Shown here: positions 1-64,000 of the stretch, piece after piece
Position numbering within the stretch: position 1 is the first letter of the stretch
Layout of the letters: each line of letters begins with the position of its first letter
NCBI GenBank assembly: GCA_025454855.1
Contig: JALONS010000014.1
Span: forward strand, 1-64,000
From: Arcicella sp.
GTDB taxonomy: Bacteria; Bacteroidota; Bacteroidia; Cytophagales; Spirosomataceae
DNA: 64,000 nucleotides
Direction of reading: 5' to 3'
Notes under the pieces: generated by a model
What the model saw: the letters and a program-made list of their open reading frames with translations, nothing else
Told to the model about the DNA's origin: nothing
Database searches by the model: none
Position numbers and translations under genes: made by a program

Positions 1-37
1 TTAGAATTTTTATTTTTTTAATTTTTATATTTTTTTT

Positions 38-232
38 ATGCAAACTGGTAAAGTTAAATTTTTCAACGAATCAAAAGGCTTTGGATTTATCGTTGATGAC
101 AACACGGGCGAAGATATCTTCGTTCACGTTACAGGATTATCTGGAGTATCTCTTCGTGAAAATGACTCTGTTTCTTTCGAAGTACAAGAAGGAAAGCGTG
201 GCTTAAACGCCGTAAATGTGAAAAAGGCTTAA
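38..232 (+). CDS. Cold-shock domain protein (CspA family)
   Basis: 64 aa; GKVKFFNESKGFGFI and DIFVHVTGL nucleic-acid-binding motifs typical of CSD proteins. Confidence 0.97.
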   Translation: MQTGKVKFFNESKGFGFIVDDNTGEDIFVHVTGLSGVSLRENDSVSFEVQEGKRGLNAVNVKKA

Positions 233-254
233 TTGTTGTTTCTCATATAGTCAT

Positions 255-291
255 TAAAAAAGCTCAATCATTCATTTGATTGAGCTTTTTT
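255..291 (+). terminator. Intrinsic terminator downstream of csp
   Basis: AAAAAGCTCAATCA-ttcatt-TGATTGAGCTTTTT stem-loop with T tract. Confidence 0.85.
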
Positions 292-362
292 AATGTTGGA
301 GATTTAGTGATTTGCAAATACAATACTTAATTCACAAATCTCTAAATCGCAAATTCTAATTC

Positions 363-2081
363 CTAATTTTCAAACCATTTCATAACTTCATCTTTAGTAG
401 GAATCGAAATATCTAATTTCAGTTTCTTTCTCATTCCACCCAAGTCGTTGAATACTTTGTTGGGATTGGCTTCTTTTAAGGCTGAAATCGTATTAAAGCC
501 CATTTTTTGTAAAACTGGAATCCAAGCCGTTGGCACGCCGATAGCTTCATAGTCAGCATCACTTGCCATCTCCACTTTTTTCTCTGGACGCATCTGCGGG
601 AAAAACAACACTTCCTGAATAGACGTTTGGTTGGTCATTAACATCGTTAGGCGGTCAATGCCAATACCAATTCCTGCCGTTGGTGGCATTCCGTATTCCA
701 ACGAACGCAAGAAATCTTCGTCCATTGCCATGGCTTCGTCATCACCCCGTTCGGCTAATTTTAGTTGTTCTTCAAAACGTTCACGTTGGTCAATTGGGTC
801 ATTTAATTCAGAATAAGCATTCGCAATTTCTTTACCATTGACGAATAATTCAAAACGCTCTACCAGTCCTGCTTTGCTACGGTGCTTTTTGGTTAGTGGC
901 GACATCTCTACGGGGTAGTCAATGATAAACGTAGGCTGAATAAGATTGGCTTCTACTTTCTCCCCAAATATTTCATCAATTAATTTACCAGTTCCCATCG
1001 TAGCATCCACTTCGATTCCCCACGATTTACAGTGCCCACGAAGGGTTTCTTCATCCATCCCTTCCACGTTTACACCTGTATATTTTTCAATTGCCTCAGC
1101 GATGCTCAACTTGGTAAAAGGACCCGCAAATTCAATTTCATTATCACCCACTTTCACCAAGGTTTTTCCATTGGTAGCCAGAGCCACTTTCTCGAAAATC
1201 TCTTCGGTAATGCCCATCATCCAATTATAATCTTTGTAGGCAACGTAAAATTCTAAGGATGTAAACTCTGGATTATGCGTTCTGTCCATTCCTTCGTTAC
1301 GGAACATTTTACCAAATTCATACACGCCATCAAAACCACCCACAATGAGTCTTTTCAGATACAATTCATTGGCGATACGCATATACAAAGGCATATCCAG
1401 TGTGTTGTGATGCGTTTTGAATGGACGAGCTGATGCTCCGCCATGAATGGGTTGTAAGATGGGTGTTTCCACTTCGAGCCAACCTTTGGCATCAAACATG
1501 GCACGCATGGTAGTAATAATACGTGAACGCTTCAAGAAAATATCTCTAATGTCAGGATTCACGATTAAGTCCACATAACGCTGACGATAACGCATTTCGG
1601 GGTCAGTAAAACCGTCATATACTTTACCATTTTCATCTCTTTTTACCACGGGTAGTGGTTTTAAAGATTTATTTAAAATCTTGAATTCAGTAACGTGAAT
1701 AGAGATTTCTCCTACTTGTGTAGTAAACACATATCCTTTTATACCGATGATGTCACCAATATCAAGGAGTTTTTTGAAAACTGTATTGTAAAGCGTTTTG
1801 TCTTCGTCTGGACATAGGTCATCACGACGGAAATACACCTGAATACGCCCCGTGGCATCCTGTAACTCAGCAAAAGAGGCACTTCCCATGATACGGAAAG
1901 ACATCAAACGCCCTGCAATAGATACCGATTTATAGTCTATTTTATTATTCTCGTAGTTCTGCAAAATATCAGCTACTGAAACATTTACATCAAACATTTC
2001 AGCAGGGTACGGGTCGATGCCCAATTTCATTAAATCTTCCCTTTTTTGTCGGCGAAGTTGTTCTTGTTCTGAGAGTATCAT
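363..2081 (-). CDS. lysS: Lysyl-tRNA synthetase, class II
   Basis: ORF with class II motifs ([35 protein letters not shown]). Start trimmed to [11 protein letters not shown]. Confidence 0.97.
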
Positions 2082-2251
2082 GGTTATTTTTATTTCGATG
2101 TGCAAAATTATGAATAAATCGTGTAAAACGACTATCATCAGTAAATTTCCTTGCACTTTCCTAAGTTTTTATACTTGAAATTGTAGATTTTTGGAGTCAT
2201 CCTTTTATAGAAAATATTAATGTTTTATTTTGTGGTAAAACAACTACAACA

Positions 2252-2809
2252 ATGGAACTAACACTTACACGAGCATTAGATTTATTTTATGAAAAACACG
2301 GCTACGGAAGGGAAGGAGGTATTGATAGTGATTGGATTTGGCTCAAATTCAGATACTTTTCTTTGCCCATTCCCAATGTGAAAGGGCGTAGGGAAAATGT
2401 GTGGCGACACGATATGCTTCATATTTTGTTGGACTATGACACTTCTTGGCAGGGCGAAGCCCAAGTAGCGGGCTGGGTGTTGGGGTCTGGTGGTTGGGGG
2501 CGTTTTTATGTAGCTTGGTTGTTTGCCTTATCAATGTTTAGCGTAGCGATTACTTTTTTCCCGCTAAAAACCTTTCGGGCTTTTGTGAGGGGTAGAAATA
2601 CGTTGAGTCCTTATCTGTTGGGCATCACAAAAGAAAACTTGTACGCTGATACGCTACCTTCCCTAAAAAAGCAATTTAAGTTTGATTTGACACCCTTCAA
2701 AGCTACGCTGACGGATAGATTACTTTTTGGCTTTTGGTTTTTGGTTGGATTGTTATGGTTGATGCTTCCAATTCTGACAGTATTATTTGTTTTTTATGCG
2801 TTTATGTAA
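2252..2809 (+). CDS. Coq4-like membrane-associated protein (HDxxHx11E motif)
   Basis: 185 aa; RHDMLHILLDYDTSWQGE matches the Coq4 HDxxHx11E metal motif; hydrophobic segments in the C-terminal half. Confidence 0.6.
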   Translation: MELTLTRALDLFYEKHGYGREGGIDSDWIWLKFRYFSLPIPNVKGRRENVWRHDMLHILLDYDTSWQGEAQVAGWVLGSGGWGRFYVAWLFALSMFSVAITFFPLKTFRAFVRGRNTLSPYLLGITKENLYADTLPSLKKQFKFDLTPFKATLTDRLLFGFWFLVGLLWLMLPILTVLFVFYAFM

Positions 2810-3023
2810 TAAGAAAGATATTTTTCCCTTCGGTGTTTACTTTTTAGGTAGTTCCACGACTAAGTAAATAATGACATCCTACTACGGTAAAAGTCACAGC
2901 GTAAAATTACCTGTTTTTTGAAATTGCGTAGATTTACGCTAAAACCAGAGAGATTTAAATTTTTACTTTGTATCGTTAAATCGAACAAACTTATTAATTA
3001 AACCCGTCTTATCTCTCAAAAAC

Positions 3024-3419
3024 ATGAACACATCGGTACAAAATTATGCTTATCCAACCGCCAACTTTAAAACTAATTTTCATCCTGTAATTTATACGGA
3101 TAGAAAAAAAACATCTATCGTCATTCGTGATGTCATGATGTTGGAAGGCGAAGGAAATTATACTTATGTACACCTCAGTAACGGAAAGAAAATTTTGATT
3201 TCTAAGACTTTAAAAGAGTTTTGTGAGACCTTCGAGCAATACGATTTTGCCAGAATCAGAAAGTCTTACCTCATTAACCTTAATTTTTTAAAAGACGTTG
3301 ATTTTTCAAGTGATACGGCAGTGACGATGCAGACAGGGCAACGGATTGAGATTTCGAGAAGACGTAAAGCAGAATTTCAAAAGCAGTTTAGAAGTTTTAA
3401 ACAGAAAAAACAAAGGTAA
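3024..3419 (+). CDS. Stand-alone LytTR-family DNA-binding protein
   Basis: 131 aa; EGEGNYTYVHLSNGKKILISKTLKEF...FARIRKSYLINLNFL is a LytTR domain; no receiver domain. Confidence 0.9.
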   Translation: MNTSVQNYAYPTANFKTNFHPVIYTDRKKTSIVIRDVMMLEGEGNYTYVHLSNGKKILISKTLKEFCETFEQYDFARIRKSYLINLNFLKDVDFSSDTAVTMQTGQRIEISRRRKAEFQKQFRSFKQKKQR

Positions 3420-3444
3420 GGCGATTCATGGGAATCTACTTACC

Positions 3445-3486
3445 AAAAAGCCTCGTTCCTTTGGGGTTTTTGGAACTTGGCTTTTT
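3445..3486. terminator. Terminator-like stem-loop after the LytTR gene
   Basis: aaaaagcctcgttcc / ggaacttggcttttt, 13 of 15 pairs. Confidence 0.6.
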
Positions 3487-3521
3487 AAAGATAAACTATT
3501 TTAGTGGTTAGGTGAATAGCA

Positions 3522-3558
3522 GACAGCCTCCTGAAACTTTCGGGAAGCTGTTTTTTTA
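3522..3558. terminator. Terminator-like stem-loop in the convergent intergenic region
   Basis: acagcctcctgaaa / tttcgggaagctgt followed by a T tract. Confidence 0.6.
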
Positions 3559-3603
3559 TGAATAAACTATACGTAATGAGTTGTGAGTAAAACATATTTA
3601 TCA

Positions 3604-4521
3604 CTACACCAAATACCTTTCTCTCATCATTTTCATCATATATACGTTAATATCCCATTGATTAGCCACGGGCTGACGGGTGTACGGCAAGGTTGAAAGA
3701 TAATTAGGTGGTCCAAATTCTGTGAGCATCGTGAGGGGTTGTCCTGCCAACTTTTTGTTTTCTACTACTTTATCCCACCAACCTAAATGAGCCTTCAAAG
3801 CATTTTCCCACTCTGGGGCTCGGGGGTCATTTACTTGTGGTCCTTCTTCATGTCCGACCCGAGTATGTATGTGGTCTGTACGTTCGAGGGCAATTTTTAT
3901 GGCTTCGGGCTGGTCGCCTAAAAGCGATTCATGCACATTGCACCAATGCGAAATGTCAAGGGTGAGTCTTAAATCTGGATTTTTATCCATAAAATTTTTA
4001 CTGATGTGTGCTGCAAAAAGCATTCTTCCTCGATGCGTTTCGTGATAAATAGGAATTTTAGTCTTTTTGTGGACTTCAGTGGTAAGGTCAATAAATGTTT
4101 TATTATCGTCGTAGCTAAAAAAATCTTTTCCGCTGTGGCAATTAATGTACGTCGGTCTTTGTGTAGTTTGCGTGGTAGCTTCCAAAAGATTTCTTTTGAA
4201 TGTTTCAAAATGAGCTTTTGCCTCTTTTCCATACCCCCCTGCCAAAAAACCTACTTCTAATTTGTTATTTTTCAGAGCGTTAAACAAAACGTCTTGTTCC
4301 TTCTTGTTTGAAGTCCACCAAACTTCAATGCCGTCGTATCCTTCTTTTTTGGCGGCAGCACAAAATGCGTCGGTATCACCCGTAAAGCCCCAATTAGTAG
4401 CAAAAATTTTCAAGGAAAAGCTATCCTTTGCGTTTATTTTCTGAGCCTTAGTCCCCACCGAAGAAAGAATTCCCAAGCCAGTGAGAGAAGAGGATTGAGC
4501 AATGAAATTACGTCTGTTCAT
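3604..4521 (-). CDS. Sugar phosphate isomerase/epimerase (xylose isomerase-like TIM barrel), Tat-type signal
   Basis: MNRRNFIAQSSSLTGLGILSS N-terminus; GYDGIEVWW, DISHWCNVHES and HTRVGHEEGPQ motifs. Confidence 0.85.
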   Translation of the reverse strand: MNRRNFIAQSSSLTGLGILSSVGTKAQKINAKDSFSLKIFATNWGFTGDTDAFCAAAKKEGYDGIEVWWTSNKKEQDVLFNALKNNKLEVGFLAGGYGKEAKAHFETFKRNLLEATTQTTQRPTYINCHSGKDFFSYDDNKTFIDLTTEVHKKTKIPIYHETHRGRMLFAAHISKNFMDKNPDLRLTLDISHWCNVHESLLGDQPEAIKIALERTDHIHTRVGHEEGPQVNDPRAPEWENALKAHLGWWDKVVENKKLAGQPLTMLTEFGPPNYLSTLPYTRQPVANQWDINVYMMKMMRERYLV

Positions 4522-4910
4522 AAATATTATATTAAGCGAAAAGCGATTGGCGAAAAAGCGAATAAGTACATTACTAAAAACAAATAGCTTATACCTTATC
4601 CTCTTTGCAACTCCCAATCTGTTAAGTATAAATTGAGATTATTATTGGTAATCTAAAGAAGATTATTCAAAAAGTTAGCATGAACTATCAGGGTAGTTAT
4701 TTTCAGTAAACCGACAAAAAGACGTGCTTACAGCCATTTTGACGGTTTTTTGAGAAGTTATTTAAAAACTTTAAGCCAATTTTTCCGAAAAGTGAGGGTG
4801 GCTCAGAAATTGATTATGAAGGAGGAAAGGAGACAGAAGAAAAGGAGAAATGTTTTAATACGATAATCCCTTTCTCCTATTCTCCTTAAACCCCTTTTTC
4901 CTGCGAAAAC

Positions 4911-7520
4911 ATGAAATACACAACTAAAACGCAAGAAGTAATCCAGCAGGCGGCTTCTATTGCCGCCGCCAACGGTCAGCAAGCCATCGAGACGGGGCAT
5001 TTGCTGAAAGCTATCATTGAAGAAGAACCTAATACAACCCAGTTTTTGATGAAAAAATTGGGGGTTAATCAAACTGTTTTTATCGCTACATTAGAAAATT
5101 TGGTGAACGCCTATCCTAAAGTTTCGGGAGGAGGACAGCCTTATTTTGCTAACGAAGCACACGCTGCCATGACCAAAGCCGAAAGCCTAATGAAAGAGTT
5201 TTCGGATGAATATATTTCCATTGAAATTTTATTGTTAGCCTTGTCTTTGGGAAAAGATTCAGTGGCTAATCTATTGAAAGACAATGGATTTAAAGAGAAA
5301 CCATTAAAAGAAGCCATCAAAGAACTTAGAGGAAATAATACCGTGAAAGACCAAAACGCAGAAGCAACCTATCGTTCATTAGAACGCTACGCCAGAAACT
5401 TAAATGAACTTGCCAAATCGGGGAAAATAGACCCTGTGATTGGGCGTGATGAAGAGATTCGGAGGGTGTTACAAATCCTTTCGAGACGTACTAAAAATAA
5501 TCCAATGCTGGTGGGTGAACCAGGTGTGGGGAAAACCGCCATCGTGGAAGGATTGGCACAACGAATTGTGTTGGGAGATGTTCCCGAAAATCTAAAATCA
5601 AAAATTATTTATACCCTTGATATGGGTCTTTTGATTGCGGGAGCTAAATATAAAGGCGAATTTGAAGAACGCCTAAAGGCTGTCATCAAGGAAGTTACCG
5701 ATTCGGAGGGTGATATTGTTTTGTTTATTGATGAAATCCATACCCTTATCGGAGCGGGTGGCGGAGGAGAATCTGCCATGGATGCCGCTAACTTATTGAA
5801 ACCCGCTTTGGCTCGTGGTGAGTTGCACGCCATTGGGGCAACTACTCTGAAGGAATACCAAAAATATATTGAGAAAGATAAGGCATTAGAAAGACGTTTT
5901 CAAACCGTTTTGGTAGATGAACCTGATACAACCGATGCTATTTCAATATTAAGGGGTATCAAAGAAAAATACGAAATTCACCACGGGGTGCGTATTCAAG
6001 ATGATGCCGTTATTGCTGCCGTTGAATTATCAAACCGCTATATTTCAGACCGTTATCTGCCCGATAAAGCCATTGATTTGATGGACGAAGCCGCCGCAAA
6101 AATGCGTATGGAAATCGACTCTGTTCCTGAAGAGATTGATGATTTACAACGTAAAATTATGCAATTGGAGATTGAACGGGAGGCAATCAGACGGGAAAAT
6201 AACGTTGAGAGAGAAAAAGCTATCAATCATGATTTGGCAGAATTGACGGATAAAAAAACGGATTTGATGGCGAAATGGCAATCTGAAAAAGATGTTTTGA
6301 ATAATATTCGGAAAGAGAAAGAAAACATTGACCGCCTAAAATTAGAAGCTGAACAAGCCGAACGAGCAGGAGATTACGCAAAAGTGGCGGAGATAAGATA
6401 CGGTAAGTTAATAGAAGCGGAGGCTAATCTTGCTAAAGCCCAAAAATCGACTTCCGAACATCAAACATCGAATATGTTGCAGGAGGAAGTAACGCCAGAA
6501 AATATTGCTGAAGTAGTAGCCAAATGGACGGGTATTCCCGTATCTAAAATGATGAGAGCGGAGCAAGAAAAACTACTCCACATGGAAGAAGAATTGAGTT
6601 TGCGGGTGGCAGGACAAACGGAAGCAATTGAGGCAATTTCGGATGCGGTGCGTCGGTCACGGGCGGGAATGCAAGACCCCAAACGCCCCATCGGGTCGTT
6701 CATTTTCTTGGGAACTACGGGCGTTGGTAAAACGGAATTAGCAAAGGCTCTGGCAGATTATCTGTTTAATGACGAGAATGCGATGGTACGGATTGATATG
6801 TCGGAATATCAAGAACGCCACGCTGTGAGCCGTATGATTGGCTCGCCTCCAGGGTATGTGGGCTATGACGAAGGCGGTCAATTGACCGAAGCCGTGCGTA
6901 GAAAACCGTATTCTGTTATTCTATTGGATGAAATAGAAAAAGCTCACCCCGACGTTTGGAATATACTTTTGCAGGTTTTGGACGACGGTCGATTGACTGA
7001 CAACAAAGGTAGAATTGCGAATTTCAAAAACACGATAATCATCATGACCTCTAACATTGGTAGCCACATTATTCAAGAGAAAATGAGCGAAATGGAAGGT
7101 TGGAATAATCACATCGTGATGGAAAAAGCCAAAGAAGAGGTTTTAGGACTTTTACGCCAAGTGGTTCGTCCTGAATTTTTGAATCGGGTAGATGAAATTG
7201 TAATGTTTGAACCACTGTCTAAAGAAAATTTAGGGCAAATTGTAAGAATTCAATTCCGTCAAATTCAAGAGCGTTTGCAAGAACAAGGCATTGTATTAGA
7301 GGCATCAGACGAAGCCCTCATGCAGTTGGCGGAAGAAGGCTACGACCCCACGATGGGAGCAAGACCCCTAAAACGTGTGATGCAGAAACGTATCTTAAAT
7401 GAATTGTCCAAGAGTATTTTGGGCAATTATATCACCAAAGACTCGGTAGTGATGATGGATTTGGGAGAAGATGGAAACTTGAAGTTTGAGAACATAAAAT
7501 TAGAAGATACACTCAGCTAA
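4911..7520 (+). CDS. clpB: ATP-dependent chaperone ClpB
   Basis: 869 aa; two Walker A motifs ([30 protein letters not shown]), coiled-coil middle domain, [10 protein letters not shown]. Confidence 0.98.
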
Positions 7521-7562
7521 TTAGTTGATAATATTTTAATAAGTAACCCAATAGGCTGCTTC

Positions 7563-7710
7563 AAAAGCCGTGAGTGTTTAAGTTGCAAAAAGAATTTTAT
7601 ACTGAGTATTGCTTGTTTTTAGAATAATATTTGGTTATAATTTTTAATCGTTGTTAAATCAGAATATTATTTTGATTAAAAATGTTTGCGAATTATCACT
7701 TACGGCTTTT
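7563..7710. repeat. About 148-bp imperfect palindromic element (MITE-like or structured RNA)
   Basis: Outer arms aaaagccgtgagtg / cacttacggctttt; inner arms atttttaatc / gattaaaaat. Confidence 0.5.
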
Positions 7711-7871
7711 TGGTTGCCTTGTCTGTCAAATTATTTGAACTAAAAATTGACATTCATTGTCTTTTTTGTCGAAACAATTATCAATTTGGTAGCATTTTTT
7801 AAACAATTTCAAAATTTTAAAATTATACAGAAAGGATACAAAGTATATTTGTGATTTAATTCATAAAAAAT

Positions 7872-8195
7872 ATGTTTAGATTGTTGAACAAGAAAATAGT
7901 AGGGAAAATATATTTTTTGCTGATATGGACCATGCCAGTGATTTATGGAGGCATGATTGTATTAACATCTCTCAATGAAAAGAATATTACTTTTTCTATT
8001 GATAACGATGAAAACGAAAGCCCAGAGAAATCATCTACCAGTCCTGATATTGATGATGTAGAACCTACCGACAATCTACTACAATTAAACTTCTTGAAAA
8101 CTTATTGGTTTTCCTCAATCTCCGAAAATGCAAACAGACATTTTCTGCTATCTGCGTATAATGTTTGTTTAGAACAAAAGACCCCACCTCCTTGA
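7872..8195 (+). CDS. Hypothetical small protein with one N-terminal hydrophobic segment
   Basis: 107-aa ORF with ATG; no recognised family. Confidence 0.45.
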   Translation: MFRLLNKKIVGKIYFLLIWTMPVIYGGMIVLTSLNEKNITFSIDNDENESPEKSSTSPDIDDVEPTDNLLQLNFLKTYWFSSISENANRHFLLSAYNVCLEQKTPPP

Positions 8196-8445
8196 TAAAA
8201 CGTGTTTATCGTTTGGTTACTCCATTATTTTAAACTATTGAAAATGAGGGAGTATCGCTAATTTTCTGTATCATTCCAATAATGAATTCTGACTTTCTAA
8301 GACTTGCTCGGAAAGCCAATTGCATTACTGTATATTCAATCTACAATAAATGAATATAGGTTTGTAAAAGTTGAAAAATTAATCATTCACTTTTCCGCAA
8401 ATCCATTTTCAACGAGTAGCATTGATTATCTATCCCCTCATCAAC

Positions 8446-9579
8446 ATGAAATATTTACTCTTGCCATTATGTACGGCTATTTGTTTTTGGTCGTGTAGTG
8501 ATAAAAACAAAGAGGAAAAACAAATTGTGGAAACTTTCCCAGTAACCTCGCCAATTAAAATAGATACCACATTACATACTGACTACGTTGCAGAAATCAA
8601 CGCTATCCAGAATGTAGAGATACGAGCCAGAGTGAAAGGATATTTAGATAAAATTTACATTGACGAAGGTAAATATGTTAAACAAGGACAAATTTTATTC
8701 ACTATCAATAATCCTGAACTCAGAGAGCACGTAGTAAAGGCGGGGGCTATCTTAAAAAGTACCATTACCGAATTGAAGTCAGCGGAAATTGAGCTGACCA
8801 ATACTAAAAGGTTAGTAGAAAAAAATGTGGTATCAGGTACGGAGTTAGAAGCTGCCAAGAACAAAGTAGAAATGATGAAGGCGAAAGTAGAGGAAGCCCA
8901 AGCTGATGAATCCTTTTCCAAAATTCAACTGACGTACACCCAAATCAAAGCACCATTTAATGGTATCGTAAATAGAATTCCAAATAAAATAGGCTCATTG
9001 ATTGAAGACGGAACGTTACTCACCACCATTTCTAACAACGGTGAGGTATTTGCCTATTTTGATGTTTCTGAAAAAGAGTACCTGAGTTATACTTCAAACT
9101 TCAAAGAGAAAACACAACATTCAAATGAAGTAACGCTGATTTTAGCCAATGGAGCGGAGCATCCTTTTAAGGGAAGAGTTGAAACTACCGAAGGCGAAAT
9201 AGACCCAAGTACAGGTAATATTGCTTTTAGAGCCAGATTTAATAATCCAGAGAAAATTCTAAAACACGGTGCCAGTGGGAAAGTCCGTTTATTGAAACAG
9301 TATAGAAATGCTTTGATTATTCCTCAGAAAGCGACCTTTGAAGTTCAAGACCGTATGTACGTTTACGTAATTGATAACAAGAATCGGGTAAAGACTAAGG
9401 CAATTTCTTCAAAATATCGAATGACCCATTATTACATTGTTGATGCTGGTTTGAGTGAAGACGATAAAATTATTTATGAAGGAATTCAAAATGTTAAAGA
9501 TGGCATGATTGTGAAACCGCAATTTTTAGAAATGAAAGAGATTTCCAAAGAATTATCTTACGCCAATACACCCAAATAA
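8446..9579 (+). CDS. RND efflux periplasmic adaptor subunit (lipoprotein)
   Basis: Lipobox-like CFWSCS; VEIRARVKGYLDKIYIDEGKYVKQGQ biotinyl-lipoyl-like hairpin; directly followed by an RND pump. Confidence 0.95.
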   Translation: MKYLLLPLCTAICFWSCSDKNKEEKQIVETFPVTSPIKIDTTLHTDYVAEINAIQNVEIRARVKGYLDKIYIDEGKYVKQGQILFTINNPELREHVVKAGAILKSTITELKSAEIELTNTKRLVEKNVVSGTELEAAKNKVEMMKAKVEEAQADESFSKIQLTYTQIKAPFNGIVNRIPNKIGSLIEDGTLLTTISNNGEVFAYFDVSEKEYLSYTSNFKEKTQHSNEVTLILANGAEHPFKGRVETTEGEIDPSTGNIAFRARFNNPEKILKHGASGKVRLLKQYRNALIIPQKATFEVQDRMYVYVIDNKNRVKTKAISSKYRMTHYYIVDAGLSEDDKIIYEGIQNVKDGMIVKPQFLEMKEISKELSYANTPK

Positions 9580-9591
9580 ACCGATAAATCT

Positions 9592-12500
9592 ATGTTTTCT
9601 AAATTCATAAATAGACCAGTACTATCGCTGGTTATTTCCATATTTATTGTGCTTTTGGGGGTATTGGCTATGGTGAGGTTACCAATTACCCAATATCCTG
9701 ATATAGCCCCGCCAGCGGTTTCGGTAATTACAAAATATACGGGAGCTAATGCGGAGGTGTGTTCAAAAGCGGTGGTTACTCCATTAGAAAGAGCCATTAA
9801 TGGTGTACCGGGCATGACTTATATGACTTCGGTTTCGGGAAATGACGGTACCAGTATCATTCAAGTATATTTTGAAGTAGGTACTGACCCCGACGTAGCA
9901 GCCGTGAACGTGCAGAACCGTGTAACAACCGTCTTGGATGAACTACCCGAAGAAGTAATCAAAGCCGGGGTTTCTACGGAAAAGGAAGTAAACAGTATGT
10001 TGATGTACATCAACCTCATCAGTGAAGACCCTACCGTTGATGAAAAGTTCATTTACAACTTTGCTGATATTAATGTCTTGGCAGAGTTGAAAAGGATTAA
10101 TGGGGTAGGTTTTGTTGATATTATGGGTTCTCGAGAGTATGCTATGCGTATTTGGTTAAAACCTGCTCGAATGGATGCTTATGAGGTTTCGGCAGATGAT
10201 ATTATCAAAGCCTTGAAAGAGCAAAACGTAGAAGCCGCCCCAGGAAAAGTAGGGGAAAGCTCAGGGCGAGAAGCTCAGTCATTGCAGTATGTTTTGAGAT
10301 ATACAGGTAAAATGACTCGTAAAGAACAATACGGCAATGTGGTAATAAAAGCCACCGAAAGTGGCGAAATGTTACGTTTGAAAGACGTAGCCGATATAGA
10401 ATTTGGGTCACTTGATTACGACGTTCTTTCTAAAGAAAACGGTAAACCATCGGCGGCGATTGTATTGAAACAACGTCCTGGTTCAAACGCCAGTCAGGTA
10501 ATTCAAAATATAAAAAATCGCTTAGAATTTCTAAAATCAACGACATTCCCCCCAGGAATGACCTACACGATAAGTTATGACGTTTCCAGATTTTTGGATG
10601 CTTCAATTCATGAAGTTATTAAAACCCTTATTGAAGCCTTCATTCTGGTAGCTTTGGTCGTTTTCTTATTTTTACAAGATTTTCGTTCTACGTTGATACC
10701 CGTTTTAGCAGTTCCCGTTGCCTTGATAGGAACGTTTGCTTTCATGCAACTTTTCGGCTTTTCTATCAATTTATTAACCCTTTTTGCTTTGGTATTAGCC
10801 ATTGGTATCGTAGTAGATGATGCCATTGTAGTAGTAGAGGCTGTCCACGCAAAAATGGAAGAAAAACACCTAACTGCCCGAGAAGCCACCATGGAGTCCA
10901 TTGATGAAATCAGTGGGGCAATCATCGCTATTACTTTGGTAATGGCAGCAGTATTTGTGCCTGTTGCCTTTTTATCGGGTCCTGTAGGCGTTTTTTATCG
11001 GCAGTTCTCAGTCACGATGGCAATTGCTATTGTTATTTCTGGGATAAATGCTCTTACTCTCACGCCTGCTCTGTGTGCAATTATGTTGAAAAATGTTCAC
11101 GGAGAAGCTAAAAAAGATACTTTCTTAAACCGCTTTTTCAGTCAATTTAATAATGCTTACGACCGTCTATCTGACCGTTACGGACGATTATTACGATTAA
11201 TTGTAAATCGTCGTTTAGTAACTTTTGGGCTTCTTCTGACTTTTTGTATTGCTACTTGGGGGGTGGGAAGTGTACTACCGACCAGTTTTATCCCTACCGA
11301 AGACCAAGGTACTGTTTACGCTAATGTAACTACACCCGCTGGGGCAACATTAGAGCGTACTGAAGAAGTGATGAATGAGATTGACAGAATTGCTCAAAAA
11401 ATGCCAGAGGTAGAGTCTATCTCCAGCTTATCGGGTTTTAGTATGATGACCGATGGCGTAGGAGCATCTTTTGGAATGAGTACCATTAACCTGAAAGCAT
11501 GGGATAAACGAGATGCCACCGCCAATGACATCATCAATCAACTAATTGATAAAACCAAGCATTTGAAAGATGCAGATATCCAGTTTTTCCCTCCACCAGC
11601 GGTACCAGGTTTTGGTAATGCCAGCGGTTTTGAAGTACGTTTGTTAGATAAAACGGGGTCTGGGAATCTTCAAAAAACGGCTGAAGTAGCCGAAAAATTT
11701 ATTGCTTCATTAAATAAACGCCCTGAGATTAAAGAAGCCTTTAGCAGTTTCAATCCTAATTTCCCGCAGTACATGATTCATATTGACCAAGATATGGCTG
11801 CTAAAAAGGGGATTTCAGTGGATGCCGCCATGAGTAACTTACAATCTTTGATTGGAAGTTTTTATGCTACAAATTTCATTTTATTCGGACAAATGTACAA
11901 GGTAATGGTACAAGCCGACCCTAAATACCGTGCTTTGCCAGATGATATTATGAAATTGCGGATTAAGAATAAAAATGGAGAAATGGTCCCTTATGCTATT
12001 TTTAGTAGAGTAGAACGAGTGTATGGTCCAGAGCAATTAACTCGGTATAATATGTACGTATCGGCAATGCTTAATGGTGAACCTGCCAAAGGGTACAGCT
12101 CTGGCGATGCCATTAAGGCTATTGAAGAAGTGGCCGCCAAAGAACTACCAAGAGGTTATACTTATGAGTGGTCGGGGATGACCCGTGAAGAAGTGCTTTC
12201 TGGCAATCAGGTTATTATAGTGTTTATTATCTGTTTAATTTTCGTTTATTTAGTGTTATCAGCTCAGTACGAGAGTTTCATCTTACCAATTCCTGTAATT
12301 CTATCCTTGCCCGTAGGGATTTTTGGCTCTTTATTTTTCTTGTATTTGTTTGGTTTAGAGAATAATATTTACGCCCAAGTAGCCATGGTGATGCTGATTG
12401 GTCTATTAGGGAAAAATGCTATTCTGATTGTGGAATTTGCCATTTTACAGCAAAAGCAAGGTAAAACCATACTGAAAGCAGTTGTAGGCGGTGCGGTAGC

Positions 12501-12744
12501 TCGTTTTCGTCCTATCTTAATGACTTCATTTGCATTTATTGCGGGGCTTATTCCCTTAATGTTTGCTTCGGGAGCGGGTGCTATCGGAAATCGAACTATC
12601 GGTACAGCTGCCGCTGGTGGTATGCTTTTCGGAACTGTTTTTGGCGTAATGATTATACCGGGACTATACGTGATTTTTGCAGGATTGAATAAAGGAAAAC
12701 GAAAGAAGAACACTAAAAAAACGATTGAAGAAGCGTATGTTTAA
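9592..12744 (+). CDS. RND multidrug efflux transporter, HAE1 family (AcrB-like)
   Basis: 1050 aa; FINRPVLSLVISIFIVLLG, GIVVDDAIVVVEAVH, GLLGKNAILIVEFA. Confidence 0.97.
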   Translation: MFSKFINRPVLSLVISIFIVLLGVLAMVRLPITQYPDIAPPAVSVITKYTGANAEVCSKAVVTPLERAINGVPGMTYMTSVSGNDGTSIIQVYFEVGTDPDVAAVNVQNRVTTVLDELPEEVIKAGVSTEKEVNSMLMYINLISEDPTVDEKFIYNFADINVLAELKRINGVGFVDIMGSREYAMRIWLKPARMDAYEVSADDIIKALKEQNVEAAPGKVGESSGREAQSLQYVLRYTGKMTRKEQYGNVVIKATESGEMLRLKDVADIEFGSLDYDVLSKENGKPSAAIVLKQRPGSNASQVIQNIKNRLEFLKSTTFPPGMTYTISYDVSRFLDASIHEVIKTLIEAFILVALVVFLFLQDFRSTLIPVLAVPVALIGTFAFMQLFGFSINLLTLFALVLAIGIVVDDAIVVVEAVHAKMEEKHLTAREATMESIDEISGAIIAITLVMAAVFVPVAFLSGPVGVFYRQFSVTMAIAIVISGINALTLTPALCAIMLKNVHGEAKKDTFLNRFFSQFNNAYDRLSDRYGRLLRLIVNRRLVTFGLLLTFCIATWGVGSVLPTSFIPTEDQGTVYANVTTPAGATLERTEEVMNEIDRIAQKMPEVESISSLSGFSMMTDGVGASFGMSTINLKAWDKRDATANDIINQLIDKTKHLKDADIQFFPPPAVPGFGNASGFEVRLLDKTGSGNLQKTAEVAEKFIASLNKRPEIKEAFSSFNPNFPQYMIHIDQDMAAKKGISVDAAMSNLQSLIGSFYATNFILFGQMYKVMVQADPKYRALPDDIMKLRIKNKNGEMVPYAIFSRVERVYGPEQLTRYNMYVSAMLNGEPAKGYSSGDAIKAIEEVAAKELPRGYTYEWSGMTREEVLSGNQVIIVFIICLIFVYLVLSAQYESFILPIPVILSLPVGIFGSLFFLYLFGLENNIYAQVAMVMLIGLLGKNAILIVEFAILQQKQGKTILKAVVGGAVARFRPILMTSFAFIAGLIPLMFASGAGAIGNRTIGTAAAGGMLFGTVFGVMIIPGLYVIFAGLNKGKRKKNTKKTIEEAYV

Positions 12745-14179
12745 TTATAAAATTATTGGGCTCGTAATGATAGTTGGGCTTTTGGTGTCTTGTAAAATTA
12801 AACAAGAAATACCTCAGAATAGACCACTTTTAGCAATGCCCACCAAGTTTATTGCTAAGTCAGATTCTGCCATTAATACGTTACCAATCATCAAAACATT
12901 TTTTTCAGATACCACACTCATTGCATTAATTGACACCGTGCTGAGGAACAATTTTGATTTGCAGATGACCCTACAAAAAATTGAGATGGCTCGTGCAGGC
13001 GTTCGTTTTACACAAGGTTTGGGTAAACCAGATTTGGCAGGTAATTTTGCCATTGGGCAGCGAAAATTCGGTAATTATACCATTGATGGAGTAGGTAATT
13101 ATGATACTCAGTTTTCAACGAATATTGATGATAAACAAAAAATTCCAAACCCTATTATTCCCGATTATTATGTCGGAGTACAGTCATCGTGGGAGATAGA
13201 TTTGTGGGGAAAACTCAAAAGTCAGAAGTCATCAGCAATTACCAAATTATTAGCTTCCGAAGCAGGTAAAAGCTTAGTTATAAGCGAGTTAGTTTCGCAA
13301 GTGGCTTCGGCTTATTACGAATTACTGATATTAGACAACGAATTGGAGTTTTTGGAAGAAAATATTATCCTTCAAGATAGAGCCGTAGAAATCATTAAGG
13401 TTTTGAAACAAGCAGGGCAAGCCAATCAGTTGGGGGTAGATTTATTAAACGCCCAATTATTAAGTTCAAAATCATTAAAAATTGAGGTAAAACAAGAAAT
13501 TATTGAAGCTGAGAGTAGAATCAACCTTTTGTTGGGGCGTTATCCACAGAGTATAAAACGACCTAAAGTGGCTTGGTCGAGGGTAATTCCCCCTAAATTA
13601 TCGGTAGGTGTGCCTTCGAGACTCCTTGAAAATCGTCCTGACATCAAACAGGCCGAATTAGAATTATTAGCTACTAATGCCAATTTATTTACGGCTAAAG
13701 CCGCTTTTTATCCTTCTCTTACCCTTACGGGAGGGCTTGGCTTTCAGTCGTTCAAAGCACTTTTATGGTTAAATCCTGCCTCATTGGCAATGAGTACCTT
13801 CGGAGGACTAACGGCTCCATTAGCCAATCGCCGTCAAATAATCGCTGATTTGATGGCAGCCAAAGCCGACCAAAAAACGGCTTATATCAACTATCAAAAA
13901 ACGATTGTTAATAGTTTTACCGAAGTTTACAACCAGTTGAATGTCATTCAGAATACCAACGAAATGTACGACTTGAAAGCCCAAGAAGTAGAGGTTTTAC
14001 GGCAATCTATCAATACTTCGGCAGAGTTGTTTCGTTCGGGGAGAGCCACTTATTTAGAAGTGATTACCGCTCAGAAAAATGCCTTACAGTCTCAGATAGA
14101 ATTGATAAATCTGAAGAAAAGACAATACAACGCCGTGATTGGATTATACAAATCACTTGGCGGTGGTTGGAGAGGATAA
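12737..14179 (+). CDS. RND efflux outer membrane factor (NodT/TolC family lipoprotein)
   Basis: Overlaps the RND stop codon; paired OEP repeats, SRLLENRPDIKQAELEL motif; lipobox LLVSC. Confidence 0.95.
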   Translation: MFNYKIIGLVMIVGLLVSCKIKQEIPQNRPLLAMPTKFIAKSDSAINTLPIIKTFFSDTTLIALIDTVLRNNFDLQMTLQKIEMARAGVRFTQGLGKPDLAGNFAIGQRKFGNYTIDGVGNYDTQFSTNIDDKQKIPNPIIPDYYVGVQSSWEIDLWGKLKSQKSSAITKLLASEAGKSLVISELVSQVASAYYELLILDNELEFLEENIILQDRAVEIIKVLKQAGQANQLGVDLLNAQLLSSKSLKIEVKQEIIEAESRINLLLGRYPQSIKRPKVAWSRVIPPKLSVGVPSRLLENRPDIKQAELELLATNANLFTAKAAFYPSLTLTGGLGFQSFKALLWLNPASLAMSTFGGLTAPLANRRQIIADLMAAKADQKTAYINYQKTIVNSFTEVYNQLNVIQNTNEMYDLKAQEVEVLRQSINTSAELFRSGRATYLEVITAQKNALQSQIELINLKKRQYNAVIGLYKSLGGGWRG

Positions 14180-14377
14180 ACTTTCAATGAAGAATATCAC
14201 AACTGACCGTTAAATAAGATTTTTGATAAGTAAATGAAGCTAAACCTCAATGGTTTAGCTTTTTTTGTTACGTTTGATGCACCTTTTCAGAAATAAATTG
14301 AAAATCATGTTGTTGGTTTTCAGTTTATTACGACTAATATACAAAACTTCTAATTCACAATTTAACCAGTTAATGCA

Positions 14378-15784
14378 ATGCCAATTAATCAATTTGATTT
14401 ATCAAACAGAGGTCTCCTTGAGAGCATTCAAGGTAATATCTTGAAAGGTCACGGTCGTCATCATACTGCTAATCTTTTTATTACTGGGAAAACAGGCAAT
14501 CAGGAAAAAATGAAGCAATGGCTACGCCATTTAGTAGAAGGCGAAAACCCATTAATAAAATCTTGTTATTCTCAACTGCGTAGTAATGCTCTTTGGAAAG
14601 ATAAAGAAATCGATTCAGGTATATTTGGTTGTATTCATATCAGTGCGGCAGGGTATCGTTATTTACTTAATCTCGGAGAGGGAGATATGAATTCTGTATT
14701 CGATACATCTTTTAACAATGGGATGAGAAAAGCTGATTTACAAGACCCGAGCCCTGATAAATGGGAAAAAGGACTAAATGATGATGCCCATTTTTTATTA
14801 ATAATAGCCGATTCTAATGCTGGAAATGTCAGTCGTAAAGTATTAGATATTAGAAGGGAAATACAAGACTTTGCGGATGTAGTTTTTACAGAAATCGGGG
14901 ATGCGATATTCAATAGTGAAAAAGCGGGTATTGAGCATTTTGGATATGTTGATGGTATTTCTCAACCTTTGTTCTTTGAAGATGAAATAGAAAAATATCA
15001 AGCAGATAATAGCATTCCTCCCAATTTACAATCTACATTCAATCCAAGTGCAGAGATTGATTTAGTGTTAATAAAAGACCCCTTTTCTGAATTAAGTACA
15101 GCTATGGGTAGTTTTTTAGTTTTTAGAAAATTAGAACAAAATGTGAAAGGTTTTAAGAAAGCAGAGAAAGAATTAGCTAATAAACTTGGATTAACTGGCG
15201 AAGATGAAGAAAGAGCAGGAGCAATGCTTGTTGGGCGTTTTGAGGACGGAACTCCCGTACAAATTAGCTCAGAACCTGGAATAATAAACAGTGCTGTCAT
15301 CAATAATTTTGATTATGATAAGACTAATGAAGGAAAATTAGATGAATCTAAGTGTCCTTATCATGCCCATATCCGAAAATCTAATCCACGTTCTGATATT
15401 GGAGGTTCTAAAGACCACATAATGGCAAGGAGGGGAATCCCTTATGGTACAAGAAGTGACAACCCCAACGATGGTCAAATTGATAATAAACCAGAAGGAG
15501 GAGTTGGGTTACTATTTATGAGTTATCAAAAAAGTATTGAAAATCAATTTGAGTTTATTCAGAAATTATGGGTAAATAACGACACATTTCCCAACTTTAA
15601 TCCAAAGGATAAAGATGGTTTAGACCCCATCATCGGACAAGGTAACTCAAGGGCATTAGGGGCTTATCCAACCATTTGGGGAGACCCTAAATCAATAAAA
15701 CAATGTAGTTTTGACCTTTTTGTAACTATGAAGGGCGGAGGGTATTTCTTTGCTCCGAGCATTAATTTTTTGAAAAATCTATGA
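14378..15784 (+). CDS. DyP-type heme peroxidase
   Basis: 468 aa; GYVDGISQP (GxxDG motif), HIRKSNPRSD, RRGIPYG; no signal peptide. Confidence 0.9.
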   Translation: MPINQFDLSNRGLLESIQGNILKGHGRHHTANLFITGKTGNQEKMKQWLRHLVEGENPLIKSCYSQLRSNALWKDKEIDSGIFGCIHISAAGYRYLLNLGEGDMNSVFDTSFNNGMRKADLQDPSPDKWEKGLNDDAHFLLIIADSNAGNVSRKVLDIRREIQDFADVVFTEIGDAIFNSEKAGIEHFGYVDGISQPLFFEDEIEKYQADNSIPPNLQSTFNPSAEIDLVLIKDPFSELSTAMGSFLVFRKLEQNVKGFKKAEKELANKLGLTGEDEERAGAMLVGRFEDGTPVQISSEPGIINSAVINNFDYDKTNEGKLDESKCPYHAHIRKSNPRSDIGGSKDHIMARRGIPYGTRSDNPNDGQIDNKPEGGVGLLFMSYQKSIENQFEFIQKLWVNNDTFPNFNPKDKDGLDPIIGQGNSRALGAYPTIWGDPKSIKQCSFDLFVTMKGGGYFFAPSINFLKNL

Positions 15785-15786
15785 TA

Positions 15787-15825
15787 ATCAAAAAAACCTT
15801 TCAAGCCACTTGAAAGGTTTTTTTA
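15787..15825 (+). terminator. Intrinsic terminator after the DyP peroxidase
   Basis: aaaaaacctttcaag-ccac-ttgaaaggttttttt. Confidence 0.85.
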
Positions 15826-15845
15826 AATAAGTATTATCGAGAAAT

Positions 15846-16538
15846 TTAATCATTACTCCGTCTCCCCGACAGCAAACTCACATAGTAAAGTAACTGAGCT
15901 AACATACCCAAAGCAGCGGCTACGTAGGTCATTGCTGCCCACCAAAGAGCATCTTTCGCTCCGTCGTGTTCGGGTTGAGTAACCATATTTTTTGACTCCA
16001 TCCATGCTAATGCTCTGCGTGATGCGTCAAATTCTACGGGTAAGGTAACAAAACTGAAAAGTGTTGCTAAGGCAAACATGGCTACCCCGATAGTCAAAAC
16101 TAATTTGTTTCCTGTTGAGTACAAAATCATCATACCCACCATCAAAGCAATGGGCATAAAGTTATTGGCAATATTTAAAACGGGCACCATCGAACTACGA
16201 AACTGTAACATAGAATACGCCACTGCGTGTTGTACAGCGTGTCCGCACTCATGGGCAGCTACGGCGGCAGCGGCTACGCTTCTACCATGATACACGTCTG
16301 GACTGAGGTTTACGGTTTTATCCGTTGGATTGTAATGGTCAGTAAGCTGTCCTTCTACTGACATAATCCTTACGTCGAAAATATTATTATCTCTCAGCAT
16401 TTTCTCGGCGATTTCTCTGCCCGAAAGTCCATTTTTAAGTCCAACTTCTGAATATTGCTGAAACTTACTTTTTAAACGCCATTGCACGAACATTCCAATT
16501 CCTGCAAAAACAAATGTAATTAAATAAATCCCTATCAT
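15846..16538 (-). CDS. Zinc metallopeptidase, YugP-like membrane protease
   Basis: AAAVAAHECGHAVQHA zinc motif plus multiple TM segments. Confidence 0.93.
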   Translation of the reverse strand: MIGIYLITFVFAGIGMFVQWRLKSKFQQYSEVGLKNGLSGREIAEKMLRDNNIFDVRIMSVEGQLTDHYNPTDKTVNLSPDVYHGRSVAAAAVAAHECGHAVQHAVAYSMLQFRSSMVPVLNIANNFMPIALMVGMMILYSTGNKLVLTIGVAMFALATLFSFVTLPVEFDASRRALAWMESKNMVTQPEHDGAKDALWWAAMTYVAAALGMLAQLLYYVSLLSGRRSND

Positions 16539-16714
16539 ATTTTTATATTTTGAAAATTTGGAAATTGGTTAATTTGAAAATTTGATTACGTACTATTTTT
16601 TTATTTTTACGTTTGCATATATAAGTATTCAACAAAACCCAGTTTATACTATTTTTAGCTTAGATTTTTGATATTAAGCCTATAGCTCACAGCCAATTGC
16701 TAACAGCTATATAA

Positions 16715-17191
16715 TCAAATTAACTTTATTTTCTCAATCAAACTTGTTGTTGAATAACCTTTCACCAAAGGAATTGTTTTTACGTTTCCTCCTTTTGCTA
16801 TAACAAAATCTGCTCCTACAATAGTTTCAAGTGAATAATCATCTCCTTTTACTAAAACATCAGGCTTTACGGTTTGGATAAGTTCTAATGGGGTAGGTTC
16901 ATCAAATAGTACTACGGCATCTACAAATTCAAAAGCTGCCATCATCCGTGAGCGAGCGTATTCATTCACCACAGGACGAGTTTCTCCTTTTAGTCGGCGA
17001 ACGGAGGCATCGGTATTTAAACCCAGTACCAATTTATCTCCCAATCCACGGGCTTTTTCTAAATAATCTATGTGTCCTAAGTGTACAATATCAAAACAAC
17101 CATTTGTAAAAACGATTTCTTTTCCTTCCGCTTGCCATTTTTGTACTTGTTCAGTAATGGACTCTCGACTGTAAATTTTATGCTCGGTCAT
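16715..17191 (-). CDS. rfaE2: D-glycero-beta-D-manno-heptose 1-phosphate adenylyltransferase
   Basis: [20 protein letters not shown] nucleotidyltransferase motif; [13 protein letters not shown]-terminus. Confidence 0.93.
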
Positions 17192-17262
17192 AATTTTTAG
17201 ATGATAGATGATATATTGTAGAGGTTAGAGAATAGATTATAGAGAATTTTCTAATCTCTATC

Positions 17263-17398
17263 TGTATTGGTTTATAAGGTTGTACTCATTAACCCCACCC
17301 AACCCTCCCCAATAGGGAGGGCTTTTAAAGTCCCTTTCCCTAACGGGGAAAGAGATTTAGGGATAGGGGTTTTGCATACAACCTTACAAACCAATACA
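17263..17398. mobile_element. 136-bp MITE-like palindromic element
   Basis: 22-bp terminal inverted repeats (21/22), TGTATTGGTTTATAAGGTTGTA / TACAACCTTACAAACCAATACA, flanked by direct TCTATC copies (17257-17262 and 17399-17404). Its core is shared with 61565-61606. Confidence 0.65.
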
Positions 17399-17423
17399 TC
17401 TATCATCTAATCTCTATACTCTA

Positions 17424-18410
17424 CTAACTTGTCTTTTTATTCGTAAAAATAGAAATCACAAAAATAATTACCCCAATTACCAACGTAGATAGCATTTGTG
17501 AACTCTGAACAAAAGTAGAGAGTGTTCCTGCGTCATCTTTAGATAATCCATACATGGTTACTAAAACGGGCGAAACAATAGCTGTAACCGTACCCGCTCC
17601 ACCGGGTGAAGGTAAAATCATCGCCAAAGCTCCTGATACCAAAAAGGTTAAGCCCGCAATGGGTGGTAAATTTGAAAATTTGGGTATGGCAAAAAATAGC
17701 ACATAACCCATCAACCAATACATCGTCCAAATCAAGACGGTATAAAACAGAAAAAGTTTCGGATTTTTTAAATCTTTAATACTCAAAAGTCCGTCAATGA
17801 GTCCTTTTAGTTTCTCAAAAATTAATTTAACAATCGAAATTTGAAGTATTTTTTTCCTGAAAACAAATAAAATCATACCCACAACTGCCACTCCAATCAT
17901 TAAAAAGAACAACAGATTCCATTTCTGACTCCCAGTATGTTGGTTCTGACTTAATTGCTGATTGATAAATGCCCACAGTTTATCAAAGTCGATGATGAAG
18001 TGAATAATTAACAAAACAAACAAAGAAACAACGTCGAAAAGGCGGTCAGTAACCACCGTTCCCAATGATTTCTCAACGGGAATATCATCACTTTTATACA
18101 ACTGACTACAACGGGTAACTTCACCCAAACGGGGTACTAAGTTATTGGCAAAATAACCCAACCATACTGCATTATTAACGTTGAAAAAAGAGGGCTTATA
18201 CCCCAAAGGTTCTAAAAGAAGTTGCCACCGAGCTGCACGACTTCCATGTGCTACAAATGTGAGGAGAATCATCAGCCCCACCCACCAAAGATTGGCATGA
18301 GAAACATCCTCCCACAGTTTGGTAGGATTAATAATACCTGATGCGATAGAATACCAAATTAATCCTCCACCAATTCCTAAAAAAACTAAATATTGAAGTG
18401 TCTTTTTCAT
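17424..18410 (-). CDS. Lysylphosphatidylglycerol synthase TM-region/UPF0104 family membrane protein
   Basis: 328 aa polytopic; GEVTRCSQLYKSDDIPVEKSLGTVVTDRLFD and SPGGAGTVTAIVSPVLV motifs. Confidence 0.85.
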   Translation of the reverse strand: MKKTLQYLVFLGIGGGLIWYSIASGIINPTKLWEDVSHANLWWVGLMILLTFVAHGSRAARWQLLLEPLGYKPSFFNVNNAVWLGYFANNLVPRLGEVTRCSQLYKSDDIPVEKSLGTVVTDRLFDVVSLFVLLIIHFIIDFDKLWAFINQQLSQNQHTGSQKWNLLFFLMIGVAVVGMILFVFRKKILQISIVKLIFEKLKGLIDGLLSIKDLKNPKLFLFYTVLIWTMYWLMGYVLFFAIPKFSNLPPIAGLTFLVSGALAMILPSPGGAGTVTAIVSPVLVTMYGLSKDDAGTLSTFVQSSQMLSTLVIGVIIFVISIFTNKKTS

Positions 18411-18482
18411 AAATCCAATTTGGAAATTTGAAAATGAGACTGCTCATACATTTTCAAATTTTCTAATTACCTCATTTTCAAA

Positions 18483-18833
18483 TTACCCCACCAAATGGTT
18501 ATTACTGTCAGGAAAAACTAACCTGGGCTTGTGTTCTTTGGCTTCTTCTGGAGTCATTAGTCCATAAGCAATAATGATAACAATGTCACCTACTTGAGCC
18601 CTACGAGCCGCCGCTCCGTTTAGGCATACCGTACCCGAACCCCGTTCACCTTTGATAACATACGTTTCAAAGCGTTCGCCGTTATTATTATTAACAATCT
18701 GTACCTTTTCGTTTTCTATAAGGTTTGCGGCATCCATCAAATCTTCATCGATGGTTACACTGCCTACATAATTTAGCTCCGCTTGTGTGATTTTCACACG
18801 GTGGAGTTTGGATTTCATTACGTGAATAAACAT
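18483..18833 (-). CDS. panD: Aspartate 1-decarboxylase
   Basis: [23 protein letters not shown] with GS self-cleavage site; [19 protein letters not shown]. Confidence 0.97.
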
Positions 18834-19012
18834 ATTCTAATTTTTAATTTCGGATGGTGGATTTCGGATTTTCTTAAAACCACTTACTTTAAAATTTGTT
18901 GATTAATGATAAAAATCTCACAAAGATAGATAGCTTTAAACTACGAAAATAATAAACCAAATTTTTATGGCTGATAATTCATAATCTATCACTCATAACT
19001 CTTCATTAATTT

Positions 19013-19852
19013 CTACACAATTACATTATCAATCAACCGTGTTTTGCCCATAAATGCCGCAATACACAAAGCCGTTTTACCCTCAGAAAGTTCATTAATA
19101 GGTTGTAAAGTGTCGAAATTTGATATTTCAAAATACTCCAACGCTATTGCTGGAATCTCTGAAAGATAATTTTGTACCGCTACTTTTACCGCTTCTCCTG
19201 ATGTTCCTTCTTGTAATAATTGACTCGCTTTTTGTAATGCTTTGTAAATATGAGGAGCTAAAGCCCGTTGCTCGGGGCTGAGGTTTCGGTTGCGTGAAGA
19301 CATCGCCAAACCGTCCGTTTCTCTTAGGGTAGGACAAATGTTTAACTTCAATGAAAAACTCAAATCTTTCACTAAGCGATTAATTACGGCACATTGCTGT
19401 AAATCTTTTTGTCCGAAATACGCACCATCTGGTTGTACGATGTTAAATAATTTGGATACCACAATACCTACTCCGTTGAAATGCCCTGGGCGAAATGTAC
19501 CTTCCATAACTCGTTCCAAATCACCAAAGTCAAATTTTAGATTAGGTAGTTGCGGATATATTTCTTCTACGGTAGGAGCAAAAACGACATCACAACCCGC
19601 CGAGGTTAACATTTCGCAGTCAGATTCTAAAGTGCGGGGATATACCGCCAAGTCGTGAGCATTATTAAACTGAGTGGGATTCACAAAAATGCTACAAACA
19701 GTTACTTGGTTTTCATTCTTAGAAGCCTCTATTAATGATAAATGCCCTTGATGTAATGCTCCCATCGTGGGTACGAGTCCAACGGATTTACCTTCGAGAC
19801 GGCTTAGTTTTAGAAAATTTTGTAAAGTTTGGATGCTATGAAATATCTGCAT
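19013..19852 (-). CDS. panC: Pantothenate synthetase
   Basis: GLVPTMGALHQGHLSLI, FGQKDLQQCAVI, AMSSRNRNLS. Start trimmed to MQIFHSIQTL. Confidence 0.97.
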   Translation of the reverse strand: MQIFHSIQTLQNFLKLSRLEGKSVGLVPTMGALHQGHLSLIEASKNENQVTVCSIFVNPTQFNNAHDLAVYPRTLESDCEMLTSAGCDVVFAPTVEEIYPQLPNLKFDFGDLERVMEGTFRPGHFNGVGIVVSKLFNIVQPDGAYFGQKDLQQCAVINRLVKDLSFSLKLNICPTLRETDGLAMSSRNRNLSPEQRALAPHIYKALQKASQLLQEGTSGEAVKVAVQNYLSEIPAIALEYFEISNFDTLQPINELSEGKTALCIAAFMGKTRLIDNVIV

Positions 19853-20156
19853 GAATCTGAGAAAGAATGACAAGAAAGAATCCGTAAAAGTAGAAAATAG
19901 ACTGCATCTTACGAATCAACAACTAAATTTATTGTGGAAATTCCGTATTTTTTTTATATTTTTGCATAATTTTTTACTCAAATTTCTTTGCTCTGTTATT
20001 ATCAACAAGCCTCTTTCATTATTTAAAGTTATTTTATTGAAAAATGATTTAGCCCAAATTGATAATGGAAGATGTAATTCCGAGATTGTACGCTTGGATT
20101 GATGATAAACTACTTAACACTTTTTAACAGCTACAAAGCTCCTAACTACGACAACA

Positions 20157-20966
20157 ATGTCTAAATTGCGTATCCTTTACGTTGCCAGTGAAGTTGCCCC
20201 ATTTCTTTCTACGACTCAAGTCGCTGATTTTATCAGAAAATTACCATCTGCTATGCAAGATAAGGGTTTCGATATCAGGATTTTAGTGCCACGATTTGGT
20301 TTAATTAATGAACGTAAAAATCGTCTTCACGAAGTAGTCAGATTATCAGGTTTTACGGTTCCCGTTGGGGATTCAGATATGCCCGTTACCATCAAAGTTG
20401 CTTCATTACCTTTGGCAAGGTTGCAGGTTTATTTTATTGATAACGAAGACTATTTCCAACGAAAGTACGTTTTCACTGACAAAGAAAGTAAGTTTTATGA
20501 AGATAACGACGAAAGAGCTATCTTTTTTTGTAAAGGAGCTTTAGAAACCGTTAAAAAATTAGGTTGGTCGCCTGATATAGTACATTGTAGTGATTGGATG
20601 ACGGCATTAATTCCACTCTATCTGAAAACAACCTATAAAAACGACCCAATTTTTAAAGATTCAAAATCTGTATTTTCAGTATTTGATAATGGTTTCAGTC
20701 ATAAATTCCCATTCGAGGGTTTTTATGAAAAAGTAAAAATGACCCATGTGGATGATGAAATGTTGGGCAGTTTATCTTCGGCAGATTATGACGGATTTGT
20801 AAAAATTGGCATTGAGTATTCCGACATCGTCATTACCACTGAAGAAGAAATTACAGAGAAATTTAACACTATTTTTAATGAATTACCTGACAAAAAATTT
20901 GAGTACGTTTCAGAAACAAACATTGACGGTTTTTATGACCTCTACACTGAATTGGCGGGTGAATAA
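20157..20966 (+). CDS. Glycogen/starch synthase (GT5) N-terminal-domain-only protein
   Basis: LRILYVASEVAPF...DIVHCSDWMTALIPLYLK matches the GT5 N-domain; stops at 269 aa with no C-terminal GT-B domain. Confidence 0.8.
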   Translation: MSKLRILYVASEVAPFLSTTQVADFIRKLPSAMQDKGFDIRILVPRFGLINERKNRLHEVVRLSGFTVPVGDSDMPVTIKVASLPLARLQVYFIDNEDYFQRKYVFTDKESKFYEDNDERAIFFCKGALETVKKLGWSPDIVHCSDWMTALIPLYLKTTYKNDPIFKDSKSVFSVFDNGFSHKFPFEGFYEKVKMTHVDDEMLGSLSSADYDGFVKIGIEYSDIVITTEEEITEKFNTIFNELPDKKFEYVSETNIDGFYDLYTELAGE

Positions 20967-22449
20967 AAGCCTATTGATGGCTTCTGTTCTGGGAATTTGT
21001 TCGTTACTAATGGCTTGCGAAGACCCACAGGAAATTGGCTCAGAGGTTTTTGTACAAGATATTGGGGTTCTTTATACGGACACTCTTACTGTTAGTACTT
21101 CCACCCTACTGATGGATTCTATTGCTACCAATAACACAGACAACCTTCTGGTGGGTAGATATACCGACCCAACTTTCGGTGAAGTTGATGCGAGTGCATA
21201 CTTTCATATAGTAAACCAAGATACCTTATTTTCGAGTGTAGATACTGCGGGCAGAAAGGATGTGCAATGGGTGCGTTTCCCGAGCAAAGTGGATTCTATT
21301 CGTTTTATTTTGCCTTATACCTTGTACCATGGTGATACTTTGCAGCGTCAGACTTTCAAAGTTCATCAATTAGCCGATAATGCTCTGTTGGATGCTTCTG
21401 CTACGTATTACAGCAATAGTCCTGCCCCAGTTTTAAAATCAAATTTATTAGGACAAGCTCAAAATGTAAGGATAAGACCCGTCCGAAATAAAAATATTCT
21501 ATCGGGGAATGGTAAATTCGATACCTTGAGAATTCCGATTACAGACCCTGCTTTTATTAGCTTTATTGCTTCGCAACGAGATGCAAAAGTGAAAGATGAC
21601 GTATTGATAGGTACAGGATTCAGGAATAGAATCAGAGGCTTGGCTCTTACCTCTGAAAGTAACAAAAATGCTGCTATTTTAGGCTTTTCGGCTGATTTTT
21701 CGGTGGTAAGAATTTACTACAATTATAGATATACCTATATGCTCAGAAATAAGGCTAATACCGCTGATAGTATTAGAACAACGGTAGATACTACGAAATT
21801 TAACGAGTTGTATATCGGATTTTACAATCGAGGAGCCAATGGTGTGAGAGGTACACCCGTAAACGCCCGTTTTAATAAATTAACTTCTTCTCGGACAGGG
21901 GATTACAGTAAATTGATAAATGCTGGGAATATTCTCCCGAGTGCTTCAACTAAAAACGAAGTAGCCTTACAATCAAGTACTGGGTTGGGAGTAAAAGTGA
22001 ACTTCCCAACTTTACTGAAGTTAAAAGAACGTAAAGATATTGCCATCAACAAAGGTGAGTTGGTATTAGAACCAAACAATAGCAATGCTTCTCTGGCTTT
22101 GCCCCAAGACTTGGTTTTGATAGAGATGAACAATACAAATCGTCCATTGAGAACCACTACTACTGGAGATGGAAATCTATTATACATTGGTGGTGAAAAT
22201 TATAATGCAGCTTACACCTCTAAAACCAATGATTATACCTTTAATGTAACCAGTGCGTTACAGAATATCCTTTCTGGTAGAAACAAAACTAATGGATGGG
22301 TATTAGCCCCCAATGTATTTGCTACGAATGCCAATGGTCAGAGGGTGTTAGTGTCAGGAAAGAATATAGTAGGTACCAATGTGGATAGAGCAGTGTTTAA
22401 GAGTAGTAATATAAAGTTGAAAATATATTATACCTACGTTAGTAAATAA
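20935..22449 (+). CDS. DUF4270 family lipoprotein
   Basis: LLMACEDPQEIGSEVF lipobox and N-terminus; overlaps the preceding gene by 32 bp; precedes glmS. Confidence 0.85.
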   Translation: MTSTLNWRVNKSLLMASVLGICSLLMACEDPQEIGSEVFVQDIGVLYTDTLTVSTSTLLMDSIATNNTDNLLVGRYTDPTFGEVDASAYFHIVNQDTLFSSVDTAGRKDVQWVRFPSKVDSIRFILPYTLYHGDTLQRQTFKVHQLADNALLDASATYYSNSPAPVLKSNLLGQAQNVRIRPVRNKNILSGNGKFDTLRIPITDPAFISFIASQRDAKVKDDVLIGTGFRNRIRGLALTSESNKNAAILGFSADFSVVRIYYNYRYTYMLRNKANTADSIRTTVDTTKFNELYIGFYNRGANGVRGTPVNARFNKLTSSRTGDYSKLINAGNILPSASTKNEVALQSSTGLGVKVNFPTLLKLKERKDIAINKGELVLEPNNSNASLALPQDLVLIEMNNTNRPLRTTTTGDGNLLYIGGENYNAAYTSKTNDYTFNVTSALQNILSGRNKTNGWVLAPNVFATNANGQRVLVSGKNIVGTNVDRAVFKSSNIKLKIYYTYVSK

Positions 22450-22540
22450 TTTAGCAAATCCAAGTAGTTGATTAACAATTAGTTGTGTATTTTAAGTTGC
22501 TTGATTTTTTTATATAAAATCACATTAATAAATTATTCTG

Positions 22541-22580
22541 AAGCGGAGAATTCATAATCTGAATTCTCCGCTTTATTTTT
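22541..22580 (+). terminator. Intrinsic terminator after the DUF4270 gene
   Basis: aagcggagaattca-taatc-tgaattctccgctt plus T-rich tract. Confidence 0.85.
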
Positions 22581-22736
22581 GTGGCAATATATTACTGACT
22601 TTTTGAAGTTGTACAGTTTCAAAATTGAAGATGTTGAAAGTAGAGAAGATTAAATATCAATGGTATTACCTAATCTTTTCTATCACTCAACGCACATAAC
22701 TTTGATGAACTTATAGCTTCTATAACTTTAAAATAA

Positions 22737-24572
22737 ATGTGTGGAATTGTAGCTTATGTTGGGCATAGAGAAGCCTATCCTTTAATCATCAAAGGGTTAA
22801 AACGTTTAGAGTATCGTGGATATGATAGTGCAGGAGTTGCTTTATTAAATGGTGGGCTAAATGTTTACAAGAAAAAAGGTAAAGTAAAAGACCTTGAAGA
22901 AACCCTAAAAGGAGAAGATTTATCAAGTACCATCGGTATTGGGCATACTCGTTGGGCTACCCATGGTGAACCCAATGACCGTAATGCTCACCCGCATTAT
23001 TCAGCCAGTGAGCGTTTGGCGATTATTCACAATGGAATTATTGAAAATTATGATTCCATCAAGAAGAATTTAATTAAGAAAGGGCATATTTTTCATTCTG
23101 ATACTGATTCCGAAGTTTTTATCCATTTTATTGAGGATATTCAAAAAAATACGGGATGTTTATTAGAAGAAGCGGTACGTTTGGCGATGAAAGAAGTGGT
23201 AGGAGCGTATGCCATTGTGGTAATGGATACTGCCGACTCATCACAGTTGATTGCAGCTCGTAAGGGTTCTCCATTAGTGATTGGGGTAGGAGAGGGCGAG
23301 TTCTTCTTTGCTTCTGATGCTACGCCCATCATAGAATATACCAATGAAGTAATTTATTTGAATGATTACGAGTTGGCAGTAGTGCGTAGTGGAGAATTAA
23401 CCGTAAAAAATGTAGATAACATTCTGCAATCACCTTATATTCAAACGCTTGAACTTGAATTGGAGGCGATTGAAAAAGGAGGTTTTGAACATTTCATGTT
23501 GAAAGAAATCTATGAACAACCTCGCTCAGTGGCTGATTGTATGCGTGGACGTGTTAATGCTGACAGCGGTCATCTTATCTTGGGCGGTCTAAGAGATTAT
23601 ATTGATAAATTAGCTAAAACCAAGCGTATCGTAATTGTAGCTTGTGGTACATCTTGGCACGCAGGTTTAGTAGCGGAATATATATTTGAAGAATTAGCCC
23701 GAATTAACGTAGAAGTAGAATACGCTTCTGAGTTCAGATACCGCAACCCAATCATTAAAGAAGGAGATTTTGTGATTGCCATTTCACAATCTGGTGAAAC
23801 GGCTGATACATTAGCTGCCATTGAATTAGCGAAATCTAAAGGAGCAACCATCATTGGAGTTTGCAATGTGGTTGGTTCATCAATACCAAGAGCTACGCAC
23901 GCAGGGGCATACACGCACGCAGGTCCTGAAATTGGTGTAGCTTCTACCAAAGCCTTTACCGCTCAAGTAACGGTATTGGCATTGATGGCTATTTCGGTAG
24001 CTCGTAAAAAAGGTACTTTACACGAAGATACCTTCAGAAGACTATTGTTTGAATTAGAGCGTATTCCTGCTAAAATTGAGAAGGTTTTGCAAACCGATGA
24101 GAAAATCAAAGTGATTGCAGAACAATTTAAAGATGCTCGAAATTTTATCTATTTAGGGCGTGGATACAATTTTCCAGTGGCTTTAGAAGGAGCATTGAAA
24201 CTGAAAGAAATTTCCTACATTCATGCCGAGGGCTATCCTGCCGCTGAAATGAAGCATGGTCCAATTGCCCTGATTGATGAAGAAATGCCCGTAGTATTTA
24301 TAGCGACGAAGGATAGTTCTTACGAAAAAGTGGTTTCTAATATTCAGGAAGTGAAGGCTCGGAAAGGGAAAGTAATTGCTATTGTAACCGAAGGAGATAA
24401 ACTTATTCCAACGATGGCAGATTATACCATTGAAATCCCTGCGGCACATGATGCACTCATTCCGTTATTGGCTACAATTCCTTTACAATTATTATCTTAT
24501 CACATTGCTGTAATGCGTGGATGTAATGTGGACCAGCCCAGAAATTTGGCAAAATCAGTTACAGTGGAATAA
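22737..24572 (+). CDS. glmS: Glutamine--fructose-6-phosphate aminotransferase (isomerizing)
   Basis: MCGIVAYVGHREA N-terminal nucleophile; GHTRWATHGEP; two SIS domains; DQPRNLAKSVTVE C-terminus. Confidence 0.98.
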   Translation: MCGIVAYVGHREAYPLIIKGLKRLEYRGYDSAGVALLNGGLNVYKKKGKVKDLEETLKGEDLSSTIGIGHTRWATHGEPNDRNAHPHYSASERLAIIHNGIIENYDSIKKNLIKKGHIFHSDTDSEVFIHFIEDIQKNTGCLLEEAVRLAMKEVVGAYAIVVMDTADSSQLIAARKGSPLVIGVGEGEFFFASDATPIIEYTNEVIYLNDYELAVVRSGELTVKNVDNILQSPYIQTLELELEAIEKGGFEHFMLKEIYEQPRSVADCMRGRVNADSGHLILGGLRDYIDKLAKTKRIVIVACGTSWHAGLVAEYIFEELARINVEVEYASEFRYRNPIIKEGDFVIAISQSGETADTLAAIELAKSKGATIIGVCNVVGSSIPRATHAGAYTHAGPEIGVASTKAFTAQVTVLALMAISVARKKGTLHEDTFRRLLFELERIPAKIEKVLQTDEKIKVIAEQFKDARNFIYLGRGYNFPVALEGALKLKEISYIHAEGYPAAEMKHGPIALIDEEMPVVFIATKDSSYEKVVSNIQEVKARKGKVIAIVTEGDKLIPTMADYTIEIPAAHDALIPLLATIPLQLLSYHIAVMRGCNVDQPRNLAKSVTVE

Positions 24573-24746
24573 GAGAGATTGCGGATTGGATTTTCGACTT
24601 TATTATTACAATTGATAGTAATGTATGATTAATCCAGTATTGAAGTTTAGATTTTGATAGATGTTATTAGTCCTCTAATCTGAAATTTAAAATTTTCAAT
24701 CCGAAATCAACAATCAAATACCCCAAATCAAAATAACCGTTTACTC

Positions 24747-24786
24747 AAAGTCTGCTAAAAAATACGTTTTTAGCAGACTTTTTCGT
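24747..24786 (+). terminator. Intrinsic terminator-like hairpin
   Basis: aaagtctgctaaaaa-atacg-tttttagcagacttttt. Confidence 0.8.
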
Positions 24787-24820
24787 TATCTTCGTGATAA
24801 TCAATATTTTGCCTAAGTAT

Positions 24821-25717
24821 ATGAAGCGGTTGTTAATAACTGCATATTTCCTTACCGTATTTTGCTTCACGTCTAACGCCCAAAATTACGCCGACTCTCT
24901 GATGCTAACGTATGTCAGATGGGTTACTATCGACTTGGGTTCAGGTCTTCTTTGGAAAAGTTACCATTTTAATCAAAAAGAACTTTTTGCGTCTAATCAA
25001 TACATTAATATTCTTCAAACGAAGTTAGATAATAAAAATCTAAAGTTTGCTTTTGGCTCAGCAGATGCCTATGTACCCGAAGGAGATACGTTACGTAAGT
25101 TGAAGCCAACCAGTTTGTTAGCTTTTGAAAACTATGCTTTAGGAGCGGTAAACGGAGGTTTTTTTAATACTAAGAAGGGAGGTTCGGTAGATTTTATTAA
25201 AATCAATAAGAAAATATTAGATTCTGCTTCTTATTTGCCCAATAAGATGATTCCTGAGCATAGCATGGCAGCTATTACCATTGATAATGATGAATTGCAG
25301 ATTATAAAAGGAGGCACAAGGCTGTATTGGGAAAAATCTTTACCTCAAAGTAACGTTTTGGTTACAGGACCTTTGTTGATATACAATAACGAAGAGCAGG
25401 AATTACGAGTGAATGCCTTCAACAATAACCGTCATCCACGCACTTGTGCTTGCGTTACGAATAATAATGAATTGTTATTAATCACCGTTGATGGACGAAA
25501 TGCCATGGCTCAGGGGATGAATTTACACGAATTGACTTTCTTAACGAAGATGCTCAATTGTAAAGATGCGATTAATTTAGATGGTGGAGGCTCAACAACC
25601 ATGTACATCAAAGGACAACCCGAAGAAGGAATCGTAAACTACCCCTGTGATAATAAACAATTTGACCATCAAGGAGAGCGGGCGGTTAGTAATGTGGTGA
25701 TGATTTTAAAGAAATAA
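24821..25717 (+). CDS. Phosphodiester glycosidase (NAGPA domain) family protein, secreted
   Basis: Signal peptide MKRLLITAYFLTVFCFTSNAQ; AVNGGFFNTKKGG and CKDAINLDGGGSTTMYIKG. Confidence 0.85.
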   Translation: MKRLLITAYFLTVFCFTSNAQNYADSLMLTYVRWVTIDLGSGLLWKSYHFNQKELFASNQYINILQTKLDNKNLKFAFGSADAYVPEGDTLRKLKPTSLLAFENYALGAVNGGFFNTKKGGSVDFIKINKKILDSASYLPNKMIPEHSMAAITIDNDELQIIKGGTRLYWEKSLPQSNVLVTGPLLIYNNEEQELRVNAFNNNRHPRTCACVTNNNELLLITVDGRNAMAQGMNLHELTFLTKMLNCKDAINLDGGGSTTMYIKGQPEEGIVNYPCDNKQFDHQGERAVSNVVMILKK

Positions 25718-25736
25718 TCTCGTATGAAAATTCATA

Positions 25737-25790
25737 AGCCTTTGAGTGAAGGGAAACCATTACTATAGTTTTCCTATCACTCAAAGGCTG
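25737..25790. terminator. Bidirectional terminator between convergent genes
   Basis: agcctttgagtga / tcactcaaaggct arms. Confidence 0.7.
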
Positions 25791-25802
25791 TTTGAACTTT
25801 CT

Positions 25803-26576
25803 TTATCGATTAGCGTAATTTGTTAATCTCTCTGGAGCAAATCCTGTACGTCCGTAAGTGTAAAAAGTATAAACTCTACGGCTTACAGGAGCGAAACCAT
25901 TGAAACTGTACAAGATTTTAGTTGTACCAGCATCCATCACATCCAACGTATCGTTGATATTAGAAATAGGTATTTCGGTGAATTCAGAGATACTTCTGTA
26001 AGTCAAATTAGTTACTAATTTTCTTCTCTCTCTTCTGGAAAAAACATCAACGGGTTTGGGCGTTGCTGATACTACGATATTGGCAAAACGAGCTGCATAA
26101 AAATTTTCTTTGGGGGCAATTATTTTGTCTTCTACCAACCACAAAGATTGTCTGGGCGATTCTCCAATCATAAACATCGTATAATATTTACCTGCCTCCA
26201 TCGTCATCTGAGCAGTAAAAGCGGTATCACCTCTTACAGGTTTTCCGTAGTCGTTGCCAACTCGTCTATCCAATAAAAAATTAAACGCTGACGCTCCCGT
26301 TTTCAGAGAAGCATACGTAGCAGGACCGGGCCAAGAACCTGGCGATGACAACGCATTGCCATTGAGTTTGGCAGTATTTTGATAAATATAAAAACGAGTT
26401 ACTCCTACCCCCGGTGCTCCCGCAGGAACGTTAGAGGTATAAGCATTCACTACTTTTAAATTAGCATTATTGGGGTCGGCAAAAGCCCATTGCTGATTCG
26501 CCTCAATGAGATTTTTTTCACAGGCGAAAAGCCCCATAAAAAGAAGTGTTAAAGTGAAAATTGATATATATTTCAT
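25803..26576 (-). CDS. DUF4397-like lipoprotein
   Basis: Lipobox LFACE; NANLKVVNAYTSNVPAG N-terminus; last gene of the SusCD cluster. Confidence 0.7.
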   Translation of the reverse strand: MKYISIFTLTLLFMGLFACEKNLIEANQQWAFADPNNANLKVVNAYTSNVPAGAPGVGVTRFYIYQNTAKLNGNALSSPGSWPGPATYASLKTGASAFNFLLDRRVGNDYGKPVRGDTAFTAQMTMEAGKYYTMFMIGESPRQSLWLVEDKIIAPKENFYAARFANIVVSATPKPVDVFSRRERRKLVTNLTYRSISEFTEIPISNINDTLDVMDAGTTKILYSFNGFAPVSRRVYTFYTYGRTGFAPERLTNYANR

Positions 26577-26690
26577 CTGGTTGTAAGTTTTAATTTTATG
26601 AATCGTATCAGATGGAACCCCCATTATTTTGAGTGTCAAAATCTTTAGGCTGGACGTTTCATGTGATACGTATCGGTTTTGATAAAAACT

Positions 26691-28235
26691 TTAATTTTTC
26701 AAGGCAAAAAAAGTAGGGATAGTGTGATAATCCGCATCTAATCCTTTCACCTTTCGGAGTGCCTCTACATTCCATAAATATTCCGAATTGTATCGTGGAC
26801 GAACCCGATAAACGTTTTTGTTTAGATTATCAGGATAAAAAGTAGTAAACGTCCACGTTGGGAAAACGTCTGGGCTGTACTGATAGCGTCTTAAATCAAC
26901 CCAAGTTTCTTCAAAACCATGTCCCCAAAGAGCGATATATTTTTGTACCATAATATCTTTAATGGTTATATCGGCGGCTGTTTTGGGACTCACCGCAGCG
27001 ATGTAAGCATCAACTTCTGCTGGTGTGAATGCTTTATAACCCGTGAAGTTTTTGGTGAACATATCAAAATTAGCTCTAATGCCCGCTCTGAATGCTTCCA
27101 ACGCCATCGTCTTGTCTCCTTTAATGAAGGCGGCCTCCGCTTTGATGAACTGCATTTCCGAAAGTGTCATGATTGGAAACGGTGCATTATTCTTGAAATA
27201 ACTACGAGCGTTGGCATCAGCACCACCCGCAGGGGCAACTGTGGCTACAAAACCAAAGAAATTATACGTTCTACGGTTGGCTGGGAGGGTGGTAGCTTCT
27301 CCTGCATTTACAGTGAGTCCTCTGAATACTCCATCAGTACTTGGAATGAATAGATAGGCTAAACGAGGGTCTCTGACATTGGGATATATCGTACCGTCTA
27401 ATAAGCGAATGAAAAAATCACAAGGGCGATAAGCTCCCATATTATTACGACGTGGTCCATAAAAATTAGCATCGTCAGCCGCTGCTGGTCCATTATTAAA
27501 TTTCACGAAGGCATCATCATCTACCGTAGTCATGGCGGCATTCACATTTTTGATTACTTCGTCTGGTTTATAGTTTCCTTTCAGTGAATAACGGTGTAAT
27601 AATTTAGCTCTGACACCGCTCACAAACTTTTTCCATTTGGTGATATTGCCATCATAAAACCATTTATCGGCAGCAATAAAATCAGGGGATACTTGTTTAG
27701 ACGCTAATCTATTAAAGAAAATATCTGCCGAGTCACAGTGCATAGCTACACGGGTGTATACATCCTCTTGTGGGTCATATTCAAACGTAAGGCGACCTGT
27801 GTCAAATGCCTGTCTTAAAATAACATCGCCGTGATAATCAGTAAGTTGTAGCCAGCTCAAAGCAAAAAGGGCATGACCTACCCCGATGTATTCATCCTTA
27901 CCTTCTTTTCGGGCATCACGCATCATATTGATAACATTTTGCCCTAAATTCCAGTAATGAGTACGCCATTTTTCACCCGCATTATCAGAGTTTGGGTCAT
28001 AACCTTGTCTATCCCACGAGCCACCTGCGGTAGTGATAGTCCAGTTTTGAACGTAACGCCCCAAGAAACGAGAGTCAAATTGAATACCACGAGCCACATT
28101 AGCATATAAAGCTGGTAGGGCTTCGGCGGGTGTAACTTCCGTAGGAAGATTAGGATTTTTAAAGGCTTCGTCGATGTAGTTTGTACAAGACATCATTCCG
28201 AAGGTCAGTATGAGTAAGATATATATTTTTTTCAT
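26691..28235 (-). CDS. SusD/RagB family nutrient-binding lipoprotein
   Basis: MMSCTNYIDEAFKNPNLPTEVTPAEALPAL; directly downstream of SusC. Confidence 0.92.
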   Translation of the reverse strand: MKKIYILLILTFGMMSCTNYIDEAFKNPNLPTEVTPAEALPALYANVARGIQFDSRFLGRYVQNWTITTAGGSWDRQGYDPNSDNAGEKWRTHYWNLGQNVINMMRDARKEGKDEYIGVGHALFALSWLQLTDYHGDVILRQAFDTGRLTFEYDPQEDVYTRVAMHCDSADIFFNRLASKQVSPDFIAADKWFYDGNITKWKKFVSGVRAKLLHRYSLKGNYKPDEVIKNVNAAMTTVDDDAFVKFNNGPAAADDANFYGPRRNNMGAYRPCDFFIRLLDGTIYPNVRDPRLAYLFIPSTDGVFRGLTVNAGEATTLPANRRTYNFFGFVATVAPAGGADANARSYFKNNAPFPIMTLSEMQFIKAEAAFIKGDKTMALEAFRAGIRANFDMFTKNFTGYKAFTPAEVDAYIAAVSPKTAADITIKDIMVQKYIALWGHGFEETWVDLRRYQYSPDVFPTWTFTTFYPDNLNKNVYRVRPRYNSEYLWNVEALRKVKGLDADYHTIPTFFALKN

Positions 28236-28356
28236 TGTTTTCCTTTTGGTTATAAGTAAACGCTATGATTTAAAATATTACCATTGATTAATTTTTTGAT
28301 AACCAACAGTTTAAATCAACAATGCTTACTTATGTTGTCAGATAACTATTCTCTTC

Positions 28357-31300
28357 TTATTTTACTTTAAAGTCTGCTTTTATACCAACGGCGAATCCCC
28401 GTGGCGTTGAGGTTGTAAACCAGTCAATACCGTACCCGCCCGTTCCTTGCGTTGATGCAGTATTTCCATTTACCGAAGGGTCTGCTCCTGAGTAATTGGT
28501 TAAGATAAATAAATCTGTTCCATTGATAAACACATTGGCAGCCTCAAATCCTATTTTTTGCACCCACGATTTCGGCAAATTATACCCGAATGATAACTGA
28601 CGTAAACGCAACCAATTTACATTTCTCTCCATGAAATTAGAAGCATACAAACGTCCATCCTGATAGTAAGTAGAATACTGTGGATATATTTGGATAGTGT
28701 TAATGGTAGGATTATCAGTTTCTTGCAAGCCATCATTCAATACACCAGGTACTATTTGGGATTTCTCACGGTCGAGAGTAATGGCAGTTTGTCCTTGTAA
28801 TGTTCGTGCGTAAGCTGTTCCATTCATTACATCTCCACCTTTTTTAATGTCTAACAGGAATGAGACATTGAAATTTTTGTGAATTGTAAAATTATTATTG
28901 ATACCCAAGGTAAAATCAGGGTTACGGTCGCCAATTTTCACATAGTTAGGATTTACCAAAGGGTTGCCAGTTCCTGGGTCAATCAATATTTGCCCTTTCG
29001 AGTTACGCAAATAATCCTGTCCTGTAATAGTGGTAGTTGTTCCTCCCGGTACTAAACCATTTCTGAAAGCACTCAAAAAAGTATCAGAGTTGTAGTATTC
29101 GGGAATATTAGCAGGGAGGTTCAATACTTCATTGCTGGTTTTGGCAAAGTTGAAGGTTGTATTCCAAAGGAAATTTTTTGCCTTGATGGGTTTGGCTGTT
29201 ACGATAAGTTCAACGCCTTCATTACGAGTGTCTGCTACGTTGAGAGTGGCTAAGATAAAGCCCGAACCGTAGCTAAGACGTACCAAACGCACAATTTGCC
29301 CTACGTTTTTGGTATTATAGTAAGCCGCATCAATACTCAATCTATCTTCAAAGAATTTTAATTCTGCCCCCACTTCAAAAGTTTGTTGGCGTTCGGGTAA
29401 GATACCGGGGTTGTTGTTGGTAAACCCATAACCATAGCCCAGCCCACTGGTTAATTGTTTCGCATATACCGACTGTGAATTGTACGGAAGAATATCCTTG
29501 GCGGTTTCTGCCAAAGAACCACGTAATTTCCCGAAGGTCAGCACTTTACTTTTAGGTAGTAAATCGCTGAATACAAAGGCTAAACTGGCAGCAGGATAAA
29601 AAAACGAACGAGATTCGGCTGGTAAGGTAGAAGTCCAGTCATTACGTCCTGTAAGCGTAAGCGTAAGCCATTTGTCATAACTAAAAACATATTCCCCAAA
29701 AACACCTTGTAGTCTTCTGAGTGTGAGGGTATCACGCCCTAATGAACGGCTATCCAAATACGTGGCAGGGTCGGTAGTTCTGAATTCTGGAATAAAAGCT
29801 GTACTTCCTACTACTTGTCGGGTCAGGCGTTGTCCACGTTTAGAGAAGGTCTCCGTTCTGTAGTCATCTACGGCAGTTCCTACTCGCAAATCCATGTTGA
29901 TTTTGGGCGTTATTTTTCGATTAGCCCCCACAATGAATACACCACTCAAACCACGATATTGTTGGGTATATTCCTCTAAATGTCCACCAACAGAAAAGAA
30001 ATCGTTTGAACTCGGATGGTAAAAAGTATAACCATCGGTGTTAAAGCCATCATAACTCAACCGAGTAATGACATCCAACCAACTGAGAGGTTTGTAGGTA
30101 GCCGAAAAATTATAATTTCTTCGGTACGTTTTGTCAGCACTTTGGTTCTTATTCACCGACCAGTACGGGTTGTCTATTTCTGCAAAGTTTTCACTATCGA
30201 AAAATCTTCTACGGCTTCCATCGGCATTGATATAGTCGCTGGCATCATCGGTTACGGGCCAATACAAAAGTCCTTGTAAATAGCCATTTGTCCCTCTCAA
30301 TGCCTTTTGATTGTAGCTGTACGTATATGCACCCGTAACCGACATATTCAGTTTATTCTTGAAAGCTGAATAATTGAGGGTAAGACGGGCATTATAACGG
30401 TCAAAAATAGTATTAGGCACAGTACCATTTTGATTAGTACTACCCAATGAAGCCCGATAAGTAAGATTGTCTTTTCCTCCGTTTACCGAAAAATTGTGCA
30501 TACTCGTCAGAGCATCCTTGAAGAAATTACGAATATTATCATAAATGGGCGTTCCTTCTGGTAATTTAGGACCAAACATCAAGCGTGTTTGTGTTGATGA
30601 CCCCGTTGTACCTGTACCGTAAATACTCTGAGAAGTTTCTGGGAATAAATACGTTTGGTCAATTCTGAAGGAGTTGCTATACGAAATTTTAGGTTTTCCT
30701 GCTTGTCCACGTTTGGTTTTAATGATGATTGCACCACTACCCGCATCAATTCCGTACAGAGAAGTAGCTTCTGGTCCTTTTAATACTGTAAGGCTTTCGA
30801 TATCGTTAGGGTTTAAGTCAGAAAGTCGGTTTGAGAAATCATTATCACGGTTGGAACCACCCGAAGCCAACTGTCCTTGATTGAGCGTTGAGTTATTGAT
30901 AGGTAAACCATCAATTACAATCAGTGGAGAGTTATTACCACTCAAAGAGTTGAAGCCACGAAGAACTAATGCTGATGATGCTCCTGGAGCACCCGACGTG
31001 GCGTTTATGGTAGCCCCTGCTACTCTTGACTGAAGAGCATTAAAAATATTTTCTCGTCCAGATTCCGCAATTTCGTCACCGTTTACGGTTTGAGTTGCGT
31101 AGCCCAAACTTCTTTTACTTTTATCCAAACCAAAAGCCGTAGTAACCGTTACTTCGTCTAATTCCGAAGAGGAACTTACCAACGATACATTAAGAACAGA
31201 TTGGTTGCCTACTTTTATTTCTTTTTTTTCGTAGCCCAATGAATTGAAAACGAGCGTTGAGCCTTCCTTTGCCGATATTTTAAAAGTACCTTCGGCAGTG

Positions 31301-31551
31301 GTAGTAGTACCTCGAGTAGTTCCTTTTACAAGGATACTTACCCCCGGTAAGGCAGCATTATCGCTATCGGTAACTTTACCAGTTACTTGCCTATCCTGTG
31401 ATATTCCGACGTGCGTCATACAGATACTCATGCACAAGAAAAACCACACAATTTTGTTGAGTAATAGTGAATAGAAGGGACAAAATTTGATTGATGAAAT
31501 ATTTATACTAATATCGGATATTTTACGAAGATTACAAAACTTTAAATTCAA
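28357..31551 (-). CDS. SusC/RagA family TonB-linked outer membrane protein
   Basis: GKVTDSDNAALPGVSILVKGTTRGTTT carboxypeptidase-like domain; plug with IESLTVLKGPEATSLYGIDAGSGAIIIKTKRG. Confidence 0.96.
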   Translation of the reverse strand: MNLKFCNLRKISDISINISSIKFCPFYSLLLNKIVWFFLCMSICMTHVGISQDRQVTGKVTDSDNAALPGVSILVKGTTRGTTTTAEGTFKISAKEGSTLVFNSLGYEKKEIKVGNQSVLNVSLVSSSSELDEVTVTTAFGLDKSKRSLGYATQTVNGDEIAESGRENIFNALQSRVAGATINATSGAPGASSALVLRGFNSLSGNNSPLIVIDGLPINNSTLNQGQLASGGSNRDNDFSNRLSDLNPNDIESLTVLKGPEATSLYGIDAGSGAIIIKTKRGQAGKPKISYSNSFRIDQTYLFPETSQSIYGTGTTGSSTQTRLMFGPKLPEGTPIYDNIRNFFKDALTSMHNFSVNGGKDNLTYRASLGSTNQNGTVPNTIFDRYNARLTLNYSAFKNKLNMSVTGAYTYSYNQKALRGTNGYLQGLLYWPVTDDASDYINADGSRRRFFDSENFAEIDNPYWSVNKNQSADKTYRRNYNFSATYKPLSWLDVITRLSYDGFNTDGYTFYHPSSNDFFSVGGHLEEYTQQYRGLSGVFIVGANRKITPKINMDLRVGTAVDDYRTETFSKRGQRLTRQVVGSTAFIPEFRTTDPATYLDSRSLGRDTLTLRRLQGVFGEYVFSYDKWLTLTLTGRNDWTSTLPAESRSFFYPAASLAFVFSDLLPKSKVLTFGKLRGSLAETAKDILPYNSQSVYAKQLTSGLGYGYGFTNNNPGILPERQQTFEVGAELKFFEDRLSIDAAYYNTKNVGQIVRLVRLSYGSGFILATLNVADTRNEGVELIVTAKPIKAKNFLWNTTFNFAKTSNEVLNLPANIPEYYNSDTFLSAFRNGLVPGGTTTTITGQDYLRNSKGQILIDPGTGNPLVNPNYVKIGDRNPDFTLGINNNFTIHKNFNVSFLLDIKKGGDVMNGTAYARTLQGQTAITLDREKSQIVPGVLNDGLQETDNPTINTIQIYPQYSTYYQDGRLYASNFMERNVNWLRLRQLSFGYNLPKSWVQKIGFEAANVFINGTDLFILTNYSGADPSVNGNTASTQGTGGYGIDWFTTSTPRGFAVGIKADFKVK

Positions 31552-31610
31552 AAAGGACGAGACATTGCTCGTCCTCTTGAGGCTATAAGTTTGTATGGAA
31601 GTGGTATTTA

Positions 31611-32900
31611 TTAATTCGCTGGGTCGGGTGGCGTATTGGTGTTATTGCTGCGTTCGATGGCAGGATATGGCATCCAAGTACGGCTACGCTCAGTGGCTGG
31701 TCTTGCAAAACGACGACTGTCTTCCAAAGCCATACCGCTCATGAACAATTCAATTCTACGGTTACGATAAATTTCCGTCAAAATAGCAGCGGAAGTTCTT
31801 TCACCTGAGTAGGCAGGTAAATCGGCACCGATACCCCATGAATCCGTTTTTTTGGTCAATACTCCATTCAAGGCAGTAACGGCTGCATCCAAATTATTAG
31901 TACGAGTACTTGCTTCGGCAATAATCAAAGCCATTTCACCTGGTAGGTATATTGGCATTGGAGAACTGTTAGAAGTGAAAAATCCTTTTCCTCTGAAAAC
32001 CCCATTAGTAGCAGTACGAGAATTAAAGAAAAAATCTATCCTTTTATCAGCACTTGCGGGAGCTAATTCATTGGGTAAACCCATGTTCAATGATAATGGT
32101 TGGAATACGTTCACGTTACCAAAAGCAACATCCCAAATTGGGTTACGAGTAACATCGTCAAAAGCCCAGAATGACCTTGAAGTAGCAGTTACTCTACTCG
32201 CTGCGGCAATGGCTTTAGCATTATCACCCACGAATAAAGCATAACGAGCAATAAGGGCATTGATAGTATTTGGAATATCTAATCCCGTTACCATACGACT
32301 ATTAAATGCGGCAGGAATTGGGGTTGATGAAATAGTAGTTTGGGCGGCTTCCAATAAGGCAATGGCTTGACGTAGGGCTTCTTCACGGGCTACGAATTTA
32401 GCATTGGTAGCAGTTTCTACGGTTACTTGTTGCCAAAACTGAGCCATCGTTCCTACGGCTAAAGCTCTGTAAATAGAGGCATACGCCTGTAATCCTGATT
32501 TTATACCTGGGTCAGTTACTTTGTTAAGATTATTCAAAATCAAGTCGGCATTTCCCTTCACGATGTTTAACTGAGCCCAAAGGTTACGAGATACCGCATT
32601 GGCTCCATCCACGCCCAAACCTCCTCGTTGTAGCTGGTCTTCATCTAAATTACCAGCATTTAGCACGGTGAGTTCACGGGTAGTTAAACCAGCCGTAGAA
32701 ATAACTGTGTAGCCTGGGCTTTGTCTGCCCACCGAATAACGCAAAGGAAGGTTATTGGCTAAGGCGATTAATCCATCAACATCTGATACTACTTGGGTTT
32801 CGGACGCTGAACTCGGATTGAGGTACTCCTCCTTGCACGATGATAAACCCATCATGGCAACGGAGGCAATTACGAATGATTTTATGAATATATTTTTCAT
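31611..32900 (-). CDS. SusD/RagB family nutrient-binding lipoprotein
   Basis: GLSSCKEEYLNPSSASE lipobox; EIYRNRRIELFMSGMALEDSRRFARP motif. Confidence 0.93.
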   Translation of the reverse strand: MKNIFIKSFVIASVAMMGLSSCKEEYLNPSSASETQVVSDVDGLIALANNLPLRYSVGRQSPGYTVISTAGLTTRELTVLNAGNLDEDQLQRGGLGVDGANAVSRNLWAQLNIVKGNADLILNNLNKVTDPGIKSGLQAYASIYRALAVGTMAQFWQQVTVETATNAKFVAREEALRQAIALLEAAQTTISSTPIPAAFNSRMVTGLDIPNTINALIARYALFVGDNAKAIAAASRVTATSRSFWAFDDVTRNPIWDVAFGNVNVFQPLSLNMGLPNELAPASADKRIDFFFNSRTATNGVFRGKGFFTSNSSPMPIYLPGEMALIIAEASTRTNNLDAAVTALNGVLTKKTDSWGIGADLPAYSGERTSAAILTEIYRNRRIELFMSGMALEDSRRFARPATERSRTWMPYPAIERSNNTNTPPDPAN

Positions 32901-32921
32901 TTTCTTGAATGTCAAAATTAT

Positions 32922-35900
32922 TTAAAACGATGCGGTTAAAGATAACTGATAGGTTCTTGGAATTGGTACGTTACCAAAATCCGTTCCACGCAAACGGTCT
33001 GAATTCCCCCCTGCGTTAGTCTCAGGGTCATAACCCGTGTACTTATCCCATGAAATTAAATTACGTCCCGACAAAGTAATGTTGAAATTACTCATGCCTT
33101 TTACGATACTTGGTAAACGATACCCAAGTGCAATTTCACGAAGTTTCACGAACGAACCATCATCTACACGGTATTCTTCAATAGGAACTAAGGCAAATAC
33201 TGAACCCCGAGGAGCTGTCCCTCTCAACTCTGCTTCGGCAATATCACCGATACCTACGTTGTTACGAGTACGCTTATCAGCATTGAATACATTTACCCCT
33301 TGAACGGCATCTAACAAGAAACGGAAAGTTAAATCTTTGTAACGAACATTTGAACTAAATGACCCCGTCCAGTCTGGATTTGGATTACCTACAATAGTAC
33401 GGATAAAGTTTGTACCAGACGGTTGTCCATCCACTCTTGGATTGATAGTATAGTTTACTAAATCACCAGAAGTTTGCGTTCCACGTTCACTTTGAGGTAA
33501 TCCTTGTGGCGTTAAAAGTAACGACCCGTCTGGATTACGAGCATATATACGTCCGATGAAAACACTGGCAGGTTGTCCTTCAATGAAAGCAACACCATCA
33601 CCCGCCGTGAACTGGTTAGTGATGAAAACCGCACCACCAGGTAGCTTAGTAATTTTATTTCTGTTTGAACTGAAGATAATGTTAGCATCTACTTCAAAAT
33701 CTTTCTTCTTGATGATAGACCCCCCCAAAGTAATTTCAATACCTTTGTTTTCCATTTCACCCACGTTGTCAGTTTTACTCAAACCTCCTGATGATGGAGC
33801 AATGGTACGATTCAACACTAAATCAGTGATTTGTTGTTGAAATACTGAAATACCTAACTGTACACGATTTTTCAAGAATCCAAAATCACCTCCAAATTCA
33901 ATTTCACGCATACGTTCTGGACGAACACGCTCGTTGGCTAATCTGGTATCGGGGCTAAATGCTGTTCTACCTAAATATGGGTTAGGACTAAACTGCCAAA
34001 AACGTCCGTAAGTAGGAAGAGCCGTTACACCACCCGCATCTCCGAATGAACCTCTCAATCTTGCCGAGAAATTATCATCTTCTTTCAATACATAAGAAGC
34101 ACTTATTTTTGGATAGAATTGATTAATTTCTGAAGCTGAGAAGATACTCGAACCATCACGACGAATAGCTGCCGTTACAAATAACTTGTTGTCATAACCA
34201 ACGGTTGCTTGAAGGAATTGACCCGCAACCCAAAATTGGTCTAAACCGTAATTAGTGGCAATAGAGCGGCTTACCCCCGTTGGGGTTGTTACAAATGGAC
34301 TTAGGTTTTCACCACTACCCGAGATAAACTCTTTTTTCTGGAATTGATAGTTGAAACCACCAATCGCAGTCAATTTCAATTTATCTGTTAGTTGCTTCTG
34401 GTAGGTGATGTTTAAATCGGTGTTTATCAACATTACTTGGTTACTGGCTGAAGCAGCAAATCCGTCAGGGTATAAACCCGCTGGTAATCCTGCGGCAGCG
34501 GCGTAAGGGTAGCGATTGATAGTATTATTACCCGTTTGCGAGTAAGAGTCAATCCCTGCAATAACATCAACGCTCAAATTCTTTACTGGTGTTAAGTTGA
34601 ACTGAACATCATTGATGGTACGGCTAACATTTTGCGTAAAAAACATATCCTCAATCACCGATAATGGGTTGATTCGGGTAGGTTCTACTGCTTGCAGTTT
34701 GCCAGAAGCATCACGAGCATCGGCATTCCAGATGTTATTGGTAATGTTAATAGAGTTGATGGGACTGTAAAAAACGTTTCCGTTTGGTTTTTCATTGGAT
34801 GAACTATTTGAATAATTCAAACCGACTGACATTTTAGCCCAGTTTGTTAGGCGTTGGTCAAGTCTAACTCTTAAACCATAGCGTTGAAAATCCGTGCCTT
34901 TCACAATTCCTTGATTTTTCATATAAGAAACTGAAGCGAAATATTGCGTTTTTTCAGTACCACCCGATATTGAAACGTTGTTATCGTTACCATAACCAGT
35001 TTGAAAAATTTGGTCTTGGTAATCATAACGAGTTACATCTACTAAATTGGTAGCCAATGCCGTACCTGCTCCATCACGAATGATAGTGGAGGTGGTAGTA
35101 CCTGGGTTAGCAGCTATTTGAGCGGCTGAAACCCCTCCGATGGTGTGCAAACGTAAGCCTGCAAAACCAAACTGTTTACCATAAGTTGAAATAAATACTT
35201 TTTTGCGTAATTCATTAGCACTGAAACTGGTACTGAACGTCACTTTAGGTGTTCCTGCCTTTCCTCTTTTAGTGGTAATCAATACTACACCGTTGGCTGC
35301 TCTCGAACCATAAACTGCTGCAGCAGCGGCTCCGTTTAGCACGTTTAAGGTTTCTATATCGTTAGGGTTAATATCTGCCAAACGGTTTTGAGCACCATTA
35401 GCAGACCCAATAGAAGGAGCTAATTGCGAAACGTTGTCGGAAGCATTACTTACTACAACACCATCAATAACGTAAAGGGGGTCTGAACTACCCGCTAAAG
35501 ATTTGATACCTCTCAAACGAATGGTGATACCTCCTGAAGGGTCTCCTGAGTTTTGGGTAACTTGAGCTCCCGCAATTTTTCCTTGAACTGCACCCGCCAA
35601 GTTATTTGTACCAGCATCACGAATACTCTGAGCGGAAACCGTTGAGATAGAGTTACCTAACTCACGACGAGTAGATTTTAGCGTTGAACCTGTAACAACG
35701 ACTTCGTCTAAACTCATACCATCTTCTGTCATCACAACATTGATATTTAGTTCAGAAGTACTACCCAGCGTTACCTTTTTAGTAACACTCAAATAACCAA
35801 CCGAACGAAATTCTAAATCGTACACACCTGCACCTACTTTGGCATTAAGGCTATACTCCCCGGCGGCATTGGCAGCCGTTCCGAATGTTGTTCCTTTCAA

Positions 35901-36041
35901 TACAACCGTTGCTCCAATCATAGGTTGTCCGTTGGAGTCAGCAATCTTTCCTTTGATGGTATAATTTTGAGCTATTACTGAAAAAGACATCAGCATAAAC
36001 CCTAAAATACCTAACAAAGATGTGGTAAGTTTTTTCTTCAT
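32922..36041 (-). CDS. SusC/RagA family TonB-linked outer membrane protein
   Basis: GKIADSNGQPMIGATVVLKGTTFGTAANAAGEY; NDIETLNVLNGAAAAAVYGSRAANGVVLITTKRG. Start trimmed to MKKKLTTSLLG. Confidence 0.96.
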   Translation of the reverse strand: MKKKLTTSLLGILGFMLMSFSVIAQNYTIKGKIADSNGQPMIGATVVLKGTTFGTAANAAGEYSLNAKVGAGVYDLEFRSVGYLSVTKKVTLGSTSELNINVVMTEDGMSLDEVVVTGSTLKSTRRELGNSISTVSAQSIRDAGTNNLAGAVQGKIAGAQVTQNSGDPSGGITIRLRGIKSLAGSSDPLYVIDGVVVSNASDNVSQLAPSIGSANGAQNRLADINPNDIETLNVLNGAAAAAVYGSRAANGVVLITTKRGKAGTPKVTFSTSFSANELRKKVFISTYGKQFGFAGLRLHTIGGVSAAQIAANPGTTTSTIIRDGAGTALATNLVDVTRYDYQDQIFQTGYGNDNNVSISGGTEKTQYFASVSYMKNQGIVKGTDFQRYGLRVRLDQRLTNWAKMSVGLNYSNSSSNEKPNGNVFYSPINSINITNNIWNADARDASGKLQAVEPTRINPLSVIEDMFFTQNVSRTINDVQFNLTPVKNLSVDVIAGIDSYSQTGNNTINRYPYAAAAGLPAGLYPDGFAASASNQVMLINTDLNITYQKQLTDKLKLTAIGGFNYQFQKKEFISGSGENLSPFVTTPTGVSRSIATNYGLDQFWVAGQFLQATVGYDNKLFVTAAIRRDGSSIFSASEINQFYPKISASYVLKEDDNFSARLRGSFGDAGGVTALPTYGRFWQFSPNPYLGRTAFSPDTRLANERVRPERMREIEFGGDFGFLKNRVQLGISVFQQQITDLVLNRTIAPSSGGLSKTDNVGEMENKGIEITLGGSIIKKKDFEVDANIIFSSNRNKITKLPGGAVFITNQFTAGDGVAFIEGQPASVFIGRIYARNPDGSLLLTPQGLPQSERGTQTSGDLVNYTINPRVDGQPSGTNFIRTIVGNPNPDWTGSFSSNVRYKDLTFRFLLDAVQGVNVFNADKRTRNNVGIGDIAEAELRGTAPRGSVFALVPIEEYRVDDGSFVKLREIALGYRLPSIVKGMSNFNITLSGRNLISWDKYTGYDPETNAGGNSDRLRGTDFGNVPIPRTYQLSLTASF

Positions 36042-36391
36042 GATTTTGGGAGAAAATAATAAAAATGCAATAGTTTTAATAAATCGAAATGTACTGAGAT
36101 ACAACTCATCACTTGAATATATTGTATCAAACATTATTTTAATTCGTTGAAAAACCATTACGAATTTTATTGAATTATTAAATGGTTAATTTTTAAGTGC
36201 CTGTTTGTGCAAGTTTATTTTTATAAATCTATTTATAAACAGGCAGATTAATGCAAATGTTTTACAGATTTATGAACAAATATAGGATGTTTATTTATAA
36301 AATGTGTAATTTTATCTTAATATTTTGCAATTTATAGGTATAAATTACCAAAAATGATAACTTTACCATTCAAAACCTGCATAAAAACGCA

Positions 36392-37159
36392 ATGATTGTT
36401 ACGGAAAATAGAATAATGCTCAAAAAGGAGCGTCAAGCCCTGATTATTAAACAGATTAATCTTCACAATAAAGTATTGTCTTCAGACTTGAGTTTAGAGC
36501 TGAATGTTTCGGAAGATACCATACGTAGAGATTTGAATGAGTTAGCTCAAGAAGATAAAATTGTAAAAGTACACGGAGGAGCTTTATCAAAGTCATATAA
36601 TTTTACGGCTACTCAAGCAGAAACTTATGCGTATGATGAGAAAAATACTATCGCTCAAAAAACGATTACCCTCATACAAGATGGTATGACTATCCTGTGT
36701 AGTGGTGGTACAACCATCCGAACCATCGCCAACTTATTACCTGAAAATCTGAACGTAACTTTTTTTACTGTAAGTCCATTAATTGCCTTAGAATTAGCAG
36801 AACACCCCAATACAGAGGTAATTTTATTGGGTGGTAAACTTTCAAATTCATCAAAAATCAGCGTTGGAGGTGAAGTAGTTACTAAAATCAATGAGATAAA
36901 GGCTGATTTATGTATTTTAGGTATTAATGGTTTCGACCAAGATGGAGTCAGTGACTCTGACTATGAAATTGTACAGGTGAAAAAAGCCATGATTAAGGCA
37001 TCAAAGCAGGTGGTCACTCCCATGATTTCTGAAAAGCTCAATTCTACCTTACGTTTACAAGTTTGTGCAGTAGATGAAATAGATTATTTAATTACGGAAC
37101 TCCCCCCCGAACATCCTTTGTTGATGGCATATAAGAATAGAGTTCGCCAAATACTTTAG
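36392..37159 (+). CDS. DeoR/GlpR family transcriptional regulator
   Basis: VSEDTIRRDLNELAQEDKIVKVHGGAL HTH; DeoR C-terminal sensor (CSGGTTIRTIANLL). An alternative ATG start lies at 36416. Confidence 0.95.
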   Translation: MIVTENRIMLKKERQALIIKQINLHNKVLSSDLSLELNVSEDTIRRDLNELAQEDKIVKVHGGALSKSYNFTATQAETYAYDEKNTIAQKTITLIQDGMTILCSGGTTIRTIANLLPENLNVTFFTVSPLIALELAEHPNTEVILLGGKLSNSSKISVGGEVVTKINEIKADLCILGINGFDQDGVSDSDYEIVQVKKAMIKASKQVVTPMISEKLNSTLRLQVCAVDEIDYLITELPPEHPLLMAYKNRVRQIL

Positions 37160-37279
37160 AATATTATCACATAGATTATTGTTAAAATTGGGTAATTTTG
37201 AAATGTAGTTTAATCCATCAAGAAGGTGTTTATCCATTTTCTTTGAACGATTCATTTTTTAATGCTCAAATTCTAATCA

Positions 37280-38302
37280 ATGTCTGTTATCATCGCCCCC
37301 ATAGCCGAAAGCCTTTCTGCCTACCTTAGTGCTAACCAATATACTAAAATACAAGTAATCGCCGACGAAAAAACGGCTCGTTATTGCTATCCTACAATTA
37401 AATCAATCTTACCAAAACACAATTTAGTAAAAATAAAATCTGGAGAGTCTGAAAAGCATTTAGGTTCGTGCCAAGTGATTTGGCAAGCCATGACTAACCA
37501 TGAGCTCGACCGCCACAGTTTGGTAATCAATTTGGGCGGAGGAGTCATTGGTGATATGGGAGGCTTCTGTGCTTCAACGTATAAACGAGGAATTGATTTT
37601 ATTCAAATTCCTACCACTTTACTTTCGCAGGTGGATGCCAGCGTAGGAGGGAAGTTGGGTATTGATTTTCAGGGGTTTAAAAATCATATTGGTGTTTTTA
37701 AAATCCCTGAAGCAGTTTTGATTGATGCTGATTTTTTGAAAACGCTACCATTCAGTGAACTACGTTCTGGTTTTGCTGAAATTATCAAACATTGCTTAAT
37801 TATGGATGCTGATAAATGGGAAAATATCCGTAAAAAAGATTTTGAAGAACAAGATTTTCAGGATTTGATTGCTCATTCAGTAGCCATGAAACAGCAAGTA
37901 GTAGAAGCCGACCCTACCGAAAAAGGACTTAGAAAAATACTAAATTTTGGGCATACCTTAGGTCATGCGATTGAAACCTATTTTTTAGGAAACCCCAAGC
38001 TCCATTTACTACACGGAGAAGCCATTGCCGCTGGTATGATTTGCGAAGCGTACATTTCTTACAAACGTGATATGATAGACCTACAAACTCTGGCGAATAT
38101 CGAAGAATTTATTTTTGCGGTTTATGGGAAAGCCTCTATCCAAGAAGCTGATATTGAGCCAATTATCTCTCTAACGGCTCAAGACAAAAAAAACAAAGGT
38201 AAGGAAATACGTTTTTCTCTTTTGGAAGGAGTGGGTAAATGTACATATGATATTGCCGTCTCAAAATCTGAAATGAAAAAGGCTTTAGAATATTATAGAT
38301 AA
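37280..38302 (+). CDS. aroB: 3-dehydroquinate synthase
   Basis: NLGGGVIGDMGGFCASTYKRGIDFIQIPTTLLSQVDASVGGKLGID and LNFGHTLGHAIE. Confidence 0.97.
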   Translation: MSVIIAPIAESLSAYLSANQYTKIQVIADEKTARYCYPTIKSILPKHNLVKIKSGESEKHLGSCQVIWQAMTNHELDRHSLVINLGGGVIGDMGGFCASTYKRGIDFIQIPTTLLSQVDASVGGKLGIDFQGFKNHIGVFKIPEAVLIDADFLKTLPFSELRSGFAEIIKHCLIMDADKWENIRKKDFEEQDFQDLIAHSVAMKQQVVEADPTEKGLRKILNFGHTLGHAIETYFLGNPKLHLLHGEAIAAGMICEAYISYKRDMIDLQTLANIEEFIFAVYGKASIQEADIEPIISLTAQDKKNKGKEIRFSLLEGVGKCTYDIAVSKSEMKKALEYYR

Positions 38303-38363
38303 ACCCATCAAGTAAATTAGCTTGATACCATTATTTTTTAGATTTTAAATATCCCTAAATTTC

Positions 38364-40010
38364 ATGGAAGAACTACGAAAATATATTCATATAAATCCTA
38401 ATTCATTGGTTTTGAATGTTTTCCGAACTATTTTGAAAAAAATGGAACAAAATGGAAAACGGAAAGGATACACAATCGGGCAGGTTTTGGCTAATCTATT
38501 CATTTTCTGGTTTTTTTTGCCCATTGTAGTTTTTAGCCAAGCTCAAAAAGAAACTCCGCACTGGCGACCAGCCTATCATTTTAGTCCCCCTAAAAACTGG
38601 ACAAATGACCCCAATGGTTTGCTATATTTCCAAGGAGAGTATCATCTTTTTTATCAACATAATCCCTACGAAAATAAATGGGGACACATGAGTTGGGGAC
38701 ACGCCGTCAGTAAAAACTTAGTGGACTGGGAACACCTTCCCTTGGCAATTCCTGAAGATTCAGTTTGGATTTTTTCGGGAAGTACTGTCATAGACAAACA
38801 AAATTCTTCGGGCTTTCAAACGGGTACTGAACCGTGTATGGTGGCTCTTTATACTGCTGACTATCACGATGGAAAAAAGGAAGCTCAATACCTTGCTTAT
38901 TCAAATGACCGAGGACGTACTTGGATTAAATACGCAGGAAATCCAGTGATTGATTTGCAAATGAAGGACTTCCGAGACCCTCATGTAATATGGCACGGAC
39001 CGTCGCAACAATGGGTAATGAGTGTAGTATTTCCAAAAGAATATAAAGTTGTATTTTTCACTTCTAAAAACCTCAAAAACTGGACTCGCTCGGGTGAATT
39101 TGGAAATCAGGGAGAAGTTCGGAAAATTTGGGAATGTCCTGCCTTAATAGAACTACCCATTTCAGACAATCCACTAAAAACCAAATGGTTATTATTTATT
39201 TCTACGAATGGGGTAATCGAAAAATTTGAAGGAATGCAATATTTTGTTGGGGATTTTGATGGTTCAACGTTCAAGAACGACAATTCTCCCGAAACAAAAT
39301 TATATATCGATTTTGGAAAAGATTTCTACGCCGCTATTCCTTATACGGATGCTCCCGATAGTCAGAAAATTATCTTGGGTTGGATGTCGAATTGGCAATA
39401 CGCTGGCGACTTACCCACCTTTCCGTGGAAAGGGCAAATGTCAATTCCGAGAACGATAAGTTTAAAGCAAACGCTCGAAGGGTTACGTTTATTTCAAGAG
39501 CCTATCCATACCCTAAAACCCAAAAAAGATTTTTTAACTTTTGAAAAGGAAAATTTTGTACTTTCCAAAGAGAAACAATTAGACGGCATGAAACTTTTTG
39601 CTAAAAATTCGTACATGGTAGAGGTTGAATTTAATGCAAAATCAGCTCATAATTTTGGTGTAAAAGTAGCACAATTGAAGGATAAGAAAAATCCAAAAGT
39701 AACGCTTCAAGAAACGATTGTGGGTTATAACTTGACAACTCAACAACTATACATCGACCGCACGAAATCGGGTAAGATGTTCAAGGAGAATTTTGCTTCG
39801 GTAGAAAAAGTAAAACTTCCCCTAAAAAATAAGACCTTGAAAATGAAGATATTAGTAGATAAATCTTCGGTAGAAGTATTTGGTAATGACGGAGAAGTGG
39901 CGATTACGAGTCTTATCTTTCCTGACGAAAATGCTAAAATCTTTTCTTTATTTACCACCAAAGGAAAAGTGAACGTCAAACGTTTAAAAATTACAGATTT
40001 ATCTAAGTGA
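38364..40010 (+). CDS. Glycoside hydrolase family 32 (levanase/fructan beta-fructosidase-like), secreted
   Basis: WTNDPNG, DFRDPHVIW and WECPALIEL catalytic motifs; internal signal-like segment. An alternative start lies at 38442. Confidence 0.94.
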   Translation: MEELRKYIHINPNSLVLNVFRTILKKMEQNGKRKGYTIGQVLANLFIFWFFLPIVVFSQAQKETPHWRPAYHFSPPKNWTNDPNGLLYFQGEYHLFYQHNPYENKWGHMSWGHAVSKNLVDWEHLPLAIPEDSVWIFSGSTVIDKQNSSGFQTGTEPCMVALYTADYHDGKKEAQYLAYSNDRGRTWIKYAGNPVIDLQMKDFRDPHVIWHGPSQQWVMSVVFPKEYKVVFFTSKNLKNWTRSGEFGNQGEVRKIWECPALIELPISDNPLKTKWLLFISTNGVIEKFEGMQYFVGDFDGSTFKNDNSPETKLYIDFGKDFYAAIPYTDAPDSQKIILGWMSNWQYAGDLPTFPWKGQMSIPRTISLKQTLEGLRLFQEPIHTLKPKKDFLTFEKENFVLSKEKQLDGMKLFAKNSYMVEVEFNAKSAHNFGVKVAQLKDKKNPKVTLQETIVGYNLTTQQLYIDRTKSGKMFKENFASVEKVKLPLKNKTLKMKILVDKSSVEVFGNDGEVAITSLIFPDENAKIFSLFTTKGKVNVKRLKITDLSK

Positions 40011-40081
40011 GTTTACAATAAATTGGCGTGAATATTGTTTTATAGCTACTAAGTATGTCACAAGTTCTAAATTTATACACT

Positions 40082-40180
40082 ATGAGGACACTATCATTGA
40101 TTGCGATTGCCCTTTTGGCATCGGGAGTTCTGTTATCTTTCAAGAAAAAATCATCGTCAGATGATAATTTGGGAGTTTAA
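40082..40180 (+). CDS. Tiny secreted or membrane peptide ORF (32 aa)
   Basis: MRTLSLIAIALLASGVLLSFKKKSSSDDNLGV; hydrophobic N-terminus; below the ORF-track length cutoff. Confidence 0.35.
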   Translation: MRTLSLIAIALLASGVLLSFKKKSSSDDNLGV

Positions 40181-40298
40181 AAATTATGTTCCAGTGATGA
40201 ATTAGAAAAAATGAGCTACGAATGTAAAACTATCATTCAGTATTTTGTGTGAAAGTAGCATTTATTTACGCATGGTTCATTACTTGGTATTCAATTAA

Positions 40299-40342
40299 AA
40301 AGAGAGTTAGAAGTTGGTCATTTACCAGCTTTTAACTCCCTT
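40299..40342. terminator. Terminator-like stem-loop
   Basis: aagagagttagaagttggt / accagcttttaactccctt. Confidence 0.6.
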
Positions 40343-40348
40343 AATTAT

Positions 40349-41014
40349 TCAAATATCAACGCATTCCATTAATAATAAATCTCCCTGTTGATGGGTAATT
40401 TGAATAATTCCATCCTCTGCTACTTCATTACTGCTACCCGTTCTGTAACCCATTAAAAGGCTTTCATTGTTTAATGAGTACTTTAAATTTTGTGTGGTAA
40501 TTCCAGTTACCTCTCCAATAGGAATTAGGGAAATGGGCGTACCCTGCGGGTACCATTTTTCGTAGTTTCTCGGTAAAAGGAAAATCTTGGAGTAGTCGTC
40601 CAATAAAACAATCTTTAACTGCTCTCTAAACCTCACAATATTGGTGATGTTAGTAATGGTATGGTCGGCACGCCTACCCGTTGCCCAAATAACATTTACC
40701 GCAGGAAAACCTCTGTTAATTAAATATTCAAAGGCTTTTTCAAGGTCTGTTTTGTCTTGGTCGGGCGTATGAACTACCTCTATTGGATATTGTTCTTCTC
40801 GGATTTTTTCAGCGTCAAAATCTCGGTCAAAATCCCCTAAAAGTACATCTACTTTAATATTTAAGGATAAAACTCGATGAATGGCAGAGTCTAAAACTAC
40901 CACCAACGGCGACCATTCCAATAATTCTCCCATCAATTCCATACTACACGCTTCGCCATTGGCAATGATAAGGGCAGGTTCTTGTTCGTCTCGAATAATA
41001 TGATGTGATGACAT
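40349..41014 (-). CDS. Thiamine pyrophosphokinase/diphosphokinase-like
   Basis: VDVLLGDFDRD, DQDKTDLEKAFEYL, TGRRADHTITNI. Confidence 0.9.
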   Translation of the reverse strand: MSSHHIIRDEQEPALIIANGEACSMELMGELLEWSPLVVVLDSAIHRVLSLNIKVDVLLGDFDRDFDAEKIREEQYPIEVVHTPDQDKTDLEKAFEYLINRGFPAVNVIWATGRRADHTITNITNIVRFREQLKIVLLDDYSKIFLLPRNYEKWYPQGTPISLIPIGEVTGITTQNLKYSLNNESLLMGYRTGSSNEVAEDGIIQITHQQGDLLLMECVDI

Positions 41015-41081
41015 TTTCGATGTTCGATTTTTGATATTCGATGTTCAATTTTCAAACATCGAAAACCGAACATCGAACATT
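41013..41081. repeat. Inverted heptad-type cassette filling the intergenic space
   Basis: attttcgatgttcgatttttgatattcgatgttc then aaacatcgaaaaccgaacatcgaacat; 31/34 identity of one arm to a waaA-internal repeat arm (63469-63502, reverse complement). Confidence 0.75.
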
Positions 41082-42315
41082 ATTTTTCCATACTTAATTC
41101 TCCTTCCCATTTGGCTACAACGGCAGTAGCTACGGCATTTCCTGCTACTGACGTGGCTGAACGTCCCATATCCAGAAGCCAATCTACGGCAAAAAGTAAA
41201 ATAAGTCCTTCGGCAGGTAAATTAAACATCGACATCGTTCCCGCAATTACCACCAACGAAGCACGTGGTACACCTGCAATACCCTTACTGGTAATAAGTA
41301 AGGTAAGCATCATGGTTACTTGTTGGGCTACTGTAAGTTCGATACCGTAGGCTTGGGCAATAAATCCTACGGCAAAAGTCATGTACATCATTGAGCCGTC
41401 GAGGTTGAAAGAATAACCCAAAGGCAATACAAAGCTGACGATTCTTTCGGGTACGCCAAATTTTTTCAACTGTTCAATCTGTAAGGGCATAGATGCCTCA
41501 GAACTTGCCGTACTAAAAGATAAGAAAAGGGCATCCTTTACGTATGCTAATAATTTCCAGTAAGGTACTTTTACAAACATACAGATAGCGGGTAGCACCA
41601 CTAATATAAAAAATGCCAGCGTAGCAAAGAAACAGATTATCAAGTAAAAATATCCTCCTAAAATCCCCAATCCTTTTTGTGCAATGACGGCTGCCACTGC
41701 CCCAAAAACCCCGTAGGGAGCAAAACCCATGACATAGCTCACAATTTTGAACATGATTTCAGAAACGGCATCGAGGGCTTTGATGATAATTTTACCGTGG
41801 TCGCCGATGGCGGCGGTTGCAATACCAAAAAATACTGAGAACACCACAATTTGTAAGATTTCGTTGGTAGCTAAAGCCTCAAAAAAACTTTGTGGAAAAA
41901 GGTGCGTAATGAAATTTTCCATCGTCATTTTCTTGGCTTCAATCCCCGTATCAGCTCCTGCTTCTGGCAGTGGAATCTGCATCATCTTACCAGGGCGAAG
42001 AATATTAACCGCCACTAAACCTGTGAGTAAAGAGAGAATGGTAGCAAAATAAAAATATCCTAAAGTCTTTGCCCCTATTCTACCCACCAATTTAAAGTCT
42101 CCTAATTTGGCAATACCTACAGTAAGAATTGAAAAAATGAGTGGTCCGATAATCATTTTAATCATTCTAAGAAAAATTTTGCTTAGAAGATTCAAATACG
42201 TACTGGCTGAGGCAAGTGCTTCTTTATCAGTGCTATACTTTTGGTTTAGAATGTACCCGACGATGATACCGAGGCTCATGCCGATAAAAATTTTCCAAGT
42301 AATATTTAGTTTCAT
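41080..42315 (-). CDS. Dicarboxylate/amino acid:cation symporter (DAACS family)
   Basis: PLGYSFNLDGSMMYM, SKGIAGVPRASLVV, DWLLDMGRSATSVAGNAV. Confidence 0.95.
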   Translation of the reverse strand: MKLNITWKIFIGMSLGIIVGYILNQKYSTDKEALASASTYLNLLSKIFLRMIKMIIGPLIFSILTVGIAKLGDFKLVGRIGAKTLGYFYFATILSLLTGLVAVNILRPGKMMQIPLPEAGADTGIEAKKMTMENFITHLFPQSFFEALATNEILQIVVFSVFFGIATAAIGDHGKIIIKALDAVSEIMFKIVSYVMGFAPYGVFGAVAAVIAQKGLGILGGYFYLIICFFATLAFFILVVLPAICMFVKVPYWKLLAYVKDALFLSFSTASSEASMPLQIEQLKKFGVPERIVSFVLPLGYSFNLDGSMMYMTFAVGFIAQAYGIELTVAQQVTMMLTLLITSKGIAGVPRASLVVIAGTMSMFNLPAEGLILLFAVDWLLDMGRSATSVAGNAVATAVVAKWEGELSMEK

Positions 42316-42405
42316 TTAGTATTAGTTTGAGTTGAGAATTAGGATTTAGTAATAACGAATTAACACAAAAAAACACGGTTTTGCAAATCCGTGCTGTGAG
42401 AATCT

Positions 42406-42840
42406 CTATCGAAATACTTTGCGATAAATGGGTTTTCTGTACAAAAATTGAAGATAAAGCAAAGGATAAAAAAGGTAATCCGTTAGTAATGAAGGTGTTT
42501 TGAAAGTAATATCATCAATAATAAGCGTTCCTGATTGGTTTTTGACCATACGATGGCGATGTTTCCAATAAGTTAGAAAAAACGGTAGTTTTACGCCTTC
42601 ATCAATAAAATATATCTCCGTTTCAGAACTGTGCTGGTCGGTAATGTCAGAAATCCAATCTTGTTTAAAGAATAGAAAATTGAGTTCTAAATGTACCTTA
42701 TCGCCTTTCATACACCCACCAAATTCTTTTACTTTAACGGGTGGGAAAGGCGGTGCTAATTTCGAGAATAAAGATAAATCAAAGCCTTCCCAAACTTTGA
42801 GAAGGCTTTGATTTACCTCAGTTGTAATTTTTATGGTCAT
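42406..42840 (-). CDS. SRPBCC/START-like hypothetical protein
   Basis: 144 aa; TEVNQSLLKVWEGF...PPFPPVKVKEFGG...FFLTYWKHRH pattern typical of ligand-binding SRPBCC proteins; subfamily unassigned. Confidence 0.6.
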   Translation of the reverse strand: MTIKITTEVNQSLLKVWEGFDLSLFSKLAPPFPPVKVKEFGGCMKGDKVHLELNFLFFKQDWISDITDQHSSETEIYFIDEGVKLPFFLTYWKHRHRMVKNQSGTLIIDDITFKTPSLLTDYLFYPLLYLQFLYRKPIYRKVFR

Positions 42841-42942
42841 ATTTATAATTCTTTGAATGAATATACTAAGCGAAGGGATAGTTTTCGAGAAACTAACAGC
42901 TTACTATACTATCGTTCACCAATCTTTCATCTATTAGAGATA

Positions 42943-43695
42943 TTAAAATTCTTCCCATTTAGGAGCTTCTACCGCTACTATTTTGGTGGCTTCGTTACTA
43001 TCTGGAAAATAAAAAGATATTTTACCGTAGGTTTCCAATGTTTCTAAATGTCCGCACGTCATGGGGTTAGCCGTAATAGCGTGTACGTGCAACTGGCTAC
43101 CGTAAGGCGTAAATATACCCTGATGATTTTCAGAATAAAATCCAGTAAGCAATACCACCTCCGCCGAGTGCCACAGTTCGTGAGCAAATTGTTTGTGTGT
43201 ATCAGCCGTGTGCGTGATGCCCGACTGCCAATTTATCACATGAAAACTCATATTTTTCACCCAAGTTCTTGCCATGAAAGGAAACGGACGGGTAACATCA
43301 ATTCCATTATCGGCGGCTAAGGTTTTTACCAATTCTGAAAGGTCACTCAGATTATCTAAATCTCGCTCAATGGTGACAATTTTCCAATTTTTTACGTAAG
43401 TATAAACCAACATAGCGGCACTGTGATTAAAAGTAGTGTCGCTTCGTACAAAGGTATTATCAATAAATGATGTGAGTGATTTGCCGTGTGCTATTGAAAT
43501 CTCCCCTCTCAAACTATCTACTACCCCAATGGCAAAAAGATTTTCTCGATTGAGCGTATCTAAACGAATTTTGGCGGATAAATCAGCATCGTGCATAATT
43601 TTCCGTAATTCTCCCACCGATTTAACTTCAGGATTTTGAGCAAAAACTGGTAAAATTCCCAACCATACCAGTAAAAAAGAACATAGGAGCTTCAT
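42943..43695 (-). CDS. Secreted acetolactate decarboxylase-like protein
   Basis: Signal peptide; FAIGVVDSLRGEISIAHG and LHVHAITANPMTCGHLETL (HxH...GH metal-ligand pattern of ALDC). Confidence 0.6.
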   Translation of the reverse strand: MKLLCSFLLVWLGILPVFAQNPEVKSVGELRKIMHDADLSAKIRLDTLNRENLFAIGVVDSLRGEISIAHGKSLTSFIDNTFVRSDTTFNHSAAMLVYTYVKNWKIVTIERDLDNLSDLSELVKTLAADNGIDVTRPFPFMARTWVKNMSFHVINWQSGITHTADTHKQFAHELWHSAEVVLLTGFYSENHQGIFTPYGSQLHVHAITANPMTCGHLETLETYGKISFYFPDSNEATKIVAVEAPKWEEF

Positions 43696-43925
43696 AGGTA
43701 GTGCGTTAGTAGTTGAAATTCAATGATTGGTTTCAGAGAGGTGAGTATTTTTCAACACTAACGACTATTTTGCCAATATCATAACGATAGAATGCAATAG
43801 ATATTATGAAGATAAACTGAGTTTTTCTACGAAAGACTACAAAACAATTTCTATGCCAAATCCTTGATTATGAACAAATTGGAAGACAAAACAAAGCAGT
43901 ACCCTAAACTATTTGTAAACAAAAC

Positions 43926-44264
43926 TTAGTTGAATAGAAAAGATAGAATAGCCATGAAAACTACCTTGAGAATATTTAAGAAAACAAACGCCACTACTTC
44001 TATGGTATTTTTCACAAAATGTACTACTTGTTGTATCACTGATTTTGTAAGATGATGAGATGGCTTATTTTCTTCCTTTTTCAGGATTGAAGTTCTATTT
44101 TCTGCTGGAATCCGATAAGAATTTGATGCCAGTTTTACGGAATCTGCTTTAATCTTTTTGTTTTCACGCCCGTGCATGATGGTAGAAGATTCAAGAAAAC
44201 CGAAACTTGAACAAGTGGTAATTACCACGAACGAAAAAATGATGTAGAGTAATTTTTGCTTCAT
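43926..44264 (-). CDS. Hypothetical small protein with N- and C-terminal hydrophobic segments
   Basis: 112-aa ORF; signal-like N-terminus. Confidence 0.5.
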   Translation of the reverse strand: MKQKLLYIIFSFVVITTCSSFGFLESSTIMHGRENKKIKADSVKLASNSYRIPAENRTSILKKEENKPSHHLTKSVIQQVVHFVKNTIEVVAFVFLNILKVVFMAILSFLFN

Positions 44265-44339
44265 TTTGATAAGAGGTTTAATAATCTCTGCGAATATAAC
44301 AAACTACTTCATAGATTGTTAGCAGAACCCCGTAATTTT

Positions 44340-44678
44340 TTAAGCCAATTTTGTTCCGTTGGGAACGGCACGTTCGATACTTGATAAAACTACTTCGCCA
44401 TCTGATAAAACAAAACCCGTCACTAATACCTCCGAAATAAAGTTGGCGATTTGTCGGGGAGGAAAGTTAGTCACACAAATTACTTGTTTGCCCACTAATT
44501 CCCCCTTCGTGTAAAGTTTAGTAATCTGAGCCGATGACTGTTTGATACCTATTTCATCACCTAAATCAATGATTAGTTGATAAGCTGGCTTTTTGGCTTT
44601 AGCAAAGTCCCTAACTTCCAAAATTGTTCCTGCTCTTAGCTCTACTTTTTCAAAATCTTGCCATGAAATGGTCTCCAT
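44340..44678 (-). CDS. tRNA-binding domain protein CsaA-like
   Basis: VELRAGTILEVRDFAKAKKPAYQLIIDLGDEIGIKQSSAQIT; VICVTNFPPRQIANFISEVLVTGF. Confidence 0.93.
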   Translation of the reverse strand: METISWQDFEKVELRAGTILEVRDFAKAKKPAYQLIIDLGDEIGIKQSSAQITKLYTKGELVGKQVICVTNFPPRQIANFISEVLVTGFVLSDGEVVLSSIERAVPNGTKLA

Positions 44679-44803
44679 TTTCTATAAAATTACCAAATGT
44701 TAATAAATGATTTTTTTTGAATTTTGTATAAAGATTAGGTAATTCTACGCTAAAACCAATCAAAAAAACTTAGTTGATTTGTAGAATAATTACCTCGCAA
44801 ACA

Positions 44804-44911
44804 ATGTTGATTATAATTCCGATACTCGCAATAAGTCTTTTGGCTTTAGGAACCTATCTATTATTAAATGTATTAGATATAAATATCAGATTTTTATCCA
44901 CTAAAAAATAG
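44804..44911 (+). CDS. Tiny single-TM protein ORF (35 aa)
   Basis: MLIIIPILAISLLALGTYLLLNVLDINIRFLSTKK; a hairpin follows (aaatcgttgaaa...tttcaacgattt). Confidence 0.4.
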   Translation: MLIIIPILAISLLALGTYLLLNVLDINIRFLSTKK

Positions 44912-45091
44912 TTTTTAGTTCTCGATAGAAATCGTTGAAACGTAATTATAGTCCTTACTTTCAACGATTTAAGATTGTAAATTAGTAGTTCGTTCACTCT
45001 TATGCCCCGTTTACCTCTTTTTTCTATTTATCACGGAGAAGGGATGCGATTTTAATGTAATACGTTAAAGTCGCATCACCGCCCCTCTCTA

Positions 45092-45907
45092 TCATTTCAA
45101 AATCTCTTTCAAACTTTCATAGGGTATTTCCAGTTCGGTTACACCCGCTGCATAAGGTTTTATCTCGTAAACGTTGAATAAAAACTTTATTCCCTTATCG
45201 GTAAAAGTAAAATTATCATTCAAGATAAAACGACCATTTTCAAAAAAGTAACCATTCTCTTCACCAAGTTTATCAGCAGGTTTTAGATTTTCTTGTTTTC
45301 TGAATATGGCTTCAGCAGAAGGTAATAATTTCTTGCCATAGCCCTGTACAAAAATATCATCTAAAGTAATCCTTTTGAACGACTTACGGTCATACACATA
45401 ATAATACTCCATACTCACAGGATGAGCACCGCCCATAAACCAATACGTATTTGTATGAAGTATCAAATATTTTTCGGTTTGGCGTTGTACTTTACAATAG
45501 GCTTCCATGTTCCAAGGCATAGCTAAAAAACCACCCTCATACTGAGCATTGGCTTTGTTTACATAGCTTTGCCCTTCTTTAATTTTTTGGTCATAGTCAT
45601 CCACAAAAGGTTTAGCTAATTCTTCAAAATTTTTAGGTCTTGATTTAGTACTATCACCGTCATCGTGATAAATATTGAGGATTTCCTGCTTAACAACCTC
45701 ATTAAAGGCGGCTGATTCAAACGCTGGATACTCGAAGCTAACGGTTGCACACAACGAATCTTTATTAACACAAGTTTGGCTGTGCTTTTCAAACTTTTCT
45801 ACGGTATATTTTAACGTATCAGTGGTAGCTGATAAATCTTTCTGTGAAGAACTTCCACAACTCCACAAAAGAGTTATCAAAGCTATAAAAAGGAGTTTGT
45901 TGGTCAT
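45092..45907 (-). CDS. DUF3298/RsiV-like lipoprotein
   Basis: LLWSCGSSS lipobox; NTYWFMGGAHPVSMEYYYVYDRKSFKRITLDDIF. Confidence 0.82.
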   Translation of the reverse strand: MTNKLLFIALITLLWSCGSSSQKDLSATTDTLKYTVEKFEKHSQTCVNKDSLCATVSFEYPAFESAAFNEVVKQEILNIYHDDGDSTKSRPKNFEELAKPFVDDYDQKIKEGQSYVNKANAQYEGGFLAMPWNMEAYCKVQRQTEKYLILHTNTYWFMGGAHPVSMEYYYVYDRKSFKRITLDDIFVQGYGKKLLPSAEAIFRKQENLKPADKLGEENGYFFENGRFILNDNFTFTDKGIKFLFNVYEIKPYAAGVTELEIPYESLKEILK

Positions 45908-45919
45908 CTGAAATTATGG

Positions 45920-46309
45920 TTATTTTTGGTAAAATTCAATGGGTAACTGGTCGGGGTCTGAAATGAAGAAAAAGGCTTTTTCGGTAAACTCATCAATTCT
46001 AATGTCTTCACAATCAACTCCTCGTTGTTTCAATTTTTGATGTACATCTTCTATCATTTCTACTTCAAAAGCCAAATGCCGAAGACCACAGGCTTCGGGG
46101 CGTGAGCTACGTTTAGGAGGATTTGGAAAAGAAAAAAGCTCAATTTGGTATAAATCATTAACCGACAAATCTAATTTGTAAGACTGGCGTTCGGCTCGAT
46201 ATACTTCATGCTGAATCTTAAATCCTAAAATTTCAGTATAAAATTCTTTAGACTTCTGATAATCAGAACAAATAATGGCAACGTGATGAATACGGTTTAT
46301 TTGGAGCAT
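45920..46309 (-). CDS. VOC family protein (glyoxalase-like, YaeR-type)
   Basis: INRIHHVAIICSDYQKSKEFYTEILGF; RPEACGLRHLAFEVE; FFISDPDQLPIEFYQ. Confidence 0.9.
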   Translation of the reverse strand: MLQINRIHHVAIICSDYQKSKEFYTEILGFKIQHEVYRAERQSYKLDLSVNDLYQIELFSFPNPPKRSSRPEACGLRHLAFEVEMIEDVHQKLKQRGVDCEDIRIDEFTEKAFFFISDPDQLPIEFYQK

Positions 46310-46413
46310 TTTAGATTTTCTTTTTCACAAAGGTAAAAAAGGTTTCAGAACAAGTAGGAATACTGGCAATAATATTGAAGCAGTATATCAAAAGGGAGTT
46401 TCTTTTACACATA

Positions 46414-46457
46414 AAATAGCCTGTTTAAATCTTTTATACGACTCAAACAGGCTTTTA
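46414..46457 (-). terminator. Terminator of the PepSY gene
   Basis: tagcctgttt / aaacaggctttt stem-loop. Confidence 0.65.
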
Positions 46458-46477
46458 ACTAATTGCTAAACTAATTC

Positions 46478-47722
46478 TTATACTTTCTCCATTTGTGGTT
46501 TAAAAGTTGGTCTCAGACGAGCTATCTTTTCTTCTGATAAAGCAGGGTTTCTAAGCACTTTTGGCGTAGTTTTTTTGTATTTACGTTGATACCAAATTAA
46601 AAAACCCGTGATGGGTAACGAAGCGGCAAACAAACTGGCAAAAAAAGCTAATAATTTACCCAACAAACCATAATTCTGACCCGTGTGTAAGTCCCGATTG
46701 GCGTGTTTAATTTTATCCGCAGGTGTGTAATTAGCAAATAATTCTGTTTTCAATAACTTACCCGAATATTGGTCAAACTCAAAAAGATTACTTTTTTTGT
46801 AAACATCATAAGGATATTTCAGATTAACTCTGATTGGCTCTTTCGTGTTTTTTGCAAAATTGATGTGTGCCTCTTGCCAACCTGCATATTGCATAGCCAC
46901 TGAACCGAAAGCCATATCTGGGCTAAATATTTTACCCTCTTCAAAAGTTGAATTTACCTTTTGTGGCTTCTTCATTTTCTCGCCCATTAGAGCATAAACG
47001 CTTTTCTGTACGGGTTTGATTGCCCACCAAATACCTGTGAGTGATATTAACATTAAAGGTAGTAGAAAATAAAAGCCCAAAGTATTATGAATACTATAAT
47101 TAACGATTTGAAATTTACCTTTAAGATTCAAATTGAAAGCCATTTTCCGTTGATTTTTCTTGCGTGGCCACCATAAGTAAAGTCCAGAAAGTAGCATTAA
47201 AAAAAACACTACTACGTTTATTTTGATAATCCATTTTCCTACTTCACCCAAGAATAAAGACGTGTGCATTTCCTCTACGTAGTGCATAAAATCATGCTCA
47301 AGGTCTTGTTTACCAAGTAGTTGTGCGGTGTAGGGGTTAAAACCATAAGCTACTTTTTCAATTTCCTCTTCGTGTTCTTCCTTATTTTTTTTCTTCGTTT
47401 TCTTAGGCTCAAGGGCTTTTTTGTCCACTAATTTTACGATGGTTGAACGGCTTGGGTCTGTATAGACTCTTACTTGTTCAATACTTTTGGTAGGAAATTC
47501 TTTGGCTACTGTTACCGCCAAATTGGCAAGACTTACTTTTGTACCATTTTGTGGTTCAACAAAACGATAATCCCTTTGTGTGAAATTCCTAATTTCTGTC
47601 TCAAAAACAAACATACAGCCCGTGATGGCAACAATTATCACCACAATGCCACTCACCAAACCACCCCAGAGATGAATTTGCCCAAGAATTTTTTTTAGGA
47701 TTGATATTTTTGTTTTTGACAT
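46478..47722 (-). CDS. PepSY-associated TM helix domain protein (iron-regulated membrane protein family)
   Basis: LGQIHLWGGLVSGIVVIIVAITGCMFVFETEIRN and IHNTLGFYFLLPLMLISLTGIWW. Confidence 0.9.
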   Translation of the reverse strand: MSKTKISILKKILGQIHLWGGLVSGIVVIIVAITGCMFVFETEIRNFTQRDYRFVEPQNGTKVSLANLAVTVAKEFPTKSIEQVRVYTDPSRSTIVKLVDKKALEPKKTKKKNKEEHEEEIEKVAYGFNPYTAQLLGKQDLEHDFMHYVEEMHTSLFLGEVGKWIIKINVVVFFLMLLSGLYLWWPRKKNQRKMAFNLNLKGKFQIVNYSIHNTLGFYFLLPLMLISLTGIWWAIKPVQKSVYALMGEKMKKPQKVNSTFEEGKIFSPDMAFGSVAMQYAGWQEAHINFAKNTKEPIRVNLKYPYDVYKKSNLFEFDQYSGKLLKTELFANYTPADKIKHANRDLHTGQNYGLLGKLLAFFASLFAASLPITGFLIWYQRKYKKTTPKVLRNPALSEEKIARLRPTFKPQMEKV

Positions 47723-47760
47723 AGATTCGATTCGATTATTTAATTATGCAAAGATAATTA

Positions 47761-47776
47761 GACTAATTCTAAATAA
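47761..47776. promoter_or_regulatory. Candidate metal-regulator operator upstream of the PepSY gene
   Basis: GACTAATTCTAAATAA identical to 50206-50221 upstream of the TonB receptor start. Confidence 0.4.
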
Positions 47777-47785
47777 TGAATAATT

Positions 47786-50182
47786 TTAAAAATTATACGA
47801 TACATTCAAGAATACCTGACGACCTGGAATATCCTGAATCTTATTACTCACTTGTGCCGATGTAATATCCCGTGTTATTTTATTGTTAGTGTCAAAGATA
47901 TCTGATACTCTGATGCTCGTAGTTATTTTCTTTTTCACGAATTGATGGCTCAAACTGGCATCTACAAATTGAATGGTATTTTCTTCTTTTTGGCTTGATA
48001 TTTTTGGACCAATACCATTCCATGCTACTTGGAAAAATGTATTTTTGCCAATAGTAATATCTGAAATTACTTTCGCACACCAATCAAATTGGTCTTTGAT
48101 GGCATCTCCTCCACCCAAAGCTTCGTCGTTCAATTGACTACTAAATTTTGAATAACTGGCGTTGATATTCCAGAAAGAAAGTGGTTTTATAGCTCCCATT
48201 ATCTCAATTTCTTGAATATACGCTGAATTGATATTCTCTGGTTTTTCCAATACAACGCCTGCTTTCACGTCAGTGAGTACTTTTTGAATTAATCCATCAA
48301 TATTTCTTCTGAATAAATTTACACCTGCATTCCAGTTTTTGGCAGTTTTCAGATAGCCCAGTTCAAAGCCCCAAGCCTTTTCTGGACGAAGGGCTGGATT
48401 ACCCATTTTAATTTTGGTAATATCAGTAGAATCTACAAACGGACTCAAATCTTTGAAAGCCGCACGACGGATTTTTCTATCCACTGAAAATTTCACAAAC
48501 TGGCTTTTATCAATATTATATACCACATTGAAACTTGGCAGAGGAATCAAATAATTACCCTCGGTGGTGAAAGCCTTTGCCTTTGATTTGTTAAAAAACG
48601 TGGTGTACTCAGTCCGAAATCCTAAAATAGCACGAATTTTCCCCTTCGTGAGTGTGCCTTGTACGTAAGTTGCATAAATGTTTTCCTGACTATCAAAATT
48701 ATTTACAGGGCTTTCGGTAGTAATAAAAGCGGATTTGTTGTAATCAAATCTATCTACTTTTTGGAGACTTTCACGATTACGACCGCTAAATTTCAATCCT
48801 GCATTCAAACCCAAAAGTTCACTTTGTTGCCAAGTTAAATCCGTTTGGAAGAAATTATTACGGTCATAGCTATCTTCAAAAGTATTAGTTTTGGTGGGTC
48901 TTGTATCTAAATTCATACCTGCTGCCGTAAGTTTTTGGTCGGTTTGGTATTTTGGTTTTGGATAAAATCCCCCTACGTGTGAATATGAGGCCGTTAATCT
49001 TCCTTTTTTAGCGAAAGTTTGTGAAAAATTAAGGGAATATTCACTAAACTTAAAGTCTTCAGTTTGGTCTTCAGTACGGAGAGTTCTGGATGAAAAAGTT
49101 TTATCCGCTTTCAATACTTCGGTATCTTGCGTTTTTATTTTAAGTTCCCTTTGAAATCCGTTTATATATTCGATACCGATATTTGCTCCTTTCCACAAAT
49201 CCCATTTTGTACCAATTTTGATATTATGACTCAAAATATCACGGTCTTCTAATGACTTCACATTTTGATAACCTGAAATTGCATTATTTTTATACTGCGT
49301 TGTGGCATTTGTTTCAATAATACCATTCGTACCTTGTAGCATTACTTTATTTTGGTCAAAGAAACCATACACTTCTCCTCCATTAAATTTATGTCCAATC
49401 TGAGCCGAAGCATTATACCCTCCTTGACTATTCATGCCGCCCATCAATTGCCCATGCGTACCAAAATTAGCATTTTTCTTTAAAATGATATTTACAACTC
49501 CGTTCATTCCATCGCCATCATACTGGGCTCCGGGGTTTGAAATAATTTCAATTCTTTCAACCGATGATGCTGGAATTTGTGTTAAAAGTACTTCACGATT
49601 GTTACCTGTAATACCTGCATTTTTACCATCAATCAATACCAAAGTATATGATTTTTCTAAGCCACGAAAACGAATATCTCGGGGTACACCGGGAGGGCCT
49701 CCCATGGCCGTAGAAGGCATCAAACGAAGCATATCACCCACCGAAGACCCTTTGGCAATGGGCAAATCCGCCATGGTATAAACTATTTTTTGGGGTTCTA
49801 TTTTCGTTACACCAATATTGCCTTTCACTATCACTTCTGCCAAACTATTTACTTTGGTTTCAACAGATATTTTACCTAACTGAATCGTTTGATTTTTTTC
49901 AGTAATGATAATTTCGTTTTTGGTAAAACGTTCAAAACCAACCGCAGTAATTTCCAAAGTATAAGTATCAGCTTGAAGTTTTGAGAATTGAAACTCACCA
50001 TTTTCCCCCGCAAACATACCTTTCTGTTCTCCTTTGGAAGAAGTTAATCTCAAGGTAGCAAATCTTACGGGTTCACTAAGTGATTTATCAAAAATGGTTC
50101 CAGTGATTTTTGCATCTTGAGCCATGGAAAACTGGCAGAGTGCAAAGTACAGCAGGAAAATAGTAATAATTCGAGATTGCAT
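47786..50182 (-). CDS. TonB-dependent receptor, outer-membrane beta-barrel family
   Basis: Carboxypeptidase-like N-domain (GTIFDKSLSEPVRFATLRL), plug domain (VERIEIISNPGAQYDGDGMNGVVNIILKK). Start trimmed to MQSRIITIFLLY. Confidence 0.93.
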   Translation of the reverse strand: MQSRIITIFLLYFALCQFSMAQDAKITGTIFDKSLSEPVRFATLRLTSSKGEQKGMFAGENGEFQFSKLQADTYTLEITAVGFERFTKNEIIITEKNQTIQLGKISVETKVNSLAEVIVKGNIGVTKIEPQKIVYTMADLPIAKGSSVGDMLRLMPSTAMGGPPGVPRDIRFRGLEKSYTLVLIDGKNAGITGNNREVLLTQIPASSVERIEIISNPGAQYDGDGMNGVVNIILKKNANFGTHGQLMGGMNSQGGYNASAQIGHKFNGGEVYGFFDQNKVMLQGTNGIIETNATTQYKNNAISGYQNVKSLEDRDILSHNIKIGTKWDLWKGANIGIEYINGFQRELKIKTQDTEVLKADKTFSSRTLRTEDQTEDFKFSEYSLNFSQTFAKKGRLTASYSHVGGFYPKPKYQTDQKLTAAGMNLDTRPTKTNTFEDSYDRNNFFQTDLTWQQSELLGLNAGLKFSGRNRESLQKVDRFDYNKSAFITTESPVNNFDSQENIYATYVQGTLTKGKIRAILGFRTEYTTFFNKSKAKAFTTEGNYLIPLPSFNVVYNIDKSQFVKFSVDRKIRRAAFKDLSPFVDSTDITKIKMGNPALRPEKAWGFELGYLKTAKNWNAGVNLFRRNIDGLIQKVLTDVKAGVVLEKPENINSAYIQEIEIMGAIKPLSFWNINASYSKFSSQLNDEALGGGDAIKDQFDWCAKVISDITIGKNTFFQVAWNGIGPKISSQKEENTIQFVDASLSHQFVKKKITTSIRVSDIFDTNNKITRDITSAQVSNKIQDIPGRQVFLNVSYNF

Positions 50183-50205
50183 ATTTATAAAACAATTTTT
50201 GTTTG

Positions 50206-50221
50206 GACTAATTCTAAATAA
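50206..50221. promoter_or_regulatory. Candidate metal-regulator operator upstream of the TonB receptor
   Basis: Same 16-mer as 47761-47776; an inverted TCCAAATAAAAATTGGA lies at 50253-50269. Confidence 0.4.
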
Positions 50222-50700
50222 CGTCACAAAAGTATTGTTTATTTAAAACGAGTCCAAATAAAAATTGGATTATTTTGCCTTTCTCTTAATAATTGATAGA
50301 AATTACGATCATGGCGATAAATAATTAACTTCCAATTATTTGATAATGTGAGTCTTACAACAAAACAAACCAGCGTTTAAATGGTATTTCTTACCTAATA
50401 CACTCCCCGATTTTCATTTTTTATGCACTTTAAAAAATTTATTAAATAAATACGCTAAGTTCATATTCTACCTCCTAAAATATTTAATAGTATTGATTGG
50501 AACGACATATCAAAATCATAATATTAAGGCGATATAGGAATGGTTCATTGGTAAATCTTAAATCATGACAGTATCTGTAAGATTGACAGGAATAAAATCA
50601 GACATAAAATTATTGATAATTGACGGAGCATTTTTAAAGCCAAAACTTTAATGATTTCAGTTTGTTTTCATAGTATTATCCACAAACAATTTCATTTCTT

Positions 50701-50904
50701 ATGAAAAACAAAATCATTACCATATCCATGAGTATTTTTTACTTTGTATTTTGCATTTTTGTGATTTTCCACAATGCCTCTTATCGTGTGGAGCTACTTT
50801 TTAGTGGTAAATACTTGGTGTTTATGCTACTGAGTGTAGTGGTATTTATAGCACTCATGAAAATAATTCAAGAAATTAATCAGGAAGATAGAAACGATTT
50901 TTGA
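50701..50904 (+). CDS. Hypothetical two-TM small membrane protein
   Basis: 67-aa ORF with two hydrophobic segments. Confidence 0.55.
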   Translation: MKNKIITISMSIFYFVFCIFVIFHNASYRVELLFSGKYLVFMLLSVVVFIALMKIIQEINQEDRNDF

Positions 50905-50969
50905 AGTATATACGTTAGTAAAATAATTCACAACTAATTTCGAGGATGTTATGAGTTGTGTTCACAGAA

Positions 50970-50999
50970 AAAGGCAGGGAGTTCCGTTCCCTGCCTTTA
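50970..50999. terminator. Bidirectional terminator between the small membrane gene and rhodopsin
   Basis: aaggcagggagttccgttccctgcctt stem-loop. Confidence 0.8.
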
Positions 51000-51048
51000 C
51001 TGTTTGTAATCAATAAATTTGTTGTGGTTGGTATTAATACCATTAATC

Positions 51049-51807
51049 TTAAGCTGTCTTTACTTGTTCGGCAGCTGTTGCACTTTTAGCAATACTGTAA
51101 ACAACTAAGCCAAAACCAATTTTGTTGATAGCATCAGCGATGTTGTACGCTAAATCAACTGGTGAATTTTTTGAGAAATCCGCTCCTTCCACTAATCCGT
51201 GCAAGATGTTTCCTGGCAACATACAATATCCAATTGGGTAAATTGCCCAACCTACTAAAGTAAACCATCTCATCACTTTGTAACCATCAATAACAGCAGT
51301 ACTACCTGAAGATGCCGCTAACTTAGAGGCTTCACCCATGTAAATTTCATAGATGATTGCTGCCCAACCTACCGTTGAGATGATACCCCATAGTACATTG
51401 CTTTCAGGAGTGATGGCTTCACCAATGTAACCCGCTACTAACATCAAGATTGAACCTGCTAATAATCGCACGAGCATTCCACTTTTAGCACCTGCTGGTC
51501 TTAAAATTAAGAAATACTCAATACACATTAAAGGCACAGTAAGTGTCCAGTCTATGTAACGAAATTGAGTGGGAGACGTTCCCGTTTCTAACCATACACC
51601 TCTCATATAGAAATAATGCACGGCAGCAATGAATGTAATCAAAGCAGAAATGAGTAACGAGGTTTTCCATTTGTCAGAAACTGTACCTCTTTCAACGATG
51701 AAAAAGATAGAAGCCGCCAACATAGACATATAGCCCGTAAAAAAGGTAAAACCGATGTAATCACCTGCTTGGAGATTACCATTCAAGAGGATGTTGAATG
51801 TGTTCAT
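51049..51807 (-). CDS. Proteorhodopsin-type light-driven proton pump
   Basis: 252 aa, 7 TM; RYIDWTLTVPLMCIE (D86/T90/E97 = DTE motif, M94 green tuning), H64 in AAVHYFYMRG, K229 in DAINKIGFG, G141 at the fenestration position. Confidence 0.96.
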   Translation of the reverse strand: MNTFNILLNGNLQAGDYIGFTFFTGYMSMLAASIFFIVERGTVSDKWKTSLLISALITFIAAVHYFYMRGVWLETGTSPTQFRYIDWTLTVPLMCIEYFLILRPAGAKSGMLVRLLAGSILMLVAGYIGEAITPESNVLWGIISTVGWAAIIYEIYMGEASKLAASSGSTAVIDGYKVMRWFTLVGWAIYPIGYCMLPGNILHGLVEGADFSKNSPVDLAYNIADAINKIGFGLVVYSIAKSATAAEQVKTA

Positions 51808-51923
51808 AATGATAAACGTTTGGATTTTAATGGATTTTTTTAATATGAAATTTAATTAATTCAATTATATAACTTGATAGTTTTAATTTTGTTTAATAAA
51901 TGTATTAAAAAATTCAACAAATT

Positions 51924-52871
51924 TTATTTTGTCTGGTGATTCATCTGATGAGAGATAATAAGATGTGGCAAAGTAATTAATGAGATGAAAATGAATAAAA
52001 TAGGAAAGGGAGATAACTGAGAATTGATATAATGACAGTACATCAAAAATCCACCCAAAAATAAGATAGATAGTATCGTAAAAGGCAGGGCTTTAAGATA
52101 CACTAATTTGAAAGATAAAAAAGGACGGTCTTTGCGTAAGTACTCATGGATGGTATCAAATGCACATAGGGCGTGCCAGCCACCAAAATACAGAGCAAAA
52201 GCAGGTAACAACGGTAAGTAAATTGTACAAATAAGAATAAACGCAAGGCGAAAAAGCCTGATTTTATCAAATTGCACAAAATATTCGGATTGCGAAACAA
52301 TAAAAAATGTACAAAGGGATAAACCCAATAAATACAATATTTGCTTTACATTCTGCTGAACAAATTGCCAATATTTTAACACAACCGATTGACTACCAAT
52401 CATTTGCTCAATAATGGGATTTACTTCGTCAGCATGAGTTAATAAAATAAAAGCTAAAATATAAAAACCATAAATAAGGCGTGTGAAAGACCAAATGGTG
52501 GCTTCGGTGGGTATCTTTTCTAAATCAGTCTCGCCAAAATGCCACGCTGAAATCACCAAAAAAATAAATAAACTTATTCCTGCCGACCAGTACCACAACG
52601 CTCCGTAAATAATCATGACGAAAAAGTATTTTAACAAAAACAGCCAAAAATTATATTTCCTTCGGGCGTGTTTATCAATCTCTTTCTGGATGAGATGGTC
52701 TAATGCCCCATGCGGAATTCCCGTCAGTAAAATCAACGTAGCAAATAAAGCAAGCTGTATTTCCTGCGAAATACTATTGCCAAACCATTGCCAAACCACT
52801 AAAAAACTACCTAAAATAACGGTGAGCCAAGTGGGCGTTTTTGTTAGTATTTTGAGTACACTTTGTATCAT
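51924..52871 (-). CDS. blh: Beta-carotene 15,15'-dioxygenase, Brp/Blh family
   Basis: GIPHGALDH, SAWHFGETD, FGGWHALCAFDTIHEY, TLPHLIISHQ; immediately upstream of the rhodopsin gene. Confidence 0.95.
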   Translation of the reverse strand: MIQSVLKILTKTPTWLTVILGSFLVVWQWFGNSISQEIQLALFATLILLTGIPHGALDHLIQKEIDKHARRKYNFWLFLLKYFFVMIIYGALWYWSAGISLFIFLVISAWHFGETDLEKIPTEATIWSFTRLIYGFYILAFILLTHADEVNPIIEQMIGSQSVVLKYWQFVQQNVKQILYLLGLSLCTFFIVSQSEYFVQFDKIRLFRLAFILICTIYLPLLPAFALYFGGWHALCAFDTIHEYLRKDRPFLSFKLVYLKALPFTILSILFLGGFLMYCHYINSQLSPFPILFIFISLITLPHLIISHQMNHQTK

Positions 52872-53020
52872 TTCAAGACGATTGATGAGTCTATTAACTA
52901 ACTAAGAGCAATATTCATTTGTTTGGAAAATATTTTTTTGAAGTAGCCTCAAGCAAATCAATAGACAAAACCCATAGCTTTTTGTAACTTGCGGATAAAT
53001 TAAACCAACAAACAATTGCA

Positions 53021-53389
53021 ATGAAACAAATCATATTTACGGAAAATGCTCCCGCCGCTATCGGTCCTTATTCGCAAGCGGTGCTTTCAAATGGCACTTT
53101 ATACGTTTCGGGGCAAATCGCTCTTGCCAAAGTAGAAGCTGGAGCCAGTATTGAAGATGAAACTCGTCAGGTAATGGAGAATCTAAAAGCAATTTTAGAA
53201 GCGGCGAACATGACTTTCGAGAACGTAGTGAAGTGTTCCATTTTTGTAAAAGATATGAATAATTTTGCCACCATCAACGGGGTTTATGGTGCTTATTTCA
53301 GCAGTAACCCACCTGCCCGTGAAACCGTAGAAGTAGCTCGTTTACCCAAAGATGTAAATGTAGAGATTTCGTGCATAGCAATCCAATGA
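53021..53389 (+). CDS. RidA family reactive intermediate/imine deaminase
   Basis: APAAIGPYSQAVLSNGTLYVSGQIAL; ARETVEVARLPKDVNVEISCIA. Confidence 0.96.
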   Translation: MKQIIFTENAPAAIGPYSQAVLSNGTLYVSGQIALAKVEAGASIEDETRQVMENLKAILEAANMTFENVVKCSIFVKDMNNFATINGVYGAYFSSNPPARETVEVARLPKDVNVEISCIAIQ

Positions 53390-53394
53390 TATAG

Positions 53395-53474
53395 TGAGCG
53401 AATGATAGAATGAGTGAATAATCACAGGTAATTCTCATTCTATCACTCAATCACTCAGTCACTCAATCATTAAA
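53395..53474. repeat. Inverted octamer-type cassette upstream of gltX
   Basis: gtgagcgaatgatagaatgagtga / tcattctatcactcaatcactcagtcactcaatcatt. Confidence 0.65.
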
Positions 53475-53477
53475 AAT

Positions 53478-54986
53478 ATGACCAAACCAGTAAGAGTACG
53501 TTTTGCACCAAGCCCAACGGGGGCTTTACACATCGGAGGTGTCAGAACGGCATTATACAATTATTTATTAGCCAAACAATTAGGCGGAAAAATGTTGCTC
53601 CGCATTGAAGATACTGACCAAACCAGATTTGTAGAAGGAGCTGAAAATTATATCATTGAAGCCCTATCGTGGGTAGGAATTACTATTGACGAAGGTGTTG
53701 GTGTGGGTGGTCCACACGCTCCTTACCGACAGTCGGAACGCAAAGCGATGTACATGGACTATGCCATGCAACTCATCCATGAAGGTAAAGCATATTACGC
53801 TTTTGATACCTCTGAAGAACTGGATGCTATGCGACAAACCCTTGAAAGTCAAGGCTCTGCCTTTCAATACAATGCCGTAACTCGAACAAAACTCAATAAC
53901 TCACTTACGCTCTCGGAGGCGGAAACGAAAGCCAAAATCGAAGCGGGTGAGCCTTATGTAATTCGTTTGAAAGTACCCGCTAAAGAAGAAATTCGTTTTA
54001 AAGATATTATTCGTGACTGGGTTCATGTACATTCTTCAACGATTGATGATAAAGTATTAATGAAGTCGGATGGAATGCCCACTTATCACCTTGCCAACGT
54101 AGTGGATGACCATCTGATGGAAATTTCTCACGTCATCAGAGGGGAAGAATGGTTACCATCTGCACCACTCCATATTCTTTTATATCGTGCTTTTGGTTGG
54201 GAATCTACTATGCCTCAATTTGCTCATTTGCCCTTGTTATTAAAACCTGAAGGCAATGGAAAACTCTCAAAAAGAGATGCTGATTTAGGAGGTTTTCCTG
54301 TTTTTCCTTTGGAATGGACAAATCCCGATGGCTCAAAAGCTATGGGATTCCGAGAAGAAGGCTATTTGAAAGAAGCTGTGATAAATTTCTTGGCATTTTT
54401 GGGATGGAATCCCGGTACTGAGCAAGAGATGTTCTCGATGGATGAACTCTTCGAAGCATTCAGCTTGGAAAGAATTAATAAATCAGGAGCAAAATTTGAT
54501 ATTAATAAAGCTAAATGGTACAATCAGCAGTATTTAAAGTTACAATCCGACGAGGAACTCGCAAAACAATATCTGCCTGATTTTGAGTCTGATAAAGCAC
54601 AAAAAATTGTTCACCTGTTCAAAGAAAGAGTAACTTTCCCGCAAGAAATCACGAAAGAAGCAACGGCACTTTTGACCGCCCCAATTACTTACGATGAAGC
54701 AGTGGTAAGCTCAAAGTGGAACAACGACGCTAAAAATGGTATCTTAGCCTTCAAGAATGTTTTAGAAAAAATTGAGAATTTTGTAGCGGATGACATCAAG
54801 CATACTTTACACGAAGAGTTAGAAAAGTTAGGCATAAAAATGGGCAAGGTAATGCAAATGCTACGAGTAGCCCTCACGGGCGTAGGTGCAGGACCCGACT
54901 TAATGCTTTCGATGGAAATCATGGGTAAAAAGGAAGTGGAAGAAAGACTCGAAAAAGCCATTAATCAACTACCTGCATTAGCTTAG
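53478..54986 (+). CDS. gltX: Glutamyl-tRNA synthetase
   Basis: RFAPSPTGALHIGGVRTALYNYL (HIGH) and KLSKRDAD (KMSKS-like). Confidence 0.97.
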   Translation: MTKPVRVRFAPSPTGALHIGGVRTALYNYLLAKQLGGKMLLRIEDTDQTRFVEGAENYIIEALSWVGITIDEGVGVGGPHAPYRQSERKAMYMDYAMQLIHEGKAYYAFDTSEELDAMRQTLESQGSAFQYNAVTRTKLNNSLTLSEAETKAKIEAGEPYVIRLKVPAKEEIRFKDIIRDWVHVHSSTIDDKVLMKSDGMPTYHLANVVDDHLMEISHVIRGEEWLPSAPLHILLYRAFGWESTMPQFAHLPLLLKPEGNGKLSKRDADLGGFPVFPLEWTNPDGSKAMGFREEGYLKEAVINFLAFLGWNPGTEQEMFSMDELFEAFSLERINKSGAKFDINKAKWYNQQYLKLQSDEELAKQYLPDFESDKAQKIVHLFKERVTFPQEITKEATALLTAPITYDEAVVSSKWNNDAKNGILAFKNVLEKIENFVADDIKHTLHEELEKLGIKMGKVMQMLRVALTGVGAGPDLMLSMEIMGKKEVEERLEKAINQLPALA

Positions 54987-55083
54987 GATTAATCATTAAA
55001 TTACTCCTAAACACTGAAAAACAATTAGTTATGAATTAAATACCGTAACTTGTCTATTTTTCGTCCCTTAAAACCAATGGTTT

Positions 55084-55218
55084 ATGAAATATAATCGAGG
55101 TATTTTTGCTCTGTGTATAGCCGTTGGGGCAGCACTCGGCGTAATAACAAAAAATATAGGATTATGGCTTCCCATTGGAATAGCTCTCGGCGTAATTTTA
55201 GGTAGAAAAAAACATTAA
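55084..55218 (+). CDS. Small glycine-rich membrane protein (44 aa)
   Basis: MKYNRGIFALCIAVGAALGVITKNIGLWLPIGIALGVILGRKKH; two glycine-zipper-like TM stretches; tandem with the next small ORF. Confidence 0.55.
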   Translation: MKYNRGIFALCIAVGAALGVITKNIGLWLPIGIALGVILGRKKH

Positions 55219-55222
55219 CGAT

Positions 55223-55399
55223 ATGGCAAAGAAAAAAGAAAAAATAAAAGAAGAACTCCCCAAAGTTCATAAAGACTTGGAAGGTTTTGATATTTCCATT
55301 AATTCATTCGGTGAAATCAACCGTACCATTGATATAGAGAAAATCAATGAGTTTTTGAATAAAAATATGGATGACAAGAAATTGCGAAATCGGGAGTAA
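55223..55399 (+). CDS. Small charged protein (58 aa)
   Basis: MAKKKEKIKEELPKVHKDLEGFDISINSFGEINRTIDIEKINEFLNKNMDDKKLRNRE; follows the previous ORF by 4 bp. Confidence 0.6.
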   Translation: MAKKKEKIKEELPKVHKDLEGFDISINSFGEINRTIDIEKINEFLNKNMDDKKLRNRE

Positions 55400-55410
55400 A
55401 AAAAGAAACG

Positions 55411-55570
55411 ATGAACATAGACAAAGAACAATTGCATAAAATAGCCCATCTCGCTCGTTTGGAGATGCCCGAATCTGCAGGTAATTCCGAATATTAGCCG
55501 TGAACAGGGTTTGAAGAATGCTCCAAAACAAGATGGAGAATATTTCAGGGTTCCGAAAGTAATGGAATAG
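55411..55570 (+). pseudogene. gatC: Internally deleted, frameshifted gatC remnant
   Basis: 5' end encodes MNIDKEQLHKIAHLARLEMPES (GatC N-terminus), then a stop; the 3' end, +1 out of frame, encodes REQGLKNAPKQDGEYFRVPKVME* (GatC C-terminus). The span of 160 nt is about 45 codons short of a normal gatC. Confidence 0.8.
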
Positions 55571-55571
55571 T

Positions 55572-56363
55572 TTAAGCGAATTTCTTGACTACTAATTCCA
55601 GCCCATCGAAAACGGCGTAGTGATTGCTGTTTTCATCATCATAAGCCCATTGCCCAAGATTGATGTAACGACTACCTTTTTCACCGACTGGTAAATCTAA
55701 CAACAAGTGCCGATGCCCAAAAACATAGAAATCACGGTGTTTTTGGGCTTCTTGTTCTTTAGCATAAGCCCAAAGCCATTCGCCTTCACCTCTAAATTGT
55801 AGCTCTCGGCGGATACGTTCTTCATCTTTCCTACTACCCGACCACCACGTGGCTAACGTAATACCCAAATGTGGATGCAACCAACTGAACGCCCACTGCG
55901 AAAGTTTACTCTCAAATACTTTTTTTAGAAATTTATAGCCATAATCTCCCGGTCCGAGTCCGTCTCCGTGAATGACATAAAAACTGGTGATTTGATGTTG
56001 GTAATGAATGCTATATTCCTGAAAATCACGATAGACTTTAATATTCATTTCTTTGGTGAAGTAATCAAACATCCAAATGTCATGATTGCCCGAAAAAATG
56101 ATAATCTCTATACCGCCGTCGGATAATTCGGCTAATTTTCCTAAAAGCCTCACAAAACCTTTGGGTACTACATTTTTGTATTCAAACCAAAAATCAAAAA
56201 TATCACCTACTAAAAATATAGTCTGAGCATCTTTTTTAATGGTATCGAGCCACTTTACTACTTTCCGTTCACGGGTCAGACTGGTTTGGTGGTCGGGGTA
56301 GCCCAAGTGAAAATCAGACGCAAAATAAATTTTTTTATGTTCTTGTAATGTAATAGTAGTCAT
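55572..56363 (-). CDS. lpxH: UDP-2,3-diacylglucosamine diphosphatase-like metallophosphoesterase
   Basis: DFHLGYPD, GDIFDFWFE, SGNHDIWMFDYF, HGDGLG, FGHRH. Confidence 0.85.
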   Translation of the reverse strand: MTTITLQEHKKIYFASDFHLGYPDHQTSLTRERKVVKWLDTIKKDAQTIFLVGDIFDFWFEYKNVVPKGFVRLLGKLAELSDGGIEIIIFSGNHDIWMFDYFTKEMNIKVYRDFQEYSIHYQHQITSFYVIHGDGLGPGDYGYKFLKKVFESKLSQWAFSWLHPHLGITLATWWSGSRKDEERIRRELQFRGEGEWLWAYAKEQEAQKHRDFYVFGHRHLLLDLPVGEKGSRYINLGQWAYDDENSNHYAVFDGLELVVKKFA

Positions 56364-56539
56364 GCTTTGGATAATGGTTTCGGGGAAATATTATTGCACA
56401 CCGTCCATTTTAGTCGTGTGCCAAAGATACGGAATCCTTTGAAGTTACCGCTTACTCATTCTTGATTATATTTAGTTTTTGGTAATCTGTTTTATTAGCC
56501 GATTGTTTACTTTTGAGCCATAACTAACAACGTAAAATA

Positions 56540-57889
56540 ATGAGAATCAAAGTATTAATTAGTTTTATCTGGGTTTGGGCAACGGGCTTGTCCGCAGCTC
56601 AGATTGTCATTACTAATCCAGGAAGAGTAGCAGAGCGTTCGGTGGAAAATAGGGCTAACAACAAGGTTTATCAAGGGGTAGATAAAGGCTTAGATAAAAT
56701 CGAAGAGGGAATTGGGAATCTATTTAAAAAGAAAAAGAAGGAAGAAAAACCCGTTGAAAATCAGCCGAGAAACCCCCAATCAACTAACTCACAGGAAGAA
56801 GAGGGGAACGAAGAAAATAGGAATACCAAAACTAAAAAGACATCATTACAGACCTTCAGTAAATTTGATTTTATTTCTGGCGAAAAAGTGATTGTACAGG
56901 AAGATTTTGCTCAGGATGAAATTGGGGATTTTCCCGCCAAATGGAATACTAATTCTACGGGGGAGTTAGTAACAGTGCAAGATACTAAAGGAAAATGGTT
57001 GTCTTTGTCAAAAGCAGGAACTTTCACCCCTGAATTTATAACTGCATTGCCCGAAAATTTTACTTTAGAGTTTGATTTACTCACCAACGGAGATTTTAGC
57101 TTTTACTCAACGGATTTTAAAATAGTAATGGCTCAATTAGCAACTCCTAAAGATTTTGTACTATGGAGTCGTTTTAAACATCAGCCTGTGGTAGGTACAG
57201 AAGTGGGTTTTCATCCGATGGATGCGTCGGGGTCTAAAGGAAGAACGGATTTTTCGGTTTTTAATAAAGATTTGAACCCAGAAATGAAAAATGAAACGAA
57301 TACGATTCAATTTTTTGCGAAGCAAAATAACTTGGCTCACGTATCAATTTGGCGGCAAAAACAACGATTAAGAGTATATCTGAACGAAGAAAAAGTATGG
57401 GACTTGCCCAGAGCTATGGACTTAGCGGTTAATTATAATGCTGTTTTATTCTATTTACACGATTTTCATAATTCAGAAGACCGCTACTTGGTATCGAACG
57501 TGCGGTTGGCAGTGGGTGCCCCTGATACCCGTAATAAATTGATAACCGAAGGTAAATTTGTAACAACTGGGATTAGTTTTGACGTGAATTCTGCCACGAT
57601 AAAACCAGAATCTTACGGAACACTAAAAGCCATTGCTCAAGTACTACAAGATAATGCGGAAGTAAGGGTGAAAATTATTGGTCATACCGATTCCGACGGT
57701 GATGATAATTCTAATATAAGTTTATCTAAAAAGAGAGCCGAAGCCGTGAAAACCGCATTGAGTTCGGATTTTGGCATTAATACTTCAAGAATGGAAGCCG
57801 ATGGAAAGGGCGAATCTCAACCCGTAGGTGATAACAAAACGCCCGAGGGAAAAGCAAATAATAGAAGAGTAGAGTTTGTAAAACTATAA
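56540..57889 (+). CDS. OmpA-family outer membrane protein
   Basis: C-terminal OmpA domain (ISFDVNSATIKPES...IIGHTDSDGDDNSNISLSKKRAEAV...NNRRVEFVKL). Confidence 0.93.
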   Translation: MRIKVLISFIWVWATGLSAAQIVITNPGRVAERSVENRANNKVYQGVDKGLDKIEEGIGNLFKKKKKEEKPVENQPRNPQSTNSQEEEGNEENRNTKTKKTSLQTFSKFDFISGEKVIVQEDFAQDEIGDFPAKWNTNSTGELVTVQDTKGKWLSLSKAGTFTPEFITALPENFTLEFDLLTNGDFSFYSTDFKIVMAQLATPKDFVLWSRFKHQPVVGTEVGFHPMDASGSKGRTDFSVFNKDLNPEMKNETNTIQFFAKQNNLAHVSIWRQKQRLRVYLNEEKVWDLPRAMDLAVNYNAVLFYLHDFHNSEDRYLVSNVRLAVGAPDTRNKLITEGKFVTTGISFDVNSATIKPESYGTLKAIAQVLQDNAEVRVKIIGHTDSDGDDNSNISLSKKRAEAVKTALSSDFGINTSRMEADGKGESQPVGDNKTPEGKANNRRVEFVKL

Positions 57890-57896
57890 ATCTGTG

Positions 57897-57949
57897 AGGT
57901 GTAGTAGAAAATCAGAACTCTCTTTGGATTTGATTTCCTACTACACCCT
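57897..57949. terminator. Bidirectional terminator-like inverted repeat
   Basis: aggtgtagtagaaaatca / tgatttcctactacaccct. Confidence 0.65.
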
Positions 57950-57957
57950 CCTAAATT

Positions 57958-58986
57958 TTATAACGATTTTCTTAAAATCATCTCCATTGGAACTTGAGTT
58001 TGTTGGCGTTTTTCACCCTTAATCATATCCGCCGCTAATTTTCCAATTTCGGCTGGCTTTGATGAAATGATGCTGATACCACCCGCTAAAATTTCTTTGT
58101 AACAAGAATCATTCAACGAAATTAAACCTACTTGTTTACCCAATTCCAACCCTTGATGTTGAGCAGATTTAATGGCTGCTACCAAATCAATGTCATCAAT
58201 GGTTAAATAAACATTTCCTGCTTCAACTTCCTCTTCTTGGAAACCATCGAGTACTTGAAAGTTGAAATTGTTATGCTCACAGAAATTTCTGAAACCCGTA
58301 ATTAATTCGGCATCAAAATATTCCTCTTCCGTTAGCACCAAATTGAGCGTTTCATACTTTTTGAAATGCTTTAAATGTTGTTGCATCACGTTGGAAAGTT
58401 CTAAACCAGAGTTACTCAAAACCGAGCAAGTAGAGGTTTTGAATGGTTCTATTGACTGTTCGAGGAAAATTAATCTATCGCCCGAAATCTTTTTCAAGCA
58501 TTTGATATTCTCATCGGTTTCATCAATCAAATGCGGCATAATCACGTAATAATGATAATTGCCTAAGTGATTATTGATGGTATCTCTGAAGTTTTCGCTC
58601 TTGTAATTATAAGTAAAAATATCAACGGCTACATCCTTCCCAGCAGCGTTTACGAAAGCATTGAAAATATCTTTGTTATTTTCTGTGATTTTTCCAACCA
58701 AGAAAAAAACTTTTGTTTTAGTTTTGGCAGATTTTCCCGAGATGAAATAACCTTTTCTAAAAATGGAAGTAATAACCCCCAAACGGTGAAGTTCGGAGTA
58801 GGCTCTTTCAACCGTATCCCGAGACAAGTAACATTCTTCGCTGGCTTCGTTGATAGAAGGGAGGCGTTCCCCCGTTTGTAAATTACCTTTTTCGATGTCT
58901 ATCAACAAGGTATTTACTAACTGTTGATACTTTGGCGTTTTTGAATCTTGCTTTGTTTGGGCAAAGTCACGGAAAGTTTTTATCAT
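57958..58986 (-). CDS. GntR-family regulator with LacI/periplasmic-binding-like sensor domain
   Basis: N-terminal wHTH (YQQLVNTLLIDIEKGNLQTGERLPSINEASEECYLSRDTVERAYSEL) plus a substrate-binding-like C-terminal domain. Confidence 0.93.
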   Translation of the reverse strand: MIKTFRDFAQTKQDSKTPKYQQLVNTLLIDIEKGNLQTGERLPSINEASEECYLSRDTVERAYSELHRLGVITSIFRKGYFISGKSAKTKTKVFFLVGKITENNKDIFNAFVNAAGKDVAVDIFTYNYKSENFRDTINNHLGNYHYYVIMPHLIDETDENIKCLKKISGDRLIFLEQSIEPFKTSTCSVLSNSGLELSNVMQQHLKHFKKYETLNLVLTEEEYFDAELITGFRNFCEHNNFNFQVLDGFQEEEVEAGNVYLTIDDIDLVAAIKSAQHQGLELGKQVGLISLNDSCYKEILAGGISIISSKPAEIGKLAADMIKGEKRQQTQVPMEMILRKSL

Positions 58987-59021
58987 AACTAATGGGTCGT
59001 ATATTAGTGAATAACAGAAAA

Positions 59022-59153
59022 TTATAGTACAATATTTATTAGAAGTAAAATCAAAAGAGCAATTGTTGCTATCAGTATAAACTCATAAATGTTATCTTTC
59101 ATAGAAAATACCAGTTTGAGTTTCTTAAAGATAGTCTCTACTGTATCATTCAT
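59022..59153 (-). CDS. Small single-TM protein ORF (43 aa) upstream of the GntR gene
   Basis: MNDTVETIFKKLKLVFSMKDNIYEFILIATIALLILLLINIVL; below the ORF-track cutoff. Confidence 0.4.
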   Translation of the reverse strand: MNDTVETIFKKLKLVFSMKDNIYEFILIATIALLILLLINIVL

Positions 59154-59382
59154 CGGTTTAGTTAAATTTAATATTGAAAAAGTACAGTGATTTGTGATGT
59201 AAAATTACAGTCTTACACTTGCAATGTGTTAGGATAATTCTTGCAAATATTGGTATGAATCTTACAAACACTATCACAAAACCCTGATTCTATCCTGTTA
59301 TGACCTGCTTTTGGGGTTCGTTGTAGGGCAGGATATTTTACAAGCAATAATAATTTACCTTAGTTAATAAAATAATAATTCA

Positions 59383-60198
59383 GTGAGTAATACATTAACC
59401 ATTTCATTAAATAATACAAAAAATAAAGTATTGAAGGTGTTACTCATTTTCAATAAGTTTAGTGATTTCCGTAGTGAAATCTACGAAGGCTTTTTAGCAC
59501 AAATTAATGAAAAAGCAGAAGTTGATTTGTACATCCATCAAATGAATAACCAGAGTTCGGTGCATTTCGGAGAAGTAATTAAAGAGAAATTAGCTACCTA
59601 CGATTACTTTGCTATCATGCTTCACGCTACGCATATCAATGAAGATGTTTTAAAAACCATCAATAGTATACCCAAAGAAAAACTCCTGATTTTAGATAAA
59701 CGCAATGAGTTTATCAGAGGTGAATACGCCTGCGTATATCAAGATTTTGAGAAAGATATTTATGAAGTGTTGTCAAACGCAAAGGTACTGATTGCTAAAT
59801 ATGCTGCTTTGAACTTCGTGATTCAAGAGAAATATTTGTACTCCGTGGCTATTTCGGAAGGCGTAAGTCGTTTTGCCGAAGAAAATAAATTGGTCTATAC
59901 CATCTATACCGAAGTAAGTGAGGCTATCATCCGTAAGAATGAACTATATCTCATTTTATCCGAAAGTTTTTTAGCAGAAATTCTCAAAATTTGTGATGCT
60001 CACCACTGGAAAATAGGAAAAGATGTGGGCATTTTATCTTACCACGAAACACCTATCAAACAAGTGCTTTCGGGCGGTATCACGGTAGTAACCACCGACC
60101 ATTTTCAGTTGGGTAAAACCGCTGCCGAACTCATCCTTAATGGCAAAAAAGAACACATTCGTAATCCAGTTTTATTTATTCAACGCAATTCTCTGTGA
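59383..60198 (+). CDS. Orphan GntR-type sensor domain, no DNA-binding domain
   Basis: GTG start with an in-frame TAA at 59368-59370. C-terminus (IGKDVGILSYHETPIKQVLSGGITVVTTDHFQLGKTAAELI) aligns with the adjacent GntR protein (LGKQVGLISLNDSCYKEILAGGISIISSKPAEIGKLAADMI). Confidence 0.85.
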   Translation: MSNTLTISLNNTKNKVLKVLLIFNKFSDFRSEIYEGFLAQINEKAEVDLYIHQMNNQSSVHFGEVIKEKLATYDYFAIMLHATHINEDVLKTINSIPKEKLLILDKRNEFIRGEYACVYQDFEKDIYEVLSNAKVLIAKYAALNFVIQEKYLYSVAISEGVSRFAEENKLVYTIYTEVSEAIIRKNELYLILSESFLAEILKICDAHHWKIGKDVGILSYHETPIKQVLSGGITVVTTDHFQLGKTAAELILNGKKEHIRNPVLFIQRNSL

Positions 60199-60287
60199 AA
60201 TAGGAGAGGATTGATTAATTTAGTGAGCCATCTTCACCTTAAAATGAGATGATAACTCCCACTTACACTCACTAAATTCACTCCATC

Positions 60288-61457
60288 ATGGCGGATAATA
60301 TTTCCTTCATCATCAATCAATTAGCCGAAGACCGAGAACTGTATTTCAATGCCGTAGCTCCGCCCATTATCCAGACTTCCAATTTTGTATTCAATGACTT
60401 TAAAACACTTCGTGAAACCTTTGCGGATGAGTTTTCGGGAGAGTACATTTATACAAAATCCAAGAATCCGACGGTTGATATTTTACGTAAAAAATTGGCT
60501 GCTTTGCAAGGAGCAGAAGACTGTGTGGTAACAAATTCGGGGAGTTCGGCTATATTTTGTAGTATTTTGGCGAATGTCAAGGCGGGCGACCACATTGTTT
60601 CAGTGGCAAAGCCCTATTCTTGGGCAGTCCGAATGTTTGAGGTTTTATTGCCCCGTTTTCAGGTTACGCACACGTATGTAGATGGACGAGAAGTAGAGAA
60701 TTTTATGAACGCTACTCAAGCCAATACAACCCTGATTTATTTGGAATCCCCAAATTCTTTCAATTTTCATTTACAAGATTTAGAAGCAATTGCCCACTTT
60801 GCTAAATCAAAAAATATCACTACCATCATTGATAATTCCTATTGTACGCCACTTTATCAGAAACCGCATCACTTGGGCATAGATTTGTGTTTGCATTCGG
60901 CTACTAAATACATTGCGGGGCATTCTGATACGGTAGCGGGTGTAATTACGGGTTCGAGAGAAAGAATAAAAAAGATTTTTGATTCTGAATTACTCAACTC
61001 AGGAACAAGTATTTCTCCGTTCAATGCGTGGTTGTTAATTCGTGGACTGCGAACTTTGGAAATTCGTTTGCAGCGTATTTCGGAGACTACGTTAAAAGTG
61101 GTTGATTTCTTGAAAAATCACCCGAAAATTGAGCGAGTTATTTATCCTTTCGACCCAGACTTTCCGCAATATGAATTAGCTACAAAACAAATGACTGGTG
61201 CGGGTGGATTATTGACCATTATTCCTAAATCGGTTGATTATCAGGATATTGAACGTTTTTGTTTGTCGTTAAAAAACTTTCTATTAGCCGTAAGTTGGGG
61301 TGGACATGAGTCATTAGTTATGCCAAAAGCCGCAGGAATGAATCCCGAAGATTATGATAAAAACAATCCAGAACATCGCATGATACGGCTGTACATCGGC
61401 TTAGAAGATGCTGATTTTTTGATAGAAGATTTAAAGAATGCTTTGGCGATTATTTAG
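60288..61457 (+). CDS. Cys/Met metabolism PLP-dependent enzyme (cystathionine gamma-synthase/lyase-like)
   Basis: LHSATKYIAGHSDTVAGVI PLP-lysine motif; YIYTKSKNPTVDILRKKLAALQGAEDCVVTNSGSSAI. Confidence 0.93.
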   Translation: MADNISFIINQLAEDRELYFNAVAPPIIQTSNFVFNDFKTLRETFADEFSGEYIYTKSKNPTVDILRKKLAALQGAEDCVVTNSGSSAIFCSILANVKAGDHIVSVAKPYSWAVRMFEVLLPRFQVTHTYVDGREVENFMNATQANTTLIYLESPNSFNFHLQDLEAIAHFAKSKNITTIIDNSYCTPLYQKPHHLGIDLCLHSATKYIAGHSDTVAGVITGSRERIKKIFDSELLNSGTSISPFNAWLLIRGLRTLEIRLQRISETTLKVVDFLKNHPKIERVIYPFDPDFPQYELATKQMTGAGGLLTIIPKSVDYQDIERFCLSLKNFLLAVSWGGHESLVMPKAAGMNPEDYDKNNPEHRMIRLYIGLEDADFLIEDLKNALAII

Positions 61458-61551
61458 GAATGAGCTTTGCATGATGAATGCTAACTTGATTTTTGTTTGG
61501 GCGTGTGCGATATGCCCCAACAATATGATAACAATGGTTATCATGTCAATG

Positions 61552-61671
61552 AATTGGTTATTCTATTAACCCCACCCAACCCTCCCCGATAGGGAGGGCT
61601 TTTAAACTCAATAAGCTCTCCCTATCGGGGAGGGTTGGGTGGGGTTTTCGTATAATCTAATAAATCAATTT
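61552..61671. repeat. Palindromic repeat sharing its core with the 17263-17398 element
   Basis: 27-bp perfect arms aaccccacccaaccctccccgataggg (61568-61594) / ccctatcggggagggttgggtggggtt (61621-61647). Confidence 0.7.
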
Positions 61672-61680
61672 AATTACATA

Positions 61681-61777
61681 CGGAATTATCTACTATTTAG
61701 TGGAATCATAGTTTTTAACCGCTGACAGCGGTCGAAGACCCTGTCAGCGGTTGTTCGCCAAATAGTAGATAATTCCG
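61681..61777. mobile_element. 97-bp MITE-like element
   Basis: 18-bp perfect TIRs CGGAATTATCTACTATTT / AAATAGTAGATAATTCCG; 7-bp flanking direct repeats ATTACAT (61674-61680, 61778-61784); inner arms aaccgctgacag / ctgtcagcggtt. Confidence 0.75.
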
Positions 61778-61785
61778 ATTACATA

Positions 61786-63204
61786 TTACTCCTTACTCCC
61801 TTTTGTCCAGTATAAATAAAACGGAATACCCGTTGCCATGAGTCCCAGTCCAATGAGGGCTTCTTCTGGCTTTTCTTTTAAAGTATTAAAAATCAACGCA
61901 ATACAGAATAGTACAAACACAGCAGGAACTACTGGATAACCAATAACCCGATAAGGGCGGTGGGCATCGGGCATTTTTTTGCGAAGAATAAAAACCCCAA
62001 AAGCCGTTGCTCCGTAAAAAATAAAAGCGGCAAAAATGAGCATATCCGTTAGCTGGTCGAACGTACCCGAAAGCACCAAGAGGGATGTCCAGATAGATTG
62101 TAAAAATAAGGCTCTTGACGGCGTGTTGTATTTGGGATGAATGTAATCTACTTTTTTGAAAAACATATTATCACGAGCCATCGCATAGAATAATCTCGAA
62201 GCCAACAAAATAGTGGTACTGGAACAATTAAAAGTAGTTACCACTATCAAACAAGAGATGAGTAAACCTCCCCACGACCCCATAAAATGTTTTACTACGG
62301 CAACGGCAGCAATGCCATTTTTAGACTCGTAAATATTAATAAATTCATCAATGGGCAAAATGTACAGATACACAAAATTCATCATCATATAAATCCCCAT
62401 CACGATTAATGTACCAATGATAAGGGCTAAGGGCAGATTTCGTTGTGGATTCTTCATTTCACCACCAATGAATCCTACGCTTGCCCAACCTTCATAACCC
62501 CAAAAAGCACTCAAACAAGCCAATGCCAAAGCCTTGAAAAGCGTTGAACCAGACATCGTGTTAGCATCGTATTTTACACTGTTGGTAGTAATGTTTTCAA
62601 AACTCCCAACGCTGGAGGTGAGTCCCAAAACAATAATCAACAGCATGGCTACTATCATTAGCGTAGTAAGAACACGACTCAGGTTTTCCCCTAATTTGAG
62701 TCCTCTATAATTGAAATACGTCAGAAACATAATGAGCGAAATTGCCACCAATTTCACACTGAGATTATCAAAAAGATGTAAGCCCAAAAAACTAATTTCG
62801 GATAAAGTCTGAGAAGTTTCTGGAAAAGGAATGAGGCTGTTTAAAGATTGAGCAAAAACATAAGCAATGGAAGCAATGGAGGCGGTACGAATCACCGCAA
62901 AGTTTGTCCAGCCAAATAAAAAAGCAAAAAAACGATTATAAATCTTACGAAAATAGACAAATTCACCCCCAGAATCTGCCAACATACTGGCAACTTCGGC
63001 ATTGGAGAGCGTACCCGCCATACTGATTAAACCCGCTAATAACCAAGCAATTAATACCAATGAAGGAGACTGGAGTTCTGCCGACATGGCAGCTACTTTT
63101 TTGAAAACGCCCGTTCCGATAACGGAACTGATAATGAGAATAATGGCAGAGGTTAGACCAATAGAACGAACTAATTGCCCTTGATTATTTGAAGATTCCT
63201 TCAT
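61786..63204 (-). CDS. APC-family amino acid permease
   Basis: SIGLTSAIILIISSVIGTGVFKK; about 12 TM segments; FWGYEGWASVGFIGGEMKNPQRNLP. Confidence 0.94.
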   Translation of the reverse strand: MKESSNNQGQLVRSIGLTSAIILIISSVIGTGVFKKVAAMSAELQSPSLVLIAWLLAGLISMAGTLSNAEVASMLADSGGEFVYFRKIYNRFFAFLFGWTNFAVIRTASIASIAYVFAQSLNSLIPFPETSQTLSEISFLGLHLFDNLSVKLVAISLIMFLTYFNYRGLKLGENLSRVLTTLMIVAMLLIIVLGLTSSVGSFENITTNSVKYDANTMSGSTLFKALALACLSAFWGYEGWASVGFIGGEMKNPQRNLPLALIIGTLIVMGIYMMMNFVYLYILPIDEFINIYESKNGIAAVAVVKHFMGSWGGLLISCLIVVTTFNCSSTTILLASRLFYAMARDNMFFKKVDYIHPKYNTPSRALFLQSIWTSLLVLSGTFDQLTDMLIFAAFIFYGATAFGVFILRKKMPDAHRPYRVIGYPVVPAVFVLFCIALIFNTLKEKPEEALIGLGLMATGIPFYLYWTKGSKE

Positions 63205-63310
63205 AAAGTGGTTTTACGGTTTGTTAATGATATACAAATTAAGGATTTATCCTTGCTTTTGCAAAACCTTTGCGTGTTCGTGGGTTTTACGCTAATTTTG
63301 ATTAATAATT

Positions 63311-64000
63311 ATGCAAACTTTATCGGCAATACTATATAATCTTTCTATTTATGCCTACCAGCTAATCATCTGGTTAGTAAGCCCCTTCAATAAAAAAGCT
63401 AAATTGTGGATAGAAGGCAGAAGAATCGATATTCGATATTCGATGCTCGATGCTGGTTTAAGCTCATCCGAACATCAAATATCAAACATCAAACATCGAA
63501 AATCCCAAACGGCTTGGTTTCATTGTGCTTCGTTGGGTGAATTTGAACAGGGGAGACCCGTTATTGAGCAATTTAGGAAGAGCTTCCCCGACTATAAAAT
63601 TGTTTTGACATTCTTTTCACCATCGGGCTATGAGATAAGAAAAAACTATGAAGGAGCTGATTTTATCTGTTATTTACCCGCCGATACGCCCTCTAATGCA
63701 CTTGACTTTATAGAGAAAATTCAACCATCCATCGCTTTTTTTGTGAAGTATGAATTTTGGTACAACTACCTCCGAATCCTCCACGAAAAGGACATACCTG
63801 TTGTTTCTTTTTCTGCCATTTTCAGAGAAAACCAAATATTTTTTAAGTGGTACGGACAATTTCACCGTCGTATTTTAGGGTATTTTTCTCATATTTTTGT
63901 GCAGAATCAAACGTCTTTAGATTTATTGCAAAATATTGGTATTCAGAACGTTAGTATTGGCGGTGATACTCGCTTCGACCGTGTTAATCAGATTGCTAAC
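63311..64000 (+). CDS. waaA: 3-deoxy-D-manno-octulosonic acid transferase (Kdo transferase), 3' truncated by the window edge
   Basis: Manual translation is open to the window end: FNKKAKLWIEGR...WFHCASLGEFEQGRPVIEQFRKSFPDYKIVLTFFSPSGYEIRKNYEGAD...VKYEFWYNYL...GGDTRFDRV. Confidence 0.94.
   Translation, partial: MQTLSAILYNLSIYAYQLIIWLVSPFNKKAKLWIEGRRIDIRYSMLDAGLSSSEHQISNIKHRKSQTAWFHCASLGEFEQGRPVIEQFRKSFPDYKIVLTFFSPSGYEIRKNYEGADFICYLPADTPSNALDFIEKIQPSIAFFVKYEFWYNYLRILHEKDIPVVSFSAIFRENQIFFKWYGQFHRRILGYFSHIFVQNQTSLDLLQNIGIQNVSIGGDTRFDRVNQIAN
63424..63502. repeat. Inverted heptad-type cassette within the waaA reading frame
   Basis: Left arm atcgatattcgatattcgatgctcgatg; right arm gaacatcaaatatcaaacatcaaacatcgaaaat matches 41013-41046 at 31/34 (reverse complement). 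Confidence 0.75.

Follow-up and report, generated by a model that had tools for sequence, protein, structure and literature searches.

STRR-like heptad repeats in the predicted disordered linker of WaaA and at other sites in Arcicella

The window (the whole 64,000-nt stretch of Arcicella sp. DNA analyzed here) ends with the 5' part of waaA (63311-64000, plus strand), identified from its open reading frame (ORF) and a Pfam match and encoding 3-deoxy-D-manno-octulosonic acid transferase, an essential enzyme of the lipopolysaccharide pathway; the remainder of the gene lies beyond the window, and the full ORF (L001:1412-2713) specifies 433 amino acids. The product carries the domain PF04413 (Glycos_transf_N; E=1.2e-44) and the best fold match to its model is 2xci, the Aquifex WaaA (E=2.6e-9), so that domain and fold agree on its identity. 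Between WIEGR and AWFHCASLGEFEQG (AWFHCAS), WaaA contains a repeat-derived linker, RIDIRYSMLDAGLSSSEHQISNIKHRKSQT (residues 38-67), encoded by 90 nt, or 30 codons, at 63422-63511 on the plus strand and recognized from the sequence and from comparison with homologues. The DNA of the linker consists of a left arm, a spacer, and a right arm, the two arms being degenerate, inverted arrays of TTCGATG-type heptads. The left arm (63427-63454, plus strand), delimited by lag-7 analysis, holds the four heptads CGATATT, CGATATT, CGATGCT, and CGATGCT, and the right arm (63474-63504, minus strand) holds the inverted heptads ATCAAAT, ATCAAAC, ATCAAAC, and ATCGAAA followed by ATC. A sequence-only reading of this DNA had noticed a repeat segment of about 30 residues with an open frame, and both observations hold: the frame is open throughout, and the 30-residue segment is the most 7-bp-periodic 90 nt in the window.

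In the AlphaFold model of WaaA (mean pLDDT, 87.6), residues 42 to 53 score below 50 and most others above 90. The model suggests that the linker is a disordered connector, with a confidently predicted anchor helix on one side and the N-domain on the other, in agreement with the earlier placement of the repeat at the anchor/N-domain junction. At the DNA level, the linker folds no better than shuffled sequences (z = -0.67), which rules out a stable hairpin at this copy; strong hairpins are, by contrast, predicted for an intergenic cassette at 41013 (z = -4.8) and for the waaA copy of a congener, G003 (z = -6.6). The earlier term "inverted repeat" is thus apt for the arrangement of the heptad arms, but the copy in the source genome (G000) is a degenerate palindrome that has no fold above background. 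Palindromic repeats are also read in frame in waaA of congeners (seven), in the leucyl- and alanyl-tRNA synthetase genes (LeuRS and AlaRS), and in others. Rfam gave no match in the window at the gathering threshold.

Among the 63,911 90-nt segments of the window, lag-7 self-match averages 0.27 (SD, 0.056) and reaches its maximum, 0.64, at 63420; the waaA linker itself scores 0.58 to 0.63. Values of at least 0.55 occur in three blocks only, 17157-17249, 40989-41116, and 63399-63521. The first, of AGATGAT/AGAGAAT type (no strand assigned), lies at the start of a 158-amino-acid ORF (16715-17191, minus strand). The second contains an intergenic hairpin of TTCGATG-type heptads (41013-41080, no strand assigned), defined by sequence match, lag-7, and folding, which fills the gap from the ATG of a 221-amino-acid gene (40349-41014, minus strand) to the stop codon of a dicarboxylate-symporter-like gene (41080-42315, minus strand). 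The waaA linker matches positions 41013-41046 of this cassette on the opposite strand at 91% over 34 nt, a stretch that overlaps the right arm; this is the 31/34 match reported earlier. A BLAST-type search of the source genome with a 121-nt query returned 19 matches, one of them the query itself, so that some 17 further places match the waaA repeat. Most copies are intergenic, as expected of the dispersed noncoding repeat that had been proposed, and others are in-frame coding copies.

Strong period-7 loci are numerous in the genus, with 25 in 713 kb of the source genome (a sample picked partly via repeat matches) and 30, 20, and 12 in 400 kb each of G007, G005, and G001, respectively, and in all four samples period 7 exceeds every control period. 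Among Bacteroidota, long TTCGATG arrays have a patchy distribution, being found in 5 of 296 other sampled genomes. One contig of the source genome (C4; L058, 3081-3186) terminates within a long GCAGTAA array, and heptad arrays probably break the assembly.

We compared WaaA from 110 loci and ranked the linkers by lag-7. Outside the linker, WaaA is well conserved. Outgroup linkers are mostly 18 to 24 residues long, variable, and not repeat derived, and because homologues have such a segment at this position, the repeat replaced a tolerant linker rather than being added to an uninterrupted gene, as the word "inserted" in the sequence-only reading had implied. Heptad-bearing Arcicella linkers (75 to 153 nt; 25 to 51 amino acids) top the ranking, at 0.46 to 0.63 against about 0.2 to 0.3 elsewhere. 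One WaaA from outside the genus, that of the Bacteroidota metagenome-assembled genome L127, is also among the highest (0.49 for the whole linker and, for a hand-cut repeat part, a descriptive 0.60) and is a possible independent case. Heptad DNA is present at the linker in seven of eight Arcicella genomes, in differing motif families, and the comparison rules out a unique insertion in the source lineage, a point that had been put forward for checking. TTCGATG-type linkers occur in G000, G003, G004 (where the copy is double length), and G007, and the other motifs are GTTCTGG in G005, ATTTNGG in G002, and AGTTGGC/AATTAGC type in G006. G002 and G006 are sisters in a WaaA tree built without the linker (support, 100/97), yet their linkers are 0.60 identical, the same as the maximum for shuffled sequences (0.60), against 0.90 for the 660 nt downstream.

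The motif in the linker partly follows the family that is abundant in the same genome. Counted as tandem 14-mers with one mismatch on both strands, TTCGATG occurs 81 times in G000, 130 in G003, 37 in G004, and 14 in G007, against 3 to 5 in G001, G002, G005, and G006. GTTCTGG occurs 22 times in G005, whose linker has that motif, and 0 to 3 times in the other genomes; AGTTGGC occurs 20 times in G005 and 5 in G006. Counts of ATTTTGG are uninformative, since the reversed control is equal or higher in several genomes. The tracking is only partial because TTCGATG is rare in G007 despite its TTCGATG-type linker and because the motifs of G002 and G006 are not clearly the commonest in their genomes, which makes the tie of these two linkers to an abundant family a weak one.

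A similar exchange is seen between genes. In the gap orthologous to 41013, the hairpin is of TTCGATG type in G000, G003, and G006 and of ATGAGGT type in G007. That of G002 is less strongly 7-bp periodic (lag-7, 0.42), that of G004 is made of 8-bp units (lag-8, 0.50), and that of G005 is plain and nonrepetitive; in G001, both flanking genes were matched but lie on different contigs. Hairpins are predicted to fold at all compared gaps. As judged from these gaps, the site and the hairpin form persist and the sequence is exchanged between species. Upstream of LeuRS and AlaRS, too, differing heptad arrays lie close to the start codon in several congeners.

Heptad arrays are also read in frame within other proteins, as a search for further coding copies, suggested by the sequence-only reading, confirmed. 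Domains were assigned with Pfam, and the segments compared were cut by hand, so that the lag-7 values given for them are descriptive. In AlaRS, the loop after GGQVGDSG is encoded by CAGTTAT heptads in G007 and G004 and by GCAGTTG-type heptads in G005 and G006, and it lacks heptads in G001 and G008. The editing-domain loop of LeuRS contains AACCCCT heptads in G007 and G004 and a degenerate TTCGATG-like segment in G000, and it is plain in G001, G002, and G006. The G005 assembly has two LeuRS genes (L225 and L238), one with a plain loop and the other with a GC-rich palindrome (GCCCCCCCC...GGGGGGGC) instead. In G038, from another family of the order, the LeuRS editing loop (L233) consists of AAATTCG heptads (lag-7, 0.88), apparently an independent case outside Arcicella.

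How such arrays can be translated follows from their unit length. Because 3 does not divide 7, an array of a stop-free heptad encodes one and the same heptapeptide in every frame, and only its net length must remain a multiple of three. The four families present in waaA linkers, TTCGATG, GTTCTGG, AGTTGGC, and ATTTTGG, were computed to have no stop codon in either orientation; a TTCGATG array reads FDVRCSM and, inverted, HRTSNIE. CAGTTAT and TTACTGC have stops on one strand, and the AlaRS and lipoprotein genes show the stop-free orientation. About half of all heptads are stop free in both orientations. This property is permissive and is not evidence of selection.

Overall, we favor, at roughly three chances in four, an STRR-like hairpin repeat of heptads that spreads recurrently and is tolerated at sites where a disordered linker can take it up. 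The waaA segment would be an old copy of a dispersed TTCGATG-family repeat of 7-bp units in inverted arms, which would have spread through the Arcicella genome in family-specific bursts and taken the place of a variable, disordered linker. There it is presumably translated as part of WaaA, and it could be tolerated because it lies in a flexible spacer between anchor helix and N-domain, is built of a stop-free heptad, and reads as the same heptapeptide whatever the frame. The repeat would be neutral in WaaA and recurrently replaced by copying from resident families, occupied sites staying so as their motif family changes from one species to another. A plausible, if putative, route would combine slippage during replication, template switching at hairpins, and copying from one cassette to another. 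More tentatively, these repeats may form a class of element whose site and hairpin form are inherited while the 7-bp sequence is periodically overwritten genome-wide by a new family, essential protein-coding genes included; we regard this broader proposal as doubtful at present. If it is true, a copying process would write species-specific heptapeptides into housekeeping proteins.

The strongest competitor, although an improbable one, holds that MITE- or REP-like cassettes are moved in trans by a transposase such as a RAYT/Y1 enzyme. The palindromic form, the dispersal, and the species-specific bursts would fit, and the genome has six Y1_Tnp genes, but no heptads lie beside any of the six in flanks examined up to about 1.5 kb. 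Moreover, no conserved termini, target duplications, or empty site with a target duplication were seen, cassette sizes vary continuously, unrelated motif families have just the 7-bp period in common, and the loops look replaced, not duplicated. Less probable still is that the repeat-derived linker is selected in WaaA, whether because it sets the distance or orientation of the catalytic domain above the membrane or because it takes part in an interaction, which is the exaptation that the sequence-only reading had proposed. In its favor, the frame is open, with no stops, in all heptad-bearing congeners, and their linkers are longer than those of most outgroups. However, a kept frame is already expected from selection on the downstream enzyme, the linker is predicted to be disordered, and its sequence and length vary widely among congeners and even between sister species; the wholly unlike linkers of G002 and G006 suggest tolerance rather than a selected sequence, and exaptation in WaaA is a possibility rather than a finding. 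We also consider it unlikely, to a somewhat greater degree, that the linker is a low-complexity segment that arose in place by slippage and is unrelated to the dispersed copies. Slippage by 7 bp plausibly shapes such arrays, as the double-length G004 copy may illustrate, but simple slippage does not make inverted arms, and the linker motif agrees with the family dispersed through its own genome, both at 41013 and across the search matches. An artefact of the metagenome-assembled genome (474 contigs, 84% complete, some ending in heptad arrays) can be dismissed, since a homologous insert in the isolate A. aurantiaca DSM 22214 (L067; A. rosea, L066, is without it) refutes a chimera at waaA and other Arcicella assemblies also have heptad linkers.

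The favored reading, a spreading and tolerated heptad repeat, invites comparison with known systems. The cyanobacterial STRR are degenerate 7-bp units and include the heptanucleotide stem-loop of the Nostoc tRNA-Leu intron, a heptad stem-loop within a functional gene, with different heptad classes at one site. The Arcicella repeats are likewise degenerate 7-bp arrays that stand above other periods, but they occur in Bacteroidota and in protein-coding sequence, whereas STRR lie in RNA genes or between genes; we term them STRR-like rather than STRR because their host genus is not cyanobacterial. TAACTGA heptamer direct repeats are dispersed in five Bacteroidetes, mainly between genes and often just 5' of start codons, alongside other heptamer repeats in some intergenic regions, and one orientation is stop free, reading LSVISYQ (MacGregor 2015, PMC4679880). 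The Arcicella repeats resemble them as dispersed, mostly intergenic 7-bp units, and the CAGTTAT family of G007 is the TAACTGA heptad in cyclic permutation on the other strand; such arrays occur elsewhere in the genus, and the waaA copy is of TTCGATG type. In contrast to the one heptamer treated there, mostly in direct, hairpin-free repeats with coding copies chiefly at protein ends (PMC4679880), Arcicella has several families with inverted arms, lying inside conserved housekeeping proteins and swapped at orthologous sites. Rickettsia palindromic elements (RPEs), which are about 150 bp long and for which ten families have been described, are dispersed palindromes found in frame within unrelated genes and read as protein (PMC10969869). 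The Arcicella palindromic repeats are similarly read in frame within genes, but they are arrays of 7-bp units of variable length, with many motifs and swapping, which would set them apart from an element of fixed form. REP/RAYT palindromes and MITEs share with them the form of short dispersed palindromes between genes, but for the heptads neither a fixed consensus nor defined ends were seen, nor, in the flanks examined, a linked transposase. Among published descriptions, those of TAACTGA repeats and RPEs come closest. The Arcicella heptads offer a case outside Rickettsia of dispersed noncoding repeats read in frame within essential proteins and suggest a simple rule for how this can work, namely that if a unit lacks stops and its length cannot be divided by three, every frame gives the same reading. 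The occurrence of different families at the same sites in close relatives makes the spread of heptamer repeats testable by strain comparison.

A better candidate for exaptation than the WaaA linker is a lipoprotein signal peptide. In a TPR lipoprotein (L202:1782-2603, minus strand; orthologues, L241-L248), the core of the signal peptide and the lipobox, CLLLTVSCFLLTACTG, are encoded by TTACTGC-like heptads, with lag-7 values of 0.53 to 0.74 in seven Arcicella genomes against 0.24 in G001 and G008. To judge from its translation, LLLTAYC, which resembles a lipobox core, the heptad appears to supply both the hydrophobic core and the lipobox, a possible conversion of a repeat into a working protein signal. 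Further in-frame heptads occur in a methyltransferase, at the N terminus of an S8 protease, and in a protein without a Pfam hit that we take to be the C-terminal part of DnaX. In a hybrid histidine kinase (L175:10642-14337, plus strand), the linker from the receiver to the Hpt domain contains about 130 residues of a QRIENNE-like heptad repeat.
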